The notes below the pieces were generated by a model, which worked only from the letters and a program-made list of their open reading frames with translations, did not search any database and was not told where the DNA came from. The translations under genes and the position numbers were made by a program. This document shows, in pieces, positions 1-52,620 of a stretch of DNA of 52,620 nucleotides. Positions within the stretch are counted from its first letter, which is position 1, and the number at the start of each line of letters is the position of its first letter. The DNA lies in contig JAUYJU010000017.1 in the NCBI GenBank assembly GCA_030700155.1, positions 1-52,620 of the forward strand, written 5' to 3'. The DNA comes from Candidatus Nanoarchaeia archaeon. GTDB taxonomy: Archaea; Nanobdellota; Nanobdellia; SCGC-AAA011-G17; JAUYJU01.

Positions 1-923
1 AATCTGGTTAACAATAAAGAAATGCCTTTAATTAGTTCCTCAGAATTTGAACTGGCTCTTATCATCTTTCTTGAAATAGTAAAATTGCCATCGCCATCAA
101 AATATGCTCTTAATAAAGCAGAGACAAATTCATCAGGTGCATTATAAGCAAAATCAGGCACTTTCTTAAAATTAGAACCTTGTCCACAGGTTTTAGTTAT
201 GAATTTAGCAAGTATTGAAGATGAAGCCTTAACATCCCTGCCCAATCCAAAACCTCTGACATTCCAGTTTTCTTTATATTTCAAACCAATATTAGTAATA
301 AAATTCTTAGCTTTTTGTGCATAATCCTTATCTATATTAGAGATAGAAACTTCACCACTATTGGCGTGGCCTTCTGCTAAATATGCGCCTATAAACCAGC
401 CATTAATATTATTCAATCTAAGATTAGAAACAATTGCTTTCTTTGCTTTATGCGTTCTTAAAAGCATATTCCCATCTTTAACAAAGTTTTCTACGGGGGT
501 TTCTAGATAATCGCCAATATTAATTTCAGTAATAGTATTTTCTATGGGTAAATTTCTGACAACAGGTATTCTATCACCTTCAACTAAAAAAGAGCCCTTT
601 ACAGGAACAATATTATTATTTTGTCTTATCACGAAAGAATGATTAGCAGTTGCGATAATCTCTTTACCATGTGCAGTTGTCAATTTAATTAAAGGCCTAT
701 CAGTTTTATGTCTGCTACACTCTACTACTTTTTTCCACTGAATCTTTTCATTTTGATCCAAGCTTGGAACATAAATTTCTAAATCATTAGTATTAATAAG
801 TTCAGAATCATTAAATCTTATCCAGCCTTTTTTATCTAAGATTGTATCAACAAACTTTCCTATCTCTAAAATCTTAATCTCATCATTAATCTTAACAATA
901 ATTTTTTCAATAGCCCCAATGCT
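1..923 (-). mobile_element. Intein (partial) in RpoA'' with LAGLIDADG homing endonuclease
   Basis: Begins after GEPGTQM with Ser1 (SIGAIEKIIVKINDEIKILEIGKFVD). Block B-like LTTAHGKEIIATANHSFV; LAGLIDADG motifs GWFIGAYLAEGH and ALLRAYFDGDGNF. C-terminus lies outside the window. Confidence 0.9.
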
Positions 924-1127
924 CATCTGTGTACCTGGTTCACCAAAGCTTTCAGCAGTTACAACTCCAATCGCTTCTCCAGGATTTATTTTAGCATTAT
1001 CAAAATCAGTCTTAAGTTTCTTAAGAACCTCTTCTTGTTCTTTCTTAGTCAACTTAAGTTCTTCAAATAATTTTTTACATTCATCCAGCATATTTTCTGG
1101 CAGTTGACCTTTGTATTCTTCAATCAT
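1..1127 (-). CDS. rpoA2: DNA-directed RNA polymerase subunit A'' (N-terminal part), interrupted by an intein; runs off the left edge
   Basis: Manual reverse translation: MIEEYKGQLPENMLDECKK...NPGEAIGVVTAESFGEPGTQM, the conserved RpoA'' motif, then intein sequence. Start ATG overlaps the rpoA1 stop (ATGA). Absent from the ORF track because it is truncated. Confidence 0.93.
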   Translation of the reverse strand, partial: MIEEYKGQLPENMLDECKKLFEELKLTKKEQEEVLKKLKTDFDNAKINPGEAIGVVTAESFGEPGTQMSIGAIEKIIVKINDEIKILEIGKFVDTILDKKGWIRFNDSELINTNDLEIYVPSLDQNEKIQWKKVVECSRHKTDRPLIKLTTAHGKEIIATANHSFVIRQNNNIVPVKGSFLVEGDRIPVVRNLPIENTITEINIGDYLETPVENFVKDGNMLLRTHKAKKAIVSNLRLNNINGWFIGAYLAEGHANSGEVSISNIDKDYAQKAKNFITNIGLKYKENWNVRGFGLGRDVKASSSILAKFITKTCGQGSNFKKVPDFAYNAPDEFVSALLRAYFDGDGNFTISRKMIRASSNSEELIKGISLLLTR

Positions 1128-3691
1128 TTTCCAGTTACATCCTTTATGGCTTTTCTTACGTTAATTTCTCCGCCTTCACTCTTGGATACATCCATTCCAT
1201 CATCTCCATACTTAAATTGAACAATGGCTTTGTTTGCATCTCTTACTGTATTATCATATTCAACTTTCATATCTTGTAAAGCATTTGCCAATCTTCTGTA
1301 TAAATAACCCGATTTAGGAGTTCTCAGAGCAGTATCCATCAGCGCATCTCTTCCTGTCATTGCATGGAAGAAAAATTCCACTGGAGTAAGTCCTGATTTA
1401 TAGGAATTAGCAATAAATCCATGAGCTTCTGGCCCTAAATCTCCTTTTTTAAAGGATGATAACGTTCTTCCAATATATCCTCTTTGTATTCTCATTCCAC
1501 CTAAAGCCTGCTGTCCAACTAAAGCAGCCATCTGTACTCTGTTAAGAGTATTACCTTTAGCTCCTGATCTTTCCATTATAGCAGTATGATTATCTTCTTT
1601 TGCTTCATCAGCAACTAATTCTCCAATTTTATTTCTTACTTTATTTAATAATTGTAATATTCTAATCTCTAAGGTTTCTTCAAGAGTTTTACCAGGAACC
1701 TGTTCTAATTCCTTATTGTTATAACTCTCAATTAATTTTTCAACATCTTTTTCAGATTGTTTTATTGCTGCTTTAATTTTATCTAAAACTTCTTCAGGTA
1801 AATCAGAATCTTGTATTCCTGTTGTAAATCCTCTTCTCAAAAGAACAGCAATACCTAATCTGAAAATCTTTCCTATAAGCTCTAAAGTTGTATCTTCTCC
1901 ATAAATTCTATAAAGGTCTCTTATCAAAACTCCGTTTTCTTCTCCAATAGCATTTTTATCAATTACACCTTCAACTAATTCTCCATTTTTAACTATAACT
2001 TCTTTTTTGTCTTTTGAAGTTCCCCTATAATTAAAATCTTTAGGTAATAATGCTGAAAATACTTCTTTACCTGAAACTTTAGCTTTGCTAAAACTTACAT
2101 TATCAATTCCAATTGAACACAATAATGAAACAGCATCTTCTTTTGGAAGTTCCATATTCTTAGTTAACAAATAATTTCCTGAAATTGAATCTTCAACACA
2201 CCCAATAATATTCAAACCATGTTTAGGGGTCATTATCTGAGTTTGAACTTGCATTAAAGTATAAGCCTCGGCTCTTGCTTCTTCAGTTTGTGGAATATGT
2301 AAGTTCATTTCATCACCATCAAAGTCTGCATTGTAAGGATGACAAACACTTGGATTTAATCTAAAAGATTTTCCAGGTAATACTTTTATTAGATGGCACA
2401 TTACGCTCATTCTGTGTAATGAAGGTTGACGATTAAATATAGCAACATCTCCATCCATTAAATGTCTTTCAACAGTATATCCTTCTTTTAATTCTTCTAG
2501 TAAAGCAGTTACACTATCCTCAGTAATCTTCTTCTTCTTTCCTTCTGGACTTAAAACATAATTGGCTCCAGGGTAAACATTAGGCCCTCTCTTAATAAAT
2601 TCTTTAAGTCTTTCAATGTTCCATTCTGTAACTCTTTCAGGAATAGTTAATTCATGAGCAACTTCAAATGGAATTCCAACTTCATTAAATTTAATTTTAG
2701 GATCAGGACTTATAACTGCTCTTGCCGTATAGTTTACACGTTTACCAGCCAGATTATGCCTAAATCTTCCTTCTTTACTTTTAATTCTTTCAGTCAAAGT
2801 TCTCAAAGGCTGACCAGATCTATGTCTAGCAGGAGGAACTTGAACAATAGTATTATCATAATAAGTAGTAACATGATACTGCAATAATTCCCAAAGATCT
2901 TCAACAATTATTTCAGGAGCTCCTGCATTTATATTTTCAAATAATCTCTGATTTATTCTTATGATATCTGATAACTTATGAGTCAAGTCATCTTCACTTC
3001 TCTCTCCAGATTCTAAAGTAATAGAAGGCCTCATAGTTACTGGAGGAATAGGTAATAATGTTAAGATAAACCATTCAGGTCTTGCAAATTTAGCTTCTAA
3101 TCCTAATAATAAACAATCGTCGTCACTAATTCTCTCTAATCTTGCCCTTACTTCAATTGGACTTAATTTTTTATCATTCTCCATAAAAGTAGTTGGCTTA
3201 TCTAATTTAACAGAATACTGTTTTTCCTTGCAATGAGGACATTTTCTTATATTTTTCAAAGAAATTGTTATCAATTTAGTTATTTTTCTGTAAGCATCTA
3301 AGTCTGCAGATTTTTTCGCCCTCATAATTTGCTCTTTTCTTGTTACTATATCCTTATCCTGTAATAAAATTTTACCACAAGCACTGCAAGTACTCTTCAG
3401 ACAATCTAATACTGGTTTTACAAAATTAACATGCACTATTGGTCTTGCTAACTCAATATGGCCAAAGTGTCCTATACACTCTTTTAATTTTTCTCCACAA
3501 GTTTTACATCTCAGACCAGGATCAATAACTCCTAATCTAATATCCATTATTCCACCATCTACAGGATAACCTTCTTTATCATAAAGTTCAGGAGTTACAA
3601 CTTTAGCTGCACTCATTCTTTCTACTTCTTCAGGTCCAAGTATACCAAAAGTTATATAACTCACTTTTTTGTATACATAATCGTGTGCCAT
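1124..3691 (-). CDS. rpoA1: DNA-directed RNA polymerase subunit A'
   Basis: 855 aa; active-site YNADFDGDEMNLHIPQTEEARAEA, zinc-binding CKTCGEKLKECIGHFGH, FNRQPSLHRMS. Confidence 0.98.
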   Translation of the reverse strand: MAHDYVYKKVSYITFGILGPEEVERMSAAKVVTPELYDKEGYPVDGGIMDIRLGVIDPGLRCKTCGEKLKECIGHFGHIELARPIVHVNFVKPVLDCLKSTCSACGKILLQDKDIVTRKEQIMRAKKSADLDAYRKITKLITISLKNIRKCPHCKEKQYSVKLDKPTTFMENDKKLSPIEVRARLERISDDDCLLLGLEAKFARPEWFILTLLPIPPVTMRPSITLESGERSEDDLTHKLSDIIRINQRLFENINAGAPEIIVEDLWELLQYHVTTYYDNTIVQVPPARHRSGQPLRTLTERIKSKEGRFRHNLAGKRVNYTARAVISPDPKIKFNEVGIPFEVAHELTIPERVTEWNIERLKEFIKRGPNVYPGANYVLSPEGKKKKITEDSVTALLEELKEGYTVERHLMDGDVAIFNRQPSLHRMSVMCHLIKVLPGKSFRLNPSVCHPYNADFDGDEMNLHIPQTEEARAEAYTLMQVQTQIMTPKHGLNIIGCVEDSISGNYLLTKNMELPKEDAVSLLCSIGIDNVSFSKAKVSGKEVFSALLPKDFNYRGTSKDKKEVIVKNGELVEGVIDKNAIGEENGVLIRDLYRIYGEDTTLELIGKIFRLGIAVLLRRGFTTGIQDSDLPEEVLDKIKAAIKQSEKDVEKLIESYNNKELEQVPGKTLEETLEIRILQLLNKVRNKIGELVADEAKEDNHTAIMERSGAKGNTLNRVQMAALVGQQALGGMRIQRGYIGRTLSSFKKGDLGPEAHGFIANSYKSGLTPVEFFFHAMTGRDALMDTALRTPKSGYLYRRLANALQDMKVEYDNTVRDANKAIVQFKYGDDGMDVSKSEGGEINVRKAIKDVTGK

Positions 3692-3692
3692 T

Positions 3693-5492
3693 TTAGTATT
3701 TACTCTTCAACCTCAACCTTGGTAATAATCCTAAAGCCTTTAGCTCATCAATTAATAATTTGAAAGCATAAGACATTTCGATAGCTGTGATTTCAACATT
3801 ATTTCCACATCTTGCGCAGAATTTTCTCTTCCTAAAAGTATCATGAACAGCCCACATTCCACATTCTTCACAAATATGGATTAATGTTTTATCTGAATCA
3901 AATCTTTCTTTTAATAGTAATGAAGCTCCATGTGCTACTACACAGTCTTTCTCCATTTCTCCAAATCTTAATCCTCCACCCTTGCTTCTACCTTCAATAG
4001 GCTGTCTTGTCAATAACTGGATTCTTCCAGAAGCTCTAGCGTGAAGTTTGTTAGCTGCCATGTGTCTTAATTTCAAGTAAAACATGCTTCCAACATAAAT
4101 TTTAGCTGTAAATCTCTCCCCAGTAATTCCATTATAGAAAACTTCAGTTCCGTTTTCTCTAAAACCTAATTCAAATAAATGATTTCTAATTTCTTTTTCA
4201 GGATCTGCTAAAAAGGTTGTTCCATCAGTATACTTTCCAGATAAAGCTGCTACTTTTCCACCTACTAATTCAATTAAATGTGAAACAGTCATACGTGAAG
4301 GGATAGAGTGCGGTGAGAAAATTAAATCAGGAACTATTCCATTTGCTGAGAAAGGTAAATCAGCTTGAGGAACTATTAGTCCAATAACTCCTTTCTGTCC
4401 GTGTCTTGAAGCAAACTTATCTCCTAGTTCAGGAACTCTTAATTCCCTTAATCTTATTTTAACTAATTTATTACCCTCTTCATTTTCAGTAACAATAACT
4501 AAATCTGTAGTTCCATGTTCTCCGTGTTTTACTGCAACTGAACTCTCTCTTCTTATATTAGCAGCAATTGAAAATTCTTCCATTTCTCCAAGGAATCTTG
4601 GTGGACTTGTCTTTCCAATCATTACATCATCTTCTTTTACATAAACCTCAGGAGAAATTATTCCATCTTCTTCTAAATTTTTATAATCTTTCTCAGACCT
4701 GTAACCTTTTACTTCTTTGTCAGGAATTCCAACTTCATCAACTAATCCACCCGAGTATCTTAATTCTTCAGCATCATAAGGTCTAAAATAGAATGATCTT
4801 GCTAAACCTCTGTCAACTGAACCTTTATTTAAAATAATTGAGTCACTCATATTGTATCCTTCATAACTCATCATCGCAACTGTAATATTTTGACCAGCAG
4901 GATGATTAGCGTCAAATAATTCATGCATAAATGTTCTTACTAAGGGTTGTTGTGGATATTGTAAAACTGAAACATCAGTATCCATTCTTAACAAATAATT
5001 AGCAGCATAAAATCCTAATGACTGCTTTTGAGCCTTACTTCCTCTGTTCAGACGTGAAGACTGACCAAAGTTAGCATAAGGAACCAAAGAGGTTGTTATA
5101 CCAAAGATTGCAGAAGGTGAAATCTCCATATGGGTATTTTCAGGACCAACTAAACTTCTGTTTAAAGCTACAAATGCATTTTCTTCTTCAGCAGCATCTA
5201 AATAATCAATTATTCCCTGATTAACTAAATCATTCCAGCTTAATTCTCCTTTTTCTAAAGCCTTCAAGTGATCTTCAGTTAGTCTAGGTTGCCCATTCTC
5301 AACAACTATCAAAGGTCTTCTAACTCTACCACTTGAAAGTTCAATATTAACTTCGTCTAACCTGTCATTATAAGAAATATTTAAAGTTCTAGGTAATTTA
5401 CCTTTTTGTCTGTCAGACTTTACAGTATCTAAAAATATTTTTTGATCATCTACCTTACCTACATAAACATCATTCATGAATACATCTGTCAT
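3693..5492 (-). CDS. rpoB1: DNA-directed RNA polymerase subunit B'
   Basis: 599 aa; MSYEGYNMSDSIILNK, GDKFASRHGQKGVIG, GGLRFGEMEKDCVVAHG, C-terminal zinc finger. Confidence 0.97.
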   Translation of the reverse strand: MTDVFMNDVYVGKVDDQKIFLDTVKSDRQKGKLPRTLNISYNDRLDEVNIELSSGRVRRPLIVVENGQPRLTEDHLKALEKGELSWNDLVNQGIIDYLDAAEEENAFVALNRSLVGPENTHMEISPSAIFGITTSLVPYANFGQSSRLNRGSKAQKQSLGFYAANYLLRMDTDVSVLQYPQQPLVRTFMHELFDANHPAGQNITVAMMSYEGYNMSDSIILNKGSVDRGLARSFYFRPYDAEELRYSGGLVDEVGIPDKEVKGYRSEKDYKNLEEDGIISPEVYVKEDDVMIGKTSPPRFLGEMEEFSIAANIRRESSVAVKHGEHGTTDLVIVTENEEGNKLVKIRLRELRVPELGDKFASRHGQKGVIGLIVPQADLPFSANGIVPDLIFSPHSIPSRMTVSHLIELVGGKVAALSGKYTDGTTFLADPEKEIRNHLFELGFRENGTEVFYNGITGERFTAKIYVGSMFYLKLRHMAANKLHARASGRIQLLTRQPIEGRSKGGGLRFGEMEKDCVVAHGASLLLKERFDSDKTLIHICEECGMWAVHDTFRKRKFCARCGNNVEITAIEMSYAFKLLIDELKALGLLPRLRLKSKY

Positions 5493-6967
5493 TTTAATCC
5501 AGCTGCCTCCAATAGTTTTTTGATGTTTTCTTCTGAATATGATTTTTCAGTAACTTGAGATAACATTGTTAAATTTTTTCTAAGTCCAATAGGTGTACCT
5601 TCTGGAGTCTCAATAGGGTCTAATCTTCCCCAATGAGTTGAGTGCAATGCTCTTGCTTCAAAGTTTTCCTGTGTTGAACTTAATAATGAAACAACCCTAT
5701 TCAGATGTGAAACTGTTGCTAAAAAGTTAGTTCTATCAATATTCTGAGAAACTCCTTTTCTTCCTCCAACCCAGGTTCCAGTTGCCATTGCAGAATTTAT
5801 TCTTGAAGTTAATAATTTATCCCTAATGATTATCTTGATAGTCTGGAACTTTCCTCTTTTTACTAATCTCTGGAAATTGTATAGGATATCATTAACTAAT
5901 GCTCTTAAATTAACTCTAAATAAATCAGAAAGTAAATCTCCACTTAATTTTAACCTTTTATTATTATAATGATCTTTATCTTGATTTTTTAAATCTGTTT
6001 TAGAAATAACTAAAAATCTCTTCAATAATTTACATAAATTATAGGCTTTGTGGATTCTATCCTTAGGTTCAACTCCTAAATGAGGCAATAAATATTTATC
6101 TAACTGTTCTCTTGCTTTTTCAATCTTAATTTCAGGAGTCTGAGTTATTCCTATTTTCTTAGCTAAGAATTCTAAAGCGGCTTCTTCATTTTTCAAATCA
6201 ACAGCATTAAATAAATTAATGAAAATATCGTCATACTCTTTATCTTCTGAAATAAATTTAACAATCTCATCGTCTCTTGATAATCCTAAAGCCTTAATTA
6301 TTGCAATTACAGGTATTCTCTGGAACCTCGTAACTGATAAAGTAATTAAACCATCTCTCATCTGTTCTATAATATGAGGCACTCTGTAAGGACCACGTTC
6401 TGAGAATACTTTAGCAGAATATTTGACAGGGCCTGTTTCATTTTCTTCAACAAATAATTTATTTGAAGCCAAATCTTCAACCATTATCAAAACTCTTTCA
6501 TTTCCATTCAAAATAAAATAACCACCAGGGTCATTTGCATCTTCTCCTTTCTCAATTAACTGTTCACTATTTAATCCATTTAAATGACAATACTTAGATT
6601 TAAGCATTATTGGTAATCTACCAACTTGAGATACAAAACTTTCTCTTTGCACACCATCATAATGAGCAGAAACTTCCAAATGTATTGGTGCAGAATAAGT
6701 TAAATTTCTCAATCTTGCTTCAATAGGGAAAATATCTCTTTTAGCTCCATCAGCTTCAACCAGTTGTGGTTTACCAATCCATATTTTATCTAATTTAATT
6801 TTGAAATCTTCCATTCCTTGTGGAATTATTGTAGGTTTAATTTCTCCCATTTCTTTGATTATTTGCTGCATTCCACGTTCAACAAATTCATTAAATGATC
6901 TAATATTAGAATCAATAAAGGTATTATCTTCAAAATATTTTTTAATTAACAAATTCTTTTCAGCCAC
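5489..6967 (-). CDS. rpoB2: DNA-directed RNA polymerase subunit B''
   Basis: 492 aa; GGYFILNGNERVLIMVED, THWGRLDPIETPEGTPIGLRKNL. RpoB is split into B'' and B' genes. Confidence 0.97.
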   Translation of the reverse strand: MAEKNLLIKKYFEDNTFIDSNIRSFNEFVERGMQQIIKEMGEIKPTIIPQGMEDFKIKLDKIWIGKPQLVEADGAKRDIFPIEARLRNLTYSAPIHLEVSAHYDGVQRESFVSQVGRLPIMLKSKYCHLNGLNSEQLIEKGEDANDPGGYFILNGNERVLIMVEDLASNKLFVEENETGPVKYSAKVFSERGPYRVPHIIEQMRDGLITLSVTRFQRIPVIAIIKALGLSRDDEIVKFISEDKEYDDIFINLFNAVDLKNEEAALEFLAKKIGITQTPEIKIEKAREQLDKYLLPHLGVEPKDRIHKAYNLCKLLKRFLVISKTDLKNQDKDHYNNKRLKLSGDLLSDLFRVNLRALVNDILYNFQRLVKRGKFQTIKIIIRDKLLTSRINSAMATGTWVGGRKGVSQNIDRTNFLATVSHLNRVVSLLSSTQENFEARALHSTHWGRLDPIETPEGTPIGLRKNLTMLSQVTEKSYSEENIKKLLEAAGLK

Positions 6968-7205
6968 TAGTAACCACCCTGTAGAAAATCGCTGTTTTTG
7001 TCGTTGGACTATTCCTTGTAATCTTAACTATATCGCCCGGTTTAGGATCAACATCTTTTATAGCAGGATCTTTTTTTGAAATTTTAGGTAATTGTTTTCT
7101 TGAAACATTATAACTTTGTAATAATTTTTCAGCTTCCTCTTGTGAAATAATTTCATGCTTAGGCACTAAAATATGTTCCCCAACTTTAATTTGTTTTTCT
7201 GCCAT
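6960..7205 (-). CDS. rpoH: DNA-directed RNA polymerase subunit H (Rpb5-like)
   Basis: MAEKQIKVGEHILVPKHEIISQEEAEKLLQSYNVSRKQLPKISKKDPAIKDVDPKPGDIVKITRNSPTTKTAIFYRVV. The ORF-track version (to 7367) reads through two tRNA genes; the ATG at 7203-7205 is the plausible start. Confidence 0.95.
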   Translation of the reverse strand: MAEKQIKVGEHILVPKHEIISQEEAEKLLQSYNVSRKQLPKISKKDPAIKDVDPKPGDIVKITRNSPTTKTAIFYRVVTSG

Positions 7206-7217
7206 TGTGTAAATAAA

Positions 7218-7306
7218 CGGGCCCGATGGGATTTGAACCCACGACCCCTTGCTTTCTCCTTTTAAATTAAAAGGCAAGTGCTCTAGCCAGGCTGAGCTAC
7301 GGGCCC
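7218..7306 (-). tRNA. tRNA-Lys (anticodon TTT) with a ~14-nt intron
   Basis: Reverse complement GGGCCCG TA GCTCAGCCTGGCTAGAGC A CTTGC CTTTTA[intron]A GCAAG ... GTGGGTTCAAATCCCAT CGGGCCC G; all arms pair. Confidence 0.93.
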
Positions 7307-7308
7307 AA

Positions 7309-7381
7309 CGCCCTAGGCGGGAATCGAACCCGCGCCACGACCGTGACAGGGTCGTATCCTGAACCACTAGACTACTAAGGC
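7309..7381 (-). tRNA. tRNA-Asp (anticodon GTC)
   Basis: GCCTTAG...CGACC CTGTCAC GGTCG...GCGGGTTCGATTCCCGC CTAGGGC G; cloverleaf pairs. Confidence 0.95.
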
Positions 7382-7610
7382 ACTTAATAGCCTCATGTAA
7401 ACAAAGCAGATAACACTATCTAACGCTTAAAAAACTTTATAATGAAATAAGAGTTTTCAGAGTTATCAGAGTAGTTAGAGGCTGCTTCATCTAGGGTTTT
7501 TGCGAATTTACCCTTATTTAAAGGTTTTGGTATTTACGCTTAAATTATGTATCACTTATCAGTAATAACAAACAGTAAACTTTATATATTAGGAATTGAG
7601 ATTTTAGGGT

Positions 7611-8033
7611 ATGACAAGCTTAAAAGTATACGAATTAGAACGAGGAGGTATGATAGTGTACAATCCTTTAGAGAAAGAGGTTCTATATGCGACTCCTTTA
7701 AATCTAAATTCTGAAACACCAAAACAAAGATTAGTAGCCTTTGATGGTAAAGAAATTCAAGTTGGAAGTGAGGTAATGTTGCCTGCAGAAGGTTCTTCTG
7801 ACTTTATACTTGATACTTATAAAGTAATTGGAATTAAAAGTATTAGCCAAAATGCATTTAAACGCATAAAAGGTTCTTATGAAAAACAATTAGAGTCTCG
7901 TGATTTTCAAATTAGTTTATTAAATAAGGAAACTGAAGCAAAAATTAAGGCTTTGGAAGAAGAAAGAAAAATAATGATTAATCAAATACCTAAACCAGAT
8001 CTTGAATGGTATTTAAAAGGGGCAGTTGAATAA
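7611..8033 (+). CDS. hypothetical protein with C-terminal coiled coil
   Basis: 140 aa ORF; upstream TATA-like actttatatatta about 33 nt before ATG. Confidence 0.75.
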   Translation: MTSLKVYELERGGMIVYNPLEKEVLYATPLNLNSETPKQRLVAFDGKEIQVGSEVMLPAEGSSDFILDTYKVIGIKSISQNAFKRIKGSYEKQLESRDFQISLLNKETEAKIKALEEERKIMINQIPKPDLEWYLKGAVE

Positions 8034-8034
8034 A

Positions 8035-8352
8035 ATGACACTAGAAGCACTAACAGAAACAGCACCAATAATTGAAAGGTTGAATAAATTAGAGCAATAT
8101 CTGCCTAATCAAAAACCAATTTTATACAAATTTGCTAAAGGTTTTGCTTATCAACTTGGCGAAGGTAATAAAATGCTTACATTAAGTGCTTTTGTAATGA
8201 ATGCTATGAGAACATTAGAGAATGCGAGGTCAGGGGATGTATTTGAAGATATTTTAACAGCAGGATATGTAATGGATAAACTACCAACAATCGCAAAAAC
8301 AATTTGTTCAGATGAATTTGCCCAGGGAGTAGTAGAATTTTTAGAAGAATGA
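8035..8352 (+). CDS. hypothetical helical protein
   Basis: About 105-108 aa ORF overlapping/abutting neighbours (MTLEALTETAPIIERLNKLEQYLPNQ...); the track start is 8026. Confidence 0.7.
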   Translation: MTLEALTETAPIIERLNKLEQYLPNQKPILYKFAKGFAYQLGEGNKMLTLSAFVMNAMRTLENARSGDVFEDILTAGYVMDKLPTIAKTICSDEFAQGVVEFLEE

Positions 8353-8909
8353 CAAGAGAAATAGGATATCACGGAAACGGAAAAGAACCAGAAGGTTTTG
8401 AAAGGTTAACTAAAGGAGACTGGATTAGGTTATTTATAACGAATAATCAATTTGTGAGTAGAGTAATCAATGTGGGAAAAATTGGTTTGGATTTAGAAAT
8501 GTACTTAAGAGATTTGGCAACAAATATTTTTGGGATAAAAGAAGCTTTCATGAGTTATGAATCAATTATGGGTTTTACAAGGGTAAGTGAAGAAGAAGTT
8601 AAAAGAATTATAGAACGTGAACCAGCAATTAACCAATATCTAGGAAGATATATCAGATTAGAGGGGGCTATTCACCCATTATGGGGAAAGCTTGAAGAAA
8701 TCTGTTCAGAAGGAGTTTTCTTAAGACCACATCTTCATGTAAGGGTAAAAACAGATAAATTAAGTTTAGATAGCAAAAACAAGCTTTATGTCGGTGAGCA
8801 ATATCTTAAATTAATAAGACCGTCTTCAGAAGGCGAACTTAAAAGGTATATTTCAAGAATGAACCAAGAAAGAGAAGAATCCAAAAAGACTGAATCTAAA
8901 AAAGAGTAA
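8349..8909 (+). CDS. hypothetical protein
   Basis: 186 aa; ATGA overlap with the upstream ORF suggests an operon. Confidence 0.75.
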   Translation: MTREIGYHGNGKEPEGFERLTKGDWIRLFITNNQFVSRVINVGKIGLDLEMYLRDLATNIFGIKEAFMSYESIMGFTRVSEEEVKRIIEREPAINQYLGRYIRLEGAIHPLWGKLEEICSEGVFLRPHLHVRVKTDKLSLDSKNKLYVGEQYLKLIRPSSEGELKRYISRMNQEREESKKTESKKE

Positions 8910-8978
8910 CTTTTCTTAAAAGTTGGTAGTGACAAGTACGCTAGGAATCTTTATAAATATTAAACTCTTAAGCGATTT

Positions 8979-9578
8979 ATGGATATTAAATTCTCAGGAA
9001 ATAAAATAGAATTCAAAAAAGAGGTTAATGCTCTTGATAAGTTTGTGATAGATTTTACAAGAATTTTAAACAGGTTAAATATAAGATATGTTATCGTTTC
9101 AGGGTATGTTTCTATTTTATTTGGAAGAAATCGAGCTTCTGAAGATATAGATTTAATAATTGAAAAGATGAATTTAGAAGAATTCAATAAGTTTTGGGAA
9201 GAAGTTACAAAAGAATTTGAATGTCTAAATACTGAAAACAAAGAACAAGCCTATAATGAATATTTGATGGAAAACGTAGCAATAAGGTTTGCTAAAAAAG
9301 GAAAATCCCTACCAAATATGGAAGTTAAATTTCCAAAATTAGATTTAGACAGTTTAACTTTAAGTGAAAGGAAAGAAATTAAGATTAATGAAGACATAAT
9401 CTTTATCTCCCCTTTCGAAATCCAGATACCATTTAAACTATTCTTAGGCAGTGAAAAAGATATAGAAGATGCCAGATACCTCTATAAACTATTTAAAGAA
9501 AAGATAAAAATAGCTACTTTAGAAGAATTTGTCCGAAAGCTTAAAATAGAAGAGGAGTATAATAAATATTTAAGATGA
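8979..9578 (+). CDS. nucleotidyltransferase-superfamily-like protein (AbiEii/MNT-like)
   Basis: 199 aa; YVIVSGYVSILFGRNRASEDIDLIIEKM resembles the G[GS]xAxxxxxxR.T.DiDl core of NTases. Confidence 0.65.
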   Translation: MDIKFSGNKIEFKKEVNALDKFVIDFTRILNRLNIRYVIVSGYVSILFGRNRASEDIDLIIEKMNLEEFNKFWEEVTKEFECLNTENKEQAYNEYLMENVAIRFAKKGKSLPNMEVKFPKLDLDSLTLSERKEIKINEDIIFISPFEIQIPFKLFLGSEKDIEDARYLYKLFKEKIKIATLEEFVRKLKIEEEYNKYLR

Positions 9579-9730
9579 AAGTCCCTGATATTGATTTGGA
9601 AGCTTTGGAAGAATTTAAGAAAAAGAATTTTAAAGATAGATTAGAATTTATAGATAAATACGTTGAGTCATTAAAGAAGAAATCCAATAAAAAATGGAGT
9701 TCTGAACAGAAAGACTTAATGGATGAATAA
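9575..9730 (+). CDS. small protein (51 aa) translationally coupled to the NTase-like gene
   Basis: MKVPDIDLEALEEFKKKNFKDRLEFIDKYVESLKKKSNKKWSSEQKDLMDE*; ATGA overlap with 8979-9578; below the ORF-track length cutoff. Confidence 0.65.
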   Translation: MKVPDIDLEALEEFKKKNFKDRLEFIDKYVESLKKKSNKKWSSEQKDLMDE

Positions 9731-9758
9731 CGCTTCTGAAAATATCAAAAACAATAAC

Positions 9759-9812
9759 CTTACCGTTACATTTTAACAAAAATAGGAAGATTCATATATT
9801 TGTAACGGTAAG
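9759..9812. repeat. perfect 12-bp inverted repeat CTTACCGTTACA / TGTAACGGTAAG, 30-nt spacer
   Basis: Arms 9759-9770 and 9801-9812 read directly from the sequence. Confidence 0.85.
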
Positions 9813-9821
9813 ATAATCTCA

Positions 9822-9958
9822 ATGGTAGTTGTAAGGAAAAGAATCATAGGAAACCAGAAATAATTTTACCTAAAACATACTATACGCAAAAATGGAAAAG
9901 TTTAACAATTAAATTCAAGAAAAAGCGCATAATTAATAGAATAAAAGAAGCTATTTAA
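9822..9958 (+). pseudogene. degenerate remnant resembling the N-terminus of archaeal Fic-type proteins (MVxxRKRxIGNxxYYYLxHTxRxNGKV)
   Basis: Frame 1 reads MVVVRKRIIGNQK*FYLKHTIRKNGKV*..., i.e. the motif broken by an in-frame stop. Family assignment is from memory of the motif. Confidence 0.4.
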
Positions 9959-10020
9959 TTCCTATTTCTTAGCTTACCATATCCTAAGATACAGTTAGGG
10001 AGTACGCTCAAGATAAAGAA

Positions 10021-10143
10021 TCCCGGCGGCGAGATTTGAACTTGCAACCTATCGGGTACGGCTGGTGGAGATTCATAGTTTCTTAGTAGACACTCCATCC
10101 ACATCTACAGCCGATCGCTCTAGCCAGATTGAGCTACGCCGGG
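10021..10143 (-). tRNA. tRNA-Tyr (anticodon GTA) with a ~48-nt intron
   Basis: CCCGGCG TA GCTCAATCTGGCTAGAGC G ATCGG CTGTAG[intron]C CCGAT AGGTT GCAAG TTCAAAT CTCGC CGCCGGG A; C1-G72 as in archaeal tRNA-Tyr; one A-C mismatch in the T stem. Confidence 0.88.
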
Positions 10144-10218
10144 ATAACTAATCAGCCTCAATTTAGTCTTATAAACCTTACGATAATGTTTAAATAATCC
10201 ATTTATCTCAATAATCAA

Positions 10219-10671
10219 ATGGCAAAGAGAGGTACAAGCCTAAATAAAAGATTTGATAACTTAGATAGTAAAATAGTAAACTGGATGAAAAAAGAAGGTC
10301 ATTTATTCTTAAGATACTCTTTAGCAGTAATTTTCATCTGGTTTGGAATCCTAAAACCTTTAGGTTTCAGTCCAGCATTAGATTTAGTAACAAAAACAGT
10401 TTACTGGTTCCCCCCAGAAACATTCGTTCCAATTCTAGGTTGGTGGGAAGTTATTATAGGAATTTGTTTATTATACAAACCATTAATCAGGTTAGGAATA
10501 TTTTTAATGGCGATACAGATGGCAGGAACTTTTTTACCTTTAATTTTGTTACCCGAAATAGTTTACACAAATGGAAATCCTTTTTACTTAACCTTAGAAG
10601 GACAATATATTATTAAAAATTTAGTTATTATTGGTGCAGCAATGGTTATAGGTTCTCACGCAAGAGATTAA
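10219..10671 (+). CDS. DoxX-like small membrane protein
   Basis: 150 aa, several TM segments; LRYSLAVIFIWFGILKPLGFSPA...LGWWEVIIGICLLY. Confidence 0.65.
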   Translation: MAKRGTSLNKRFDNLDSKIVNWMKKEGHLFLRYSLAVIFIWFGILKPLGFSPALDLVTKTVYWFPPETFVPILGWWEVIIGICLLYKPLIRLGIFLMAIQMAGTFLPLILLPEIVYTNGNPFYLTLEGQYIIKNLVIIGAAMVIGSHARD

Positions 10672-10880
10672 TAAACTCTAGGTCTTTTATCTATATCTGC
10701 AAGAGGAATTGTTTTTTCTTGTTTATCTTCTTCAAAAGCATTTTTTAAGGTCTCTCTTTCTTCCTTGCTTAAATGAGTATCTACATATTCTTCTCTAAAA
10801 ATATGTAACTCTCTATCAAGATCGCTAACTTTCTTCTTAACTAATTTCAATTCCTCTAAGATGTCTTCTTTGATGGCCAT
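10668..10880 (-). CDS. hypothetical small coiled-coil protein
   Basis: 70 aa ORF, charged heptad-like sequence. Confidence 0.6.
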   Translation of the reverse strand: MAIKEDILEELKLVKKKVSDLDRELHIFREEYVDTHLSKEERETLKNAFEEDKQEKTIPLADIDKRPRVY

Positions 10881-10942
10881 GTTAATAATAAAGAAAATAT
10901 CCTTTATATAGCTTACGTTAAAAATTCCAAAAATCTTTCAGA

Positions 10943-12355
10943 TTAACGCAAACTAACAGAATTAGATTTATTCAAAACAAATTTAGCTTTCCTGTTGAAA
11001 TATTGAACAGATGCTGGTGGTATTCTTAAATCACCAACAAATGCAACATCACTTATAGCATTATAGCTTAGTACTCTTTCTTCTCCAGGAGCTAAAGTTT
11101 CTAAAGTCCATATCATTCTCATTCCTCTAATTCCTTGTTCAATTTTATCAGGAACTAAAGTACTGTAATGTCCAGTGGGTTTTACAACACTAGGTAATAA
11201 ATCTACAACTTTAACATTATGAACTTCTTTATTATCTCTATTTTTAATATGTAGCATTACTTTCACTTCTTTTTCATCACCAGTACTTCTAATTTTAAAA
11301 AGTCTCTTCTTAACTCTAACACCACGACTTAATACATAAACAACTAATCCAAACAAAGACCCTAAAACAATTAAAATCAACAATCCAGGCTTATAATCAG
11401 TATCAATCTCAATTATATAATCGTCAGCAGGTTCAACTGCAAAGTTCCAAACATAACTTCCACTTATAACTTCTGCATCAGGACTTACACTAGTAAACAA
11501 TCTTGTGAAAAATCCAGCCTGGTAATCAAAAGAACTTTCAACAGGGGCATTTCCTTCATTCAAATTAATGATTATAATTTTTTCAGCTAAAAATCCTTTT
11601 TCAACATCTTCTTTTTCTTTTAAATCAGCATTCCTGCCTACTCTAAAATTAACTTTGCCTTCTCCTTTTAATTCCTCTGCATTATATAATCTACCAACTA
11701 AATTATACTCTCCAGATTTAGTTCCAGGAGGTAAATTAATCTCATAGTATCTCTTTATCTCTTCATTAGGCTCAAAAGAAATAATTTCATTTTCTTTCCA
11801 AACTTCAGAAGTCAAATAAAATTCCAGATTTTCAAATTCAACGTCTCCTCTATTCTTAAGTATAACCTCTAAAGTATTCAGCTTTCCTGGAATAATAAGT
11901 TTTGGAGTTTTTAATACAATTTGAATTAAATCTTTATCAGAAATTACAAAAGTATTCAAAGTAGCACTTGATTTATATTCAGAAGTCAATGATTTTATTT
12001 CTATGGTTGAAGCATGATTCTTATTAGATTCTGCATCATCTAAACTTCTTATGCTTACTTCAGCTTCAGCTGTTTCTTTATAACCTAAGCTTATTATTGC
12101 AGGTTCTATAAGTATTGCTCTAGCAAACTTTGAAAAAGGAAATATATCTAAAGAACCAGGAGTCAATTGAACAATATCCTGCCTGTTTGCATTATTGGTT
12201 ACTCTAATAAGAAATTTAGCTTCCCCTCCAGCAGGTATCTGATCAGTTACTTTTTCTATTTCTATGCTAAACTGATCCTTCTGCTCAGCAGCACTGACTA
12301 TTTGTAAACTCAATAGAATTATCAGTAAAGTTAAAAAAGCCCTTTTCATAATCAC
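10943..12355 (-). CDS. secreted/membrane-anchored protein with Ig-like (NEW3/CARDB-type) domains
   Basis: Signal peptide MKRAFLTLLIILLSLQIVSA; beta-rich ectodomain; TM segment PGLLILIVLGSLFGLVVYVLSRG. Confidence 0.75.
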   Translation of the reverse strand: MIMKRAFLTLLIILLSLQIVSAAEQKDQFSIEIEKVTDQIPAGGEAKFLIRVTNNANRQDIVQLTPGSLDIFPFSKFARAILIEPAIISLGYKETAEAEVSIRSLDDAESNKNHASTIEIKSLTSEYKSSATLNTFVISDKDLIQIVLKTPKLIIPGKLNTLEVILKNRGDVEFENLEFYLTSEVWKENEIISFEPNEEIKRYYEINLPPGTKSGEYNLVGRLYNAEELKGEGKVNFRVGRNADLKEKEDVEKGFLAEKIIIINLNEGNAPVESSFDYQAGFFTRLFTSVSPDAEVISGSYVWNFAVEPADDYIIEIDTDYKPGLLILIVLGSLFGLVVYVLSRGVRVKKRLFKIRSTGDEKEVKVMLHIKNRDNKEVHNVKVVDLLPSVVKPTGHYSTLVPDKIEQGIRGMRMIWTLETLAPGEERVLSYNAISDVAFVGDLRIPPASVQYFNRKAKFVLNKSNSVSLR

Positions 12356-12381
12356 TCTCGAGTGAAGGTGATATTTAAAGA

Positions 12382-12657
12382 TTATTGTAGGTTATTAGTA
12401 TCTTTCATGTAAGGCTTTGAAATTTTATAAGCTCGGTCAATCTTGTCTTTAGCACCATATATTTTAAGTGAAGCAGCATATAATTGATTAGCCAATTGAG
12501 ATCTGCCAGCATTAGCATCAGCGTCAGCTTGAGCAGAGAGATTTTCAGATAGTAAACTAAGAAAATTTCTCAGAATATCGAACCTCATTTTCCCTAATTT
12601 ATCCACTAAATCTTCTAAGCTTCCATTAAAACCTTCTACACTAATTGGATGTTTCAT
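12382..12657 (-). CDS. hypothetical 91-aa helical protein coupled to rad50
   Basis: 4-nt overlap with the rad50 stop region. Confidence 0.75.
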   Translation of the reverse strand: MKHPISVEGFNGSLEDLVDKLGKMRFDILRNFLSLLSENLSAQADADANAGRSQLANQLYAASLKIYGAKDKIDRAYKISKPYMKDTNNLQ

Positions 12658-14711
12658 TCTATTACCTCAGACACATGCTCACTTTTATTTAATCTTATGA
12701 TAGAGTCTACAAAACTTTCAATCTTAGGCTCATGACTAACTAAAATAACCTGTTTAGTATCAATCTCATTAAGAACTTCTCTTACTCTATCTAATTGTTC
12801 AGCAGAAAATCCATCTGTAGGTTCATCCAAGATAAGTAAATCTTTAGTGTTTATAACTGACATTACAGTATTTATAACCTGATTCAAAGCTAATCTATAT
12901 GCTAATGAAGCTGCAGTTTTTTCTCCTCCACTCAAATGTAAAAAATCAGTCTCGTAACCATTTTGTTCAATTACAGGAGTAAATTCTTCATCTAATCTGA
13001 CATTCATTATATCTTCCTCAATTAACATATTAAACCATTTCTGGAATAAAGAATTAAACTCGGAATGAACAGCAAGCATAACCTTCTTCTCCATTATTTC
13101 CATCATCTTCTTGAAATTTTCACTTAACCAATGCTGCAATTCTCCTAAATAAACAATCTTTTCCTTTACTATTTCTTTCTTCTTAATCTCTTTTTTTAAA
13201 TTTTCAATAATTTCCAAAACTAATGTTAATTCTTTATCAATACCGCCTTTCTCAACTTCTAAACTCTTTAAGCGATCGTCTGTCCCTTCTATGATCTCTT
13301 TAATTTCATCATATTTATTTCCTAACTTTCCAAAGGCATCAATTTCTTTATACAGTTCAGCATTTTTAATATTTAAGTCTCCAATATTCTTTTTAATTTC
13401 CTCAGCTTCTTTTATTAGTTTGTCCTTTCTTTCAATCTTCTCAGAAAGGTTGTTATACCTCAATTTATTCATATCGTGTTTTCTCTCTATAATAAGTATT
13501 TCATCATATTCTTTTTTTATAATTTCAAATTCTTTCTCAGAATTAATTCTTTTGACCCTTAACTCTTCCATTTGTTTATTTATCCCTAGAATTAAACTAT
13601 CTTCCCTTTCGGTTATATGGTGTTTATGCTCTTTATTCACTTCTTGTTTGCAAGTAGGACAATTATCTATTGTAATCATCTTGTTTTTTAAGTCTTCAGA
13701 TAACTTTTTCTTAGTATTTAGTTCATTAATTTTTAAATTTAATTTATTTACTTCTTCCTGTAATTCTTTTATTCTTAATTCTCTGTCTACTTTCTTATCC
13801 TTATCAAATCCTTCTCCTTTATCATCATCTATATCCTTCTCTAAAGATTTAATTTGTAAAACTAAAGTTTCAATTTCTTTATGCAACTCAGATTTCTTAC
13901 CTACTAAACTGGTTAGCCTAACATCATTGATTTCAAGTTCTTTTTTAAGTGAATCAAGTCTTTTGATATTATCTTCTATCTTAGCTAAATTTTCCTTATG
14001 CTCATTTATACCTGCAATTAAAGTTTTTAAATCAGCATTTATAACAACAAGTTGCTTCTCCAAATCACCTATTTTTCTTTCTTTTTCAGCCAAATCACTT
14101 TTTTTAACTTCCAAGTCAGCAATCATCCCAGCATATAACTTTCTTTTCTCTTTTAATTTATAATTAACAATATCCACATTCTCTCTGACTCTTTTATATT
14201 TATCAATACCAAATACTTTTCTTAAAGTATCTACTCTGAAATCTTTATCACCTAAAAGAATCTGTTTCATCTCTTCCTGTGGTGTATAAACAGTATATCT
14301 ATATACAAGAGATTTAGATTTTTTTAAAAGTTCAGGGGGGTAATTAAATAACTCCAATATCTTCTGTTTTAATTCAGTTGCAGTTGCATTTCTCATTTCT
14401 CCATCAACAGAAATAAAACCCTCATCTTGGTTTACAGTCTTTCCTCTTTTTAATGATCTTTTAATAATAATATTCTTTCCACCAACTTCAAAATCTAACT
14501 CTACGTGGCCTTTATCAGCACCATTTCTTAACAAAGAACTACCTGTTAACTCTCCAAGCCTCAATCCAAACAAGGCAAAGTCTATTGCTAATAAAATTGA
14601 AGATTTACCAGAACCTATATCTCCTCCTAGCAGAACAGTACCACTAGGAAAGTTTATTTCCTGTTCAACATAACTTCTTATGTTATTTAATTTAATTTTA
14701 TTTAATTTCAT
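12654..14711 (-). CDS. rad50: DNA double-strand break repair ATPase Rad50
   Basis: Walker A GGDIGSGKSSIL, zinc hook CPTC, signature LSGGEKTAASLAYRLALN, Walker B LLILDEPTDGF. Confidence 0.96.
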   Translation of the reverse strand: MKLNKIKLNNIRSYVEQEINFPSGTVLLGGDIGSGKSSILLAIDFALFGLRLGELTGSSLLRNGADKGHVELDFEVGGKNIIIKRSLKRGKTVNQDEGFISVDGEMRNATATELKQKILELFNYPPELLKKSKSLVYRYTVYTPQEEMKQILLGDKDFRVDTLRKVFGIDKYKRVRENVDIVNYKLKEKRKLYAGMIADLEVKKSDLAEKERKIGDLEKQLVVINADLKTLIAGINEHKENLAKIEDNIKRLDSLKKELEINDVRLTSLVGKKSELHKEIETLVLQIKSLEKDIDDDKGEGFDKDKKVDRELRIKELQEEVNKLNLKINELNTKKKLSEDLKNKMITIDNCPTCKQEVNKEHKHHITEREDSLILGINKQMEELRVKRINSEKEFEIIKKEYDEILIIERKHDMNKLRYNNLSEKIERKDKLIKEAEEIKKNIGDLNIKNAELYKEIDAFGKLGNKYDEIKEIIEGTDDRLKSLEVEKGGIDKELTLVLEIIENLKKEIKKKEIVKEKIVYLGELQHWLSENFKKMMEIMEKKVMLAVHSEFNSLFQKWFNMLIEEDIMNVRLDEEFTPVIEQNGYETDFLHLSGGEKTAASLAYRLALNQVINTVMSVINTKDLLILDEPTDGFSAEQLDRVREVLNEIDTKQVILVSHEPKIESFVDSIIRLNKSEHVSEVIE

Positions 14712-15900
14712 CTTCTATACCTAAAATATTAAAAACATCTGTGATTATTCTTTCTTCAAATACAGCTTTCACTTCACCTTCATCTTTTTCTTTATCAAAA
14801 GCAGGTATCAATAACTCAACAAGTTGCTTCTCTCTTTCACTTGTCATTCCATTAAATTGTCCTAAATGTTCCTTAACAACTGATTCTTCAATTTCATCAA
14901 CACTTCCTTCCTGTACTTGAACTTCTTGTAGTTCTTTTGTAGTTAATTTATAGGTATTTTTCATTACAAAACAAGCCTCATTGGCAGCTTCAAACACTTT
15001 ATTAAAATTGATATCTGAAGTTTTTCCAGAATTTAAAACGCCTTCAACTCTTAAAGTAACAATCTTATTTTTCAAATCTTTTTTAGCTAAAGTTTCAATC
15101 ATCTCCATTTCTATATCTAAAGGATTTTTATTATTTGCATTGAATTTAAAACATTCAACATCTTTTATTTTAACAGGAATCCATTTTAAGTTTAATTTAT
15201 CATCACAAATATAAAAACCACCATGCTTGAACTTCTCTATTTCTTTAAAATTATTTGGGAATAACGCCCCAGGATAGGTTATTAATCCATAATCTTCTAC
15301 TTTTTTATCAAAAACAAAGTGTGGGTGTCCTCCAGCATAATAATCAAAATTCCTTGGCATTAATTTATAAGATTCAGCTTCAACAATCTCTAAACCCTCT
15401 GGTTTAAACTCATTTAACATAGTATGGAATAAAAATATCTTAAATCCTTTTTCTTTTTCTAATTTCTCTCTGTTTAATTCTCTTAATTTGTATTTCTCTA
15501 ATCCTCCTTTCTGTCCCAATATTCCAGTTAATTTAACCCCAGTTTTATCTACAGTAAATTCTAATTCTCCATCTTTATATTTGAAAACATTATGTAACAA
15601 TCCAGCTTTTTCCAAAACATCTAACATAGTTTTACCAGAAGGACTCTGATCATGGCTTCCAGGAACAACATAAACATCAATATCTGCTTCTTTTAATTTA
15701 TTTAATATAGCAGCAACATCTTTTATCAAATCAATAGAAGGCAATGGTGTATCAAACAAATCTCCAGCAATTATAACAAAACCAACATTCTCATCAATAC
15801 ATATCTCAATACCTCTGTCAAAAGCATCTACATTAATTCTACGTAAAGCTTCTTCTCTCCAGCCTCCAATGTGTACATCAGAAAAATGTGCAAATTTCAT
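14698..15900 (-). CDS. mre11: DNA double-strand break repair nuclease Mre11
   Basis: MKFAHFSDVHIGG, AGDLFD, GSHDQSPSG, YYAGGHPH phosphoesterase motifs; overlaps rad50. Confidence 0.95.
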   Translation of the reverse strand: MKFAHFSDVHIGGWREEALRRINVDAFDRGIEICIDENVGFVIIAGDLFDTPLPSIDLIKDVAAILNKLKEADIDVYVVPGSHDQSPSGKTMLDVLEKAGLLHNVFKYKDGELEFTVDKTGVKLTGILGQKGGLEKYKLRELNREKLEKEKGFKIFLFHTMLNEFKPEGLEIVEAESYKLMPRNFDYYAGGHPHFVFDKKVEDYGLITYPGALFPNNFKEIEKFKHGGFYICDDKLNLKWIPVKIKDVECFKFNANNKNPLDIEMEMIETLAKKDLKNKIVTLRVEGVLNSGKTSDINFNKVFEAANEACFVMKNTYKLTTKELQEVQVQEGSVDEIEESVVKEHLGQFNGMTSEREKQLVELLIPAFDKEKDEGEVKAVFEERIITDVFNILGIEDEIK

Positions 15901-15946
15901 AAAGCCCCTTTATAACCATAAAAGTTCTAAGTCTTTAAAAGAATTA

Positions 15947-16153
15947 TTATCCTCTAACCATAACATAGACGCCTATAAGAAATAATATTAGTCCAATAAC
16001 CCTGTAACTAAACTCAGTTCTTTTGCTAGGTTTAAAATCAGCACCTAAAAGCTTCTTTGTCTGCCAGATATTAAACTTAATAGCCCAATCAGGCATAACC
16101 AAATAAATCAAACCGCTTGCAATCAATAAAGCAGAAACTAAAACCTCACTCAC
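15947..16153 (-). CDS. small membrane protein
   Basis: 68 aa, 2 predicted TM segments; overlaps the upstream ORF. Confidence 0.65.
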   Translation of the reverse strand: MSEVLVSALLIASGLIYLVMPDWAIKFNIWQTKKLLGADFKPSKRTEFSYRVIGLILFLIGVYVMVRG

Positions 16154-16650
16154 TTGCTTACTCCACAGGTTTTCATGACTATTTTATTAGATAAAGAGTA
16201 TATAGATATTCCTAAAAGTGCAATGGCCAAAACAGAAATTTCTAAACCGCCAAAAGGTAAACTTCCAACAAAACCAGCTCCGCCTAAGATTGCAACTAAT
16301 CCAACCCCGCAACTTGAACAAGCAGGAGCAGCTAAACCTAAAAAGATTCCACCAAAGCCTGTAAAATTGTTTAAACTTCTTAATGTATTTACATGATAAG
16401 CTAACATCGAAACTAAAACTCCAGATAAAACTCCAGCCAAAATAATAGTAGCAACGCTTCTTAACGGCAAAGCACTAAATGTTCCAAAGAAAACTGAACT
16501 GGCAACACCAAAACTGGGTAATCCTAAAAATAACCTGTAATTTACAACAGCAATATTAAACACAATTAAAGCTAAAGCAATTATCAAAGAAAGAACAAGA
16601 TACCTTGGTTTACTATAAACTTCTTTTGAAGCCAATAACACTTTTTTCAT
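16150..16650 (-). CDS. polytopic membrane protein with PACSSCG motif
   Basis: 166 aa; GLAAPACSSCGVGLVAILGGAGFVGSLPFGG. Confidence 0.75.
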   Translation of the reverse strand: MKKVLLASKEVYSKPRYLVLSLIIALALIVFNIAVVNYRLFLGLPSFGVASSVFFGTFSALPLRSVATIILAGVLSGVLVSMLAYHVNTLRSLNNFTGFGGIFLGLAAPACSSCGVGLVAILGGAGFVGSLPFGGLEISVLAIALLGISIYSLSNKIVMKTCGVSK

Positions 16651-16687
16651 AGAACTAAAAAATAATTAACTTATATAAACCTTATCT

Positions 16688-17314
16688 TTAAGCTTTAATA
16701 GTTTCTGGTATATAATCAGGTATTTTAATATCCATAAATTTAGAAGCTTTAGCTTCAAGATCATCAGAATCAACAGTTCTCATAGTAGTTGCCAGGCCCC
16801 TTAATATAGAACTTGAATATCTCTCATAAGGATTGACAAAAATTTTTGAAGATTCCCCTAGTTTTAAGTTATTGACAACAAAGCCTTCTCTTCTAGAATA
16901 ATCAATATAATAAGAGTGAATTCTCCACATAGAAAGTTTTCTTCCATTATTTTGGTTTTTTCCCATGATAAGAACTGTGCCATGGTGAGTTATCATAGCG
17001 ATTTTTCCAGGATAATCCCATTCAACTTCACCAACCACTTCAAAACCTTTTTTTGTCAATAAAGTTTCAAAACGTATTTTTTGTTCACGATAAGCCAAAG
17101 CACATTCATCAACACCACCTACCATATCCCCAATATTAGAACTTAATTCCCCATTACTCATCCTCCTCATATAAACTTCAAGAATTCCTATCTGATCAAA
17201 AATATTTTCAAAGCAATTAAAACTTTCAGCACCTTCAAGATATAAATTATTTCTAGAGGAAACCATACCTCTAAAAAAAGATAGCAAACTAGAATACTCA
17301 ACAGGATCTACCAT
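16688..17314 (-). CDS. hypothetical protein
   Basis: 208 aa uninterrupted ORF. Confidence 0.7.
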   Translation of the reverse strand: MVDPVEYSSLLSFFRGMVSSRNNLYLEGAESFNCFENIFDQIGILEVYMRRMSNGELSSNIGDMVGGVDECALAYREQKIRFETLLTKKGFEVVGEVEWDYPGKIAMITHHGTVLIMGKNQNNGRKLSMWRIHSYYIDYSRREGFVVNNLKLGESSKIFVNPYERYSSSILRGLATTMRTVDSDDLEAKASKFMDIKIPDYIPETIKA

Positions 17315-17345
17315 ACCAGAATAAAGTTATTTAAACTATATAAAA

Positions 17346-18698
17346 TTATTTAAGTTCAATCTTAGTCTGATTCTCTATCAAATGAAGTTCTTTTCCAACC
17401 CTATAACCTAACTTGTCAGTAAGCTTAGTTAAAGGCTCGGTCTTCTTTAAATCACCATGAGAAGGAATTATATTCTCAGGATTAACCATCTTAATCAATT
17501 CTTCCATATCCTTCAAAGAACCATGACCAGAAACATGAACATTAGGATTAGTAGCACTTGTAACAACTCTAACACCTTGTTGTTTGAATGCTTTTTCCAT
17601 TTCAACTCTATTCATTATGTTAGGTTCTACAGGAATAACCATATTAGAAAATATCATAGTGTCATTGGGTGTAAACTTAAAATGTAAACTACCTTTTAAT
17701 ATTCTTGACAATACTGAATTTGGTTCTCCTTGGCCACCGGTAGCAACAATCAAATATTTTTCAGGGCCTTTATCTTTCATCTTCTTTAAAAACTTCTCAA
17801 TCTTAGCCCTATAAGGAATAATTTCAACACCAGGTAAACTTGCAATGCCTAATTCTTCAGCAGAATTAACATATTTGGACATACTTCTTCCCAAGAACAC
17901 AACTTTTCTGTCAATTTGTCTTCCAAAATCTGCAAAGCTTTTTAATCTAGCAATATGGGAAGCAAAACAAGATGCAAATATTGCATTGCCCTCATTAATT
18001 TTATCAACTACAACTTCTTCAACGCCTTCTCTTGCAACTTTTTCACTTGGTGTTCTTCTGTTAGCTCCAGAATATAAAGCATCCATAATAATGGCTTTTA
18101 CTTTTCCTGTTTCTCCTAATTCTTTTAACCTATCATAATCAGGTTTCTTTCCTAAAGTGGGAGTATCATCTAACTTAAAGTCATTAGCATATAAAATAAT
18201 TCCTTTTGGAGTATGTACAGCAACGATTGTGCTGTCAGGAGTTGAATGTGTAACATGAATCAATTCCACAGAAACATCATTGCTTATCTTCATTAATTTT
18301 CCAGTTTTCAAAGTTTTAATTTCATTAGGCACATTATATTCTTCATCTTTAATAGAATTCTTAAGAACTTCAATAGTATAAGGGCTTCCAATCACAGGTG
18401 CTTTATAATTTGGAGCCATAAAAGGAATTGCACCAATATGATCAAGATGACAATGAGAAGGAATTATAGCCTTCACATTATTCTTCCATGAATCAATTAT
18501 CCTATCATCAGGAATCATTCCTAATTGAATCATAGACTTATAATTTAACGTTCTTCTGTCGCCGCCACTTTCTTCAAAATCCATTAATTTCTGCATGTAA
18601 TAACCCATATCAAATAAAACAGCATCGCCGTTAAACTTGACAGCAGTCATGTTTTTTCCAACTTCACTATATCCACCTATTCCGCAAATTTCTATCAA
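17346..18698 (-). CDS. rnj: ribonuclease J (metallo-beta-lactamase/beta-CASP family)
   Basis: IIPSHCHLDHIGAIPFM, GILYANDFKLD, beta-CASP region, VSGHGSLKDMEELIKMVNPENIIPSHGD. Confidence 0.93.
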   Translation of the reverse strand: MIEICGIGGYSEVGKNMTAVKFNGDAVLFDMGYYMQKLMDFEESGGDRRTLNYKSMIQLGMIPDDRIIDSWKNNVKAIIPSHCHLDHIGAIPFMAPNYKAPVIGSPYTIEVLKNSIKDEEYNVPNEIKTLKTGKLMKISNDVSVELIHVTHSTPDSTIVAVHTPKGIILYANDFKLDDTPTLGKKPDYDRLKELGETGKVKAIIMDALYSGANRRTPSEKVAREGVEEVVVDKINEGNAIFASCFASHIARLKSFADFGRQIDRKVVFLGRSMSKYVNSAEELGIASLPGVEIIPYRAKIEKFLKKMKDKGPEKYLIVATGGQGEPNSVLSRILKGSLHFKFTPNDTMIFSNMVIPVEPNIMNRVEMEKAFKQQGVRVVTSATNPNVHVSGHGSLKDMEELIKMVNPENIIPSHGDLKKTEPLTKLTDKLGYRVGKELHLIENQTKIELK

Positions 18699-20206
18699 TT
18701 TTTTCTCCTTAAATCAGCAATATAAGTTAAAATAAAGAAACCAACAAGGATTCCAGTCAAAATATAAACACTGGTTAATTGCGCTTCTAAACTTGAATTA
18801 AATAATGTTATTTTTCTTATTATACCCTCACTTATAACAAAAGGATTATACAACCCAACTTTAACCATAAATGCAGGCAAGGATTCTAAAGGTAAAATAG
18901 TATTTGACATGAACAACATCAAACTTCCAGTTGACAGTGAAGCTAAAGCTCCAGTTTCCTCAGATTTGAATATTTGTCCTATAAACATTCCAACAAAGAT
19001 ATACATCGTTGCAATTATTCCTAATGCCCCAAGTAAATTAGGAACTACATCTAACAAAGTCTTACCAAAGAAATAATAACTTACACCTAAAACTACAACC
19101 ATCTGTAATGAAATTATCAAAAAGTTAGTTATAAAATTTCCAAGTACAAACCAAATATTATGTGTAGGGGTTAAAAAGTTCCTGAAGTTAGCAGAAGCAC
19201 TCTTCTCCCTTATCATAACAGTTGAGCTTAATAATAAACCAGTAAACATTACCAGCATAGCAAGTAAAGTGGGAAATAAAAAGTTAAGATTACTTTTTTC
19301 AGTAACGATTGGTTTGATCTGGGTTTCAATAGGATTAGCAATTGTGTCAGCATCTTTCACATCCAAAGAATTAATATTTTTCTGGATTAAGTCTAAAGAA
19401 CTTCCTAAAGAACCAACAAGCAATCCATTCTGCGAAATTATACTTCTTGCTGAGGTTAATTCTCTATTTGCAGTATCTCTTGCAATTCTTACCTGTTCTA
19501 AAATATCTCCAAACTCTCTAACTTGTTGTTTTATTGCTCCATAAGTCTTATCAAAATTTGCAGTATCATTTCCAAATTTAGCCTCAAGATCCGACCACGG
19601 AATATCATCAAAATCTCTGTTCATATCAACAGCTTCTAAAGTAGCTATGCTCTTAACAACAGAACTCTCTGCCCCCCTTAAAGAACTAGAAACTGATGTA
19701 ATTAAAGTTTTCTTGTCATTTATTTCTAAATTTGTTTCACTTAATTTTCCTAAAACCCCTTCAGCAAGTTGTTTGCTTATTTCATTTGATTTTCCTTCAA
19801 TTTCATTAGTAATTGTTTCTTTTACAGTATAAACTAAATTAACTCTGCTTGGATCAACATGGAAGATTATATCATTACTTGATTGAACATTCAAATTAGT
19901 TGGAAATACTATACACATATGTCCTGTTCCTAATTTTACACTTTCTATACAATCTTCTTGCGAATCTAACTTATTAACTGCAAATTTAGTTTCTTTTATT
20001 CCGTTTATTAGATCTTCAGTTAGGGCACTATATTTTTCAGAATAGGTACTAATTTTTATCCCACTTACATTAGCAGTATTAAAAGCAACTCCAACAAGCA
20101 AAACAAGCAATAAAGGTCCAAATACAACTATCAAAGATGAGCTTTTAGACCTCATAAGTAATCTAAAATTCTTTTTCACTATTCCAGCTAATTTTTTCAT
20201 ACTCAT
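18695..20206 (-). CDS. ABC-2 type transporter permease
   Basis: 503 aa; N-terminal TM, large soluble loop, C-terminal ABC-2 TM cluster; coupled to the ATPase gene. Confidence 0.88.
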   Translation of the reverse strand: MSMKKLAGIVKKNFRLLMRSKSSSLIVVFGPLLLVLLVGVAFNTANVSGIKISTYSEKYSALTEDLINGIKETKFAVNKLDSQEDCIESVKLGTGHMCIVFPTNLNVQSSNDIIFHVDPSRVNLVYTVKETITNEIEGKSNEISKQLAEGVLGKLSETNLEINDKKTLITSVSSSLRGAESSVVKSIATLEAVDMNRDFDDIPWSDLEAKFGNDTANFDKTYGAIKQQVREFGDILEQVRIARDTANRELTSARSIISQNGLLVGSLGSSLDLIQKNINSLDVKDADTIANPIETQIKPIVTEKSNLNFLFPTLLAMLVMFTGLLLSSTVMIREKSASANFRNFLTPTHNIWFVLGNFITNFLIISLQMVVVLGVSYYFFGKTLLDVVPNLLGALGIIATMYIFVGMFIGQIFKSEETGALASLSTGSLMLFMSNTILPLESLPAFMVKVGLYNPFVISEGIIRKITLFNSSLEAQLTSVYILTGILVGFFILTYIADLRRKN

Positions 20207-21129
20207 TTTTTCTTTGTTAAAACTTCAAATACTTCTTCTAAGCTTGGTCTTTTGACATCAGCATAGATTACTTTTTCTTTTTTCTTTTTAGCCCAGCCCA
20301 ATAATAATTTTAATAATACTTCAGCATTCTTGGCTCTTAATATCAAAACTCCATTTTCAATTTTTACTGATTTTGCGTGGCTCTTCATATATTTCTCAAC
20401 AGCATCATATCTCTGGGATTCAGTAACAAAGTGTATTTCATCTCCTTCTCCAAAAATATCCCTTAACTGTTCTATAGTTCCAAATCTAACAACTTTGCCT
20501 TCATGCAATACAGCAATATAATCACAAAGATCTTCAACCTCAGATAATAAATGAGAAGTTATTATGATTGTAGTTCCAACAGAGTTCAAGTCTCTTATTA
20601 ATTTTAGAACTTTTCTTCTTAATGGAGGATCCAAATCTTCTGTAGGTTCATCCATCATCAATACTTTAGGGTAGTTTATCAAAGCACAAGCCAAATCAAA
20701 TCTTCTTTGCATTCCATCTGATAAATTTTCAGCTATTACGTACCTTGCATTATCCAATTCAAGTAAAGGTAGTACTTTATCTATATTTTTCTTAATAACT
20801 TCGCTCTTCATATTATATAATGAACCAAAATATTCTAAATTTTCCTGAATACTAAGCTTAGTATAGAAAGAATTTTCTTGTGTTGCAAACCCTATATTCT
20901 TTTTTACTAAATAAAGGTTATGATTAACATTTGCACCTTCATAAAAAACATTTCCTTTGTCGGGTTTGTAATAACCAGTAATTAATTTCAGTAAAGTTGT
21001 CTTTCCAGAACCACTTGCACCTATAATTCCAACTATTTTTCCTTTGGGGATAGCTAAATCTAGCTTCTCAATAACGCTTTTGTTACCAAAAGACTTTGAC
21101 ACCCCTTTTATTTCTATGACGTCAGCCAC
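20203..21129 (-). CDS. ABC transporter ATP-binding protein
   Basis: Walker A GASGSGKTT, Walker B VLMMDEPTEDLDP, signature LSDGMQRR. Confidence 0.95.
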   Translation of the reverse strand: MADVIEIKGVSKSFGNKSVIEKLDLAIPKGKIVGIIGASGSGKTTLLKLITGYYKPDKGNVFYEGANVNHNLYLVKKNIGFATQENSFYTKLSIQENLEYFGSLYNMKSEVIKKNIDKVLPLLELDNARYVIAENLSDGMQRRFDLACALINYPKVLMMDEPTEDLDPPLRRKVLKLIRDLNSVGTTIIITSHLLSEVEDLCDYIAVLHEGKVVRFGTIEQLRDIFGEGDEIHFVTESQRYDAVEKYMKSHAKSVKIENGVLILRAKNAEVLLKLLLGWAKKKKEKVIYADVKRPSLEEVFEVLTKKK

Positions 21130-21222
21130 TAACTATTTGAGACTTTGTTAGTTTTTATATCTTTCGCGTATATTCAATATATAGTAAAACATTTAAAGGG
21201 TTAATTTACAATCAAAAGTTAA

Positions 21223-21366
21223 ATGGAAGATGAATACGACATATATGAAGAAGAAACATTAACCGCGCTTGAGGATGATGACGATATCAACGCAACTGAT
21301 AGTGCTATAATGCGTGGTGTTAGGGAAGCAGAAAAAACAGAGGAAGAAGAAGAGGAAGAATCTTAA
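21223..21366 (+). CDS. highly acidic 47-aa protein
   Basis: MEDEYDIYEEETLTALEDDDDINATDSAIMRGVREAEKTEEEEEEES*; below the ORF-track cutoff; TATA-like sequence upstream. Confidence 0.6.
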   Translation: MEDEYDIYEEETLTALEDDDDINATDSAIMRGVREAEKTEEEEEEES

Positions 21367-21370
21367 TTTA

Positions 21371-21709
21371 TTACTGTAAACTTTCCTTCATAGAAAAAAT
21401 TCCTAACAATATGCAGATTGCAATTAGAGGCATTAATCCAATTTCAACTGCTTGTAATGCTAAAGGCACATATGGTTGTATAGTTGCTATGTACAATGCA
21501 GAATTTCTTGGATAAGCAACAAATGCAAAATTCAGTGTGTATATAATTGCGCTAACAAATGTTAGGAAAACACCAAACAACACCGCATTAATCCCAGGCT
21601 CAAATTCTTTTTTTTCAAATCTTCTATTCTTTATAAACATAATAAAAGTAATTAATAAAAATATAACTGATGCTGCACTGCTCCAAAATAAAAATAATTC
21701 CTGTATCAT
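21371..21709 (-). CDS. small membrane protein
   Basis: 112 aa, several TM segments; overlaps the upstream coiled-coil gene. Confidence 0.7.
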   Translation of the reverse strand: MIQELFLFWSSAASVIFLLITFIMFIKNRRFEKKEFEPGINAVLFGVFLTFVSAIIYTLNFAFVAYPRNSALYIATIQPYVPLALQAVEIGLMPLIAICILLGIFSMKESLQ

Positions 21710-23145
21710 CTTCTACCACTCCTTAAAGTTTTTTGAAGAATCTTAATTTTATCATTCAGATTGTTTATCTGACTATCTTTTTTATTAATTTGATTCATAA
21801 GTATTCTTATTTCCTGTTCATAATCTTCAATATCCATATGTTTCAAATTTAATTTATCTGATTTTTTCTTTATTTCTCTGATTTCGCTTGAGACGTGCGC
21901 TTTTTCATTTTCAACTTCTTTCTTTTCAGATCTTAAATTTGCTTCTAAAACTCTTACTTCTTCTTGTTTCTGTCTCAAAACTTCTTCTTGTCTATCAAGT
22001 TTAGCACTTAGTTTTTCCAATTGATCCTTTTCATATTCAACACTTTCATGTAGATCAATATAATTTTTCTTGTTTTTCTTAGCTTCTTTTAATTCTTCTT
22101 TGATTTGAGTTTTTTCTTCTTCCAATTTATCTCTATCATCCAAAATTCTTCTCTCCATCTCATTTAATTGTTCTATTCTTCTTTCAGCAGATCTTGTGCT
22201 ATCCATAACTTCTCTCTTTAAAGCCTCTATTTCGTTTCTTTCAGTATTTATTGATGCTTTTTCGTTATCTAATTGGGACTCCTGTTCTCTTAATCTTTGA
22301 ACTTTTTGATCATATTTTTCTTTAACTTGGGAAAATTTTTCTTCCATTAATTGCTCTCTTTGATTATACTTAATCTTATTCTTATCAACAGCTTTTTCAG
22401 CTGCATCTAAAAGTTCTTTCTCATATTCAGTAATCTCTTTGTTTGCATTTCTTAACTTTAAAGTCAACTTTTCTTTTAAATCCTCAACTTTAGTCTCTCT
22501 CTTATGCAAACTTCCTAATTGATTATTCAAATCTCCTTCTCTTTCTAGATATTCTTCTTTTTTCTTTAATAACTCAGCTTCTAATTTCCTTATATTACCT
22601 AATTTTTCATTCAATTTCTTTTGTTCTTCAGCTAATTTTTTCTTAGTTGGATCTAAAGATTTAAATTTAGCTTCAATAACTTTCTCTCTATTCTGGAAAT
22701 TCTTTTCTTTCTTAAGAACGTCAGCTTTCTCTTTCATGAATTTATTTTTCTCAGCTTCTAATTTCTTTAGTTCTGGCTTTATTATTTCTCTTGCAAATTC
22801 CAATCTTATTGGATGTTGAGGTTTTTTAGGTTCAGCTAATTGTTTTAAGTCTGCTTTTCTGCCGGTTTTATTTTCTTTAAATTCCCTTATAGAAGTCACA
22901 ACTAATCCTAAAGAAGTTAATAAGAAAAATCCTTGTGAAATTAAGTTTCTAGCTAGTTCAGGAATAAAATGAACTATTTTTATTAAGAAAACAATCGAAA
23001 TCATGAATAAGACTGTAATTGATTGTAAATATTTGCTATCCTCAAACAAACCTTGATTCTTAGAGTTATTCCAAAGTGCAGCTGCAATAAGTATAATAAT
23101 TGCAGATATGTAACCATGTATTGCTGTGAAGGTTTCTAACACCAT
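21706..23145 (-). CDS. membrane protein with a long coiled coil
   Basis: 479 aa; N-terminal TM helices followed by about 350 aa of charged heptads. Confidence 0.8.
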   Translation of the reverse strand: MVLETFTAIHGYISAIIILIAAALWNNSKNQGLFEDSKYLQSITVLFMISIVFLIKIVHFIPELARNLISQGFFLLTSLGLVVTSIREFKENKTGRKADLKQLAEPKKPQHPIRLEFAREIIKPELKKLEAEKNKFMKEKADVLKKEKNFQNREKVIEAKFKSLDPTKKKLAEEQKKLNEKLGNIRKLEAELLKKKEEYLEREGDLNNQLGSLHKRETKVEDLKEKLTLKLRNANKEITEYEKELLDAAEKAVDKNKIKYNQREQLMEEKFSQVKEKYDQKVQRLREQESQLDNEKASINTERNEIEALKREVMDSTRSAERRIEQLNEMERRILDDRDKLEEEKTQIKEELKEAKKNKKNYIDLHESVEYEKDQLEKLSAKLDRQEEVLRQKQEEVRVLEANLRSEKKEVENEKAHVSSEIREIKKKSDKLNLKHMDIEDYEQEIRILMNQINKKDSQINNLNDKIKILQKTLRSGRR

Positions 23146-23239
23146 TTTATTACCACTTAAGTATGGTTACTAATTACAAATCAGCTTATAAACATTTATA
23201 TGCTAAAGTATATACTGCAGAATATAAGTAGTAATAATA

Positions 23240-24886
23240 TTATTCTTTATTATCATCAGGTTTCTTCTTAATTTTATTAAGTTTAGATTTCTTTCCTAAT
23301 AAGTTATCAATAAAATTCTTAAAATGAGATTCTTTATTTACCTTTGGTTCAATTTGAGGGGATATAAAGGGGGTTATAGAAGGAATAATTTGTTCTTCTA
23401 AAGTAGGTATGTTATCAAGAATATTCTTTTTTAATATCTCTATACTTCCTTTTAAAACATCAGGCATATGATAGTTTTCGGATAGACTATAAAATTTATT
23501 CACTATCTTAGTTTCTTTTTCAATCATTTCTTTCAATTTAATATAGGGCACAGTATATGTTTGCATAGCAGAACCAATTTTTATCAAATTTACAGGTCTA
23601 TCTGTCCTATATTCTCCAGTCAAAATAGATGGAACAAGAACATCTAAATTTTTATTTTTAGTAAATCTAGATCTTAATCTACTCTCCAAATTTCTTTGTA
23701 TAAAGTCAATAGTTCCTGCATCAACACTTTGTAATATGGGTTTTAAAGTATGTTCTAATTGAGCAATAGTCTCAGTAAAATCAAAATCTCTAGCTAAAAT
23801 AGCATCAGTATAATGCTTTAATTTCAAAACAGTTTTAGGATTAGCTCCTCCACTTACGAAATAATCAAAAGTATATTTAACATCCTCATCACTATCTAAA
23901 TAACCAGAAAGATCTAAATCTAAACAAGTAAACAAAACTCTGGTAGCCTCTCTTAACACACTGGAAGTTGGTTCTTTACTTCTATCTCTAAAACTAGCTT
24001 TCAATTGTCTTTTATTTTGTTTAACTTTAAAACCTAAATGTTCAAAACATCTAGCAACATATTCTCTTCTTCTACCTGAATTTGAAAAAGCAGTCTCATT
24101 ATAATTAACTTCAACAAAACTATCTATATCACTTAACAAAGATGTAATATCAGTAGAGTGGCACCCTAGTTTAAGATGGGCATTAACAAATTCTCTATCT
24201 ACAACAGCATTTATAGTTTCACGGCTTGGGAATTTTTTATGTTCAAAAGATTCATAACTTTTAATCATCTCCTCTAAAGGAACGCAAGAAATCTGCTTCC
24301 TGCTCACAGAACGAGCATTGCTTGTCAAACCATCACCAAGATTTTTTAAATTAAAATTTAAATGACCAAACTTATAAGTTTGAGCATCAGCATCAACTTC
24401 AGCAGGACAAAACATTTCATCTAATCCTTTTTGATGCACATATCTAATCAAATCATGTAAAGTTGCTACATTCTCTAAAACAAATCCTGGATTTGCTGAA
24501 TCAGCTATTGCTCTTGATAGGTTTTCAACACCATCAAAAACTTTTCTAGAAGCAGCATCCATAACACTTGAATTATCATATCCAAACTTTCTTGCATATT
24601 GCATTCCTACAATTACTCCAGCATTTTTTCTTTCCAAATCCTCTAATTTTAAGGTATATCTAGCAACCTCTTGGTCACTAAGACTAGCAAGTTCTTTGTA
24701 AGCACCAATCATGCCACTTACTGCCTCAGTAACATCATAGAAAGAACTTTCAGCATTAAAATTTTTATTTTCTTCAAGCCCTAAACGAATACTAGCCAAG
24801 CTATTCATAGCTTTAAAATTATAAGCTAACAAACCTTTGAAGGTTTCAAACCTCTCTTTCAACTTTTCGTGTGACATTTCTTCCAT
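23240..24886 (-). CDS. hypothetical protein
   Basis: 548 aa uninterrupted ORF, no recognised motif. Confidence 0.75.
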   Translation of the reverse strand: MEEMSHEKLKERFETFKGLLAYNFKAMNSLASIRLGLEENKNFNAESSFYDVTEAVSGMIGAYKELASLSDQEVARYTLKLEDLERKNAGVIVGMQYARKFGYDNSSVMDAASRKVFDGVENLSRAIADSANPGFVLENVATLHDLIRYVHQKGLDEMFCPAEVDADAQTYKFGHLNFNLKNLGDGLTSNARSVSRKQISCVPLEEMIKSYESFEHKKFPSRETINAVVDREFVNAHLKLGCHSTDITSLLSDIDSFVEVNYNETAFSNSGRRREYVARCFEHLGFKVKQNKRQLKASFRDRSKEPTSSVLREATRVLFTCLDLDLSGYLDSDEDVKYTFDYFVSGGANPKTVLKLKHYTDAILARDFDFTETIAQLEHTLKPILQSVDAGTIDFIQRNLESRLRSRFTKNKNLDVLVPSILTGEYRTDRPVNLIKIGSAMQTYTVPYIKLKEMIEKETKIVNKFYSLSENYHMPDVLKGSIEILKKNILDNIPTLEEQIIPSITPFISPQIEPKVNKESHFKNFIDNLLGKKSKLNKIKKKPDDNKE

Positions 24887-24995
24887 TACCCCTTATTATG
24901 CAAAACAGATTATATTGCTTTCTGTTCGCAATATCTTAGTTACTTCATAGTAGTAAATACTATATAAAGTTATCTAAAACCATAATCTTTATATA

Positions 24996-25039
24996 GACAT
25001 TATCCCAACAATATTTTAACAATATCCTAACAATGTCAA
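24996..25039 (+). promoter_or_regulatory. 11-bp-period iteron array (4 units, first degenerate) overlapping the start codon of the RHH gene
   Basis: gacattatccc / aacaatatttt / aacaatatcct / aacaatgtcaa at 24996, 25007, 25018, 25029. Confidence 0.6.
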
Positions 25040-25296
25040 GCACAACAATAAGCTTCACTGTACCTAAAGAAATCAAGCTTAAGTTAGACGCTGTAACTCA
25101 TATAGGCTATTATGATTCGGTATCAGAGTTCTTAAGAGATGCAATCAGAACAATCTTACAAGATAGGAAAGATTTAAGAATAGCCATAGCCTATGAGCTA
25201 TTTACTAAGAAACAGATTTCCTGGGGAAAAGCTGCAGAAATCATCGGCAGTTCAATCGAGGAAACAAAAGAGTTATTCGAGCAAAGAAAGATATGA
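25033..25296 (+). CDS. ribbon-helix-helix (CopG-like) DNA-binding protein with UPF0175-like C-terminus
   Basis: SSTTISFTVPKEIKLKLDAVTHIGYYDSVSEFLRDAIRTIL (RHH) + AIAYELFTKKQISWGKAAEIIGSSIEETKELF. Confidence 0.8.
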   Translation: MSSTTISFTVPKEIKLKLDAVTHIGYYDSVSEFLRDAIRTILQDRKDLRIAIAYELFTKKQISWGKAAEIIGSSIEETKELFEQRKI

Positions 25297-25315
25297 TAAA
25301 AAGAGGTAAAAAAAG

Positions 25316-25837
25316 GTGATTCCTAAACAAGATCTACCAGAATTCTATAATATAGTAATTGATTCAGATAAACATGAATATTTACAAGCTTACTCAGTTC
25401 TTGAAAATTTCACAGCACAACCAGGGATAATAATCAGTCTAAGAAGACCAGCAAAAAATATCCGAGATCAAATACAAAGATTAGGTTTTGAAATACATGA
25501 AGAAACTCATTTTATAGATGGAATATCAAAACATATAGATAATGACTTATCTTTAAGTAACACAATTTATCTTAACTCACCAAAAGACCTTAAATCAATA
25601 GCAGACGCAATTAAAAAACTAGCAGACAGAATGCCGTTATCAGAGAAATTCTTGATATTTGATTCTCCTCAAATAGCCTTAAATGGAGCAGACGCAAAAA
25701 CTTCTTTGCATTTTCTAAATCACATAACCAATCAATTAAGAGATTATAATTTTAGAGGAATTTTCATGACGCATGATGTAAAAGCCTCAATGAAAAGTAA
25801 GTTAGGACATTTTGCAGATGCATTCATTAAATTATGA
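25316..25837 (+). CDS. degenerate RecA/KaiC-like protein lacking Walker A
   Basis: Walker B-like EKFLIFDSPQIAL, YNFRGIFMTHD; no GxxxxGK[ST]; GTG start; about 20 nt after the RHH gene. Confidence 0.55.
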   Translation: MIPKQDLPEFYNIVIDSDKHEYLQAYSVLENFTAQPGIIISLRRPAKNIRDQIQRLGFEIHEETHFIDGISKHIDNDLSLSNTIYLNSPKDLKSIADAIKKLADRMPLSEKFLIFDSPQIALNGADAKTSLHFLNHITNQLRDYNFRGIFMTHDVKASMKSKLGHFADAFIKL

Positions 25838-26212
25838 TTTTGATTTTTTCTCTTGTCGTTCTATAATTTCAATAAATTTCTCAAGAAAACTTTCACATGC
25901 AACCTTATAATATTTGACAGCTTTTCTATTCATTGGCCAATTTTTATTTAACAGATTAAGGTAGTCTCCAATATCAGTAATTCCATACTCTTTAAATAAA
26001 GGAATAGGTGATTCATTAGGATCATCACAAGAAACAATAGTATGGTACAAAAAAGCTGCAATCTTATCAATTCCAGGGTATCTACTAAGAAAAGGTTCAT
26101 CCTTCAATAAACTATATTCCTCAGTTACATATCGGTGTGCATGAAATAAGTCCATATCCCAGATATAAGATATACACTTTAAAAACCTTGCCACCTTGCC
26201 AACCGCACACAT
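25832..26212 (-). CDS. hypothetical protein
   Basis: 126 aa ORF (probably starts internally at MDLFHAHRY). Confidence 0.6.
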   Translation of the reverse strand: MCAVGKVARFLKCISYIWDMDLFHAHRYVTEEYSLLKDEPFLSRYPGIDKIAAFLYHTIVSCDDPNESPIPLFKEYGITDIGDYLNLLNKNWPMNRKAVKYYKVACESFLEKFIEIIERQEKKSKS

Positions 26213-26245
26213 AAGCCTTATAAATGATTATTCCAAGATTACCTT

Positions 26246-28834
26246 ATGGAATATCTAACTAAACCCTATTTAGAAGAAGAACTAAAAGAAATACTCCATC
26301 CTTTTGTAAAAGAATGGTTTTTCAATACTTACAAATCTTTTTCAAAGACGCAATTATATGGAGTTATGGAAGTTCATCTAAAAAATAATATCTTAATAAG
26401 TGCAGCAACAGGAGGAACAAAAACATTAACCGCATTCTTATCCATTATTAACGAACTAGTTACTCTGGCAGATCAAGGCAAACTAAAAAATCAAGTTTAT
26501 TCTATATATATTTCTCCTCTTAAGGCATTATCAAACGATATTTCAGTTAATTTAGAAAGACCTTTAAAAGAAATTAAAGAAATTGCAAAAAAACATGGCA
26601 AAGAACTAGATATTAGAGTTGGATTAAGAACAGGTGACACAACACCAACAGAAAAACAAAAGATGCTTAAAAAACCACCTCATATTTTAGTAACAACACC
26701 AGAAAGCTTGGCTTTAATGCTGGCTTCTTTTAAATTTGTAGAATTACTAAAAGATGTAAACTGGTTAATTATAGATGAAATTCATTCGTTAGCAGAAAAC
26801 AAGCGTGGAGTACACTTATCTCTCTCAATGGAAAGATTGCAAAACTTATCACCTTATTTAGCAAGAGTTGGTTTATCAGCAACAGTTGCTCCAATAGAAG
26901 AAGTAGCAAAATTCTTAGTGGGTGAAAGAGAATGTAAGATTGCTCAAGTAGATTTAGTAAAGAAATTTGATTTAAAAGTTATAAGTCCTGTAGAAGACTT
27001 GATGAACATCACAGAAGAAAAACTACAGCACGAGTTATATTCCTTAATAGACAAACTAATTCAAGAGCATAAAACAACTTTAATATTCACAAACACAAGA
27101 GCAGGAACAGAAAGAGTTGTGCATCATCTAAAAGAAAAATTCCCTAAAAACTACACAGAAAATATAGGTGCTCACCACGGTTCTCTATCTAAAAAACATA
27201 GGTTAGAAATTGAAAATAATCTAAGGGCAGGTAAATTAAAAGCAGTTGTCTGCTCAACTTCATTAGAACTGGGTATAGATATTGGTTATATTGATCTAGT
27301 AATGTGTCTTGGTTCTCCAAAATCAGTAGCAAGATTTTTGCAACGCGCGGGCAGGTCAGGACACAGCTTACATGAAACAGTAAAAGGAAAACTCATAGTT
27401 TTGGATAGAGACGATTTAATCGAATGCTCAGTATTATTAAAAAATGCAATAGAAAAAAAGATAGATAAAATACATATTCCAACTAACTGTTTAGACGTTC
27501 TAGCTCAGCAGATTCATGGCATGGCTGTTTCAGACATGTGGAAAGAAGAAGACATGTTCAATCTAATTAAAAAAAGTTATTGTTACAAATATCTTAAAAA
27601 AGAAGACTTCATAGAAGTAGTCCACTATCTTGCAGGACATTTTGCTTCATTAGAAGAGAGATATATTTACGCTAAAATTTGGTATGATGAAGAAAATCAC
27701 ACTATTGGGAAGAAAGGTCGCCTAAGTCGTGTTATTCACATGACAAATATAGGGACAATTCCAGATGAAACTTCTGTAAAAGTAAAAATAGGAGAAGTAG
27801 TAATTGGAACCATAGACGAAGCTTTCTTAGAAAAATTAAAACCAAGAGATATTTTTGTGCTTGGGGGTTCAACATATGAATTTAGATTTGCTAGAGGTAT
27901 GACAGCTCAAGTTATACCTGCAATAGGAAAAAAACCCACAGTACCTTCTTGGTATTCAGAAATGTTACCTTTATCTTTTGATTTGGCAAAAGAGATAGGG
28001 AGATTCAGAAGACTAATAGAAGATCATTTCGTCAACAAAGCAACTAAAAAAGATATATTAAAATTTATCAACAATCATCTTTATGTTGAAGATAAAGCAG
28101 CAAATGCAATCTATGAATATATGAGAGAACAATATCTTTACGCAATGATGCCAACAGATAAAAGATTACTTGTAGAATATTACAAGGATGAAAATGAAAA
28201 CAAAAATTACGTTGTATTCCATTCTCTGTATGGAAGAAGAGTTAATGACGTCTTGTCAAGAGCAGTAGGTTTTGCTATTTCTAAACTTCAAAAAAGAGAT
28301 GTAGAAATAGGAATAAGTGATAATGGTTTTTATATTGCCTCTCCTAACACTATACAAGCCACTAGAGCCTTATCTTTGATTAAACCTGAAGAGTTAAGGC
28401 AAATTATGGATAAGGCAATAGATAAAACAGAAGTTCTAAAAAGAAGATTCAGACATTGCGCTACTCGTTCACTAATGATTTTAAGGCAATATAAAGGGAA
28501 CACAAAAAGAGTGGGTAGACAGCAAGTTAGCTCAATGATTTTATTAAAAGCAGTTAGAAAACTTTCAGAAAACTTCTGTATATTAAAAGAAGCAAGGCGT
28601 GAAGTTCTTGAAGATTTGATGGACATAGAAAATGCAACTAAAATAATTCAAGAGATTAAAGATGGAAAATTAAAAGTAGAACAGATAAATACAACTTTAC
28701 CAACGCCTTTTGCATTTAATTTAGTATTACAAGGTTACACAGATATAATGAAGATGGAAGAAAGAATAGAATTTCTTAAAAGAATGCACAACATGGTTTT
28801 AGCAAAGATAGGAAAAGAACATAAAATAAAATGA
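26246..28834 (+). CDS. Lhr-like DEAD/DEAH-box superfamily 2 helicase
   Basis: IIDEIHSLAENKRGVHLSLSMERL, GLSATV, TTLIFTNTRAGTERVVHHL, ICSTSLELGIDIG-type region, LQRAGRSGHS; Walker A is SAATGGTKT. Confidence 0.92.
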   Translation: MEYLTKPYLEEELKEILHPFVKEWFFNTYKSFSKTQLYGVMEVHLKNNILISAATGGTKTLTAFLSIINELVTLADQGKLKNQVYSIYISPLKALSNDISVNLERPLKEIKEIAKKHGKELDIRVGLRTGDTTPTEKQKMLKKPPHILVTTPESLALMLASFKFVELLKDVNWLIIDEIHSLAENKRGVHLSLSMERLQNLSPYLARVGLSATVAPIEEVAKFLVGERECKIAQVDLVKKFDLKVISPVEDLMNITEEKLQHELYSLIDKLIQEHKTTLIFTNTRAGTERVVHHLKEKFPKNYTENIGAHHGSLSKKHRLEIENNLRAGKLKAVVCSTSLELGIDIGYIDLVMCLGSPKSVARFLQRAGRSGHSLHETVKGKLIVLDRDDLIECSVLLKNAIEKKIDKIHIPTNCLDVLAQQIHGMAVSDMWKEEDMFNLIKKSYCYKYLKKEDFIEVVHYLAGHFASLEERYIYAKIWYDEENHTIGKKGRLSRVIHMTNIGTIPDETSVKVKIGEVVIGTIDEAFLEKLKPRDIFVLGGSTYEFRFARGMTAQVIPAIGKKPTVPSWYSEMLPLSFDLAKEIGRFRRLIEDHFVNKATKKDILKFINNHLYVEDKAANAIYEYMREQYLYAMMPTDKRLLVEYYKDENENKNYVVFHSLYGRRVNDVLSRAVGFAISKLQKRDVEIGISDNGFYIASPNTIQATRALSLIKPEELRQIMDKAIDKTEVLKRRFRHCATRSLMILRQYKGNTKRVGRQQVSSMILLKAVRKLSENFCILKEARREVLEDLMDIENATKIIQEIKDGKLKVEQINTTLPTPFAFNLVLQGYTDIMKMEERIEFLKRMHNMVLAKIGKEHKIK

Positions 28835-28891
28835 AGAATTTTACTAGGTTGCAGCCAAAGATATATAAACAATGAAAACAATAATAAGAAA

Positions 28892-29335
28892 ATGATAATA
28901 ACAAGTCCAATGTTTGAAAATGAAGGTGAAATTCCTATACAATATACTTGCGATGGTTCTGATAGGATAACCCCTTTAATATTTCACGATGTTCCAAAAT
29001 CTGCTAAATCTTTAGTTTTAATTGTTGATGACCCAGATGCTCCAGTAGGAACTTGGGATCACTGGATTCTATTTAATATACCGCCGCAAATAAGGGAATT
29101 AGAAGGTGATGCAGAACCTAAAGTCCCACATGGAAAAAACAGTTGGAAAAGAACAAATTGGGGAGGACCATGTCCACCGGATAAGGAACATAGATACTTT
29201 TTTAAGTTATACGCCTTAGATACTTTATTAAATCTTAAAGAAGGAGCTTCAAAAAAAGAAATAGAAGAAGCTATGGAATCACATATCATTGCAGAAACTC
29301 AATTGATGGGCCGTTATAAACGTAAAGGAATGTAA
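28892..29335 (+). CDS. YbhB/YbcL-type phosphatidylethanolamine-binding (PEBP) family protein
   Basis: IPIQYTCDGSDRITPLIFHDVPKSAKSLVLIVDDPDAPVGTWDHWILFNIPP, HRYFFKLYALD. Confidence 0.93.
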   Translation: MIITSPMFENEGEIPIQYTCDGSDRITPLIFHDVPKSAKSLVLIVDDPDAPVGTWDHWILFNIPPQIRELEGDAEPKVPHGKNSWKRTNWGGPCPPDKEHRYFFKLYALDTLLNLKEGASKKEIEEAMESHIIAETQLMGRYKRKGM

Positions 29336-29367
29336 ACTTTTTTAAACCCTATTTCTATTAATCAATT

Positions 29368-30057
29368 ATGGAGATACATAAAGATATTGAAATTGTAGGT
29401 TTAGGATTAAAATTCAAAGATAATCTGATAATTGGGGATCTGCAGATAGGTTATGAAGAATCCCTTAACAAGCAAGGATTAATGATTCCACGATTTCAAC
29501 TAAAAGATATCATGAAAGAACTAGAAAAAATATTCTCAAAATATAAATTCAAAAGAATTATTCTTAATGGTGATATAAAACACGAATTTGGAAGGATTTC
29601 AGACCAGGAATGGAAAGACACTTTAAAAATAATTGATTATTTACAGCAACATGGAGAAGTTATTTTAATAAAAGGTAATCACGATACTATTTTAGAACCA
29701 ATAGCTAAAAAACGTAATCTTAAAACCATAGAATATTACAAAGAAGGAGATGTAATCATCTTACACGGACATAAAATAATTCCAGATTTATCTAAAATAA
29801 TAATTATTGGGCATGAACATCCAGCAGTTTCTTTTAAAGAACGACCTAGTGAAAAATTCAAATGTTTTCTAAAAGGTAAATACGAAAAAAGTACGCTTAT
29901 AGTAATGCCTTCTCTAAATATGTTAACAGTTGGAACAGATATAACCCAAGCAAATTTCTTAAGCCCTTTCCTTAGTGGAAATTTAAACAACTTTGAGATT
30001 TATGTAGTTGAAGAAAACAAAATATATAACTTTGGAAAATTAAAAAATTTAATTTAA
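29368..30057 (+). CDS. metallophosphoesterase (COG1407-like)
   Basis: NLIIGDLQIGYEESL, ILNGDIKHEFG, LIKGNHD, GHEHP. Confidence 0.9.
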   Translation: MEIHKDIEIVGLGLKFKDNLIIGDLQIGYEESLNKQGLMIPRFQLKDIMKELEKIFSKYKFKRIILNGDIKHEFGRISDQEWKDTLKIIDYLQQHGEVILIKGNHDTILEPIAKKRNLKTIEYYKEGDVIILHGHKIIPDLSKIIIIGHEHPAVSFKERPSEKFKCFLKGKYEKSTLIVMPSLNMLTVGTDITQANFLSPFLSGNLNNFEIYVVEENKIYNFGKLKNLI

Positions 30058-30581
30058 ACTGCCACGCCTAAAATTCTTCCAATAACATAACCTGCAGCTG
30101 CAGCAACAAATCCAATTGTCAGTAATTCAGTTCCAGATCTAAACCAATTTCCATGGGTAAACTTAGCTTTGAAAACTCCAGTTAAAAATAAAGTCAATCC
30201 GCATAAGATTATTGCTCCAAATATTGCCATTTCTATAGGTAAGAAAAAGAAAGGCAACAACGCCATCGCACTTCCTAAAATATTTGAAAGTCCAACCATC
30301 CATGCACTAAACATCGGACTAGTATACTCTTTTGGAACAGCTGTTTTTTTCTCAGATTTATAATAAGCACCAGCAGTTTCTGTACTTGTATAAGCAACAG
30401 CAGCCATACTTATAGCTTCTCCTAAGGCTGCAGAAATTCCACTAATTATAACAATTCTATCACTCCATGTAGCAACAGCAACACCTAAAACTAAAGCTAA
30501 ATTACTAACAATTCCATCTTGGGCACCCAAAATAAAATCTTTAAGCCAAACAGCCCAATCATGACCATGCCTCTTTTTCAT
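30054..30581 (-). CDS. VIT1/CCC1-family membrane transporter-like protein
   Basis: DFILGAQDGIVSNLALVLGVA, ISAALGEAISMAAVAYTSTETA. Confidence 0.88.
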   Translation of the reverse strand: MKKRHGHDWAVWLKDFILGAQDGIVSNLALVLGVAVATWSDRIVIISGISAALGEAISMAAVAYTSTETAGAYYKSEKKTAVPKEYTSPMFSAWMVGLSNILGSAMALLPFFFLPIEMAIFGAIILCGLTLFLTGVFKAKFTHGNWFRSGTELLTIGFVAAAAGYVIGRILGVAV

Positions 30582-30619
30582 ATAGTTAAGTTAATAATTT
30601 AGAATTAAATACTTTTCTA

Positions 30620-32635
30620 TTACCAATTATATTTTTTCTTCAATTGATCTTTTTTAACTTGAATTTTAATTGCCATCTCGTTTTCATCTTTCATAGTAAA
30701 AAGTCTGATTAATTCATCCAAATCAGATATAGGAGGTTCTAAATTCCCTTGCACCAATAAATTGCTCACAGCTTTTTCAAACCCATTAACTGCTTCTAAG
30801 GCTTCCTTTTCAACTTCTGTTTCTTGTTTTTTAAGTTCTTCTATCTCTTTTGTTCTATTGTCTCTATCTTCTTGAGATGCATCTTCAGGTAGTTCTCTCA
30901 TTTCAAGATCAAGCCTCTTATCACGCAAATCACTTAAAGTATCAACTAAAATTTTGGTATTTTTTCCTTCATCTAAACTGGATTTATTAAGTAAACTGTT
31001 TAGAGCTTCACTAAGAGGTCTTACATTTCCTGAATTAGAGTAATTTTTAATAGCAGTTCTATAATCTTCAATATTAGAAGCAATCAATCCTGATTCAGTT
31101 ACACTAATGAAACCTTCTTTTTTCTCATGTCTTGCATAAATATCAGCTATCGTTCCAACAGGACCTCTTTGATCTTGCTGAACCTTATTTAATAGTGGCA
31201 AAACATCTCCATTCCAATCACCATCATCTAAATCATGCTCCATTACTAAATCAATTAATCTCAATGTTGATCCAGCTTCTCCAATTTCAGAATCTCCTCT
31301 TAATCTTAAGATTTCATTTACCATTCTTTCAGCCATTGCCACATCATTACCATAATTTATAATTTTACGGGTCAAGGCTCTTGGATCTTGCAGTTTAGAA
31401 GCATCAATAGTAGCTTCAGTAGATTCTGCACTTGCTAAAATTTGTTTTAACTTTGTAATCTTTTCAGAATCATTTTGTTCTAAATAATCAGATATTTCTA
31501 AAGCGTCTAAAATGGGTTGTATTTGTGTTAAAATATCAGTAACATTTTTTGCTCTCAGGTTTGCACGTTTAGTATATAAATTATCAAGGGAATTTTCTAC
31601 AAGTTTCAACTTATTTTTTAAATCAACAAATTTTTCCTTGCCAGGACCTTCGCCAATACTAATCTCCAAAGCCCCTAATTGAGCTAATGAACTCCTTATA
31701 TTTCCAGCCAAAGTTTCAGCTTTCTCATTTTCAAAATCTTTCCCTTGATCAATCAGCGTATCAAGAGATTTTATTTCTCCATTAAACCCTTCTAATTGTT
31801 CACCTGCAAATTTAAGCTGTTTTGAAACAAACTCAAAGCTTTTATTTTCATCTCTAAATTTTTCATATTGCTTTTCAAATAAATCAAAAAATTCATACCA
31901 TGAAACAGGCAACTGATCACGTATACCTCCTAATTCAATATTCACTCCTAAAGCGGCAATACGATCTCCACCCTCAGCTAATCTTTTAACTTCTGCAAAT
32001 TGTTTCCTTGCTTCAGAGAGTTTAATTAGTCCATGCAAGTTTGTATTGACTTCAATCTTCTTTTTATGTATTTCAGGGTAGTCTGCCTCAAGAAGATTTC
32101 TCACAATATCACCTAATCTACTAGCATCAGAGTCTAATTTTTCAAGATCTTCTTTCTTAAATCTTTCAGGGTTTTCTAATGCCACATTAATCTTATTGTA
32201 TAAATTTTGTGCTTCAGCCTCATAATTTTTTGTCTTAACTTGATTTACAAAATAAAGAACTCCTGCAACAGCAGCTGCAGCAACACCTCCAGCAAAAGTC
32301 CAACCAGTAGTATAACCCACCCTTCTAGCCATTGCTCTTCTCAAACTTTCTACATTCTTTCCAAACTCTTGTTCAATTCTATTTTGTTGTATTATTTTCT
32401 TTCTAGAATAGTTTAAATATTGCCTCTGCAAAGCAGGCAATCTATCGTCTTCTTCATCCAAAAATTTAACTGCATCGTAACACGCCTTCATATATTCTTC
32501 AGCACGTTCAAAAAAGATTAATCTTTTAAGAGATCCCCTGTTATAACTTTCTTTCACAGGTATTCTTTCGGCTTTTTTAGCCCAATATTTACCTCTTCTT
32601 ACATTGTCTCTTGAAAATCTATCTAACAAGCTCAT
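30620..32635 (-). CDS. large helical/coiled-coil protein with one TM segment, in kinase operon
   Basis: 671 aa; TM WTFAGGVAAAAVAGVLYFV; start overlaps the kinase stop. Confidence 0.8.
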   Translation of the reverse strand: MSLLDRFSRDNVRRGKYWAKKAERIPVKESYNRGSLKRLIFFERAEEYMKACYDAVKFLDEEDDRLPALQRQYLNYSRKKIIQQNRIEQEFGKNVESLRRAMARRVGYTTGWTFAGGVAAAAVAGVLYFVNQVKTKNYEAEAQNLYNKINVALENPERFKKEDLEKLDSDASRLGDIVRNLLEADYPEIHKKKIEVNTNLHGLIKLSEARKQFAEVKRLAEGGDRIAALGVNIELGGIRDQLPVSWYEFFDLFEKQYEKFRDENKSFEFVSKQLKFAGEQLEGFNGEIKSLDTLIDQGKDFENEKAETLAGNIRSSLAQLGALEISIGEGPGKEKFVDLKNKLKLVENSLDNLYTKRANLRAKNVTDILTQIQPILDALEISDYLEQNDSEKITKLKQILASAESTEATIDASKLQDPRALTRKIINYGNDVAMAERMVNEILRLRGDSEIGEAGSTLRLIDLVMEHDLDDGDWNGDVLPLLNKVQQDQRGPVGTIADIYARHEKKEGFISVTESGLIASNIEDYRTAIKNYSNSGNVRPLSEALNSLLNKSSLDEGKNTKILVDTLSDLRDKRLDLEMRELPEDASQEDRDNRTKEIEELKKQETEVEKEALEAVNGFEKAVSNLLVQGNLEPPISDLDELIRLFTMKDENEMAIKIQVKKDQLKKKYNW

Positions 32636-33759
32636 CTTTTTCTCTCCTCAATACCTATCTCTTTCATAACACTTAATAATCCACTACACAATTCATTAAT
32701 ATTTATTCTAACTTCAGGATCTTTTATTAAACACTCCATTACTAAATCACTTATTCTTGAATCAAGAATTTTACCCTGTTCATCTCTTACAACCTTCCTC
32801 AATATTGGTACTGGTGTTGTGCGGTCACGGATTCTCATTAATAAACTATCAACCTCATCTGGAGATTGACCTGGACCAGTATAAGGAGGATGTCCTGCAA
32901 TCACAGCATACAAAGTAGCACCAAGTCCCCACGGATCTCTTTCAACCATATGATCTATATCTCCATGTGCAGCTTCAGGAGATAAATAATGTAAAGTTCC
33001 ACCAATAAAACCGGCAGCAGTTAATATTCCTCTTTGAGTTTGTGATTTTTTTATTTTTTCTTTTTCTCCAATAATCTTAGCCATTCCAAGGTCAATAAGT
33101 TTTTCTACGCCATTTCCTTTTTCAGAAATAAGTATATTTCCAGGATTGATATCCCTATGTACTATCCCTTTAACATTCTGAAGATAGTCAACACCACCTG
33201 TTATATTGGACATTATAGCCACTGCTTCTTCAAATGACATAGTTTCATCAGGTCTCTCTCTTTGAGGATTAATTAAAGTATAATCTGATAATTTTTTAGC
33301 CTTTTGAACACATTCCATCAAAATATAATGATAAGCTGAAGTTTCACCATGCCCCAAATATCTTAACAAATTAGGGTGATTTACTCCTTCATGTTCTTCT
33401 AAAATTTCGCCAACTTCACCTTCACGCACAAATCTTCCAAGTGTCTGCATCCTTAATGCAACAGTCATAGAGTTCAATTTAGTTTTAGGTAACAACTTAG
33501 CAGCCATGTAGATTTTTCCTGTCCTTTTAACTGGTGGACTATCAGGATGGGATTCTAACAAATAAACGTCTCCAAAACCTCCACTACCTATAGCATCTTT
33601 AATCATACCATAAGATCTAACTTCACTAGTGCCATCTGTTTTATTCCATACAAAACTATCTTCAAAAGTTGTGCCTATAAATGGGAATACCTCTTTTTTC
33701 ATTTCTTCAGGCACTATTTGCTCGTATTCATCATCCGGTTCTTCATATTCTTTTGGCAT
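32632..33759 (-). CDS. eukaryotic-like (Hanks-type) Ser/Thr protein kinase
   Basis: Gly-loop IGSGGFGDVYLL, MAAKLL, catalytic loop IVHRDINPGNILI, DLG, LSPEAAHGD, DPWGLGATLYAVIAGHPPY. Confidence 0.93.
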   Translation of the reverse strand: MPKEYEEPDDEYEQIVPEEMKKEVFPFIGTTFEDSFVWNKTDGTSEVRSYGMIKDAIGSGGFGDVYLLESHPDSPPVKRTGKIYMAAKLLPKTKLNSMTVALRMQTLGRFVREGEVGEILEEHEGVNHPNLLRYLGHGETSAYHYILMECVQKAKKLSDYTLINPQRERPDETMSFEEAVAIMSNITGGVDYLQNVKGIVHRDINPGNILISEKGNGVEKLIDLGMAKIIGEKEKIKKSQTQRGILTAAGFIGGTLHYLSPEAAHGDIDHMVERDPWGLGATLYAVIAGHPPYTGPGQSPDEVDSLLMRIRDRTTPVPILRKVVRDEQGKILDSRISDLVMECLIKDPEVRININELCSGLLSVMKEIGIEERKR

Positions 33760-34912
33760 TTTTTCTAGTTACCTTTATGTAATATTCAAGTTGACGCATA
33801 TAATCTGGATTCACTTCTTTCAACTTTTTCATTGTTCTTCTAAAATTATAAGGAACATTGTTTCTAGTTATCTCTCCAGTTGCATCATCAAAAAATAAAA
33901 GCGGATTTCTAATACCCATGCCGTCTCTTGGGAAAAAAGAATTAACCATCACAATTTTTCTGGATCTGTCTTGGTTGTAATAAGTATAAGAAGAATGCAC
34001 ATGTCCCAAAAATAAAGTATCAAATTCTAAATTAGATGCAAAAACCTCTTCAGGAGTGAAATAAGCACTTTTATCAATAGATTCTTGTTCAGCTGTTTTT
34101 CTAACTAGGTTCATATAATTTAATTGTGCACTACCTAAAACATATTTCTTCTCAAAAGTATGCATTAAGAGGGCTGTTGCATCTTTAAAGGTTCCATTAG
34201 GAAGTTTTTGTTTGTATCTTAAAGTTTTTGTTTCAGGTAAATTTACAATAAATTCTAATATACTTGGCAAAGTTTCAACGCATTTTTTCTGATCTATTAA
34301 CAACTGATATGGATCAAGATTACCTAATGTAGCACGTATAACTGATCTTAATCTTCTTTCTCCCCATCCACTAGCAACTTTCTTAATCTTTCCAGTTAAA
34401 ACATTTTCTATTCTTTCTTTTAAATTATTAAGATAATTAGGGACGATTATCTTATCTTTATTACCTTTTTTTATTTGATCTTTCCATTCAGGAACTAAAA
34501 TTTTTCTTGGATTCAAAACTTGTTTTCCATCAGAATTAAAATCCCAAATATCTTTTCCACAAAGTTGCTCTGCTGCTAATTCTACTCCACGACCAGAACC
34601 GGCTCCAGTAACACCACTTTGTTCTTTTATGCTATAATCTCCTCTTTCTAATCCAGAACCACTCTCAAGCATATTTTCTATTAATTTTTCATGATTTCCT
34701 TTTACACCACCAGTTTCTTTATCTGAGGTTGTAAATTCTTTCTGCCATTCCATAATCCTAAGATAAGAGTCACGCTCATCAGGACCATAACCGCCAACAT
34801 CACCAGTAAAAAGAAGTCCTTCAACTAAATAAAGAAAAGGTTCTGTTGAATCATAACCTTCTATACATGCATGTGTATCGCCTAATATTAAACGTTTCAT
34901 AACTCCCCACAA
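33743..34912 (-). CDS. PPP-like metallophosphatase (putative protein phosphatase)
   Basis: LILGDTHA, LLFTGDVGGYG, GVKGNHEKL, LFLGHVHSSY; overlaps the kinase gene by 17 nt. Confidence 0.85.
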   Translation of the reverse strand: MWGVMKRLILGDTHACIEGYDSTEPFLYLVEGLLFTGDVGGYGPDERDSYLRIMEWQKEFTTSDKETGGVKGNHEKLIENMLESGSGLERGDYSIKEQSGVTGAGSGRGVELAAEQLCGKDIWDFNSDGKQVLNPRKILVPEWKDQIKKGNKDKIIVPNYLNNLKERIENVLTGKIKKVASGWGERRLRSVIRATLGNLDPYQLLIDQKKCVETLPSILEFIVNLPETKTLRYKQKLPNGTFKDATALLMHTFEKKYVLGSAQLNYMNLVRKTAEQESIDKSAYFTPEEVFASNLEFDTLFLGHVHSSYTYYNQDRSRKIVMVNSFFPRDGMGIRNPLLFFDDATGEITRNNVPYNFRRTMKKLKEVNPDYMRQLEYYIKVTRKNAKRI

Positions 34913-35010
34913 AATATACTTAGAGTAAAAGCACTTTAAAAGTGTTTTGGTAAAAAGTAGTAGTAATAGTAGTGCAAAAGTTTTTATACAATCAAATTAC
35001 AAATAAGAAT

Positions 35011-35337
35011 ATGTTTCCAGGAATAAATCCAAAAGATATGCAGAAAGTTATGAAGAAAATGGGCATCAAGCAAGAAGAAATTGATGCTACAGAAGTCATA
35101 ATAAAAACTAATTCTAAAGATTTAATAATAAAAAATCCTAAAGTTACTAAAGTAAATATGATGGGGCAAGAGACTTTGCAGATTATGGGAGATATAGAAG
35201 AAGCTTCTAGCATCTCAGAAGAAGATATTAAAACGGTTTCAGAACAAGCAGGCGTATCAAAAGAAGAGGCTAAAAAAGCCTTAGAAAACAATAATGGAGA
35301 CCTTGCAGCAGCCATTTTAGAACTTAAAAAAGAGTGA
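35011..35337 (+). CDS. nac: nascent polypeptide-associated complex protein (NAC + UBA)
   Basis: MFPGINPKDMQKVMKKMGIKQEEI...VTKVNMMGQETLQIMGD...UBA-like ISEEDIKTVSEQAGVSKEEAKKALENNNGDLAAAILEL; start reassigned from 34972 to 35011. Confidence 0.95.
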   Translation: MFPGINPKDMQKVMKKMGIKQEEIDATEVIIKTNSKDLIIKNPKVTKVNMMGQETLQIMGDIEEASSISEEDIKTVSEQAGVSKEEAKKALENNNGDLAAAILELKKE

Positions 35338-35406
35338 TTTACTACTTTCTTCTACAAAATATAAAGGGCAATATATAAATAGAAGCATATACTCTATATA
35401 TAACCA

Positions 35407-35886
35407 ATGAACGAGGTTTTTCAGCTTCTGCAGAAAGCAAATCAATATTTTAAGACAGCTGATCATCTTTGTCACGCCACATATCCGCTGGTCAACGACC
35501 CTAAACTTTTAATGATAATAACTGAGAACATATTCAACGCGCTTAATGCTGGATTATCAGCCATGGTTTACTATGAAAGCCTCTATAAACGTGCTCCAGT
35601 ATATGAGGAAGATTTCATCTCAAAATTTAATGTATTTAGGTCAAATTGTGCGGAAAGATATAACTTTCCAAGGGAAAGCGTCATAATGATAAAAGAAGTT
35701 CGCGATTTAATAACTGAAAGGAAAGAAGCTCCAGTTGAATTTTCAAGAAAAGACCGTTACATTATTGCTTCTGATAGCTATAAACTAAAAGCATTGAGTC
35801 TTGATATGGTTAAGAGGTATTTATCGCACACTAAAAGTTTCATAGAAAGAATTAACGAGGTATTTGAATTCAATGGAAGACCTTGA
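35407..35886 (+). CDS. hypothetical helical protein (HEPN-like), paralogue 1
   Basis: 159 aa; KTADHLCHATYPLV pattern shared with the next ORF. Confidence 0.7.
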   Translation: MNEVFQLLQKANQYFKTADHLCHATYPLVNDPKLLMIITENIFNALNAGLSAMVYYESLYKRAPVYEEDFISKFNVFRSNCAERYNFPRESVIMIKEVRDLITERKEAPVEFSRKDRYIIASDSYKLKALSLDMVKRYLSHTKSFIERINEVFEFNGRP

Positions 35887-36331
35887 AGAAAGCGCACGAG
35901 AGGAACTGAAAAGAGCAGATCACTTAATTTACGTTACTTTGAAGTATACAAGAACAGCTGATGTAATCCATAATACAATTAAAAGATTAATCGCAGCATT
36001 AGATTTCTCAATAGAAGAAATAATGCAATTCCTTCTGAAAAAAAATAAAATCAAAGAAGTTCCAAAGACAGCATTCCTTCGTGCAGAATTATTAGAAAAG
36101 AAAAAAGAAGAATTCGCAGATACAGTGGAATTTTATTTCTTATTAAGGAAAATAGTTTCTTCTGATTATAAAGCACGTGAGGAATTTAGAAAAGGAGTTA
36201 CCCTAATCTCAGAAATAAGTCCAAAAGAAAAGTTAGATGTTAATATGGAACTTTTAAGAAGTTATTTTGAAAAAACAATTGAAATTGTTCAGCAAATAGA
36301 AGAAATAGTTCACAAGGGGGTTAAAAAATGA
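35873..36331 (+). CDS. hypothetical helical protein (HEPN-like), paralogue 2
   Basis: MEDLEESAREELKRADHLIYVTLKYT...; similar layout to the upstream ORF; overlaps it. Confidence 0.7.
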   Translation: MEDLEESAREELKRADHLIYVTLKYTRTADVIHNTIKRLIAALDFSIEEIMQFLLKKNKIKEVPKTAFLRAELLEKKKEEFADTVEFYFLLRKIVSSDYKAREEFRKGVTLISEISPKEKLDVNMELLRSYFEKTIEIVQQIEEIVHKGVKK

Positions 36332-36606
36332 GCGAAAGAACAGAAGCATTAATGAGAATAGTTGTTGGAATAATCTCAGGAATAATACTAGGCATATGGC
36401 AAGTAGTAGTCAAAATTCTTTCAATAATAAATTTCTTTTATGTAATCTTTACAAATAAAAGACACGTAGGCATGGCAGAATTTTGTAACAGATGGAATAC
36501 ACAAGCCTACAAATATATACGCTACTTAACATTTACAACTAATGAAAGACCATTTCCTTTCACAGATTTAGGTAAAGATATAATGCCTTATGATAAGAAA
36601 AAATGA
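36328..36606 (+). CDS. DUF4389-like membrane protein
   Basis: RIVVGIISGIILGIWQVVVKILSIINFFYVIFTNKR...FCNRWNTQAYKYIRYLTFTTNERPFPF. Confidence 0.8.
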   Translation: MSERTEALMRIVVGIISGIILGIWQVVVKILSIINFFYVIFTNKRHVGMAEFCNRWNTQAYKYIRYLTFTTNERPFPFTDLGKDIMPYDKKK

Positions 36607-37289
36607 CCCTGGTAAACTTAAAAAAAGACTTGCAAGGTCTTAGTAATCCAGATAAAATAAAAATTCTTTCTAATTTTTTTAAAACTGGTCCGGGCCAGTA
36701 TGGAGAAAATGATAAATTTCTAGGTATAACAGTTCCTAATCAAAGAAAAATAGCTCAAAAATACGCTAATCTAAACCTAAAAGAAATTAAAACTCTTCTT
36801 AACAGCCAGATTCATGAACATAGACTAACTTCACTGCTCATCTTAGTCCATCAATACCAAAATTCACCAGATACAATCTACAAATTCTATATAAACAATT
36901 CTAAAAATATCAACAATTGGGATCTAGTTGATTTAACAGCTCCAAAAATTGTTGGAAATTATTTATTAAACAAAGACAAATCAGTTTTATATAAACTAGC
37001 AAAATCAAAAAATTTATGGGAAAGAAGAATTGCAATAGTTGCAACCTACGAATTTATTAAAAATAATAAATTTAATGATACTTTAAAAATCTCAGAAATA
37101 CTTCTTAAAGATAAACATGATTTAATCCACAAAGCAGTTGGCTGGATGTTACGCGAGGTTGGGAAAAAAGATCAAAAAACTTTAGAAAATTTCTTAAAAA
37201 AATACCATAAAACTATGCCAAGAACAATGTTGAGGTATGCTATCGAAAAATTTGAAGAAAAAAAGAAAGAAGTCTACATGAAGAAATAA
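36603..37289 (+). CDS. DNA alkylation repair (AlkD-like HEAT repeat) protein
   Basis: FKTGPGQYGENDKFLGITVPNQRKIAQKY, NWDLVDLTAPKIVGNYL, LWERRIAIVAT, HDLIHKAVGWMLREVGK. Confidence 0.93.
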   Translation: MTLVNLKKDLQGLSNPDKIKILSNFFKTGPGQYGENDKFLGITVPNQRKIAQKYANLNLKEIKTLLNSQIHEHRLTSLLILVHQYQNSPDTIYKFYINNSKNINNWDLVDLTAPKIVGNYLLNKDKSVLYKLAKSKNLWERRIAIVATYEFIKNNKFNDTLKISEILLKDKHDLIHKAVGWMLREVGKKDQKTLENFLKKYHKTMPRTMLRYAIEKFEEKKKEVYMKK

Positions 37290-37562
37290 CTATTTTTTCC
37301 TTTTTTCATATCTGCGCCAAGCACTTGCAACTCTTTTTGCTGCCCTATCAAGGCGTACAAGAACAGCCCTTCTAAGTGCAGTTGCTTTTATAGATCTCTT
37401 ACCTTTCAACGCTTTAACAACAGATACAGAAACCTCCTTTGCAAGAGCTACTCTCTTAGATTTAGCAACTTTAGCTTCTTTAGCAGCCTTCTCTACAGCA
37501 CGCTTAATCTTTGCGACACTAAATTTTTGTCTCTTACCAATTCTTTTAATGATATCAACCAT
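37290..37562 (-). CDS. stand-alone ATP-cone-like basic protein
   Basis: IIKRIGKRQKFSVAKIKRAVEKAAKEA...LRRAVLVRLDRAAKRVASAWRRYEKRKK matches the ATP-cone pattern. Confidence 0.65.
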   Translation of the reverse strand: MVDIIKRIGKRQKFSVAKIKRAVEKAAKEAKVAKSKRVALAKEVSVSVVKALKGKRSIKATALRRAVLVRLDRAAKRVASAWRRYEKRKK

Positions 37563-37604
37563 AAAACACCTCTAGAGATAAAAAAGCATTCAGATACTTA
37601 AATT

Positions 37605-37925
37605 TTACTTAATCAAATTATTCCAAGTTTTCCTAACTTGTCTAGCAAAAACAAACATAGTAATTAGAGAATAAATTCTAAGATTTATATTTTGTGAAAA
37701 AAGAGCTTCTCCAGTTAAAGCATAGGTAAAAGAAATCAAAAGGGACATTATCAATAAGATAAAGAAAAGCAACTCCAATAGTTTATCCTTAATAGAAATC
37801 CTCTTAATTTTTAAGATGATAAAAATAAAGGTAAACAAAACAATCGAAGTTAAAATGAAAGTAGATATCTTAAAACCAAGCAAATTTATGTTTTCAGTTA
37901 TCAATAAAGTTTTAAGAGAATTCAT
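37605..37925 (-). CDS. small membrane protein
   Basis: 106 aa with 3 predicted TM segments. Confidence 0.65.
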   Translation of the reverse strand: MNSLKTLLITENINLLGFKISTFILTSIVLFTFIFIILKIKRISIKDKLLELLFFILLIMSLLISFTYALTGEALFSQNINLRIYSLITMFVFARQVRKTWNNLIK

Positions 37926-37927
37926 TC

Positions 37928-38047
37928 CTAATTCCTTTCATTAGCAATATAAGCTCCCAGTATTCCACCTATCACAACCCCTAACCAATTAGTAGTTATA
38001 GCATAACCTATTAAGCCACCAATTATAGCGCCTATTATCCAAGTCAT
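37928..38047 (-). CDS. 39-aa glycine-rich membrane microprotein
   Basis: MTWIIGAIIGGLIGYAITTNWLGVVIGGILGAYIANERN*; sits between annotated ORFs. Confidence 0.55.
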   Translation of the reverse strand: MTWIIGAIIGGLIGYAITTNWLGVVIGGILGAYIANERN

Positions 38048-38096
38048 TTTATACCTCTTATTTTATAAACCCTAAACTAGTTTAAGTATTTAAATT

Positions 38097-38918
38097 TTAC
38101 TTAGTTCTAGAAAATCTAGAATCTTTAAACACTGTTCTGTTAAATCCTTGTTTAGTGGTTTTATCAGTAGACCCAAACAATCTTTTCACTTTAGTCTTAA
38201 ACCTTGTATCCTGATATTCTTCATTCACTAAGGAAGCAGCCAGATGATTAAACTCAACTGTTGAATCCGCATTTAAATTCATTAAAGTATGAGGTCGTAA
38301 TTCAGATAAAGAATGTAAAAATCCAACGTCATCAGGTAATACAGCCAATACTGGAACTTCTGCTGCATCCTCTATATCTTCTATGCTTAACTCAAAATTC
38401 TTTCCTCTAACTTTATTTAATATTAGTCCATTGATAGGAGTACCTTTATCCTTAGCTAACTTTATTGCCCTCATTGTTGTGCTTAAAGTAGGATAATCTG
38501 GAGTTGTAACTACAAACAATTCATCAGCCGCAATCATAGTTGCTAACATCTCTTCATTCAAATTAGGAGAAGAATCTAATAAAATAAAATCAAAACTTTT
38601 TTTAATAGTATCAATAACTCTCTTCAATCTTAAAGGATTTACTCTTTTATGCATCAGTGAACTTGGAAGAATGTACAATCCTTCTTCATACTTCAAAATT
38701 GCTTTAGTTACATCAGCATCCCCTCTTAATACATCATGTAAAGTTGCTTCAGGTTTTACAATACCTAAATGCAAGGCAAGATTTGGAGCAGTAAAATTTG
38801 AATCAACTATCAATACCTCTTTTCCAAACTTATGAGACAAAGTAGCGCCTAAATTCAAAGTAGTTGTAGTTTTCCCCACTCCACCTTTTATAGAAATTAT
38901 TCCTATTGATCTTCCCAT
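38097..38918 (-). CDS. ParA/MinD-family ATPase
   Basis: Deviant Walker A SIKGGVGKTTTTLNLGATL, DFILLDSSPN, VVTTPDYPTLS. Confidence 0.93.
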   Translation of the reverse strand: MGRSIGIISIKGGVGKTTTTLNLGATLSHKFGKEVLIVDSNFTAPNLALHLGIVKPEATLHDVLRGDADVTKAILKYEEGLYILPSSLMHKRVNPLRLKRVIDTIKKSFDFILLDSSPNLNEEMLATMIAADELFVVTTPDYPTLSTTMRAIKLAKDKGTPINGLILNKVRGKNFELSIEDIEDAAEVPVLAVLPDDVGFLHSLSELRPHTLMNLNADSTVEFNHLAASLVNEEYQDTRFKTKVKRLFGSTDKTTKQGFNRTVFKDSRFSRTK

Positions 38919-39160
38919 TATCTATACGCCTCTTTTAATTTATCAATCACATCTCTAGCCTCTGATACAGCCTCTCTCGCCTCTTTTTTCCCAAGGATTT
39001 CTTTATCTAAATCATTTTTAAGATCTTCAAATCTTGGAGTTTTCATCCTCTCTTTCATAACTCTCTCTTCTTTATAGAGTCTCATTAACCTTTCAGCAAC
39101 AGATAACTTAGAATTCTTCTTTACTTCACCAATTTTTTCAACAGATAAGCCTTCCACCAT
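38918..39160 (-). CDS. hypothetical 80-aa protein coupled to the ParA/MinD gene
   Basis: Stop/start overlap with the ParA/MinD gene. Confidence 0.65.
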   Translation of the reverse strand: MVEGLSVEKIGEVKKNSKLSVAERLMRLYKEERVMKERMKTPRFEDLKNDLDKEILGKKEAREAVSEARDVIDKLKEAYR

Positions 39161-39252
39161 CTCTATTTACTCAAATTTTTACATTTAAATACTTTATTAT
39201 TACGATTATTAACATAAAAAAGCTTTTAAAGACTTATTCTATAGAACTTTTT

Positions 39253-39771
39253 ATGAATCACAACATACCTTATAGTCCGATGGAACTTGCAGTCATGCAG
39301 GTTTGTCTAGAAATTGGATATACAACTAAAAAAATTGCAGATATAGTTGAAAGACCTGAAGAAGGAGTTTACTTAAAATTAAAAAGACTTCGGAGGAAGC
39401 ACCCAAAAAAGTGGAATTATAGAATATTAAGTACTGCTCTTAAAGACCTTCCTGAGACTAAAAATAAATACCTAGCTTCAAAAAAGTATTACAAATATCA
39501 TGAACTAGAAATTGAAGTTTTAAGAAATGGGGTAGAAAAAGGACTTACATTATTAGGACTTGAAGAACTACTAGGTAGACCATACAGGGGAATTTTACAA
39601 AAAATTAATAAATTAGAGAAAGAAAACCCTGAAGAATGGGATCACGGAGTAGTTAAAAAGTATCAAAGAGAATCCTACAGCATGAATAGAGAATCCTTTA
39701 GAAAACATCACAGAACTTATCGGAGCAAAAATAAAGAGTGGATTAATGAGCAAAAAAGAAAAGCTAAGTAA
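39253..39771 (+). CDS. putative DNA-binding protein with duplicated HTH-like unit
   Basis: Two similar ~50-aa units: YSPMELAVMQVCLEIGYTTKKIADIVERPEEGVYLKLKRLRRKHPKKWN / YHELEIEVLRNGVEKGLTLLGLEELLGRPYRGILQKINKLEKENPEEWD. Confidence 0.65.
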   Translation: MNHNIPYSPMELAVMQVCLEIGYTTKKIADIVERPEEGVYLKLKRLRRKHPKKWNYRILSTALKDLPETKNKYLASKKYYKYHELEIEVLRNGVEKGLTLLGLEELLGRPYRGILQKINKLEKENPEEWDHGVVKKYQRESYSMNRESFRKHHRTYRSKNKEWINEQKRKAK

Positions 39772-39787
39772 AAAAAGAGGTTAACTA

Positions 39788-40093
39788 ATGAAAATACTTT
39801 ATAATCAAAAATGTGCAAGATGCCCTAAGATGGTTCCGATAATTTCTAGGAAACAATTTCCACTTTGTTATAATTGCCAGAAAAAAGAATTACAAGGTGA
39901 AATAAAAGATCCAAAAATGAAAAAATTATTTGATATTCCTGAAGAATATTACATGGAAAGTCCGTTCCTGCGTTCAATAAAATCATATTACTTAAAGTTT
40001 AATAAAATCTCAGATAAACAGAAAGAATTCTTCAAAAAAACTATAGAAGAAATTAAAGAAGATAAGGCTAAGAAATTAAAAAAGGAGGCTTAA
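39788..40093 (+). CDS. small zinc-ribbon-like protein
   Basis: CARCPKMVP...CYNCQKKE, 101 aa. Confidence 0.6.
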   Translation: MKILYNQKCARCPKMVPIISRKQFPLCYNCQKKELQGEIKDPKMKKLFDIPEEYYMESPFLRSIKSYYLKFNKISDKQKEFFKKTIEEIKEDKAKKLKKEA

Positions 40094-40124
40094 ACAAAAT
40101 TTCAATTACGAGAAAAATTAGAAT

Positions 40125-41081
40125 TCACTCTTCCTCTTTAGCTTTCTTAAGGTTCAAATCAACAAAACCTTCTGTTTCATAGATGTATCTCATTGCTTCC
40201 ATTATTTTTTTAACTTCTTCTTTTGAACCCCCAGGAGAAAATTCATTGATTAATTTTGCTAACCTACTATCATTATATATCACCTTACCTAAAAACACAA
40301 GTCCATTATCATAAGTCTCTAACACATCATTAATAATCCCGCTAATTGTATTTTCCATTTCAATTGAGATTCCACCTTCAGGTTCTTTTGCTTCTGGTCT
40401 TCTTGGTTTTAATGGTTTCCCTGAGAAGATTTTATGCATTATTTTTTGAATTTGTTTTTTCTCTCCCCCCTCTAACCAAGTACTAAATTTAATTAGTATT
40501 CTGGCTTCTGCATCATTAACTAACCTACGGAAACTTCCCCAATTAAAATCATTTACTATTAGTTCTGGATTGCCTTTCATCATTTTAATTGCATGAAGTT
40601 CAGTTATTAAGATTTCATACAACTTTTCCATTAAATCATTTACCCATGCCTCACCTTCCTCAGTTAACCAGCCTATTTTATCAACCTCCTTTTTAGAACT
40701 AAGTCTTTCTAAATCTTTTATTATTTCATTTTGAGTCTTGATTTCTCCTTTGATGTTCACTAATTCTTCAGAGATTAAAGACTCCATTAAATTCAATATT
40801 TTGAGGTGTTCTTTAATAAAAAGTTCATGATATTTCTCTCTTATCTTAACAGGATCTTTAATAAGATCAATTTCTATTTGCATTTCTTTAAGTTCTTTAT
40901 CTTTAAGTCTTTTAAGTTCAATCTTTCCTTTTTCATCTCTCTCTATTCCAGCTAAAGCGTCCTGTTTAATTGTAAAACTGACAACATATGCTTCCCAAAT
41001 TTTCTTTGCTTCATTTAAATCTTTAAGAACAACTTTTTCACCTTCTTCTTTTTTTCCAAAGAGTCTATTCAAAAGGCCCAT
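40125..41081 (-). CDS. hypothetical helical protein
   Basis: 318 aa ORF. Confidence 0.7.
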   Translation of the reverse strand: MGLLNRLFGKKEEGEKVVLKDLNEAKKIWEAYVVSFTIKQDALAGIERDEKGKIELKRLKDKELKEMQIEIDLIKDPVKIREKYHELFIKEHLKILNLMESLISEELVNIKGEIKTQNEIIKDLERLSSKKEVDKIGWLTEEGEAWVNDLMEKLYEILITELHAIKMMKGNPELIVNDFNWGSFRRLVNDAEARILIKFSTWLEGGEKKQIQKIMHKIFSGKPLKPRRPEAKEPEGGISIEMENTISGIINDVLETYDNGLVFLGKVIYNDSRLAKLINEFSPGGSKEEVKKIMEAMRYIYETEGFVDLNLKKAKEEE

Positions 41082-41255
41082 ATCATAACTTCAATTGTCT
41101 AGCACTTTAAAAACTTTTCCAACAGAAACCTTTAAAAGCCCTATTTCCTTAATCAAAACTATGACACGAGTTGATTATCTTCATAAGTAAGGACGATTTC
41201 TCTAGTTTCAACTCTAAAAACCTTTATAAATCTTCAATAGATAGTCTTTTATCAT

Positions 41256-41327
41256 GGCGGTCGTTGTCTAGTGGTATGATCTGGGACTGTGGCTCCCATG
41301 GCCGGAGTTCGATTCTCCGCGACCGCC
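41256..41327 (+). tRNA. tRNA-His (anticodon GTG), including encoded G-1
   Basis: G GCGGTCG...TGGGA CTGTGGC TCCCA...CGGAGTTCGATTCTCCG CGACCGC C; TATA box tttataaat about 27 nt upstream. Confidence 0.95.
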
Positions 41328-41346
41328 CTTTCAAAAAGAGGTTAAC

Positions 41347-42630
41347 ATGAAAATAGAAAGAGCAAAAGGAACAAGAGATTTCTTACCTAAGGAAGCCTTA
41401 GCTAGGCAGTCCATGACTGATAAATTAAGAAAAGTCTTTGAAAAATACGGTTTCTCACCTACAGAAACTCCTATCTTAGAAAGATATGAAACTCTAGCCT
41501 CAAAATATGCTGGGGGTTCAGAAATTCTTAAAGAAACTTTCAAATTAAAAGATCAAGGAGATAGAGAACTAGGATTAAGATACGACTTAACAGTACCATT
41601 ATGCAGAGTTATAAGTTCAAATCCTCAATTAAAAATGCCATTCAAAAGGTATCAAATGGAAAGAGTTTTCAGAGATGGTCCAATCTCAGCAGGAAGATAC
41701 CGTGAATTCTATCAATGTGATGTAGACATTATAGGTTGCAAAAATATGACAGCAGATGCTGAACTATTAGCCTTAACTAAAGATGTTTTCAAAGAATTAA
41801 AATTAAAAGTAAATATCAAAGCAAACAATATCAAAATATTATACTCTATTTTAGAGTATGCAGGAATAAAAGAAAATAAAGAATCAGTTCTATTAAGTTT
41901 AGATAAATTTGAAAAAATAGGAGAAAAAGGTGTAATAGAAGAATTAAAACAAAAGAAAATTCCAGAAGATTCCATTAAAAAGTTATTAACTGCAATAGGA
42001 ACAAAAGGCTCTAATGAAGATAAAATAAAGAAACTAGATAAATTATTACAAAACAAAGAAGGCTTGGAAGAGATGAAACAATTAATTAAATATTCTAAAG
42101 ATTTTAATGCAGATTTTGAATTAGATTTAGGCTTAGCTCGTGGATTAAGTTATTACACAGGAACAGTTTTTGAAGTAAAACTAAAAGAAGGAAAAATAAC
42201 AAGTTCTGTAGCAGGCGGAGGCCGTTATGATAAAATTATAGGTCAATTTATAGAATCAAAACAAGAATATCCAGCAGTTGGAATTTCTTTTGGAATAGAC
42301 AGAATTTATGATACAACTACTCTAGAAAACAGACAAACTATCTCAGACGTCTTCGTAATACCGATAAACACTTTATCTAAATCAATAAAAATAGTCCAAA
42401 AACTAAGAGCAGAAGGTATCAAAGCAGAGATAGACCTTTTAGGAAGAAACATAGGTAAAAACTTAGATTATGCTAACACTCAAGGAATTCCTTTTGTAAT
42501 TTTTGCAGGAGAAAAAGAATTGAAGGCTAAAAAACTAAAATTAAAAGACATGAAATCTGGAAAAGAACAATTATCAGATCTAGATTCTATAATCAAAACT
42601 ATTAAAAAAAGCCTTACATACTCTCCTTAG
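41347..42630 (+). CDS. hisS: histidyl-tRNA synthetase
   Basis: AKGTRDFLP, RYDLTVPLCR, YQMERVFRDGPISAGRYREFYQCDVDIIG, ARGLSYYTGTVFE, GGRYDKIIGQF. Confidence 0.97.
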   Translation: MKIERAKGTRDFLPKEALARQSMTDKLRKVFEKYGFSPTETPILERYETLASKYAGGSEILKETFKLKDQGDRELGLRYDLTVPLCRVISSNPQLKMPFKRYQMERVFRDGPISAGRYREFYQCDVDIIGCKNMTADAELLALTKDVFKELKLKVNIKANNIKILYSILEYAGIKENKESVLLSLDKFEKIGEKGVIEELKQKKIPEDSIKKLLTAIGTKGSNEDKIKKLDKLLQNKEGLEEMKQLIKYSKDFNADFELDLGLARGLSYYTGTVFEVKLKEGKITSSVAGGGRYDKIIGQFIESKQEYPAVGISFGIDRIYDTTTLENRQTISDVFVIPINTLSKSIKIVQKLRAEGIKAEIDLLGRNIGKNLDYANTQGIPFVIFAGEKELKAKKLKLKDMKSGKEQLSDLDSIIKTIKKSLTYSP

Positions 42631-42750
42631 GATCCTGCTTTTCACCCAGGTTTCTTATACAAGGCTAAATATAATTTAAGAAAATACACTTTTTAAAGTT
42701 TTTCTTTTCTCAATTTAGTGGTTATATAACGAATCTAATTATAATACTTT

Positions 42751-43068
42751 TTAAGCAGAAATTTCCACTTTTTGTTCCATTTTTTCTAAGTTTTGTAGAA
42801 TTAAACTATCATAGAGAGTGATTAACTGCTTTGCTGTTGCATTATCTTTATTGATTTTGTATAAGGTGGCTCTTCCGATTTTCCTTGTTTTTACTATAAT
42901 GCCTAACTCTAGTAATTTAGGTATTAATGTGTTTAAAGTTCCCCAGCTTACTCTCGCATTAAGCATGTCAGTTAAAGTATAATCAAAATCTCTACCTTCT
43001 ATCAAATACTGCAGAATTCTCATTCTTGGATTGTCTCCAATATGTTCTAAAAAGATTGATTCTTCCAT
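42751..43068 (-). CDS. winged-helix transcriptional regulator
   Basis: 105 aa; NPRMRILQYLIEGRDFDYTLTDMLNARVSWGTLNTLIPKLLELGIIVKTRKIGRATLYKI. Confidence 0.8.
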   Translation of the reverse strand: MEESIFLEHIGDNPRMRILQYLIEGRDFDYTLTDMLNARVSWGTLNTLIPKLLELGIIVKTRKIGRATLYKINKDNATAKQLITLYDSLILQNLEKMEQKVEISA

Positions 43069-43091
43069 GGTTTTTCATAAGATTAAACTAT

Positions 43092-43158
43092 ATTTAAACC
43101 TTTTGTTTTTGTATATTGATGTATAATTACTAAAGGTAATATTTATTAAGGTTTAAAT
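43092..43158. promoter_or_regulatory. divergent archaeal promoters (mirror-image AAGGTTTAAAT elements)
   Basis: ATTTAAACCTT (43092-43102) and AAGGTTTAAAT (43148-43158), each upstream of one divergent gene. Confidence 0.55.
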
Positions 43159-43170
43159 CAATTATGATTT

Positions 43171-43452
43171 ATGGAAAATGTTCTGAAGAAATTGATTTTA
43201 CAAAAGCTAGTTAGAGCTAACGTTTGGGGTGGTAAACACACTCCCATTGAATTTGTTGTTAAAGGCATTCCAGAACACTATAGAAATACCCATAAGGGTC
43301 AGAAAGCCGTGGAAAAGGCTTTGAAAGAATTGACAAATGATAACTTGATAATTTTTCTTCCTAAGAAAACTGGAAAAGGTGCCGGAGATCATGTTTCTTT
43401 GAATCCTAGAAAAGTCAGTGAAATAAGACAGTTTCTTGAAAAAGTTTTCTAA
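43171..43452 (+). CDS. winged-helix-like small protein
   Basis: 93 aa; KAVEKALKELTNDNLIIFLPKKTGKGAGDHVSLNPRKVSEIRQFLEKVF. Confidence 0.7.
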   Translation: MENVLKKLILQKLVRANVWGGKHTPIEFVVKGIPEHYRNTHKGQKAVEKALKELTNDNLIIFLPKKTGKGAGDHVSLNPRKVSEIRQFLEKVF

Positions 43453-43613
43453 TAAATCTTCCCTAAATCTTCAATTTTTTTACCGCGCCTGCAATTAACA
43501 CAGGTTCCAGAATTCTTATCAAAGCATTTCAATCCAACTAATTTACCGCAAATCTCACAACTCAAATTAGCAAGTTCATTCTCGCATATCTGACAAACAC
43601 TTTGCTCTTTCAT
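43449..43613 (-). CDS. 54-aa zinc-finger protein (4+ Cys, B-box/HIT-like)
   Basis: MKEQSVCQICENELANLSCEICGKLVGLKCFDKNSGTCVNCRRGKKIEDLGKIY*; ATGA overlap with 43610-43861; missing from the ORF track. Confidence 0.65.
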   Translation of the reverse strand: MKEQSVCQICENELANLSCEICGKLVGLKCFDKNSGTCVNCRRGKKIEDLGKIY

Positions 43614-43861
43614 TTTCTAGCCATCTTCACAAAGAAGAAATAAATTAAAGCACCTATAAAACTAGCAAATATAATCACTAATATCCAAATTACCTTAGTA
43701 CTATCTTTTCTAAATCTTCTCTTAACACAATCTATCAACATCCAAAGCCAGAATAATGCTCCAGCTAACCAGAGTGCATGCATAAAAAACATAGGTAAGA
43801 AAAATATCAAAAGTGCTGCAACTAATACAAAAATAAAGATATTACTCAACATCATCTTCAC
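43610..43861 (-). CDS. small membrane protein
   Basis: 83 aa; phospholipase_D_nuclease N-terminal-like layout WLWMLIDCVKRRFRKDSTKVIWILVIIFASFIGALIYFFFVKMARK. Confidence 0.7.
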   Translation of the reverse strand: MKMMLSNIFIFVLVAALLIFFLPMFFMHALWLAGALFWLWMLIDCVKRRFRKDSTKVIWILVIIFASFIGALIYFFFVKMARK

Positions 43862-44624
43862 CTTCTTCAGTTATTTCAACTAGTTCTTCATCAAGAACTT
43901 CTTGTTTATTTGCATCATATTTTGTAATATCGATTTCTCCAAATGGAACTTTTTGATGTAAATCAATATCATGATTATTAGACAAATACAATAAAGGCAT
44001 AAAAGTATAAATTTTATTATCCCTTGATGGATTATCTCCCACCAATTCTGAAAAAGTAACTTTCTCTTTTTTTGAAAACCATCCCACTATTCTATTATAA
44101 ACGCTTTTAATCAACTTAGTAATATCTATCTTTTTAGTAGGTAATTCAACTTCATTTATCACTCTTTCAGATTTTTTTCTAATAATTCTTTTATGTTCTA
44201 CTTTTAAGGCAGTATCTAAGGCACTCATCAAATCATTCAAATCAATTCTTCTCTTTCTTGCTTGAGGAGTTTTAATAAGTAAATCAGGTATAACTTCTTT
44301 TGTAATTGGATCTATAATATAACCCTCGTCATCTAACAAATCTTCATCAGTACGGAATAATTGGGCATCAAATTCTGTCATATCCTCATTCAAAAATTTA
44401 TGAGATTTAATTTTCAATAGAATCGCAGCTGCTAAAATTACTTTTCCAGATATAAAGAAATTATGTTCTTGTAATCCCTTTACAATATCAAGATATTTTC
44501 TTGATAATAGTGAAATATCAACGTCCCAAGGATTCATCTGTTCAGACTTAACTAGATCTTGGATAATAGTCTGCCAAGTAAGCTCGTCTTTCTTCATCAG
44601 CATATCTAATAATCTGTCTTGCAT
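43842..44624 (-). CDS. scpA: ScpA-like kleisin (segregation and condensation protein A)
   Basis: MNPWDVDISLLSRKYLDIVKGLQEHNFFISGKVILAAAILLKIKSHKFL. Confidence 0.9.
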   Translation of the reverse strand: MQDRLLDMLMKKDELTWQTIIQDLVKSEQMNPWDVDISLLSRKYLDIVKGLQEHNFFISGKVILAAAILLKIKSHKFLNEDMTEFDAQLFRTDEDLLDDEGYIIDPITKEVIPDLLIKTPQARKRRIDLNDLMSALDTALKVEHKRIIRKKSERVINEVELPTKKIDITKLIKSVYNRIVGWFSKKEKVTFSELVGDNPSRDNKIYTFMPLLYLSNNHDIDLHQKVPFGEIDITKYDANKQEVLDEELVEITEEGEDDVE

Positions 44625-44699
44625 ACTCTAAATTACTATTATCAGGCTTTTAAATCTTATGGATAGGTTTTTATAAAACCTAGATTAACTTTGGTTTCT

Positions 44700-44993
44700 A
44701 TGTTTTATGATACTGACGAAGAAGCGCATATTCTTTATAGGGAAGTTAAATGTGCAGAAGCTAACCTTTTTGATAATTCAAAACATTCTATAGAAGATAT
44801 GCTTACAACGGCGTATGGATCGTTCAAGAGCCTTGAAAAGTTCTTCCCTAAAAGCTATCTTACGAGGGCTGCAAGAGTTGAACTTGAACACCTAAAAGAG
44901 ACTTATTCTAAACATATAAAACACCAGGAAATAGGTATTTCTGACTATTTAGAGCTGTATTTTGATTTAGACCTTTTTGTAACTACTATCTAA
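44700..44993 (+). CDS. hypothetical protein
   Basis: MFYDTDEEAHILYREVKCAEANLFD...; ATG at 44700 preferred over the track start; upstream TATA tttttataaaac. Confidence 0.6.
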   Translation: MFYDTDEEAHILYREVKCAEANLFDNSKHSIEDMLTTAYGSFKSLEKFFPKSYLTRAARVELEHLKETYSKHIKHQEIGISDYLELYFDLDLFVTTI

Positions 44994-45008
44994 TGATTGC
45001 AATAGAAA

Positions 45009-45200
45009 GGTTTAAATATGAGTGATATATCACTAGTATTATCACCTCTTTTTTCCCAGGATGCAGCTCTCGGGTTGCATCCCAGGGTTTACTAATCCAA
45101 GTCAGAACTATCTTCTTAGGCTTTTTACTGCTGTTTTAAGTATACTTAATTTTCTCGGGTTGCAGACTAGAGTCTATACTACAAATTCAAACTGCAAAAA
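45009..45200 (+). ncRNA. candidate regulated non-coding RNA / structured intergenic element
   Basis: TATA-like aaaggtttaaata, 14-bp perfect palindrome AGTGATATATCACT (45021-45034), hairpin GGATGCA-N10-TGCATCC, second palindrome TTAAGTATACTTAA (45136-45149), direct repeat TCTCGGGTTGCA (45068 and 45153); no long ORF. Confidence 0.45.
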
Positions 45201-45256
45201 GTAACCTAAAATATTTAAGTGGGAAAGTTTAAAAAGTCGTTTATCTTTAAAGAATT

Positions 45257-45442
45257 ATGACAAATGTAACCTTAGAAGAAGTTAATAAAAATGTGCTTGA
45301 ACTAAAAAGAGAAATCGAGGAAATACGTAGCTTTCTAAATGAAGATTTTGAATTAGCCGAAGATGTGAAAAAAGAAATTGAAGAGTCTAGAAAACGTTCT
45401 GATTCTGAATTCATAAGTAATGAAAATATCCAATTTAACTGA
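45257..45442 (+). CDS. antitoxin-like small protein
   Basis: MTNVTLEEVNKNVLELKREIEEIRSFLNEDFELAEDVKKEIEESRKRSDSEFIS resembles archaeal RelB-type antitoxins (pattern recognition only). Confidence 0.55.
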   Translation: MTNVTLEEVNKNVLELKREIEEIRSFLNEDFELAEDVKKEIEESRKRSDSEFISNENIQFN

Positions 45443-45569
45443 AAAAGAAATAGAAGAATTCGCAGTTAAATTAGGAAAGAAAATAACCTCACGAAAAATG
45501 ATGGAAGCTATTAAAGAAAGTGATGAAGCAAAAGAGAAGGGTGTAAAAACCTGGAAATTAAACGTTTAA
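45420..45569 (+). CDS. 49-aa protein overlapping the antitoxin-like ORF
   Basis: MKISNLTEKEIEEFAVKLGKKITSRKMMEAIKESDEAKEKGVKTWKLNV*; overlaps 45257-45442 by 23 nt; below the track cutoff. Confidence 0.5.
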   Translation: MKISNLTEKEIEEFAVKLGKKITSRKMMEAIKESDEAKEKGVKTWKLNV

Positions 45570-45593
45570 TATTCTCGTAAAACTTTCAGAAAA

Positions 45594-45713
45594 TCACTTA
45601 CCGCAACTACAAGTATAACTAGGATAACCACAAGTTCTTCTGCAGACTCTAGCTAATTTACATTCATATTTAGAACTAGATTCATAGTTCAAAGAATAAT
45701 TAGTATAATCCAT
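45594..45713 (-). CDS. 39-aa Cys-rich microprotein
   Basis: MDYTNYSLNYESSSKYECKLARVCRRTCGYPSYTCSCGK*; starts 2 nt after the stop of the 45716-46228 ORF. Confidence 0.5.
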   Translation of the reverse strand: MDYTNYSLNYESSSKYECKLARVCRRTCGYPSYTCSCGK

Positions 45714-45715
45714 AT

Positions 45716-46228
45716 CTAAAGGCTTCCGCCAATTAATCTATTAAAAAAGGATTCAACTTTCTTAACATCAATATCTTCCATAGTTATGGATTTTCCTTGA
45801 ACTTCTCTAGGCGGTTCAGGAATATAAGATTTAATAAATTCTCTTGTAGGTTCAATTGAAATACTAACTGGCTCTTCTTTAATTTCTTCAGCAATTTGAA
45901 CCGGCCCCTCAATTTTAGGTTCAACCTTCACTTCTTCAAAAGTTTTCGGTTCTTCTTTAACATCTATAGGTTTTGCAAAAATATCTAAAGTATTCTGTTC
46001 AGGATGTTTTGAAGCTGATTCTAAGGGCTTTACCTCTACTTTTTGAATGGATTGTTGAATAACCTGAGAATTATGCGGCTGTAATGGTTTAGCAGGCTTT
46101 AAATTTTGAGCTCTTGGTTGAGCATCAATCTGTTCTTCAAAGATTTTATTTTCATCAATCCTTCCAAGGTCCTTAAGCATATTGTACCGGTCAGGATTTG
46201 CTAATCTTGATAAAAGGTCTTCAGCCAT
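45716..46228 (-). CDS. hypothetical, largely disordered protein
   Basis: 170 aa, Pro/Glu/Lys-rich. Confidence 0.65.
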   Translation of the reverse strand: MAEDLLSRLANPDRYNMLKDLGRIDENKIFEEQIDAQPRAQNLKPAKPLQPHNSQVIQQSIQKVEVKPLESASKHPEQNTLDIFAKPIDVKEEPKTFEEVKVEPKIEGPVQIAEEIKEEPVSISIEPTREFIKSYIPEPPREVQGKSITMEDIDVKKVESFFNRLIGGSL

Positions 46229-46309
46229 TTCTACTATTATTAAGAACTTTAATGATTTATAAGTGTTTCGCTAAATAAAATTTATATAGATAAACTACTT
46301 CTTTAATCT

Positions 46310-46642
46310 ATGACAGTTAAACAAAAATATTCTTTGTGGACTGCACCAGCGGACCAATCAGAATCTCCTTTAGGTAATATAAATTTAAAGGAATTGGAAA
46401 AATGTTTAGCGGAAATAGACTCGGATCAATTTAAAAAAGATAGAAAATCTGAACAAAAAGCTTGTAATCATGAAAAAGTATGGAAATCTACTCTAGTCAA
46501 CCTAAGGGGAGTTTATTCAATAAGTCACAATTACTTATGCATGTGCTGTGGATTAGAAAGTGAATCGCCTATAGGAACCTATAAACATCAAAAAATAAAT
46601 CCAAATGAACTTGAGAATATTCTAAACACCCAAGTGGATTAA
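46310..46642 (+). CDS. hypothetical small metal-binding-like protein
   Basis: 110 aa; ACNHEKVW...CMCCGLESESPIG. Confidence 0.6.
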   Translation: MTVKQKYSLWTAPADQSESPLGNINLKELEKCLAEIDSDQFKKDRKSEQKACNHEKVWKSTLVNLRGVYSISHNYLCMCCGLESESPIGTYKHQKINPNELENILNTQVD

Positions 46643-46664
46643 GAAATAAATCTATAATAACCTT

Positions 46665-46994
46665 CTAACCCTTAATTAAATGGTTATTCTCTTCTTTAAA
46701 TTTTGCAAATCTTTTTTCTTCTTCCATAAAAGCTTGGCAAATTGCAACATGAAAGCCATCTAAAGTAATTTTCTCTTTTTTTAACGCAAATAATAACTGT
46801 TGAAAAGACCATTGTAGTTTATCTTCTATTCCTCCTCTTGGAGTTCTTGCTAGTTCATCTAATATGCCTCTCGGAAGAATATAACTCAATTCTTCTCCAG
46901 AATTACCATCTAAAATATAAACTAAATGATCATCAGTATGATTAGGAAAATAATCAATCTTCAGTTTATCATCCCGATATAAATGTTCAGTCAT
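46665..46994 (-). CDS. hypothetical protein
   Basis: 109 aa ORF. Confidence 0.65.
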   Translation of the reverse strand: MTEHLYRDDKLKIDYFPNHTDDHLVYILDGNSGEELSYILPRGILDELARTPRGGIEDKLQWSFQQLLFALKKEKITLDGFHVAICQAFMEEEKRFAKFKEENNHLIKG

Positions 46995-47053
46995 AAAAAT
47001 ATTAAGAGATTAAGATATTTAAGGATTATGTTAAAAAGAAATATAGTTTAGGG

Positions 47054-47251
47054 TTATTGAACAGGTTTAGGTGCACTCTTCATCTCAGTATAATGACAAG
47101 CACCACAGAAAACTCTATCTTTATGATTGCCTAAAAAAGTTCCAGGTCCACATTTAGGGCAATTTCTTTCTTTAGTTAAATTATCTCCAGAAACTTTATA
47201 CTTCTTCCATTTTTCAGAAGGTCTCTTGTTTTTAACTTTCTTTTTTGCCAT
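47054..47251 (-). CDS. rps27ae: 30S ribosomal protein S27ae
   Basis: RNCPKCGPGTFLGNHKDRVFCGACHYTE. Confidence 0.95.
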   Translation of the reverse strand: MAKKKVKNKRPSEKWKKYKVSGDNLTKERNCPKCGPGTFLGNHKDRVFCGACHYTEMKSAPKPVQ

Positions 47252-47253
47252 TA

Positions 47254-47622
47254 TTATGCCTTCACTTCAGCTGGTTTTACTTCTGCAGGAGCTTCAGCAG
47301 GTTTTGCAGCAGCTTCCTTAACAGCTTTTCTATCAGCTAAATCCTTATCTCTAATCTCTTTCAAAACTTTCTTTTTCCTATAAAAATGAATTTTATCTAA
47401 ATTTTCTTTTTTATCATAAACAAATATCTCAGCTTTACAACCTTGACCATATTCTTGTTCAATTTCATAAACAAAGATTACATCTTCCTTAGCTTTAAGC
47501 ATTGGTGCTACTTGTTTAGCAACTTCAGCCCTGGAAGGAGTTGATTTAGTTTCAGATTCCAAATTTACTAAAACTTCTTTTCTATGCAATAATTTATTTT
47601 GTCTTTCTTCTAATATTTTCAT
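47254..47622 (-). CDS. rps24e: 30S ribosomal protein S24e
   Basis: NKLLHRKEVLVNLESETKSTPSRAEVAKQVAPMLKAKEDVIFV. Confidence 0.94.
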   Translation of the reverse strand: MKILEERQNKLLHRKEVLVNLESETKSTPSRAEVAKQVAPMLKAKEDVIFVYEIEQEYGQGCKAEIFVYDKKENLDKIHFYRKKKVLKEIRDKDLADRKAVKEAAAKPAEAPAEVKPAEVKA

Positions 47623-47801
47623 CTTACTTTAATTGCATATTCTCCTTTTTGTTTTATTCCAATTTTCTGAGCAACCTCAGATTTATCAGCATCTAAAATA
47701 AATAATCTTCCTTTCCAATTATCAGTAAAACTTGAACCTTTGCAGATAGGACATTGTCCACCTTCTACAAACATTTTATCATTCCTGCAAACTTTTCTCA
47801 T
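47619..47801 (-). CDS. spt4: transcription elongation factor Spt4 / RpoE''
   Basis: CPICKGSSFTDNWKGRLFILDADKSEVAQKIGIKQKGEYAIKV. Confidence 0.94.
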   Translation of the reverse strand: MRKVCRNDKMFVEGGQCPICKGSSFTDNWKGRLFILDADKSEVAQKIGIKQKGEYAIKVR

Positions 47802-48382
47802 TTTTCTTTAGCCTCTTTATTTTCTTTAGCCTCTTTAGGTTGATCTTTTTTAACTTCTTCTTCAATCCAATGCTCAGCTCCAAGTCTTGGCTGTCTCATT
47901 GTTAGTCCTATTTTAGGATTTGTTGGGTCTTTATATGAAATAGCAATTATTCTTGCTCTTACTTTATCTCCAACTTTTAAAACTTTTTTTGTTTCTTTTC
48001 CAGTCAAAGTATTTGATTTTGAAAAACTTACAAAATCGTCCATTGTCTGGCTGACATGAATCATTCCATCCAAGGCCCCCATATCAATGAAAGCCCCGAA
48101 ATCTGTTATGTCATTAACTCTTCCTAAGACAACTTCTTGCATCTCAGGTTTAAGTGTTAAAATCTTAAATCTTGTATCATAATATGTTGCTCCATCTCCA
48201 GGGATTATAACTCCCTCTCCAATGTTAACAACTTCAGTAACAGCAATAATAGCTCCAAGTTCTTTTGATATCATTCCATTATATTGCTGAGTAATGCTCT
48301 TAGTTATGCACTCATTAATATCTTCCTTAAAAAGAGTTGGTGGTACTCTAACATGACTTCTTACTTCAAGCTCGTAATACAT
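47798..48382 (-). CDS. rpoE1: DNA-directed RNA polymerase subunit E' (Rpb7-like)
   Basis: N-terminal Rpb7 domain plus S1 domain VVLGRVNDITDFGAFIDMGALDGMIHVSQ. Confidence 0.95.
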   Translation of the reverse strand: MYYELEVRSHVRVPPTLFKEDINECITKSITQQYNGMISKELGAIIAVTEVVNIGEGVIIPGDGATYYDTRFKILTLKPEMQEVVLGRVNDITDFGAFIDMGALDGMIHVSQTMDDFVSFSKSNTLTGKETKKVLKVGDKVRARIIAISYKDPTNPKIGLTMRQPRLGAEHWIEEEVKKDQPKEAKENKEAKEK

Positions 48383-48384
48383 TT

Positions 48385-48729
48385 TTAAACAAACCTCAAA
48401 AATTTACTTTGACGAATAGTTATTACTCCAATATTCCTCTTTTTAAGCTTTTCCTTTAGTTCTCTATCCTGCGTAGCCACTATAGCCCCTTTAAAATTTA
48501 CCAGTAAATCGTCTACAGGTCTATCTCTAGATGTCTCTATAACCTTAAAATTAACGATTAAAGCCTTTGCCAATTTAGCCTGAGGTTTTCCCTCTAATTC
48601 ATCTAAAGTCCTGTCTAAAATGCATATTTCAAAGCTGAAATCACATATACGTTCTAATTCAGTCTTTATGTCAATCTTATGTTTAGCAGCATTAATTATA
48701 AAGTCAGTATCCAATATTATTTGCACCAT
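48385..48729 (-). CDS. PIN-domain protein (Fcf1/Nob1-like)
   Basis: MVQIILDTDFIINAAKHKIDIKTELER...GAIVATQDRELKEKLKKRNIGVITIRQ; ATG at 48729 preferred over the track start 48876. Confidence 0.85.
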   Translation of the reverse strand: MVQIILDTDFIINAAKHKIDIKTELERICDFSFEICILDRTLDELEGKPQAKLAKALIVNFKVIETSRDRPVDDLLVNFKGAIVATQDRELKEKLKKRNIGVITIRQSKFLRFV

Positions 48730-48939
48730 ACTACTATCGAAAATTTCACCCATTTTAAAACTTTGCCTCTGGGAAGCCATTCTGTAAAGTCCATAAGCCC
48801 TATAAAACACGAAAATTTTCAGCATTTTTTCAGAGTAGAAAACAACCTCTATAAGCCGCCTAGTATCAAAATTCAAGCGTTTTAGCCTGAGAAAACTTTA
48901 TAAGCTTACCCTCATTTCTATAGCTCGAGGTGGGACTAA

Positions 48940-52134
<3,195 letters not shown>

Positions 52135-52135
52135 A

Positions 52136-52620
52136 ATGGTAGTAAACGATAAGTTAATCGAACAAGAAATGAAAGAAGCATACATAGATTATGCTATGTC
52201 TGTAATTACTTCTAGAGCCTTACCTAATGTTAAAGATGGATTAAAACCAGTTCATAGAAGAGCACTTTTTGCTATGAATGAAATTGGTGCTACTTCAGAT
52301 AAACCTTTTAAAAAATCAGCAAGAATCGTCGGAGAAATCCTTGGTAAATACCATCCCCACGGTGACACTGCAGCTTATGAATCCATTGTAAGGATGGCAC
52401 AAGAATTCTCATTACGTTATCCATTAGTACATGGACAAGGCAACTGGGGTAGCGTAGACGGAGATTCTGCAGCCGCAATGCGTTACACAGAAGCAAAACT
52501 TTCAAAGATAGCAGAAGAGATGTTAGTCGATATAGAAAAGAACACAGTTAATTTTGCCCTTAATTTTGATGGAAGTTTAGAAGAACCTTTAGTATTGCCA
52601 GCAAGAATTCCTAATCTTTT
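52136..52620 (+). CDS. gyrA: DNA gyrase subunit A (partial, runs off the right edge)
   Basis: [47 protein letters not shown]...[20 protein letters not shown]...[13 protein letters not shown]. Confidence 0.97.

Follow-up and report, generated by a model that had tools for sequence, protein, structure and literature searches.

Introduction

In the bacterial PrpC-PrkC and Stp-Stk operons, the gene of a phosphatase lies directly upstream of that of a Hanks-type kinase. Phosphatases of the PPP family, as we define them here, carry the motifs GDxHG, GDxVDRG with its clamp arginine, GNHE and HGG (PMC8249667, PMC8366450), the motif-2 arginine being part of a two-arginine clamp (PMC8249667). Class III phosphodiesterases carry the signature D-[X]n-GD-[X]n-GNH[E/D]-[X]n-H-[X]n-GHXH, and CPPED1, a human non-PPP enzyme with the same type of signature, dephosphorylates proteins (PMC8366450).

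The window, by which we mean the whole stretch of 52,620 nucleotides that was analysed, belongs to an assembly of 788 kb (~0.79 Mb) in 36 contigs, 96% complete, whose genes for NAC and for L10e-like and SRP54-like proteins (the latter two named by eye) are archaeal markers and whose small size suggests a DPANN lineage. As in PrpC-PrkC and Stp-Stk, a phosphatase gene here precedes a Hanks kinase gene in a candidate operon, and the nearest solved structures to the kinase in a PDB search were PknB (best) and StkP. Unlike in those systems, the phosphatase is a metallophosphoesterase and not a PP2C/PPM enzyme, the kinase has neither a transmembrane (TM) helix nor PASTA repeats, and a distinct, unrelated helical protein supplies the membrane part.

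A locus of three overlapping genes

The ORF list and the sequence place three consecutive genes on the minus strand, those of phosphatase and kinase overlapping by 17 nt and those of kinase and membrane protein by 4 nt, as an ATGA stop/start. The coordinates, lengths and overlaps given in an earlier note on this DNA all agreed with the sequence, and so did the motifs that it quoted, namely GDTHA (residue 11), GDVGGYG (37) and GNHEK (72) in the phosphatase and HRDINPGN (201) in the kinase. The features of the locus are as follows.

34903 to 34908, minus strand: GGGGAG in the sequence, Shine-Dalgarno-like, 2 nt before the ATG at 34900
33743 to 34912, minus strand: metallophosphoesterase-superfamily gene, 389 aa if read from TTG 34912, 385 aa if read from ATG 34900
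34871 to 34882, minus strand: GDTH, metal-ligand motif I of the phosphatase, residues 11-14
33995 to 34006, minus strand: GHVH, motif V of the phosphatase, residues 303-306
32632 to 33759, minus strand: Hanks-type Ser/Thr kinase gene, 375 aa
33136 to 33159, minus strand: catalytic loop HRDINPGN of the kinase, residues 201-208, with Asn205 at the usual Lys position
30620 to 32635, minus strand: membrane-protein gene, 671 aa
32246 to 32302, minus strand: TM helix WTFAGGVAAAAVAGVLYFV predicted from hydropathy, residues 112-130, with RRAMARR just before it
30054 to 30581, minus strand: VIT-family membrane protein gene (PF01988, E=4.9e-34), 38 nt 3' of the 671-aa ORF

Codon usage and GC3 of the trio are those of the neighbouring genes, which indicates that the three are real, resident genes; a recent foreign origin was rejected on this ground. 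Translation of the phosphatase probably begins at ATG 34900 rather than at TTG 34912, since GGGGAG lies just 5' of the former. At the other end, the 38 nt that separate the 671-aa ORF from the VIT-family gene are AT-rich, and this gene may be expressed by read-through from the trio or from a promoter of its own, so that its membership of the unit is uncertain. The space between the phosphatase gene and the divergently oriented NAC gene holds an inverted repeat, CACTTT-T-AAAGTG (34932-34944), which may be an operator or a TATA region or may have arisen by chance. A second, standard metallophosphoesterase gene (29368-30057; PF00149, E=3.3e-8) is found on the opposite strand, ~0.6 kb past the end of the trio.

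The phosphoesterase

In Pfam, the phosphatase matched only PF00149 (E=5.4e-4), its 20.9 bits falling just below the curated cut-off of 21.5. The ordered signature is complete (D12..GD38..GNHE72-75..H251..GHVH303-306) and was matched by none of 20,000 shuffles, which upholds the view of a phosphoesterase with all of its metal-ligand residues. GNHE and His251 are separated by ~175 residues, a stretch without any match, and an AF2 model from the single sequence (mean pLDDT 35) was too poor for the alpha-beta-beta-alpha fold of metallophosphoesterases to be recognised in it.

The earlier description of the enzyme as PPP-like had to be abandoned. GNHE is present, but motif 1 reads GDTHA, motif 2 reads GDVGGYG without the arginine, MHTF stands in place of HGG, and there is a GHxH motif. 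Because the motif-2 DRG arginine and HGG are missing, membership of the PPP family was rejected: the enzyme has GNHE and the superfamily metal-binding plan in common with archaeal PPP phosphatases (PMC8249667), but differs from them in lacking the DRG arginine and HGG and in having GHxH. Judged by its motifs, it is a metallophosphoesterase with a class III phosphodiesterase-type signature. Like the enzymes of that type, CPPED1 included, it has the complete set of D-x-H, GD, GNHE, H and GHxH, whereas its lack of detectable sequence relatives, its long GNHE-to-His spacing and its sub-threshold Pfam score set it apart from them.

Neither the motifs nor the class implies protein-phosphatase activity, although by analogy such activity is possible, and the role is conceivable because some non-PPP members such as CPPED1 act on proteins. 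Since the PPP-specific residues are missing, the enzyme may instead target nucleotides or other phosphodiesters. The kinase and the membrane protein would then form a signalling pair, with the metallophosphoesterase making or removing a small-molecule signal as a nucleotide or phosphodiester hydrolase. This alternative draws on the match to the class III phosphodiesterase motif set (PMC8366450) and on the change of motif-2 DRG to GYG, which leaves the PPP two-arginine clamp incomplete (PMC8249667). We nevertheless regard it as somewhat unlikely, given that metallophosphoesterases are often promiscuous, some of them being active on proteins (CPPED1), and that the neighbouring kinase gene tips the balance slightly towards a protein target.

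The kinase

The identification of a Hanks-type kinase was confirmed by a match to PF00069 (E=1.3e-31) well above the curated cut-off (110.4 versus 31.7 bits) and by intact motifs (GSGGFG, AAK(88), HRDINPGN, DLG, SPE and DPWGLG). The core residues GSGGFG58, K88, D203, N208 and D223 (of DLG) are in place, the assignment of the alpha-C Glu being uncertain, and it is credible from these residues that the kinase is active.

In canonical Ser/Thr kinases, the lysine of HRDxKxxN, which is usual though not universal, makes contact with the gamma-phosphate, and its replacement here by Asn205 raises the alternative that the protein is a pseudokinase scaffold. The substitution to which the earlier note had drawn attention is present, but a special meaning of it found no support. 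In the class to which the host belongs, the lysine was found in 57 of the 78 readable loops of kinases from 74 loci and was absent from the other 21, which have Asn (6), Ser (3), Thr (3), Cys (2), His (2), Arg (2) or other residues (3) instead; within one well-supported clade of receptor kinases, the same position is occupied by Lys, His, Thr or Ser. The change is therefore best seen as an ordinary, tolerated variant. Receptor tyrosine kinases, moreover, have HRDLAARN, and with the remaining active-site residues intact we consider a pseudokinase very improbable.

Relatives of the kinase in the class are only generic, with 26-43% identity over partial stretches; no orthologue was found in 378 class genomes, and in the kinase tree it falls in no supported clade. 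A PASTA receptor kinase of the PrkC/PknB type, which has a TM helix and extracellular PASTA repeats in the same chain, was rejected, as the window kinase has no TM helix and the NCBIfam PASTA kinase model covers its kinase part only (91.5 against a cut-off of 450). A defence-system kinase (MADS, PglW or PD-T4-6) was likewise rejected, since the PADLOC matches arose only through the generic kinase domain, and no relevant PADLOC model matched the phosphatase or the membrane protein. The host genome encodes one further Hanks-like kinase and a 201-aa kinase that, by its size and its HGDLTTSN loop, looks like Bud32.

The membrane protein

The third gene had been described as encoding a TM-bearing membrane protein, and this description holds: a single TM helix is predicted at residues 112-130, and the rest is mostly helical in a single-sequence AF2 model, which is helical throughout at low confidence. 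The N-terminal ~110 residues are basic (net +10) and the C-terminal ~540 are acidic (net -25). This charge split, together with RRAMARR before the TM helix, predicts by the positive-inside rule a probable N-in, C-out topology, which would leave most of the protein external and only ~110 residues within reach of the kinase. No relatives were found in Pfam, NCBIfam or the PDB, and a PDB fold search with the AF2 model yielded nothing but generic bundles of helices, the best at E 0.13.

Conservation across genomes

The phosphatase and the membrane protein had been thought lineage-specific, as was borne out: neither has a homologue in any other of the 378 genomes of the class. Direct searches of 103 genomes of the order and 371 of the phylum returned no phosphatase homologue, and none of either protein came from what was covered of the genome contigs (searched with the protein query and the pattern GDVGGYGPD), the viral contigs, the phages and the plasmids. 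Two candidates were discarded, a chance match of GDVGGYGPD on a viral contig that has no phosphoesterase-like ORF there (L077) and a weak match in the phylum that is an ordinary metallophosphoesterase (L118). Nor was a homologue of either protein found beside the kinases at the 74 class kinase loci with their flanks.

Since two of its three members lack a detectable homologue, the trio order was seen only in the host genome, the single one in its family, and the expected conservation of gene order failed. With the trio present in no second genome, comparative support for a unit is absent, and for such a singleton comparative genomics cannot tell whether the three genes work together. The trio could, then, be three unrelated genes that lie together incidentally in a streamlined genome and have no function in common. 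The genome is compact, short gene overlaps are numerous within the window, and with eight PF00149 matches in 0.79 Mb a chance neighbour of this kind is not remote. Two successive overlaps on the same strand, one of them of 17 nt, and the position of a writer directly beside a candidate eraser argue against such packing, and we think it quite unlikely.

A metallophosphoesterase gene directly adjoins a kinase gene at one of the 74 class kinase loci, in a count based on a motif scan that could miss divergent phosphoesterases; the adjacency is rare and might be at about the level of chance. At that locus (L045:5977-9074, in genome G137 of the host's order), the gene of a 197-aa metallophosphoesterase (PF00149, E=1.6e-16) has three kinase genes in tandem close behind it. 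The locus resembles the window in having a metallophosphoesterase gene directly before kinase genes and is an independent instance of the pairing, but its enzyme is a standard one that differs from the window enzyme, its kinases have HRDxK loops, and it has no helical membrane partner.

Receptor-like kinases of the class

The kinase tree contains a clade of 12 receptor-like kinases (support 100/99). At all nine loci with the flank on the contig (L051, L055, L059, L065, L076, L088, L097, L109 and L117), the kinase gene lies tail-to-tail with that of a protein of ~300 aa whose N terminus carries a MazE/AbrB domain; the two overlap or touch at eight loci and are 374 bp apart at one. PF04014 was found in all five partners tested, one of which also gave a weak, sub-threshold PhoU match. 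The same convergent neighbour occurs beside kinases outside the clade (L066, L091, L102 and L104), and no such partner protein is encoded in the window. Although these loci were picked for holding kinases and not at random, the recurrence of the AbrB/PhoU-like pairing across families points more strongly to a conserved archaeal kinase module than does anything seen at the window operon. Elsewhere, four tandem kinase genes (L116:6692-14117, in G284) with the loops HRDLNLEN, HRDLNLRN and HRDLTLRN, all without the usual Lys, may represent a lineage-specific expansion.

The receptor-like kinases of the host's order (L051, L055, L059, L065 and L076) have kinase, TM helix and external domain in one chain. 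The window trio is similar in that a cytosolic kinase would be linked to one TM helix and an external region, but in those kinases all parts lie in one chain with an AbrB/PhoU-like partner, and the window kinase falls outside their clade. Given such one-chain receptors in the order, a kinase with a separate membrane partner would be the split form.

Discussion

The earlier reading of the locus as a signalling module stands in part: an overlapping unit with a credible kinase, a phosphoesterase and a membrane protein was found, while the PPP identity and the conserved gene order were not, and the suggested part of the membrane protein as substrate or scaffold is conjecture. We infer a functional link within the trio from the coupling of its genes. 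The reading that we prefer, and to which we give an even chance, is that the trio is one operon with coupled translation, whose products make up a phospho-signalling unit specific to the lineage and operate in the manner of a receptor kinase split into parts. The two overlaps, the kinase motifs, the complete phosphoesterase signature and the native codon usage all point to such a unit, which would entail a shared mRNA, an active kinase, a protein substrate for the phosphoesterase, the topology predicted above and contacts among the three proteins. The 671-aa protein would be anchored by its single TM helix, its basic head of 110 aa facing the cytosol and its long helical part lying outside. 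The soluble kinase would phosphorylate cytosolic targets, plausibly this head and the kinase itself, and the metallophosphoesterase would undo the phosphorylation or otherwise set its level. A more specific version is in our view unlikely: a self-contained archaeal phospho-switch at the membrane, where the Hanks kinase has as its cognate protein phosphatase a non-PPP metallophosphoesterase from a family not seen before, and the membrane-anchored helical protein is both their shared substrate and the sensor.

For now, the window unit is supported by the order of its genes and by motifs, both from a single genome. Ser/Thr phospho-signalling in archaea with tiny genomes is almost unstudied, and with just three DPANN sequences recovered in one survey of archaeal PPP phosphatases (PMC8249667), few erasers have been identified for their kinases. 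The encoding of a metallophosphoesterase with a kinase, in the window and independently in G137, suggests where such erasers may be sought.
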